Below are positions 1-21,013 of a stretch of DNA of 21,013 nt, piece after piece. The stretch spans positions 1 through 21,013 of IMG/VR virus record IMGVR_UViG_3300032334_000447; one strand, 5' to 3'. Made by a program: the position numbers and the translations under genes. This stretch comes from a virus. Numbering within the stretch: the stretch's first letter is position 1; every line of letters begins with the position of its first letter. Under the pieces are notes generated by a model. The model made no database searches and was not told where the DNA came from. It saw nothing but the letters and a program-made list of their open reading frames with translations.

Positions 1-1056
1 AATATCAACTCTGGACTTATGGATTCTAGACGCGCAGTTGTTCTATCGTATCTACACAAAGCAATCAAACCACTCAATCAGTTGAGAATGATTGAAGATG
101 CAACAGTCATCTATAGAATATCAAGAGCACCAGAACGTAGAATCTTCTACATTGACGTTGGTAATTTACCAAAGTTAAAGGCAGAACAATATCTTCGTGA
201 TATTATGATCAAGTACAAGAATAAACTTGTGTATGATTCTGCAACTGGTGAAGTACGAGATGATAGAAAACATCTATCAATGATGGAAGACTTTTGGCTT
301 CCACGCAGAGAAGGCGGCAAAGGTACTGAGATTACCACATTACCTGGTGGTCAGAATCTAGGTGAGTTGGAAGATGTTAAATACTTTGAGAAGAAACTAT
401 ACAAGTCATTGAATGTTCCAGTCTCTAGACTAGATCCAAATCAATCTGGTTTTTCACTAGGTCGTGTCGGCGAAATCACTAGAGATGAAGTTAAGTTCTC
501 TAAGTTTGTTGATCGCCAACGTGCGAAGTTCTCTGAGTTATTTGAACAAGCATTAAGAGTACAATGTGTTCTTAAAGGTATCTGCACTGAAGAAGAATTC
601 GAAGAATTTAAACAATACATTTACTTCGACTTTATCAAAGACAACAACTTTGCTGAACTCAAAGAAGCAGAATTAGTTCGTGAACGATTATCATTGCTTG
701 GTTCTGTTGATCCTTACGTTGGTCGATACTACTCTATGAGTTGGATTCAGCGTAACGTTCTTCGTTTGACTGATGATGAAATTAAAGATATGCAGAAAGA
801 GATCGACAAAGAGAAAGAAGCAGGACTAATTCTAGATCCAATGCAAATTGCACAACAAGCACAGACTGATCTTGCACAAGGCACTGGTGGTACTGCATCT
901 GGTCCTGCGCCACAAAGTGCTCCTGCGGCAACTCCATCTGGGTCATCTGATTCTTCTGAACCAAAAGGTGATTTGAGTTTGAACAATGAGTATAGTCCTA
1001 AATTTGCAACACTAAAGAAAATAGTAGAGTTATCAGAAAATAGGAAGAACTATTAA
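1..1056 (+). CDS. 20: Portal vertex protein gp20, C-terminal part (5' partial)
   Basis: The reading frame is open from the first base, so the gene starts upstream; 351 residues are visible, compared with about 524 for the whole T4 protein. The portal dodecamer sits at one head vertex, nucleates prohead assembly and is the channel through which DNA is packaged and ejected. Typical T4-type portal sequence is seen near the left edge (AIKPLNQLRMIEDATVIYR, then APERRIFYIDVGNLP), followed by the conserved segments DFWLPRREGG, LPGGQNLGEL and NVPVSRLDP. The last ~80 residues form a charged helix (DDEIKDMQKEIDKEKEAG) and a low-complexity Ala/Pro/Gly/Ser linker, and the extreme C terminus is basic. The next gene starts 2 nt after the stop, so the two are probably co-transcribed. 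Family assignment is secure; only the N terminus is missing. Confidence 0.95.
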   Translation, partial: NINSGLMDSRRAVVLSYLHKAIKPLNQLRMIEDATVIYRISRAPERRIFYIDVGNLPKLKAEQYLRDIMIKYKNKLVYDSATGEVRDDRKHLSMMEDFWLPRREGGKGTEITTLPGGQNLGELEDVKYFEKKLYKSLNVPVSRLDPNQSGFSLGRVGEITRDEVKFSKFVDRQRAKFSELFEQALRVQCVLKGICTEEEFEEFKQYIYFDFIKDNNFAELKEAELVRERLSLLGSVDPYVGRYYSMSWIQRNVLRLTDDEIKDMQKEIDKEKEAGLILDPMQIAQQAQTDLAQGTGGTASGPAPQSAPAATPSGSSDSSEPKGDLSLNNEYSPKFATLKKIVELSENRKNY

Positions 1057-1058
1057 AA

Positions 1059-3152
1059 ATGAAGAATGAATTCAAACTCAGATTTTTTGGTGACGATTCT
1101 GGCGAGTCGTTGAAAAGTTTCATCAAAGAAAGTGCATCAAAAGCAGCATCCGAAACATTCGATAAGTTAATTCCTTCTGAAGAAAAGCCTATCGTTGCAG
1201 AAGATGTTGTCAAGATTGCTGCTGAGTTATTATATACTACACCCGCTACAAAACGGATCGTGACCGAAGAAAAATCAGTAGCAGTTGTAGAAGAACCAAA
1301 GAAACAAAAAACTATTCTTGAATCTAAATTTGAAACTCTACAGAAATCTCTATCAGAAGATCTGCGAGAATATAAACAAAAAATTATCGAAGAAGTTTCA
1401 AAGTCTGCAAGTAAACAAAATCCATATTATCTGGGCGACAGTGGTTCTGGAGAAGTTAAACTCCTTTCACTAGATGATGTTGAAACAAAAAATATGAGTA
1501 GACAAGCAAGATCGTCATATCTTGCCAACAATGCCATGATGGTTTATGATACGGCAGATAAGTTATTTCATTTTAAATATGCACTGAATCAAGACTTACT
1601 ACAAAGTTCTAATGTTTATTTTAATAACATTGAAGCTTCAGGAAACGTCAACGTTGGTGGTCAAGTTTTTGTAACGTCAGGAGTTACTGGTAATATTGAT
1701 CTTACTGTATCTGGCAATACATCTATTGGTAAAGATCTTACCGTATCTGGCAACACCATTCTACGAGGTAATCTACTCGTCACAGGTTACACAACTACCG
1801 TTAATACAAGTTCTTTAATCATAAGTGATGCGTTATTTCACTTAAATGACGTTTCTACTACATCGAATGTAGATCTAGGTTTCACTGGCAATTACAACGA
1901 TGGTACATATCGGCACGCTGGATTGTTCAGAGATTCAGTTGACGGTGTGTGGAAATTGTTTGATGGATATACACCAGAAACTAATACTGCGGTAAAAATT
2001 CTTACCAACAATGCTAGTTATGTTGATGCAGGACTCAAAGTTGGTAACTTGACCGCGAACGGTAACACAAGTATAACAAAATCATTGACGGTAACAAGTA
2101 ACGTTACTGCTGGAAACTTGAACACACTTGGCGTTGCTAACGTTGGAACCTCGATCATCACCGGACTAACTGCAAGTAAACCAGTATTCACAGATGCAAA
2201 TAGAGCGTTGACTTCTTCTGGCACTATGCCAACAAATCAAGGTGGTACTGGACTAACATCGTTTACATCATCTGGAATTGTTTATGCATCTTCGACTTCC
2301 GCATTAACTACAGGATCTTCTTTACAATTTGACGGTACTAATTTAACAGTTACTGGTAACGTTACTGCTGGTAATATAAACACACTTGGTGTTGCTAACG
2401 TTGGCAACTCTATCGTCACTGCGTTAACTGCAAGTAAACCAGTATTCACAGATGCAAATAAAGCGTTGACTTCTTCTGGCACTATGCCAACAAATCAAGG
2501 TGGTACTGGACTAACGACGTTCACTTCTGGTGGAGCAGTATATGCGTCATCAACTTCAGCTCTAACTACTGGAACATTACCAACAGGATCTGGTGGTACT
2601 GGATTAACATCTTTTACATCAGCGGGACTTGTTTATGCATCTTCAACATCAGCGTTAGCGACTGGTTCAACTTTACAATTTGATGGTACTAATTTTGGTG
2701 TTGGATTAACTCCAGTCACCAATAATGGTGTTCTTCAGTTAGGTAGTTACGCAGCAATTAAATCATTAGTCGAATCTGCAACTATCACTGGTGCTGCTCC
2801 ATCATCCACAACAAACTTTGATTGGACAACACAAGCAGTCCAATACTACACAAGTAATGCGACGACTAACTTCACATTGAATATTCGAGGTAATGGAACA
2901 ACATCATTGAACACGGTGATGCAAGTCGGACAATCAGCATCTATTGCATTGATGATCACAAATGGTTCTTCTGCATACTATCCTAACGTATTTCAGATTG
3001 ATGGAACAACAACGAATGTGAATACTAAGTTTCTGAACGGGACAACAATTTCCTCAGGTAATGCAAACAGTATAGATATTTACAATATTACAGTAATTAA
3101 AACTGCAGCATCTACGTATACTGTTTTAGTCCAACAGAATAAGTTTGCTTGA
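1059..3152 (+). CDS. Repeat-containing fibre-like virion protein (697 aa)
   Basis: I do not recognise a named T4 counterpart. Residues 1-130 are charged and probably helical (SFIKESASKAASETFDKL, ESKFETLQKSLSEDLREYK). From about residue 185 the protein is rich in Gly, Asn, Thr and Ser with beta-repeat character: repeated VSGNT/LTVTGN/VTAGN units, then an 86-residue module in tandem (starting near residues 349 and 435) carrying TASKPVFTDAN, ALTSSGTMPTNQGGTGLT and VYASSTSALTTG, plus a partial third copy near residue 510. GGTGLT(S/T)F repeats of this kind are common in phage tail fibres and cyanophage structural proteins, and the C terminus (NSIDIYNITVIKTAASTYTV) resembles a C-terminal module I associate with marine T4-like virion proteins. 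A virion fibre or appendage role is inferred. Its position between portal and prohead-core genes is odd for a tail fibre. The start follows the gene 20 stop closely; AGGA lies 13 nt upstream. Confidence 0.7.
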   Translation: MKNEFKLRFFGDDSGESLKSFIKESASKAASETFDKLIPSEEKPIVAEDVVKIAAELLYTTPATKRIVTEEKSVAVVEEPKKQKTILESKFETLQKSLSEDLREYKQKIIEEVSKSASKQNPYYLGDSGSGEVKLLSLDDVETKNMSRQARSSYLANNAMMVYDTADKLFHFKYALNQDLLQSSNVYFNNIEASGNVNVGGQVFVTSGVTGNIDLTVSGNTSIGKDLTVSGNTILRGNLLVTGYTTTVNTSSLIISDALFHLNDVSTTSNVDLGFTGNYNDGTYRHAGLFRDSVDGVWKLFDGYTPETNTAVKILTNNASYVDAGLKVGNLTANGNTSITKSLTVTSNVTAGNLNTLGVANVGTSIITGLTASKPVFTDANRALTSSGTMPTNQGGTGLTSFTSSGIVYASSTSALTTGSSLQFDGTNLTVTGNVTAGNINTLGVANVGNSIVTALTASKPVFTDANKALTSSGTMPTNQGGTGLTTFTSGGAVYASSTSALTTGTLPTGSGGTGLTSFTSAGLVYASSTSALATGSTLQFDGTNFGVGLTPVTNNGVLQLGSYAAIKSLVESATITGAAPSSTTNFDWTTQAVQYYTSNATTNFTLNIRGNGTTSLNTVMQVGQSASIALMITNGSSAYYPNVFQIDGTTTNVNTKFLNGTTISSGNANSIDIYNITVIKTAASTYTVLVQQNKFA
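2167..2515 (+). repeat. Tandem 258-bp coding repeat in the fibre-like gene
   Basis: Two in-frame copies have a period of 258 bp (86 codons). The block 2167-2257 recurs at 2425-2515 with a single mismatch over 91 bp (TAGAGCG versus TAAAGCG), and similarity extends more loosely from 2103 and 2361. A partial, more diverged third unit covering the GGTGGTACTGGA..ACATC..TTTACATC part lies around 2593-2690. Such near-identity at the DNA level points to recent duplication or gene conversion. Confidence 0.9.
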
Positions 3153-3158
3153 TAAATA
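3151..3158 (+). promoter_or_regulatory. Possible late promoter box GATAAATA
   Basis: GATAAATA is a 7/8 match to the T4 late box TATAAATA and overlaps the fibre-gene stop codon, just before the gp67-like gene. With normal late-promoter geometry the start site would fall near 3164, inside the AGGAG ribosome-binding site at 3161-3165. It may therefore serve genes further downstream, or be fortuitous. Confidence 0.35.
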
Positions 3159-3172
3159 ATAGGAGATAACAT

Positions 3173-3337
3173 ATGGAAAACAATATTAAAAACATAGTAA
3201 ATCACGCATTCGATGACAATCCTGTAGGAATGCGTGATGCACTATACAATGAAATTAATGATAAGATTTTCGCGGCGATTCAACAACGCAAGATTGAAAT
3301 TGCTGCATCCTTATTAGAACCTAAAGAATCGGAATAA
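3173..3337 (+). CDS. 67: gp67-like prohead core protein, short form (54 aa)
   Basis: This is a short ORF with an ideal AGGAG ribosome-binding site (3161-3165), encoding MENNIKNIVNHAFDD... to ...SLLEPKESE. Its middle, NPVGMRDALYNEINDKI followed by QQRKIEIAASLL, resembles the N-terminal half of T4 gp67 (from memory, a DLVAARKLFAE-type helix followed by KEEKIAIAR), a minor prohead-core component that helps form the scaffold with gp68 and gp22. The position also fits: T4 has the order 20-67-68-21. T4 gp67 is about 80 residues and ends in a long acidic tail that is absent here. An LLE at residues 47-49 could be a gp21 protease site, though the following residue is Pro. Assignment rests on weak similarity plus synteny. 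Confidence 0.6.
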   Translation: MENNIKNIVNHAFDDNPVGMRDALYNEINDKIFAAIQQRKIEIAASLLEPKESE

Positions 3338-3341
3338 ACAA

Positions 3342-3884
3342 ATGGCAAATAGATATTCATATCAAGTTCTGAAAGATGATACACAACATGCAATCATCAA
3401 ACTAACTGCTGAGTTTGATGGTACTGGTCAAGAAAGTAACATCTCTAGAATTGCAGCAAATTCTTTGTCTGGTGCATTAGCAACTAATGGATATCTTGTT
3501 GCAAACAATCAGGGTGGTTCCGCAAACACTCCTTTACCATATTATGGATTGTCGATTCATCGACTATGGTATGATTCGGATACTGCAACTGGTGACGTTC
3601 AACTGTATTGGGCAAATACTGCAACAACAGCAGCTAATGGCGTTCCTATAGTCTTCTTACAAGGTAATGGAGAATATGATGGCAACGCCAACTGGATCAC
3701 GATCAAAAATCCAACTGTTGGTGCAAACATGAATGGTGACATTGCACTAGTCACACGCGGCCAAGTTGCTAATGCTAGTTACACAATCGTGATGGAACTT
3801 CGTAAAGACAATGCACACTATCAACGTGGTCAGTTTACTGATCCTGCTGCATTCAACTATACGCCATTTAACATGCGCCCATAA
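3342..3884 (+). CDS. Conserved T4-like structural-type protein (180 aa)
   Basis: No T4 homologue is recognised. The sequence begins MANRYSYQVLKDDTQHAIIK and ends YQRGQFTDPAAFNYTPFNM, a pattern I associate with an uncharacterised family in marine T4-like phages. It is rich in aromatic, Asn, Gly and Thr residues with alternating beta-type segments (VQLYWANT, IVFLQGNGEY, YTIVMELRKD), has no membrane segment or signal peptide, and has one small charged C-terminal region. It begins 4 nt after the gp67-like stop and its stop overlaps the gene 68 start (TAATG), so translation is probably coupled. The location inside the prohead-core cassette suggests a head or neck-associated virion protein; that is inference only. 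Confidence 0.7.
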   Translation: MANRYSYQVLKDDTQHAIIKLTAEFDGTGQESNISRIAANSLSGALATNGYLVANNQGGSANTPLPYYGLSIHRLWYDSDTATGDVQLYWANTATTAANGVPIVFLQGNGEYDGNANWITIKNPTVGANMNGDIALVTRGQVANASYTIVMELRKDNAHYQRGQFTDPAAFNYTPFNMRP

Positions 3885-4315
3885 TGTCAATCGCCTCAAG
3901 TATAATTAGTGGAGATTATAGTGGTGCAAAAGCATTACTTGAGGCAAGAATAGAAGAGATATTCTACGAGAAGTTAGAGGAGATAAGAGAAAGATTAGTT
4001 GATGAAATTTATGGTGATTATGAAGAAACATTGGATGCATTGGATGAAGCTTCAATTCACAATGTTCAAAAAATTGGCAGAACGAAACTAATTAAACTTC
4101 GTGTTCGTGGTGGCAAAGTACAGAGAAGGAAGAAACTTTCTGGCGTTCGAGGTTACACACTTCGAGGTGGCAGAATGGTTAGAATGTCAACAACTGAACG
4201 TAGAAATAGAAGAATGGGTGCAAGAAAAGCAAAGATTAAACGTCGAACAAAGATGAATCAAATTCTTAGAAAAAGAAAAGTATCACTAAGAAAAAGAAGG
4301 AATATAGGGTTATGA
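3884..4315 (+). CDS. 68: Prohead core protein gp68
   Basis: The length of 143 residues matches T4 gp68 (about 141). The first half is acidic and helical (EARIEEIFYEKLEEIRERLV). The second half is strongly basic, with the family's RVRGGKVQRRKKLSGVRGY and TLRGGRMVRMS segments followed by Arg/Lys-rich helices to the C terminus (RKRKVSLRKRRNIGL). In T4 this is a scaffold-core component needed for correct head length and is processed by gp21. A candidate gp21 site is LDE|A at residues 53-56. The gene overlaps its upstream neighbour by one base and its stop overlaps the gene 21 start (ATGA), indicating coupled translation and tight stoichiometric control of core and protease. Confidence 0.88.
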   Translation: MSIASSIISGDYSGAKALLEARIEEIFYEKLEEIRERLVDEIYGDYEETLDALDEASIHNVQKIGRTKLIKLRVRGGKVQRRKKLSGVRGYTLRGGRMVRMSTTERRNRRMGARKAKIKRRTKMNQILRKRKVSLRKRRNIGL

Positions 4316-4956
4316 AACTAATTAAAGAACTCGTTGAGTCAGTCTCTTATCTCGTTGAGGAGACGGATGGGAAAAAGACCATGTTCATCGAGGGACCATT
4401 TCTCGTTTACGATCAAAAGAATCGCAACGGTAGACTTTACGAAAAGCATGTTCTACATAAAGAAGTCAACCGATACATGGAAGATTATGTTAATAAGAAT
4501 AGAGCATTCGGTGAGTTAGGTCATCCAGAAACACCAACAATTAATCTCGAACGTGTTTCACATCTGATTACACATCTACACGATAACGGGCAACATTGGG
4601 TAGGTCGAGCAAAAATTCTCGAAACGCCAATGGGCAATATTGCAAAAAATCTGATTGACGGTGGCGCACAACTCGGTGTCTCTTCACGAGGCATGGGTTC
4701 TTTAGTTAATAAGAACGGTGTCAATGTCGTTCAACCAGACTTTCATCTTGCCACAGCGGCAGATATTGTAGCAGATCCTTCCGCTCCTGGTGCATTCGTG
4801 CAAGGGATAATGGAAGGAAAAGAATGGATGTTAGTAAACAATGTTTGGACTGAAGTTCATCTTCAAGAAGCAAAACAAGAAATTGTAAAGGCTTCTAAAA
4901 AAGATATTGAAAAAGTCAGTTTACGCATTTTTGAAAATTTCATTAGAAAACTTTAA
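4312..4956 (+). CDS. 21: Prohead maturation protease gp21
   Basis: The protein is 214 residues (T4 gp21 is 212) and belongs to the herpesvirus-assemblin-like serine protease family. The active-site neighbourhoods are visible: His71 in GELGHPETP, the nucleophile region Ser124/Ser125 in QLGVSSRGMG, and Asp151 in TAADIVADPSAP. The N-terminal strand FIEGPFLVYDQKNRNGR is typical of the family. The zymogen is assembled into the prohead core, self-activates, then cleaves gp23, gp22, gp68 and other core proteins at (L/I)xE sites before DNA packaging. The start codon overlaps the gp68 stop (ATGA). A late promoter box follows 3 nt after the stop, separating it from gene 22. Confidence 0.95.
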   Translation: MKLIKELVESVSYLVEETDGKKTMFIEGPFLVYDQKNRNGRLYEKHVLHKEVNRYMEDYVNKNRAFGELGHPETPTINLERVSHLITHLHDNGQHWVGRAKILETPMGNIAKNLIDGGAQLGVSSRGMGSLVNKNGVNVVQPDFHLATAADIVADPSAPGAFVQGIMEGKEWMLVNNVWTEVHLQEAKQEIVKASKKDIEKVSLRIFENFIRKL

Positions 4957-4959
4957 TCT

Positions 4960-4967
4960 TATAAATA
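4960..4967 (+). promoter_or_regulatory. T4-type late promoter upstream of gene 22
   Basis: A perfect TATAAATA box lies in the 41-nt gap between genes 21 and 22. Taking the box as -13 to -6 puts the start site near 4973, leaving the gene 22 AAGGAG (4982-4987) and ATG (4998) properly placed on the transcript. Recognition would be by host RNA polymerase with gp55, which is encoded in this window. Confidence 0.85.
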
Positions 4968-4997
4968 ACAATATACAAAACCAAGGAGTTTTTCAAA

Positions 4998-6236
4998 ATG
5001 GTTAAAAAATACAATTTGTCTGAAGCCGCTGCTGAAATTCTTGCTGCTTCTGTCAATTCAAAGCGTTCGCAACGTGACAGCGGTCCAAGCAAACTATCAG
5101 GTGACGTGGCATATGGCACTAAAGAAGTTGGCGACATTGGAACACAAGTCACAAAGACAACTGACGGTGCTCCAGATCTAACAAGAGGTGTCCCAACAGC
5201 AACCGCTCCTGGTGCAACACCTCCAGTTGGTTCTGAACCAATGAAGAAGTTAAAAGGTCAACCCGGTGAATCTGGTTCAGTGGAACAACCAGAAGGCAAA
5301 CCAGGTCGTCAAATGTTCGACAAGAACAAAGGATCTACTTTCCAATCTTACGGCGAAGCAGTCGAAGAAGAAGAGTATGAAGAGGAAGAGTTTGAAGAAG
5401 ATGACGTTCTAGAAGAAGGCGAAAAAGAAAAAGAAGACGCCGAAGGTCATGAGGATGCTGCACAAGATAGAAAGATGATGAAGAAAATGATGAAGAAGAA
5501 AGATATGAAAGAAGATATCGACGCACTTTTACAAGGCGAGAATCTTTCTGAAGAATTCGTTTCTAAAGCAGCTACAATCTTCGAAGCAGCAGTTAACTCA
5601 AGAGTTACTGAAATTGCAGAAGAACTTCAAGTTGAACTTCAAGAACAATTCTCTGATGCTATTGATCAGATCAAAGAAGACTTCACGACAAAGATTGATG
5701 ATTACCTTAACTACATGGTTGAGGAGTGGATGAAAGAGAATGAACTTGCAATCGAATCGGGTCTACGTACAGAAATCGTTGAAGACTTCATCGGTGGAAT
5801 GCGCAACCTATTTGTTGAACACTACATTGATATTCCAGAAGAGAAGGTTGATGTTGTTAGTGAGTTAGCTGCTAAAGTTGAAGAACTTGAGGAGAAACTC
5901 AATGAAGAAATGCATCGTTCTATTCAGTTCAAGAAAGAAATCAATGAACACAAGAAATTAGAGGCAGTACAAACAGTTTGTGAAGGCCTCACGCAGACTC
6001 AAGTAGAAAAACTAAAATCGCTCGCAGAGACCGTTGAATTTACTACTGGAGAAGAGTTCGCAGAAAAACTAGTAACACTTAAAGAAGCATACACAGGTAC
6101 TTCTAGTGTTAAAGTTGGCGAAAAGTCTGCACTAGAAGAGGGTATCGATGTTGAGGAAGTGAAAACAGAACGTGTTTCATATGACCCACTAATTGATGCC
6201 GTCGCTAAATCAATCTCTAAATCTGTTATTAAATAA
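4998..6236 (+). CDS. 22: Prohead core scaffolding protein gp22 (long form)
   Basis: gp22 is the main scaffold inside the prohead, degraded by gp21 during maturation. The C-terminal ~240 residues match the family: DIDALLQGENLSEEFVSKA and ATIFEAAVNSRV, then long amphipathic helices with coiled-coil character (VSELAAKVEELEEKLNEEM) and a C-terminal Ser/Lys region. At 412 residues it is much longer than T4 gp22 (269). The extra N-terminal ~170 residues contain a Pro/Gly/Thr-rich segment, an extremely acidic stretch (about residues 121-155) and a Lys/Met-rich block (RKMMKKMMKKKDMK). The start has a strong AAGGAG at 4982-4987 and its own late promoter. The acidic segment may replace the charged tail missing from the gp67-like protein; this is inference. 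Confidence 0.92.
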   Translation: MVKKYNLSEAAAEILAASVNSKRSQRDSGPSKLSGDVAYGTKEVGDIGTQVTKTTDGAPDLTRGVPTATAPGATPPVGSEPMKKLKGQPGESGSVEQPEGKPGRQMFDKNKGSTFQSYGEAVEEEEYEEEEFEEDDVLEEGEKEKEDAEGHEDAAQDRKMMKKMMKKKDMKEDIDALLQGENLSEEFVSKAATIFEAAVNSRVTEIAEELQVELQEQFSDAIDQIKEDFTTKIDDYLNYMVEEWMKENELAIESGLRTEIVEDFIGGMRNLFVEHYIDIPEEKVDVVSELAAKVEELEEKLNEEMHRSIQFKKEINEHKKLEAVQTVCEGLTQTQVEKLKSLAETVEFTTGEEFAEKLVTLKEAYTGTSSVKVGEKSALEEGIDVEEVKTERVSYDPLIDAVAKSISKSVIK

Positions 6237-6239
6237 ATA
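6232..6239 (+). promoter_or_regulatory. T4-type late promoter upstream of gene 23
   Basis: AATAAATA overlaps the gene 22 stop codon. The predicted start near 6245 precedes the gene 23 TAGGAG (6256-6261) and ATG (6269). T4 also has a dedicated late promoter for gene 23. The match is 7/8, and AATAAATA occurs elsewhere by chance, so position is the stronger argument. Confidence 0.65.
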
Positions 6240-6268
6240 AGACAGACTCAAAACTTAGGAGTAATTAA

Positions 6269-7618
6269 ATGTACTTATCGGAAGAACTTAAACAAAAATG
6301 GAGTCCAATTCTAGAGCATCCAGATCTAGAAGCAATTAAGGATCCATACAAGAAAGCTGTTACTGCAATGGTTCTTGAGAACCAGTCGCAAGCGATGGCA
6401 TCTGACCGTGCTAACATGGGCATGCTTAACGAGACGATCTCGTCGCCAGGTCCAGTTAACGCAACAGGCGCAGGTATCTCGAACTTCGATCCAATCTTAA
6501 TCAGCTTGGTTCGCCGTGCTCTACCTAACCTAATCGCTTATGATGTTGCTGGCGTTCAGCCAATGACAGGTCCTACTGGTCTTATCTTCGCAATGCGTGC
6601 TCGTTACTCAGGTCAAGCTGGTACCGAAGCATTCTTCAACGAGGCTAATACTCAGTTCTCTGGTATCGGTTCGGACACAAACCGTTTCGGTTTTGCAAAC
6701 AACCTAGTCTCTGATACAAGCACAAACCCAGTTGCTTCGTTGACTGCTAACGCATTCACATCTGGTATCGGTATGTCTACCGCTACTGGTGAATATCTAG
6801 GATCAGACAATGGTACTGCAAACACCCAGTTCGGTCAGATGGCATTCTCGATTGAGAAAGTTACTGTTACTGCACAGACTCGTGCTCTAAAAGCTGAGTA
6901 CTCGTTAGAACTCGCACAAGACTTAAAAGCAATTCATGGTCTTGACGCTGAGACAGAACTATCGAATATTCTTTCGACAGAGATCCTTTCTGAGATCAAT
7001 CGTGAAGTTATCCGTACCATCTATACAGTTGCTAAACCAGGCGCACAGTTTGGTGTTACAACAACTGGTACATTTGACCTAGACACAGACTCTAACGGTC
7101 GTTGGTCGGTTGAGCGTTTCAAAGGCTTGATCTTCCAAATCGAACGTGATGCAAACGTTATTGCTAAAGAGACTCGTCGCGGTAAAGGTAACGTCATGAT
7201 CGTTTCGTCCGACGTTGCTTCTGCAATGGCAATGGCTGGTGTTCTTCAGTATACACCTGCACTTTCGGCAGATCTACAAGTTGACGATACTGGTAACACA
7301 TTTGCTGGCTTGTTACATGGTCGCATCAAAGTATACATCGATCCATACTTCGGTGGTTACACAAGCAACCAAGAACTCGTCACAATCGGTTACAAAGGTT
7401 CGTCGCCTTACGATGCTGGATTGTTCTATTGCCCATACGTTCCTCTACAAATGGTTCGTGCAGTTGACCAGTTCACATTCCAACCAAAGATTGGATTTAA
7501 GACTCGTTACGGCATGGTTGCAAACCCATTTGCAGGCGGTTCGAACGTTGATTACGGTCAGTTGTATGCTAAGCGCAATACATACTATCGTATCTTCCGC
7601 GTTCAGAACTTGATGTAA
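6269..7618 (+). CDS. 23: Major capsid protein gp23
   Basis: This is the HK97-fold capsid subunit that forms the head lattice. Family signatures are plain: SLVRRALPNLIAYDVAGVQP, MTGPTGLIFAMRARY, LKAEYSLELAQDLKAIHGLD, ETELSNILSTEILSEINREV, and the C-terminal RTRYGMVANPF-like KTRYGMVANPFAGG. Length is 449 residues compared with 521 in T4, as is usual for marine relatives. The probable gp21 cleavage site is MLNE|T (after Glu55), aligning with T4 processing after Glu65, so mature protein would be about 394 residues. Codon choice appears richer in C-ending codons than the AT-rich neighbours, as expected for the most highly expressed late gene. It has its own late promoter, a strong ribosome-binding site and a terminator 32 nt downstream. 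Confidence 0.98.
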   Translation: MYLSEELKQKWSPILEHPDLEAIKDPYKKAVTAMVLENQSQAMASDRANMGMLNETISSPGPVNATGAGISNFDPILISLVRRALPNLIAYDVAGVQPMTGPTGLIFAMRARYSGQAGTEAFFNEANTQFSGIGSDTNRFGFANNLVSDTSTNPVASLTANAFTSGIGMSTATGEYLGSDNGTANTQFGQMAFSIEKVTVTAQTRALKAEYSLELAQDLKAIHGLDAETELSNILSTEILSEINREVIRTIYTVAKPGAQFGVTTTGTFDLDTDSNGRWSVERFKGLIFQIERDANVIAKETRRGKGNVMIVSSDVASAMAMAGVLQYTPALSADLQVDDTGNTFAGLLHGRIKVYIDPYFGGYTSNQELVTIGYKGSSPYDAGLFYCPYVPLQMVRAVDQFTFQPKIGFKTRYGMVANPFAGGSNVDYGQLYAKRNTYYRIFRVQNLM

Positions 7619-7626
7619 GTTTGAGT

Positions 7627-7646
7627 AAATCACCATAGAGTGATTT
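7627..7646 (+). other. Upstream hairpin before the gene 23 terminator
   Basis: A perfect 7-bp inverted repeat, AAATCAC and GTGATTT with a 6-nt loop, starts 8 nt after the gene 23 stop and immediately precedes the terminator hairpin. It may protect the gene 23 transcript from 3' degradation. A similar hairpin precedes the terminator at 17694-17721. Confidence 0.6.
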
Positions 7647-7650
7647 TAAA

Positions 7651-7677
7651 GAGGAGCAGAAATGCTCCTCTTTTTTT
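7651..7677 (+). terminator. Intrinsic terminator after gene 23
   Basis: An 8-bp perfect stem GAGGAGCA/TGCTCCTC with a GAAA (GNRA) tetraloop is followed by seven T residues. It separates the capsid cassette from the small genes downstream. The same stem arms recur at 17695-17713. Confidence 0.93.
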
Positions 7678-7716
7678 GTTCTTTAGTGTTGTTACATTTT
7701 TATTAAGGAGATCAAA

Positions 7717-7914
7717 ATGTTAGTTCAATTAGAAGTAAATGGTTTAACAGTTGGCGTGGCTTTGGATGAAGGCGATAACATTGATTCCGCTATGGAATTA
7801 GTTGCACAAATCAAGGCATTAGCTGAAGATTTAGCACTATATGATAGCGTTGAAGTCTATATCGCTAGCGCAGATCTAGATGAGGAAGAAGAAGAGGAAG
7901 AGGAAGAGGAATAA
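7717..7914 (+). CDS. Small acidic protein with poly-Glu C terminus (65 aa)
   Basis: The family is not recognised. The start has an excellent AAGGAG at 7705-7710. The N-terminal two thirds (MLVQLEVNGLTVGVALDEGD, AMELVAQIKALAEDLALYD) look like a small alpha/beta fold, and the protein ends in Asp plus ten consecutive Glu residues written with mixed GAA/GAG codons. The protein is therefore strongly polyanionic. It lies between the gene 23 terminator and an Ig-like gene, and no clear late box lies in the 39 nt after the terminator, so it may be transcribed by read-through. A virion or head-core role is plausible from location, and acidic tails are known in prohead-core proteins, but no function can be assigned. 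Confidence 0.75.
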   Translation: MLVQLEVNGLTVGVALDEGDNIDSAMELVAQIKALAEDLALYDSVEVYIASADLDEEEEEEEEEE

Positions 7915-7938
7915 TATTTTTTAAAAGGAGTAAATGAA

Positions 7939-8265
7939 ATGACACATACCGTAACCGTTTCTATCGTTACAGAACAACATGAATTCGACAGTTCAGTTGT
8001 TTCTGGTGGAATTAGAGTTAGCCTAGGCGACGCTCGTGTACAATTTTTATCTCATGCACCATATGAAGTTGTTTTTGCAAATGTCGAAGCTGGTGATTAT
8101 ATTGTCACAGCAGTTGCAGTTGACACTAATGGAGTTGCATTAGGTGAAGCAATCACAGGATCAGTTTCTATTGCAGCAGATGTTCCACAACCAGAACTTA
8201 CACCTGTTGTTGAACAAAAAGTTATCGTAGACGTACCTGCTTCGTTGACAGTAACAGTTTCGTAA
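7939..8265 (+). CDS. Beta-rich Ig-like small protein, possible head decoration (108 aa)
   Basis: The protein is built of Thr/Val-rich strands: THTVTVSIVTEQHEF at the N terminus, then APYEVVFANVEAGDYIVTAVAVDTNG, ending in KVIVDVPASLTVTVS. The 'V.F.NV.AGDYIVTA.A.D.NG' pattern is typical of Ig-like/transthyretin-like beta sandwiches, often found as add-on domains on phage capsids. There is no signal peptide or membrane helix. The ribosome-binding site is AAGGAG at 7925-7930; a second ATG at 7934 is out of frame and too close to it. In T4 the Ig-domain decoration protein Hoc is also encoded in the region downstream of gene 23, which supports but does not prove a decoration role. The acidic gene lies 24 nt upstream and a 30-codon ORF follows. 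Confidence 0.65.
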   Translation: MTHTVTVSIVTEQHEFDSSVVSGGIRVSLGDARVQFLSHAPYEVVFANVEAGDYIVTAVAVDTNGVALGEAITGSVSIAADVPQPELTPVVEQKVIVDVPASLTVTVS

Positions 8266-8267
8266 TC

Positions 8268-8360
8268 ATGTTTATTGATTTTGTTAAATGGTTTATCAGT
8301 TGGTTTTGTCCAAGAAAAAACAAGATTGATATTCCAGTTTCTATGAAAGTGAAATTCTGA
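8268..8360 (+). CDS. Possible 30-aa hydrophobic micropeptide
   Basis: An ATG 2 nt after the preceding stop opens 30 codons: MFIDFVKWFISWFCP followed by RKNKIDIPVSMKVKF. The first 14 residues are aromatic and hydrophobic and could insert at a membrane; the rest is basic. The stop falls 5 nt before a terminator hairpin, so the ORF fills the gap exactly. No Shine-Dalgarno sequence is visible, so translation would depend on coupling to the upstream gene. Confidence 0.4.
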   Translation: MFIDFVKWFISWFCPRKNKIDIPVSMKVKF

Positions 8361-8365
8361 TACGG

Positions 8366-8394
8366 AAGAGGATCTTTTGATCCTCTTTCTTTTT
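8366..8394 (+). terminator. Intrinsic terminator before the gp19-like gene
   Basis: A 9-bp stem AAGAGGATC/GATCCTCTT with a TTTT loop is followed by a T-rich run (TTCTTTTT, one C). It ends the small-gene unit and lies directly upstream of a late promoter box. Confidence 0.85.
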
Positions 8395-8397
8395 GTA

Positions 8398-8405
8398 GAT
8401 AAATA
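8398..8405 (+). promoter_or_regulatory. T4-type late promoter for the gp19-like gene
   Basis: GATAAATA lies right after the terminator. The predicted start near 8411 lies 4 nt ahead of the AGGAG (8415-8419) and 19 nt ahead of the ATG at 8430. A terminator followed at once by a promoter box marks a transcription-unit boundary. Confidence 0.7.
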
Positions 8406-8429
8406 GAGAATAAAAGGAGTTTCTTCTGA

Positions 8430-8942
8430 ATGAATTCTCTACAAGACATTAATAGTCCATCATACACATCTAAACCAAAAAATACAAATTTACTTCAACC
8501 AACGAAGTATATTTTGTCGTTTCCAGAGATCAATGATGCTGTATATTTTTGCCAATCGGTAAATATTCCTGGCGTACAGATGGGTGAAGTAATTCATTTT
8601 ACTCCTAATCTAGATTTGTATGCACCTGGCACCAAAATGACATATGCACCATTTGAAATGACATTCTTGGTGAACGAAAATCTATCATCTTGGATTCGCA
8701 TACATAATTGGATACGTGGTATCACCACTGAGATGCAAGCACGTGAAATAACTTACAATAGAACCAATGCAATATTAACTGTTCTATCTGGACTGAACAA
8801 TCCAAAGATTAGAGTTAAGTTTGATAGAATCTTTCCTATATCACTTTCTGATTTAGAATTTGATACAAAACAATCAGCTGACGAACACATCGTAGCAACA
8901 GCTTCGTTTCGATATGACTTTTTCGACATAGAGGTACTGTAA
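8430..8942 (+). CDS. gp19-family tail tube-like protein
   Basis: 170 residues, close to T4 gp19 (163), the subunit of the inner tail tube. Family-like features are the early strand KYILSFPEINDAVYFCQSVN, the motif IPGVQMGEVIHFTP, the segment APFEMTFLVNENLSSWIRIHNWI, and the C-terminal strands HIVATASFRYDFFDIEV. It could be the tube subunit itself or a paralogue such as a tube-initiator protein; the sequence alone does not separate these. It is placed downstream of the head genes rather than next to a tail-sheath gene. It has its own late promoter, a good AGGAG 10 nt before the start, and is followed 14 nt later by uvsY. Confidence 0.75.
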   Translation: MNSLQDINSPSYTSKPKNTNLLQPTKYILSFPEINDAVYFCQSVNIPGVQMGEVIHFTPNLDLYAPGTKMTYAPFEMTFLVNENLSSWIRIHNWIRGITTEMQAREITYNRTNAILTVLSGLNNPKIRVKFDRIFPISLSDLEFDTKQSADEHIVATASFRYDFFDIEVL

Positions 8943-8956
8943 CATTTGGAGATATA

Positions 8957-9397
8957 ATGAGTGAACTTGAAAATGTAATGAAATCGTGGGATGAAGACAG
9001 TATAATTAATCCAACTGAACCAGGCAAAGAACTACTAAAGATACCAGTACTACATAACAAATATGTTAAACTACTAATAAAAAATAAACTATCGGTCAAA
9101 AACATTAACTTTGAATATTCTAAACTACGTAGAGTAAAAGAAGAATACTACAATGGATCACTATCACAAGAAGAACTGAATCAATATGGATGGGAACCAT
9201 TTCTTCTAAGTGTTAGGACTAAAAATGGTGTAGATAAGTACATAGACTCTGATGAAGAATTGATTAAATTGTTAAAGAGAAAAATGATGATAGAAGAGAC
9301 TGTCTTTCTGTGTGAATCGATCATAAAAGAATTGAACAGTAGGACGTTTCAATTGAGAGACTATATTTCTTGGGAAAAGTTCATCGGTGGAAACTAA
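8957..9397 (+). CDS. uvsY: UvsY recombination mediator
   Basis: 146 residues (T4 UvsY is 137). UvsY loads the UvsX recombinase onto gp32-coated single-stranded DNA during recombination-dependent replication. Recognition rests on the basic helical centre (NKYVKLLIKNKLSVKN, SKLRRVKEEYYNGSLS), the short acidic region before LIKLLKRKMMIEE, and the C terminus (CESIIKELNSRTFQLRD, then ISWEKFIGGN), which resembles the T4 ending in AIKSRGFAIKHI. Synteny supports it: the gene overlaps uvsW by 11 bp, and uvsY and uvsW are close together in T4. GGAG lies 6 nt before the start. No UvsX is in the window. Confidence 0.8.
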   Translation: MSELENVMKSWDEDSIINPTEPGKELLKIPVLHNKYVKLLIKNKLSVKNINFEYSKLRRVKEEYYNGSLSQEELNQYGWEPFLLSVRTKNGVDKYIDSDEELIKLLKRKMMIEETVFLCESIIKELNSRTFQLRDYISWEKFIGGN

Positions 9398-10916
9398 ACT
9401 CACAGTAACAAGAAAGAATGAAGCATATGTGAAAGTTCTGTGTGAAAAAGATATAGCACGAGAACTTTCTGATTACTTCACCTTTACTGTACCAGGTCAT
9501 CAATTCACTCCAGCTTTTCGTAAAAGGCAATGGGATGGTAAAATTCGTCTTTTTGATTCAAGATCAAACTTAATCACACACGGACTACTCTCTTATATTG
9601 AAATATTCTGTGAAGAAAGATCAATTAAACTTGAATATGGTGATCCTAGACCTGATCTACTTGAGAATTACCCTTTAGCTTTAGCTGATAAATTCATATC
9701 TTCTTTAACTCTTCAGTCTTTGGGTAAAGACATTTCTGTTCGTGACTACCAGAAAGAAGCATATGTACATGCAATCAGAAACAAAAGAGCATTATTACTC
9801 TCACCTACTGCATCAGGTAAGTCATTAATCATCTACCTGATCATACGTCAATTACTTGACTACAAGTGTTCTAAAGGATTAATCATTGTTCCTACTACAG
9901 CACTAGTGGAACAGCTTTATTCTGACTTTGAAGATTATTCATCACTTAACGGGTGGGACGCTAAAACCATTATACACAGAGTATATCAAGGTAGAGACAA
10001 GATGTCAAGCGCTCCTTTGATTATTTCTACTTGGCAATCCCTGTATCAGTTACCGAGTGAATACTTTGAACAATTTGATTTTGTATTGGGTGATGAGGCA
10101 CATTTATTTAAAGCACAATCTCTAGTTAAAATAATGACTTCTTGTATCAATGCAAGATATAGAATTGGACTTACTGGTACTCTTGATGGAACAAAGACTC
10201 ATAAATTAGTATTAGAAGGTTTGTTTGGTCCTGCAAATAAAGTTATTACGACTAAAGAATTGATGGACAATAAACAATTGGCAGAGTTCTCAATCAAATG
10301 TTTGATTCTTAAACATGATGATGAAGTGTGTAAATTGATGATGGAAAAGACGTATCAAGATGAGATTGAGTATCTGTTTTTGAATGAAACAAGGAATAAG
10401 TTCATCAAGAATCTAACGATTTCTTTGAAAGGAAACACACTACTTCTATTTCAATATGTTGACAAACACGGTAAAGTACTGTATGATATGATCAGAAACG
10501 CAGATAACATTGGTGAAAGGAAAGTATTCTTTGTTTATGGTGGAACTGATACAGAAACTCGTGAGGAAATTCGTAAGATTACTGAGACAGAAACAGATTC
10601 AATCATAGTCGCCAGTTATGGAACATTCTCAACTGGTGTCAATATTCGTAATCTGCATAATGTTATTTTTGCATCACCATCAAAGTCTAGAGTTCGTAAC
10701 TTACAATCGATTGGTCGTGGACTTAGACTTGGAAACAATAAAACAAAAGCAACACTATACGATATAGCTGATGACTTACGGTATAAAAATCATATGAACT
10801 TTACTCTTAGACATTTTGTCGAACGAACGAAGATCTATAATGAAGAAAAGTTCACATACAAATTATATAAAATAGGATTAAATTATGAAAACAACAATCA
10901 AGATTTTCAGACTTAA
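9387..10916 (+). CDS. uvsW: UvsW DNA/RNA helicase (SF2)
   Basis: UvsW is an ATP-dependent RecG-like helicase that unwinds R-loops and branch-migrates recombination intermediates, shutting off origin-dependent replication late in infection. The N-terminal DNA-binding domain has HQFTPAFRKRQWDGKIRLFD (residues 38-57). Superfamily 2 motifs follow: SPTASGKS (139-146, Walker A), GDEAH (235-239), GLTGTL (261-266), YGTFSTGVNIRNL (411-423) and QSIGRGLRLG (440-449). Length 509 matches T4 UvsW (503). The start is GTG at 9387: the frame has a stop at 9354-9356 and no ATG between that stop and the conserved N terminus. It overlaps uvsY by 11 bp, so translation is likely coupled. Its end overlaps the next gene by 32 bp. 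Confidence 0.95.
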   Translation: METKLTVTRKNEAYVKVLCEKDIARELSDYFTFTVPGHQFTPAFRKRQWDGKIRLFDSRSNLITHGLLSYIEIFCEERSIKLEYGDPRPDLLENYPLALADKFISSLTLQSLGKDISVRDYQKEAYVHAIRNKRALLLSPTASGKSLIIYLIIRQLLDYKCSKGLIIVPTTALVEQLYSDFEDYSSLNGWDAKTIIHRVYQGRDKMSSAPLIISTWQSLYQLPSEYFEQFDFVLGDEAHLFKAQSLVKIMTSCINARYRIGLTGTLDGTKTHKLVLEGLFGPANKVITTKELMDNKQLAEFSIKCLILKHDDEVCKLMMEKTYQDEIEYLFLNETRNKFIKNLTISLKGNTLLLFQYVDKHGKVLYDMIRNADNIGERKVFFVYGGTDTETREEIRKITETETDSIIVASYGTFSTGVNIRNLHNVIFASPSKSRVRNLQSIGRGLRLGNNKTKATLYDIADDLRYKNHMNFTLRHFVERTKIYNEEKFTYKLYKIGLNYENNNQDFQT

Positions 10917-11277
10917 TTGTGGTGAAGATGTAATTGCGAAAGTTGAAAAGAAAGTTAATAAATACAAACTAACACATCCAATCGTCTTCATGTTAAGGAA
11001 CGATAATAAAACTGGAAATCAGATTGTAAATATGTCTTTTTGGTTACCTGTTAGTTTGATGGATAAAAATGAAGCAATTATTGATGATAAGGACATACTT
11101 ACCGTGATCGATCCTTCTGATGATTTTGCTGAGTATTATTTGGGCGCTGTTGAAACTATCAATAGTAGTTTGATGTCTTTTAAATCTGAAGATGATGATG
11201 AACCCTTGACCGAAGAAAATATGATGTCTATTTTGGATTCTATGCCTATTGGTAATAACAATAATTTAATCCACTAA
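10885..11277 (+). CDS. Conserved small T4-like phage protein, possible Sm-like fold (130 aa)
   Basis: There is no T4 named equivalent. The N-terminal segment KIFRLNCGEDVIAKVEKKV and the following strands (YKLTHPIVFMLR, NMSFWLPVSLMD) have the layout of a small Sm-like beta-barrel; I recall related proteins next to uvsW and gene 55 in marine T4-like phages. Conserved-looking features are GEDVIAKV, the WLP motif and DILTVIDPSDDFAEYYL. The C-terminal ~35 residues are acidic and end in an Asn-rich tail. It starts inside the end of uvsW (32-bp overlap; ATTATG with AGGA 8 nt upstream) and ends 14 nt before gene 55. RNA binding is a fold-based guess. Confidence 0.7.
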   Translation: MKTTIKIFRLNCGEDVIAKVEKKVNKYKLTHPIVFMLRNDNKTGNQIVNMSFWLPVSLMDKNEAIIDDKDILTVIDPSDDFAEYYLGAVETINSSLMSFKSEDDDEPLTEENMMSILDSMPIGNNNNLIH

Positions 11278-11291
11278 CCCTAGGAGATATC

Positions 11292-11840
11292 ATGGAAAAG
11301 AAAGAAAGTGGTTCGAAAAAGCATTACATCAACAATGCAGACTTCTGCAAAGCGTTGATTGAATATAAATCAAAAGTCGATTTATCGATAACAAACAATA
11401 CAACAAAACCAGCAATACCAAATTACATTGGTGAATGTTTTCTAAAGATTGCACATGGTTTATCACACAAACCAAACTTCATCAATTACTCATATCGTGA
11501 TGAGATGATTGCTGACGGTATTGAAAACTGCATCATGTACTTTGAGAACTTTGATCCTGCGAAGTCGAATAATCCATTTGCGTATTTTACGCAGATTGTG
11601 TACTACGCTTTTCTTCGAAGAATTCAGAAAGAAAAGAAACAGATGTATGTAAAGTATAAATCCACTGAACAGTTTGGCATTCTAGATGAATCTGAACTGT
11701 TAGGTTACGAGGAAGCAACTGGAAAACAGTTTGAACTATACGATAACATTTCTGACTTCATTTCTACATTTGAGGAATCTAAAAAGAAGAAGAAAGAACT
11801 TAAAAAATCAAAAGGGATTGAGAACTTCTTAGAAGCTTGA
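11292..11840 (+). CDS. 55: Late-transcription sigma factor gp55
   Basis: 182 residues (T4 gp55 is 185). gp55 is a minimal sigma70-family factor that directs host RNA polymerase to TATAAATA boxes and couples late transcription to replication through the sliding clamp. Visible are the N-terminal NNADFCKALIEYKSKV, a sigma region 2-like core (YRDEMIADGIENCIMYFENF, then NNPFAYFTQIVYYAFLRRI with QKEKKQMYVKY), and a Lys-rich linker. The C terminus, KGIENFLEA, combines hydrophobic and acidic residues like the clamp-binding tail of T4 gp55. GGAG lies 8 nt before the start. Its stop codon lies inside the -35 element of the next promoter. NATAAATA boxes in this window are its probable targets. Confidence 0.93.
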   Translation: MEKKESGSKKHYINNADFCKALIEYKSKVDLSITNNTTKPAIPNYIGECFLKIAHGLSHKPNFINYSYRDEMIADGIENCIMYFENFDPAKSNNPFAYFTQIVYYAFLRRIQKEKKQMYVKYKSTEQFGILDESELLGYEEATGKQFELYDNISDFISTFEESKKKKKELKKSKGIENFLEA

Positions 11841-11865
11841 CATCCTTACATTTGTGTGATATGAT
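11837..11865 (+). promoter_or_regulatory. Sigma70-type promoter with extended -10
   Basis: TTGACA (11837-11842), a 17-bp spacer and TATGAT (11860-11865), preceded by TG one base upstream (extended -10). The -35 is perfect and the -10 is 5/6. It lies 22 nt upstream of the oxygenase start and overlaps the gene 55 stop, so it would drive the genes from 11888 onward early in infection. Confidence 0.85.
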
Positions 11866-11887
11866 TTGAAAAATTTGGAGATATTAT

Positions 11888-12535
11888 ATGGCAATTTATC
11901 GTAAAGTTACGAATGATGTTCTAACACGGAAAACAATCACAAACACCTATACTTATTGGGATGGTGCGTTTAATCCTGAAGAACTTGAAAAAGTAATCGA
12001 CTATTGTGACAAGTTTGAACTTGAGAGAGGTAAAACTTTAGGCATGACGATGGCTGAAAATCAGGATGAAGAAAGTGAATCATCAGAACCTTTGGTTCGT
12101 AGATCTGGTGTAAAATTCTTGACACCAAATGAAGAAAATATATGGATATTTGATAGAATCAATAGTGTAATCGACATTATTAACGATAGATTTTACAATA
12201 TGGATCTGTATGGATATGATGCACTACAATACACAGAATACAATTCTGAAGAAAAAGGTCATTATGGATTTCATATGGATTCATCGATTGGTGGGCATAA
12301 TGCATTAGGTGAAACGCGAAAATTATCTATGTCTATGTTTTTGAATGATCCTAGTGAATATAAAGGTGGAAAGTTTCAGTTTAATGAAGGTACTGAGAAG
12401 AATGCATCTGATGTACCTCAAGTGAAAGGTAGAATGATTATTTTTCCATCCTTTATGATTCATAGAGTTACACCTGTGACAAAAGGAGTTCGTAAATCTT
12501 TGGTTGCTTGGGTGATTGGTCCTAAGTTTAGATAA
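11888..12535 (+). CDS. 2-oxoglutarate/Fe(II)-dependent oxygenase, PKHD/prolyl-hydroxylase type
   Basis: 215 residues of a double-stranded beta-helix dioxygenase. The iron ligands are visible as His129-x-Asp131 (YGFHMDSS) and the distal His192 (MIHRVTPVTKG), with Arg202 ten residues later as the 2-oxoglutarate anchor. KLSMSMFLND, YKGGKFQF and KGRMIIFPSF are the usual beta-helix strands. Such enzymes are frequent in marine T4-like phages; substrates (protein side chains, nucleotides or nucleic-acid bases) are mostly unknown. The motif layout is prolyl-hydroxylase-like rather than TET/JBP-like. It has its own near-consensus host-type promoter and GGAG at 11877-11880, so it is probably early. An acidic insertion (QDEEESESSEP-like, residues 59-68) is a distinctive loop. 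Confidence 0.88.
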   Translation: MAIYRKVTNDVLTRKTITNTYTYWDGAFNPEELEKVIDYCDKFELERGKTLGMTMAENQDEESESSEPLVRRSGVKFLTPNEENIWIFDRINSVIDIINDRFYNMDLYGYDALQYTEYNSEEKGHYGFHMDSSIGGHNALGETRKLSMSMFLNDPSEYKGGKFQFNEGTEKNASDVPQVKGRMIIFPSFMIHRVTPVTKGVRKSLVAWVIGPKFR

Positions 12536-12545
12536 GGAGAAATAT

Positions 12546-12737
12546 ATGAGTAAGATGAAAAATCATGTTAATAGGTTGATTGAAAAACATCAAATGCTGA
12601 AAAAAGAAGTAACTCAACTTGAGATGGCACACGCATCTGAATATGAGATTCGTGAAACTAAAAAGAAGAAACTCAGACTAAAAGATGAGATTGATAGGAT
12701 GCAAACTCTTGAGAAGTTTTATCCATCCTCATTCTAA
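12546..12737 (+). CDS. DUF465/YdcH-like small coiled-coil protein (63 aa)
   Basis: The protein reads MSKMKNHVNRLIEKHQMLKK, with a second helix RETKKKKLRLKDEIDRMQ. The HVxRLIEKH...KKKKLxLKDEI pattern is characteristic of the small DUF465 (YdcH) family, a two-helix hairpin of unknown function common in proteobacteria and their phages. The frame is open 30 nt further upstream, to an ATG at 12516 inside the oxygenase gene. I chose 12546 because AAGGAG at 12534-12539 is ideally placed and the family begins there. It lies 3 nt before gene 47, in one operon with the oxygenase. Confidence 0.82.
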   Translation: MSKMKNHVNRLIEKHQMLKKEVTQLEMAHASEYEIRETKKKKLRLKDEIDRMQTLEKFYPSSF

Positions 12738-12740
12738 TCT

Positions 12741-13802
12741 ATGAAAGTTGCAATTATAACGGATCAACACTTTGGTGCTAGAGGTGATTCAATTCATTTT
12801 CTAGACTACTACGAGAAGTTTTACAAAGAGACTTTCTTCAAATCTATTGATGAAAATAACATCAATACTGTGTTGATCCTTGGTGACACATTTGATCGCC
12901 GTAAATACATTAACTTCTATTCTTTCCATCGTGCAAAATCGATGTTCTTTGATGAACTTCATAGGCGTAACATCAAGGTGTATATGCTTGTTGGTAATCA
13001 TGATACTTACTATAAGAATACGAATGATGTCAATTCACCCGAACTTCTTTTAGAAGAGTATGATAATATCACAGTTATTAATACACCACAAACTATCAGT
13101 ATAGACTCTACCGATATTTGTATGATGCCTTGGATATGTGCCGACAATTATGCTCGATCACTTCAGAAAATTAAAGAGACCAATGCAACAATCTGTATGG
13201 GTCACTTTGAAATTCTAGGATTTACAATGCATCGAGGCGCCGTATGTACTGACGGTCTTGATTCATCAATGTTTGATAAATTTGATCTAGTGTTTTCTGG
13301 ACACTATCATCATAGATCAAACAATGGAAAAATCTATTATCTAGGTAATCCATATGAATTAAATTGGATGGACTATAATGATCCACGTGGATTTCATATA
13401 TTCGATTTAGAAAGTAAAGAGTTGGAATTCATTGAAAATCCAAATCGAATGTTTCATCGAATCGTGTATGATGATAAAGTCGAAAGTCTTCAGTCTATTT
13501 CAAGTAAAGATTTATCTGCATACAAAGGAACATATGTTAAAGTTGTAGTAGTGAATAAGACTAATCCATATATGTTTGATGTGTTCATCAACAATCTTTA
13601 TAAAGAAAATCCAATCGACATTTCAATCGCAGAAGACTTCTCTGATATTGAAGATTTGGAAGAAGATGTTGTCAATGAAACAGAAGACACAACTACAATC
13701 TTAAATAAGTACGTTGACAACTTGACAACCGATCTGAATAAAGATAAACTCAAAGGATTACTCCGAGAACTCTACGTCGAAGCACTAAACCAAGAAGTAT
13801 GA
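12741..13802 (+). CDS. 47: Recombination nuclease subunit gp47 (Mre11/SbcD-like)
   Basis: 353 residues (T4 gp47 is 339). It is the metallophosphoesterase nuclease of the gp46-gp47 complex, which resects DNA ends to produce 3' single strands for UvsX and helps degrade host DNA. All phosphodiesterase motifs are present: TDQHFGAR (Asp8, His10), LGDTFDRRK (Asp49), VGNHDTY (Asn86, His87), MGHFE (His155) and SGHYHHR (His188, His190). The C-terminal ~100 residues form the capping and partner-binding region and are acidic (EDFSDIEDLEEDV). It starts 3 nt after the DUF465-like gene and its stop overlaps the gene 46 start (ATGA), so the two subunits are translationally coupled. Confidence 0.96.
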   Translation: MKVAIITDQHFGARGDSIHFLDYYEKFYKETFFKSIDENNINTVLILGDTFDRRKYINFYSFHRAKSMFFDELHRRNIKVYMLVGNHDTYYKNTNDVNSPELLLEEYDNITVINTPQTISIDSTDICMMPWICADNYARSLQKIKETNATICMGHFEILGFTMHRGAVCTDGLDSSMFDKFDLVFSGHYHHRSNNGKIYYLGNPYELNWMDYNDPRGFHIFDLESKELEFIENPNRMFHRIVYDDKVESLQSISSKDLSAYKGTYVKVVVVNKTNPYMFDVFINNLYKENPIDISIAEDFSDIEDLEEDVVNETEDTTTILNKYVDNLTTDLNKDKLKGLLRELYVEALNQEV

Positions 13803-15514
13803 TTACATTTACAAAAATTAGGTGGAAGAACATTCTCTCCACAGGGAATGCTTTTACCGAGATTGACTTGACTCGATCCACCAACACACTCATAGTGGGT
13901 CAGAATGGTGCTGGAAAATCTACCATACTTGACGCTTTTACATTTGTTCTTTTTGGCAAACCGTTCAGGAAGATTAACAAACCCAATCTAATCAATTCAA
14001 TCAACCAGTCAAACGGTGTCGTTGAAGTAGAGTTTACGATTGGTAAGAAAGAGTATAAAGTAATTCGTGGATTGAAACCCAATGTCTTCGAAATCTTTTG
14101 TGATAAAGTTCTTCTAAATCAAGATGCAAAAGCAAAAGACTATCAAGAACACCTCGAGAAGTTTATTCTAAAACTGAACTATAAGTCTTTCACGCAAGTT
14201 GTGATTCTCGGTTCTGCATCGTTTGTTCCGTTCATGCAGTTGTCTGCTGCCGATCGACGTACAATCATTGAAGATTTACTTGATATCGGCATCTTCTCTT
14301 CGATGAATGCTGTTGTTAAAAATGAATTGAGTGATCTTAAAGATAAACAGAAAGATGTCGAATATGAAATGAAGCTGGTCGCAGAGAAGATCAAGATTCA
14401 AAAACAAAACATCGAAGATCACAAAACAAATTCTGCAAGTGAGATTGCTAAGAAACGTGAAGAGATTGAGGCAAACAATACATCTATTGATAAACTCAAA
14501 AGTGATATTGCTTTAATTGAGAAACATGTGGATCAATTATTGGACAGTTTAAAAGATAGAGCATCCACTGAACAAAAGTCCAAAAAGATGCTTCAGATTG
14601 AGGCAAAGTTTGAAAATAATAACTCTAAAATTAAAAATGAAATAGAGTTCTACGAGAACAATGACAACTGTCCTACTTGTCATCAAGCAATTCATGGGGA
14701 TCATAAAACAAAAAGCATTCAAGAAAAGAGAGAGAAATTAACAGAGATTGAAAAAGCAACTGAACTACTGTTGATTGAAATTGAAAAGAACAATAAAAGA
14801 ATTGACGAGATTACAAAGACTCAAGAGAATATTAGAAATCACAATTCGGAAGTTGTAAAGTTAAACACTCAATTTAAATCATTGAACACATACAACACAA
14901 AGTTGTTGAATGAGATTACACAGATTGAGAAAAATACTGCATCGTTTGAGACTGACAATACGAAGTTGAAAGAACTTAAAGTGTTGTTGGAAGGTCATGT
15001 CAGAAATGCAAAACAGTATGCAGAAGATAAACAGTATTATGAATATGCATCAACTCTATTAAAAGATACAGGTATTAAAACTAAAATTATCAAGCAGTAT
15101 CTGCCCGTAATGAACAAGTTGATTAATAAATACCTTGCCGCGATGGACTTCTTTGTTAACTTCAATCTTAATGAAAACTTTGAAGAGACTATTAAGTCCA
15201 GACATAGAGATGAGTTTTCTTATGCGTCTTTCTCTGAAGGTGAAAAACAAAAAATAGACATGGCATTGTTGTTGACGTGGCGACAAGTAGCTAAAATGAA
15301 AAATTCAACAAACACTAATATATTAATATTAGATGAAATTTTTGATTCCAGTCTTGATTCATCTTCAGTTGAATTGTTGATGGGACTACTTAGAGATCTT
15401 TCATCTGAAACCAACGTTTTTGTTATTAGTCACAAAGGAGACCAACTCTTCGATAAATTTAGATCGGTAATTAAATTCGAAAAACGAAACAATTTTTCAC
15501 AGGTGGCAAAATGA
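13799..15514 (+). CDS. 46: Recombination nuclease ATPase gp46 (Rad50/SbcC-like)
   Basis: 571 residues (T4 gp46 is 560). It is the SMC-like ATPase that drives the gp47 nuclease. The Walker A is GQNGAGKS (34-41). Two long coiled-coil arms flank a zinc hook, CPTCH, with Cys291 and Cys294. The ABC signature is SFSEGEKQK (about 477-485) and the Walker B is ILILDE with Asp512 and Glu513; the D-loop (SSLDSSS) and the switch histidine (VISHKGD) follow. All ATPase elements are intact. It overlaps gene 47 by 4 bp, and its stop overlaps the deformylase start (ATGA), placing that accessory gene in the same transcription unit. Confidence 0.97.
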   Translation: MITFTKIRWKNILSTGNAFTEIDLTRSTNTLIVGQNGAGKSTILDAFTFVLFGKPFRKINKPNLINSINQSNGVVEVEFTIGKKEYKVIRGLKPNVFEIFCDKVLLNQDAKAKDYQEHLEKFILKLNYKSFTQVVILGSASFVPFMQLSAADRRTIIEDLLDIGIFSSMNAVVKNELSDLKDKQKDVEYEMKLVAEKIKIQKQNIEDHKTNSASEIAKKREEIEANNTSIDKLKSDIALIEKHVDQLLDSLKDRASTEQKSKKMLQIEAKFENNNSKIKNEIEFYENNDNCPTCHQAIHGDHKTKSIQEKREKLTEIEKATELLLIEIEKNNKRIDEITKTQENIRNHNSEVVKLNTQFKSLNTYNTKLLNEITQIEKNTASFETDNTKLKELKVLLEGHVRNAKQYAEDKQYYEYASTLLKDTGIKTKIIKQYLPVMNKLINKYLAAMDFFVNFNLNENFEETIKSRHRDEFSYASFSEGEKQKIDMALLLTWRQVAKMKNSTNTNILILDEIFDSSLDSSSVELLMGLLRDLSSETNVFVISHKGDQLFDKFRSVIKFEKRNNFSQVAK

Positions 15515-16086
15515 GCAATATTATTACATTCAATACTGAATCATGGAAAGATGATTTAAAAACAACAATGACTGTTAACACTAAAGTTAACACATTCAAA
15601 TTGGTGTCCGAGAATGATCCAATTCTCAAAGAAGTTATTCCAGAATTTGACTTTGATAATCCTCCAGTTGATCCTAATGTATTTGCAAGTTCACTAGTTG
15701 AAACTTGTATTAAACATGAAGGATTTGGACTATCCGCAAATCAATGTGGATTCAGACATCGCGTATTCGTTGTTGGTGCTGGAGAAGAATATGTTGCATT
15801 CTATAATCCAAAGATTATCTCTTCATCAGGTTCTACAAAGTTACCAGAAGGATGTTTATCATTCAAGAATCTTTATCTAGAGGTTGAAAGACCTGAATCG
15901 ATTGAAGTTGAATATCAAGACTTTACTGGTACACATAAAACTGCCAAATTTAGTGGACTCACGGCACGGTGCTTTCAACACGAGCTTGACCACCTGAACG
16001 GAGTGTGTTACACTAAGCATGTTGGTCCTGTTGCTCTCAGGATGGCGAACAAGAAGAGAATCAAATTTGTTCATTCGACAGACTAG
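15511..16086 (+). CDS. def: Peptide deformylase
   Basis: 191 residues with all three conserved motifs: GFGLSANQ (71-78), EGCLSF with metal ligand Cys115, and QHELDHLNG with ligands His157 and His161 and catalytic Glu158. The enzyme removes the N-formyl group from nascent proteins. Phage-encoded versions are known in marine T4-like phages, where they may keep processing going for phage or photosystem proteins; no photosynthesis gene is in this window, so the host link is open. The N-terminal ~30 residues (to TVNTKVNTFKLVSENDP) precede the normal domain start. The start codon overlaps the gene 46 stop and AGGTGG lies 5 nt upstream. Confidence 0.93.
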   Translation: MSNIITFNTESWKDDLKTTMTVNTKVNTFKLVSENDPILKEVIPEFDFDNPPVDPNVFASSLVETCIKHEGFGLSANQCGFRHRVFVVGAGEEYVAFYNPKIISSSGSTKLPEGCLSFKNLYLEVERPESIEVEYQDFTGTHKTAKFSGLTARCFQHELDHLNGVCYTKHVGPVALRMANKKRIKFVHSTD

Positions 16087-16095
16087 GAATTCATA

Positions 16096-16422
16096 ATGAA
16101 AGTTGAAGAAAGCACAGAATATGAAAATTGCATTGGTGTGAGAGATACAACACAAGCAATTACTTTTGAAGATTTGCTTGGTGAGATACAAGATCCTTCT
16201 ACGAGTACTCCTGATTGGAAGAAACATTGGAAAGGAATGCCTGAATATGAACAGGATAAAAATCCACCATATAAACAAATATATTTAAATTTTCGAAACA
16301 AAGAAGATTATGAAGCATTTGCTAAGTTGATTGATCAGAATTTGTCTGAGAAAACTAAAAGTATTTGGTATCCAAAACTAGACCGTGAAGAAAACTCTCT
16401 GATGAGATGGATTGAAGAATGA
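16096..16422 (+). CDS. Conserved phage protein paired with the TAGT-like gene (108 aa)
   Basis: No enzymatic motif is recognised. The C-terminal half is the conserved-looking part: KKHWKGMPEYEQDKNPPYKQ, then LNFRNKEDYEAFAKLIDQNL and a KSIWYPKLD element, ending MRWIEE. From memory, a domain with a 'W.GMPE..Q......I.V.F....D...F..L..Q.L..KT.S.WYP' pattern is common in phages, often beside ParB-like or glycosyltransferase genes. The N-terminal third (EESTEYENCIGVRDTTQAIT) is variable and acidic. The AGGA of the ribosome-binding site overlaps the deformylase stop, and the gene ends overlapping the next start (ATGA), so the two are probably co-expressed and functionally linked. Confidence 0.7.
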   Translation: MKVEESTEYENCIGVRDTTQAITFEDLLGEIQDPSTSTPDWKKHWKGMPEYEQDKNPPYKQIYLNFRNKEDYEAFAKLIDQNLSEKTKSIWYPKLDREENSLMRWIEE

Positions 16423-17348
16423 CAAACCCTGTTCATCCTGTTTATATTATTTCTAAATCTCGGCATGAGAGTATGAAGACTTCTAGATCTTTGTCTAGAA
16501 TGAGAGTGCCTCATTACATTACGATTGAACCACAAGAAGAGAAATTGTATGAACAATCACTTGATAACTTTAAGATTAGAGATTATGTAACTCTTTTAGT
16601 TGCTCCATTCTCTAATCATGGTGATGGACCAGGTCGTGCAAGAAACTGGTGTTGGGACCATTCAATCTCTATTGGCGCTGAGAAACATTGGGTTCTAGAT
16701 GATAATATTGATGACTTTTATCGATTGAACAATAACAAACGAATTCGTGTTGAGTCTGGTGCAATCTTTAAGGCAGCAGAAGATTTCGTAGATAGGTATG
16801 AGAATGTTCCAATCTCTGGATTTCAATATCGATTCTTTATTGCACCTAATAGTTTTTATCCACCATATGTGAAGAACACTCGAATCTATTCTACTCTTTT
16901 GATTTCTAATGACTGCAAACATCGATGGCGTGGTCGATACAATGAAGATACAGATATATGTCTTCGTGTTCTAAAAGATGGTGATTGTACTATTCAATTC
17001 AATGCTTTTCTACAAGGTAAAGCAGCAACACAAACTGTCAAAGGTGGTAATACAGAAGAGTTCTATCATAAAGAAGGTACAATGTCTAAAGAAGAGTGGA
17101 GAGATGGTAGACTTAATCCCGAAGGAACTAAAAATAAATCTCAGATGTTAGTCGATCTACATCCAGATGTTGCAACAATGGTTAAGAAATATGGACGTTG
17201 GCACCACTACGTCGATTACTCTGTCTTTAAGAAGAATGAATTGAAATTGAAACCTAATGTTGTTATACCAGAAGGTATCAACAACTATGGTATGAAACTC
17301 GTCAGAAATTTTGGAAAGCAAAATTCGCTTGACATCCCGCATATATAG
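16419..17348 (+). CDS. TAGT-like (TET-associated) glycosyltransferase
   Basis: 309 residues with a GT-A-like plan. The N-terminal strand PVHPVYIISKSRHESMKTSR is followed by the conserved GPGRARNWCWDHS, the acidic motif HWVLDDNIDDFYRL (probable metal/nucleotide-sugar site), EDFVDRYENVPISGFQYRF, then RWRGRYNEDTDICLRVLKDG and CTIQFNAFLQGKAAT. The C-terminal WHHYVDYSVF completes a pattern I recognise as the TAGT family, defined from its association with TET/JBP base oxidases in phages and proposed to glycosylate hydroxymethylated bases. No TET-type enzyme is in this window. It overlaps the upstream 108-aa gene by 4 bp and ends inside the region of the next promoter (17329-17357). Glycosyltransferase identity is fairly firm; DNA as the acceptor is inferred. 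Confidence 0.7.
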   Translation: MTNPVHPVYIISKSRHESMKTSRSLSRMRVPHYITIEPQEEKLYEQSLDNFKIRDYVTLLVAPFSNHGDGPGRARNWCWDHSISIGAEKHWVLDDNIDDFYRLNNNKRIRVESGAIFKAAEDFVDRYENVPISGFQYRFFIAPNSFYPPYVKNTRIYSTLLISNDCKHRWRGRYNEDTDICLRVLKDGDCTIQFNAFLQGKAATQTVKGGNTEEFYHKEGTMSKEEWRDGRLNPEGTKNKSQMLVDLHPDVATMVKKYGRWHHYVDYSVFKKNELKLKPNVVIPEGINNYGMKLVRNFGKQNSLDIPHI

Positions 17349-17357
17349 TAGTATACT
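17329..17357 (+). promoter_or_regulatory. Sigma70-type promoter for the winged-helix gene
   Basis: TTGACA (17329-17334), a 17-bp spacer and TATACT (17352-17357). It overlaps the end of the glycosyltransferase gene and lies 51 nt upstream of the winged-helix start. With the terminator at 17694 it defines a one-gene unit. The surrounding ATATATAGTAGTATACTATAT contains TAGTATACTA, a perfect 10-bp palindrome over the -10 that could be an operator. Confidence 0.85.
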
Positions 17358-17407
17358 ATATTTTACTCGCAAGAGTGTTTTTCGTGAACTGATAATGGAG
17401 AAACGTA

Positions 17408-17674
17408 ATGGAAAAAATGAATGTTAAAGATCGTATGCTTGCTGTCCTCAAACAGAAAGAAGGATACAATACTTTTACCGTGAAACAAGCACGCCGTCGA
17501 TTCGGTATTGAGAACGTGGCTGCACGAATCAGTGAACTTCGTCAAGAAGGTCATTGCATCTACACAAACACAAAAACATTGCAAGATGGACGTAAGATTA
17601 ACTTTTATCGGTTAGGCACTCCAACTAAAGGTCTTGTTAAGGCTGCACTACAATCTGGTTATTCACTAGGTTAA
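17408..17674 (+). CDS. Small winged-helix DNA-binding protein (88 aa)
   Basis: The sequence fits a winged helix-turn-helix: helix 1 VKDRMLAVLKQKEG, FTVKQARRRFGI (second helix), ENVAARISELRQEGHCI (recognition helix and start of the wing), then TLQDGRKINFYRLGTP as the wing hairpin. Small phage proteins of this type are often annotated as HTH-domain proteins and may regulate transcription. Its unit is isolated, with its own near-consensus promoter and a strong terminator, so it is probably expressed early and independently. GGAG at 17397-17400 lies 7 nt before the start. The palindrome over its promoter -10 makes autoregulation a reasonable guess. No target is known. Confidence 0.82.
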   Translation: MEKMNVKDRMLAVLKQKEGYNTFTVKQARRRFGIENVAARISELRQEGHCIYTNTKTLQDGRKINFYRLGTPTKGLVKAALQSGYSLG

Positions 17675-17693
17675 TATCATCTCGTAGGTGATA
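17675..17693 (+). other. Upstream hairpin before the second terminator
   Basis: TATCATCT and AGGTGATA pair over 8 bp with one G-U wobble around a 3-nt loop, directly after the winged-helix stop codon. It abuts the terminator hairpin and mirrors the arrangement after gene 23. Confidence 0.55.
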
Positions 17694-17721
17694 AGAGGAG
17701 CATAATGCTCCTCTTTTTTTT
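17694..17721 (+). terminator. Intrinsic terminator after the winged-helix gene
   Basis: GAGGAGCA/TGCTCCTC (8 bp, extended by one A-T pair) with a TAA loop, followed by eight T residues. The stem arms are identical to those of the gene 23 terminator at 7651-7670, while the loop differs. Confidence 0.93.
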
Positions 17722-17740
17722 CTATAAAAAAGGAGTTGTT

Positions 17741-18538
17741 ATGGAAATTTCTATCAAAGCCGAAGACTTGCAGAAGAAAAGTCTCTTCGTTGCTACACCA
17801 ATGTATGGTGGACAAAATCACGGACTCTATATGAAAGCATGCCTTGATCTTCAAGGTCTGTGTGTTCAATATGGAATCAACATTAAATTCTCGTTTCTGT
17901 TTAATGAGTCTTTGATTACTCGGGCCCGCAACTATCTTGTTGATGAATTCTTACATCGATCAGATTGTTCACATCTTTTGTTTATCGACTCTGATATTCA
18001 TTTCAATCCACAAGATGTTCTCGCTATGCTTGCATTGGACAAAGATGTTATTGGTGGTCCATATCCCAAGAAGTCCATCAAATGGCGTTCAGTTGCAAAA
18101 GCATTGAAGTCTAATCCTGATATGGATCCAGGTCTTCTTGAGAAAGTTACTGGTGATTATGTATTCAATCCAGTTAAAGGTACTTCGCAGTTTTCTGTGT
18201 CTGAACCGTTAGAAGTTATGGAAATCGGCACTGGATTTATGATGGTCAAACGTGAAGTGTTTCCTCAGTTTGAGAAACAGTATCCAGAATTGAAATATAA
18301 ACCAGATCATGTTGGTCAAGCTAACTTTGATGGCACTCGATACATTCATGCATATTTTGATACTGTGATCGATAAAGTATCTGAGCGTTATCTCTCTGAG
18401 GATTATATGTTCTGTCAATGGTGGCGTAATATGGGTGGCAAGATTTGGTTATGCCCATGGATGCGTACTCAACACATTGGTACTTACCATTTCCAAGGAG
18501 ATATGCCAGCTGTGGCAAATTATGTCGGAGAAATGTAA
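17741..18538 (+). CDS. GT-A family glycosyltransferase (GT2-like)
   Basis: 265 residues. The N-terminal strand SLFVATPMYGGQNHGLYMKA is followed by SLITRARNYLVDEFL and the metal-binding DxD motif in HLLFIDSDIHFNPQDVLAM (Asp83-Ser-Asp85), then DVIGGPYPKK. The second half has MEIGTGFMMVKREVF and LSEDYMFCQWWRNMGGKIWL, with a typical late acidic acceptor-site motif (SEDY) and a C-terminal His region (TQHIGTYHFQG). It would transfer a sugar from a nucleotide-sugar donor; acceptor unknown. The frame extends back to an ATG at 17705, but that lies in the terminator hairpin. The ATG at 17741 has AAGGAG at 17730-17735 and is preferred. The next gene starts on the last base of its stop, coupling it to the dNMP kinase. 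Confidence 0.83.
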   Translation: MEISIKAEDLQKKSLFVATPMYGGQNHGLYMKACLDLQGLCVQYGINIKFSFLFNESLITRARNYLVDEFLHRSDCSHLLFIDSDIHFNPQDVLAMLALDKDVIGGPYPKKSIKWRSVAKALKSNPDMDPGLLEKVTGDYVFNPVKGTSQFSVSEPLEVMEIGTGFMMVKREVFPQFEKQYPELKYKPDHVGQANFDGTRYIHAYFDTVIDKVSERYLSEDYMFCQWWRNMGGKIWLCPWMRTQHIGTYHFQGDMPAVANYVGEM

Positions 18539-19197
18539 TGTTTGTTGGAATTCTTGGCTTTATTGGATCAGGTAAAGGTACTGTTGGAGACATTTTATCT
18601 GATATTGGTTTTGAAAAGATTAGTTTTGCATCCCATCTTAAAGATGTAACTTCTGTTATGTTTGGATGGGATCGCAATCTACTTGAGGGTGATACTAATG
18701 AATCACGAGAGTTTCGAGAAGAAGTAGATCCATTTTGGTCTGATAAACTTGAACGTAAATTTACACCACGTCTTGCATTACAACTAATGGGCACAGAAGT
18801 TGGTCGGAATGTTTTTGGTGCAAACTTTTGGATCCATTCATTAGAGAATAAAATCAAAGATGTAAGTAAACATTACGTTGTTACAGATGTAAGATTTCAA
18901 AATGAAATTGATTGGATCAGAAAGCAGAAAGGTATTCTAATTGAAATCAGAAGAGATAAACTTCCATCGTGGTATAACATAGCTGATAAAGCCAATAATG
19001 GTTGTCAACACTCTATCTCGGTTATGAAAGATATTGAAATTCATGAGTCTGAGTGGAAATGGATTAACAAACAGAACGTAGACCATGTGGTCAGAAACGA
19101 TGGAACTCTGGAAGATTTACGGGAAAGTATGATTTCGTGCTTGAAAATGTTCTATGGACATGTTATAATTGATGAACTTACTAAAGGAGTATTGTAA
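18538..19197 (+). CDS. 1: Deoxynucleoside monophosphate kinase (T4 gp1-like)
   Basis: 219 residues of a P-loop nucleotide kinase. The Walker A is GFIGSGKGT (7-15). Further features of phage dNMP kinases are FASHLKDVTSVMFGWDRNLL, RLALQLMGTEVGR and YVVTDVRFQNEIDWIRK, ending VVRNDGTLEDL. In T4 the enzyme phosphorylates dTMP, dGMP and hydroxymethyl-dCMP, so it feeds the dNTP pool including modified precursors; T4 gp1 is 241 residues. The frame is open further upstream to 18445, but the ATG at 18538 is preferred: GGAG at 18527-18530, the glycosyltransferase stop overlaps it (TAATG), and the P-loop strand begins at once. Its end overlaps gene 45 by one base and contains the gene 45 promoter. Confidence 0.85.
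   Translation: MFVGILGFIGSGKGTVGDILSDIGFEKISFASHLKDVTSVMFGWDRNLLEGDTNESREFREEVDPFWSDKLERKFTPRLALQLMGTEVGRNVFGANFWIHSLENKIKDVSKHYVVTDVRFQNEIDWIRKQKGILIEIRRDKLPSWYNIADKANNGCQHSISVMKDIEIHESEWKWINKQNVDHVVRNDGTLEDLRESMISCLKMFYGHVIIDELTKGVL
19141..19169 (+). promoter_or_regulatory. Sigma70-type promoter with extended -10 before gene 45
   Basis: TTGAAA (19141-19146), a 17-bp spacer and a perfect TATAAT (19164-19169), preceded by TG one base upstream. It lies inside the 3' end of the dNMP kinase gene, 27 nt upstream of the gene 45 start. Confidence 0.82.
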
Positions 19198-19880
19198 TGA
19201 AAATGTCGTCTGACACTATGAATATCTTGAAAAACTTTACTGGAATTAACGAAAGTATCTTTGTTAAACCTGGTAATGTACTTGAAACTATCTCGAAAAA
19301 GAAGAACATTCTTGCACGAGCAGAAGTTGCTGAATCTTTTCCAACTGAGTTTGGCGTGTATGATGTAAATAACTTTCTAAGTGTTATTACACTTGATCGT
19401 ACTGGTATTCCAGAACTTGAGTTTAATGATAAAGAGATTTTGATCAGTACACATTCTGGTCGTAGTAAAATTCGATATCGTAAAGCAGCAAAAGAAACTA
19501 TTCTTATTCCACCAGAAAAGAGTATTAATATGGATTCAGCAGAGATTAAATTCACTCTTGCTGCCGTAGACTTTGAATGGATCACTAAAGTTGCAAGTGT
19601 TTTGAGTTCTCCAAATATTGCATTTGTTTCTGATGGTAAAAATGTTTCGGTTGAAGCATTTGATAAACTTGATGATGCAGCACATGCAAACTCAACTGAT
19701 ATTGGTGAATTTGCATCAGAGAAACCATTCAAGATGATTTTTGCTTCTGAGAATCTTAAATTGATTGCAGGCGCATATGATGTTGCCATTTCTGCAAAAG
19801 GTATTGCTCATTTCAAAAACAAAAATGCTCCAGTTGAATACTGGATCACTACTGAAACTGGTTCTAAGTACGGCGCTTGA
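19197..19880 (+). CDS. 45: DNA polymerase sliding clamp gp45
   Basis: 227 residues (T4 gp45 is 228). It forms the trimeric ring that tethers the phage DNA polymerase and also activates late transcription by binding gp55 (and gp33) on the polymerase. The N terminus SSDTMNILKNFTGINESIFV and FPTEFGVYDVNNFLSVITL are diagnostic of the family; RSKIRYRKAAKETI and FKMIFASENLKLIAGAYDV mark the second domain half. The start overlaps the preceding stop (TAATG), with AAAGGAG at 19183-19189 and a strong early promoter just upstream. Gene 44 follows after 27 nt, as in T4. Confidence 0.96.
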   Translation: MKMSSDTMNILKNFTGINESIFVKPGNVLETISKKKNILARAEVAESFPTEFGVYDVNNFLSVITLDRTGIPELEFNDKEILISTHSGRSKIRYRKAAKETILIPPEKSINMDSAEIKFTLAAVDFEWITKVASVLSSPNIAFVSDGKNVSVEAFDKLDDAAHANSTDIGEFASEKPFKMIFASENLKLIAGAYDVAISAKGIAHFKNKNAPVEYWITTETGSKYGA

Positions 19881-19907
19881 TTATTTTTTATATTATGGAG
19901 ATTGTGA

Positions 19908-20846
19908 ATGGAAAATCAAATGTTGTGGGTCGAGAAATATCGCCCACACAAAGTTGCTGATTGTATTCTCCCGGAAACTCTTAAATCTACATTTCAGGAA
20001 TATGTTAATAGAAAAGAAATCCCAAATCTGCTTCTTGCTGGATCCGCAGGTGTTGGTAAAACAACAGTCGCAAAAGCCCTCTGTGAAGAAGTCGGATGCG
20101 ACTATATTGTCATCAACGGGTCAGACGAGAGCGGCATTGACACATTCCGTAACAAAATTAAAAATTATGCATCCTCAATGAGTCTTTCTGGTGGTCGAAA
20201 GGTCATCATTATTGACGAGGCAGATTATCTAAATCCCAACTCAACTCAACCTGCACTTCGCGGTGCGATTGAAGAGTTTGCAATTAATTGTTCATTCATC
20301 TTTACTTGCAACTTTAAAAATCGCATCATCGATCCACTTCATTCTCGGTGTTCTGTTGTTGAATTTAAAATCCAGAATGGACAGAAAGCAAAGATGGCAA
20401 CTCAATTCTTTAAACGAGTTGAGAATATTCTTCGCAACGAGAATGTGCAGTTTGATAAAGAAGTTGTTGCTGCCGTTATCACAAAACACTTTCCAGATAA
20501 TCGTCGTATTCTAAATGAATTGCAGCGATATGCTGTGTCTGGTTCTATTGATAAAGGTATTCTTGCAGCGGTTTCTGATGTTCAACTTACAGGACTCACT
20601 AAATCATTGAAAGAAAAAGACTTTACTTCTATGCGGAAGTGGGTCACAAACAATCTTGATAATGATCCTAAAACGATTCTTCGTAAGATTTATGATTCAT
20701 TATATGATCTATTGAAACCAGATAGTATTGCTCCTGCTGTGTTGGTTCTATCTAAGTATCAATATCAATCTGCATTCGTTGCAGATCAAGAGATTAATCT
20801 AGTTGCATGTCTTATTGAATTTATGGTTGAGTGTGAGTTCAAATGA
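19908..20846 (+). CDS. 44: Clamp loader ATPase subunit gp44
   Basis: 312 residues (T4 gp44 is 319). It is the AAA+ subunit of the gp44/gp62 complex that opens and loads the gp45 clamp at primer-template junctions. The N terminus LWVEKYRPHKVADCILPE is typical of RFC-type loaders. The Walker A is GSAGVGKT (45-52), the Walker B IIIDEADYL (100-108), sensor 1 IFTCNFKNRI (131-140) and the trans-acting SRC arginine finger SRC (146-148). All catalytic residues are intact. GGAG lies 9 nt before the start. The stop overlaps the following start (ATGA). Confidence 0.96.
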   Translation: MENQMLWVEKYRPHKVADCILPETLKSTFQEYVNRKEIPNLLLAGSAGVGKTTVAKALCEEVGCDYIVINGSDESGIDTFRNKIKNYASSMSLSGGRKVIIIDEADYLNPNSTQPALRGAIEEFAINCSFIFTCNFKNRIIDPLHSRCSVVEFKIQNGQKAKMATQFFKRVENILRNENVQFDKEVVAAVITKHFPDNRRILNELQRYAVSGSIDKGILAAVSDVQLTGLTKSLKEKDFTSMRKWVTNNLDNDPKTILRKIYDSLYDLLKPDSIAPAVLVLSKYQYQSAFVADQEINLVACLIEFMVECEFK

Positions 20847-21013
20847 AATTTGATCTATATGGAAATAAAATATTAGATGCTTCTGATTTTTCTAAGAAAA
20901 TAATGAAACATTTTAATGATCAACAAGAGATTAGAATCTACCATAGTTTTGGAACAAAAAGTGGTCATGAAAATGATTGTTCTACTATTTTTCCTAGATC
21001 TGCAATATATTGC
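20843..21013 (+). CDS. Unrecognised ORF after gene 44 (3' partial)
   Basis: The frame starts with an ATG overlapping the gene 44 stop (ATGA) and is open to the end of the window, 57 codons: MKFDLYGNKILDASDFSKK through HFNDQQEIRIYHSFGTK to CSTIFPRSAIYC. In T4 the gene after 44 is 62, the small clamp-loader subunit, but this N terminus does not resemble gp62 as I know it, and 62 is poorly conserved. It could be a diverged gp62 or an inserted gene. No motif supports a function. Confidence 0.6.
   Translation, partial: MKFDLYGNKILDASDFSKKIMKHFNDQQEIRIYHSFGTKSGHENDCSTIFPRSAIYC

Follow-up and report, generated by a model that had tools for sequence, protein, structure and literature searches.

A modular adhesin-type fibre encoded in the head gene cassette of an uncultured T4-like phage lineage, and a resident all-beta neighbour

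T4-like phages are among the commonest aquatic viruses, and it is generally taken for granted that they recognise hosts through a single tail-fibre cluster. In pelagimyophages, the host-recognition cluster (HRC) sits between VrlC and gp14, and in both pelagimyophages and cyanomyophages it holds modular fibres and adhesins (PMC7029224). Fibres mounted elsewhere on the virion also have precedents, namely the capsid fibres of phage 7-7-1 and the neck fibres of A-1(L) and T4. The T4 fibritin (wac) whiskers and the A-1(L) fibres carry an N-terminal neck anchor, which in fibritin is combined with a swapped C-terminus; the A-1(L) neck-fibre genes are far from the other structural genes (PMC10966104). 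A further relevant family is the gp129 type of cluster C cyanophages, which combines a coiled coil with a GSGEV..LDDV module and whose S-CREM2 member was detected in virions by mass spectrometry, with 19 unique peptides (PMC10665884 Table 3).

The window analysed here, an IMG/VR virus fragment of 21,013 bases, encodes a fibre that resembles several of these systems in part. Its shaft is shared with an HRC fibre of a relative (E 3e-20), and phages with an HRC also have members of its tip family and of the glycine-rich adhesin family, but the gene lies between gp20 and gp67 and the N-terminus is different. Several relatives carrying the fibre have a glycine-rich adhesin gene right downstream, like the T4 gp37/gp38 pair, although location and sequence differ and the window itself lacks the adhesin gene. 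The N-terminal module is shared with the gp129 type, whereas the C-terminal half of gp129 is unrelated, and its gene lies before gp13 or elsewhere and is followed by one for a 1000–1900-aa protein. We found no sequence homology with T4 fibritin or the A-1(L) neck fibres.

Gene order and distribution of the inserted gene

The window has a T4-like gene order: gp20, fibre, gp67-like, p180, gp68-like, gp21, gp22, gp23 and uvsY. The features of the head cassette are as follows.

19–1056, + strand: C-terminal 345 aa of the gp20 portal protein (Portal_T4, E 9e-123; phrog_213)
1059–3152, + strand: fibre ORF, 697 aa
1059–1592, + strand: fibre N-terminal anchor-type module, residues 1–178, charged helical/coiled-coil, then GSGEV..LDDV..YDT..FHF
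1593–2723, + strand: fibre shaft, residues 179–555, a beta domain, then 86-aa and GGTG repeats
2724–3152, + strand: fibre tip domain, all-beta (phrog_5906, E 1.8e-22)
3173–3337, + strand: gp67-like prohead core protein, 54 aa (weak assignment; phrog_1064 'prohead', E 4.6e-4; phrog_683, E 1e-5)
3342–3884, + strand: p180, 180 aa, all-beta, candidate capsid decoration protein
3884–4315, + strand: basic gp68-like protein of the prohead core, 143 aa including 39 K+R (marginal assignment at best, from phrog_3503 'head scaffolding', E 0.012, composition and position)
4312–4956, + strand: gp21 prohead protease (Peptidase_S77, E 1.5e-31)

The gp20 gene starts upstream of the window edge, the position of the gp67-like gene is conserved among relatives, and gp22 (E 1.5e-68) and gp23 (E 1.6e-143) were firmly identified with Pfam and PHROGs. 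Base 3884 is common to the TAA of p180 and the ATG of the gp68-like gene, a one-base overlap. The coordinates and order of the original prediction, which placed a 697-aa fibre-like protein between genes 20 and 67 and a 180-aa protein between 67 and 68 with stop-start overlap, hold throughout. After gp23 come two ORFs without a PHROG match, one of 65 aa that is very acidic (7717–7914) and one of 108 aa (7939–8265); uvsY (UvsY, E 1e-22) and other replication and recombination genes of T4-like type also lie beyond gp23. Because gp23 is only ~60–63% identical to those of the nearest cultured relatives (DLP6, Melnitz, HTVC008M and cyanophages), the lineage of the window is uncultured.

Related loci were gathered with p180 (50 loci) and gp21 (80 loci) and annotated with the window proteins. 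The fibre is carried by the window and 12 other IMG/VR contigs (L002, L004–L011, L025, L134 and L135), and its upstream neighbour is gp20 wherever a contig covers that side. An assembly chimera can be ruled out as the source of the layout, since the identical junction recurs in these 12 contigs. In a gp21 tree (IQ-TREE, 90 rows), the nine carrier rows occupied one side of a single branch (98/95; 96% of bootstrap trees). Among 67 distinct non-carrier relatives, gp20 is joined to gp67 in 66, and the one gap exceeding 100 nt (L099) is filled by an unrelated 358-aa ORF (L099:3223–4299). A profile of the fibre N-terminus, scanned against 2.9 million viral contigs, matched only at loci directly after gp20. 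In Melnitz-3, HTVC008M, S-PM2 and S-CREM2 the gp20–gp21 interval holds nothing but small genes, and that of DLP6 includes a 261-aa hypothetical protein. Run without a positive control, the fibre N-terminal query found nothing in ten long non-carrier records, nor did the GSGEV profile in twelve records. The insertion of the fibre gene, proposed from the window alone, is thus real, and it belongs to a single lineage.

The usual site of such genes is illustrated by a 174-kb non-carrier relative (G001). This genome has S74 proteins at 25–30 kb; at 31–33 kb comes a fibre of 629 aa with homology to the window shaft, and at 48–56.7 kb a run of glycine-rich adhesin genes (L244), with eight Gly_rich_2 matches in the record; gp13, gp14, gp15, gp16, gp17, gp18, gp19 and gp20 come directly after the adhesin array. 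Its fibres and adhesins are upstream of gp13, in agreement with the published HRC position (PMC7029224), and the expectation that the window fibre lies outside the usual fibre region was borne out, both for T4-like marine phages and for relatives within this lineage. The window fibre thus joins an HRC-type shaft and tip to another N-terminus, at another place. Between gp15 and gp16, the same relative encodes a small T4_gp9_10_N-like gene (59439–59999), and a carrier has a small Mtd_N-like gene there (L133:1174–1812; sub-threshold, 24.1 vs 26.3 bits); this spot close to the neck genes may be a further site for adhesins or connectors.

Fibre modules and possible location on the virion

The charged N-terminus and repeat-rich shaft ascribed to the 697-aa protein are both real: residues 1–125 are 36% DEKR, and the shaft is 7% charged and 53% TSGN, with two direct repeats at 258 nt spacing (84% identical) and three copies of a GGTG unit. 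Residues 179–345 are homologous to the 629-aa fibre of the non-carrier genome (31077–32966; phmmer E 3.1e-20), and the shaft matches the tail fibre family phrog_4549 (E 3.9e-6). Against cultured phages, the C-terminal tip alone passed E 1e-5 and the shaft-plus-N-terminus piece had no match; against PDB sequences, the fibre gave a chance-level match only. The window fibre contains the gp21-type cleavage motifs IKES, ILES and LVES, but IKES and ILES are changed in the more divergent carriers, so we make no claim of processing by gp21.

The distal part of the fibre is exchanged among close relatives. Carriers are mostly 95–99% identical to the window in gp20, gp21 and gp23 (exceptions being gp20 of L009, 89%, and gp21 of L025, 91%), and their fibre N-termini fall into a group at 79–83% identity and another at 38–42%. 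In L005 and L008, residues 1–432 are ~75% identical to the window fibre and are followed by unrelated C-termini that end in an S74 chaperone (PF13884, E 7e-13 and 1.7e-16); in L025, the mid-shaft is different and the tip is 83% identical to that of the window. The distal variants comprise the phrog_5906 tip alone, the tip with a glycine-rich adhesin gene, and the S74-chaperone tail. The glycine-rich gene lies directly after the fibre in L002, L009, L010, L011 and L025, and was confirmed as PF21722 (Gly_rich_2) in all three that were scanned (L002, L009 and L010). The tip family occurs in over 550 contigs from the environment, and at 18 of 71 further tip loci examined a glycine-rich gene is immediately downstream; as none of the 71 had the queried T4 head or replication genes in the fetched stretch, these loci do not help to locate the fibre.

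A conserved N-terminus with distal modules swapped among close relatives, and homologues bearing known modules (S74, Gly_rich and tail-fibre PHROGs), are the marks of a receptor-binding fibre. The fibre-like character assigned to the 697-aa protein is upheld, in that a conserved N-terminus of attachment type is followed by a shaft with repeats and by a tip that can be exchanged, and very probably the protein is an adhesin fibre. It is a modular one, encoded outside the usual host-recognition cluster.

The N-terminal module points to where the fibre might be attached. It aligns with S-CREM2 gp129 and an S-B68 protein, with phmmer E values of 3e-3 and 2e-4 for the matches to these two phages. 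Alone, the 76-aa N-terminal piece matched S-CREM2 at E 0.2, a similarity strengthened by profile comparison (hhalign E 1.8e-5, probability 78%, over a short stretch of 75 columns). In S-CREM2 and S-B68, the gp129-type gene lies in the wac/neck region, where a very long gene and then a small one separate it from gp13/gp14, and in Makaravirus MA10 and S-H34 a gp129-like gene lies beside the RNR genes. The gp129–gp130 pair of cluster C cyanophages, both virion proteins in S-CREM2, occupies two different genome sites (MA10, L215:5539–10257; S-CREM2, L212:11350–17829). The similarity supports a role of the module in virion attachment and at most hints at a neck site. A structure prediction of the tip (AF2, monomer; pLDDT 92.8) had a sole PDB match below E 0.1 in Foldseek, the capsid spike of Pseudomonas phage Pa223 (9ny6_C; E 5.3e-3, prob 1.00), a weak resemblance (TM 0.45) to a protein of another phage type whose 'capsid spike' label comes from the PDB title alone; as a pointer to the head, the modelled fold is suggestive only.

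Judged from the genes alone, mounting of the fibre on the head or neck, rather than the tail, has an even chance. The counter-point is that S74, Gly_rich_2 and phrog_5906 modules occur in tail fibres too, and a serious if less probable alternative is an ordinary tail fibre, attached to the baseplate and absent from head and neck, with a gene that was relocated to the head operon. The modules found in the exchanged tips are those typical of tail fibres (S74; phrog_28766, phrog_9942 and phrog_5668 tail fibre; Gly_rich_2) and the shaft resembles that of an HRC fibre. Nor is gene position decisive, as the distant A-1(L) neck genes and the MA10 gp129-like gene beside RNR show that it predicts virion location poorly. 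However, the N-terminus is unlike that of the shaft-sharing HRC fibre (MANTSIRIKRSS...), its module also occurs in a protein of the virion whose gene adjoins those of the neck, and the sequence revealed no relationship to any baseplate-attachment domain. Homologues annotated as distal tail fibres, which had been named in advance as evidence against a head or neck fibre, turned up for the tips and not for the N-terminus.

A collar or whisker fibre of the fibritin kind, one that helps to fold or retain the tail fibres and does not bind the host, would also suit a neck anchor. The module-sharing cyanophage protein is encoded in the wac region before gp13, the C-termini of T4-like fibritins are subject to modular swapping (PMC3797505), and A-1(L) neck fibres have a distal carbohydrate-binding module for which host binding was not seen (PMC10966104). 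We consider this improbable: the diversity of tips and the neighbouring glycine-rich gene resemble host-range evolution, and fibritin swapping reportedly took place long ago and has since ceased (PMC3797505), whereas in the present lineage even phages whose gp21 is 97% identical have different tips. The fibre had no Pfam match at E<=0.1 and no PDB sequence match to fibritin.

Our preferred reading, which we put forward tentatively, is that of a lineage-specific extra host-recognition fibre alongside an independent p180. The conserved coiled-coil/GSGEV module would anchor the fibre, presumably a trimer, on the virion, with the portal vertex or neck or the head surface as the likeliest site; the beta-repeat shaft would project outward; and the distal tip, sometimes with a separate glycine-rich adhesin, would bind the host surface and be replaced by recombination. 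The gene probably arose when HRC shaft and tip modules were joined to another N-terminal anchor and inserted behind gp20, so that the fibre would be made together with the head proteins. Such a fibre would be an addition to the tail fibres rather than one of them relocated.

The p180 family

The original prediction regarded the 180-aa protein as an inserted companion of the fibre, and in this respect it fails. A p180-family gene is present in every locus that reaches far enough upstream of gp21, fibre or no fibre, so p180 cannot depend on the fibre and is not peculiar to the window phage. The gene occurs with or without gp68 and is sometimes tandem. A companion or chaperone role is contradicted by the fibre-less relatives, and p180 is very probably no partner of the fibre. 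It is an all-beta protein that belongs to the head cassette independently of the fibre, and its gene is part of the standard set in the wider uncultured lineage.

No Pfam match was found for the window protein, no PHROG match for 67 members of the family, and no PDB sequence match. The AF2 model is an all-beta sandwich (pLDDT 85.6, pTM 0.81) with no PDB match at E<1e-3, and its fold is close to proteins of uncultured phages in BFVD (TM 0.78). Among cultured phages, HTVC008M has tandem p180-profile matches at the same site before gp21 (71393–71797 and 71797–72183; E 3e-13 and 2e-9); these homologues (L128:6172–6576 and 6576–6962) are shorter, score 37–50 bits and are annotated as hypothetical. 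Tandem duplication with divergence was also seen in L038, L040, L056, L103, L119 and L124, and some other relatives lack a recognisable gp68. In many relatives (for example L009:7300–7998 and L058:6330–7043), gp67 and p180 are separated by a gene of ~70–237 aa starting MK[ST]LK[DE]F, which the window and the majority of fibre carriers lack; its start is reminiscent of T4 capsid-targeting sequences.

A small beta-rich protein maintained among the head genes across a lineage is what would be expected of a decoration protein, and although neither fold nor sequence matched a known one, a place for p180 on the capsid surface is our best guess, at about even odds. A prohead core or head-completion protein is a possible alternative of somewhat lower probability: the gene lies between core genes 67 and 68, as an assembly gene might, and is single-copy in each of 12 records searched. 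Against this, p180 has a globular all-beta fold, its charge is low (14% DEKR, vs 30–39% for gp67, gp68 and gp22), it lacks the gp21-type cleavage motif of the core proteins, and a homologue in MW202796 (E 5e-10) lies three genes after the MCP.

Implications for host range in T4-like phages

The placement of a modular adhesin fibre among the head genes is real and unusual, and its mounting on the head or neck is plausible. The fullest version of our proposal is unlikely as a whole, though worth stating: besides its tail fibres, a T4-like lineage would have acquired another means of binding hosts. This would be a trimeric fibre, encoded in the head operon and held at the head or portal vertex by a dedicated coiled-coil/GSGEV anchor, with exchangeable receptor-binding tips to which some members add a gp38-like adhesin; the heads themselves would be coated by p180 as a new all-beta decoration family.

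The p180 family is a conserved, unnamed component of the head cassette in a large uncultured T4-like group, and its homologues in a cultured pelagiphage make it directly testable. The presence of a swappable adhesin fibre in a normally compact head cassette would mean that host-range determinants can lie outside the tail-fibre cluster, and surveys restricted to that cluster would miss them. If mounted on the head or neck, the protein would represent a receptor-binding head or neck fibre in a T4-like phage.
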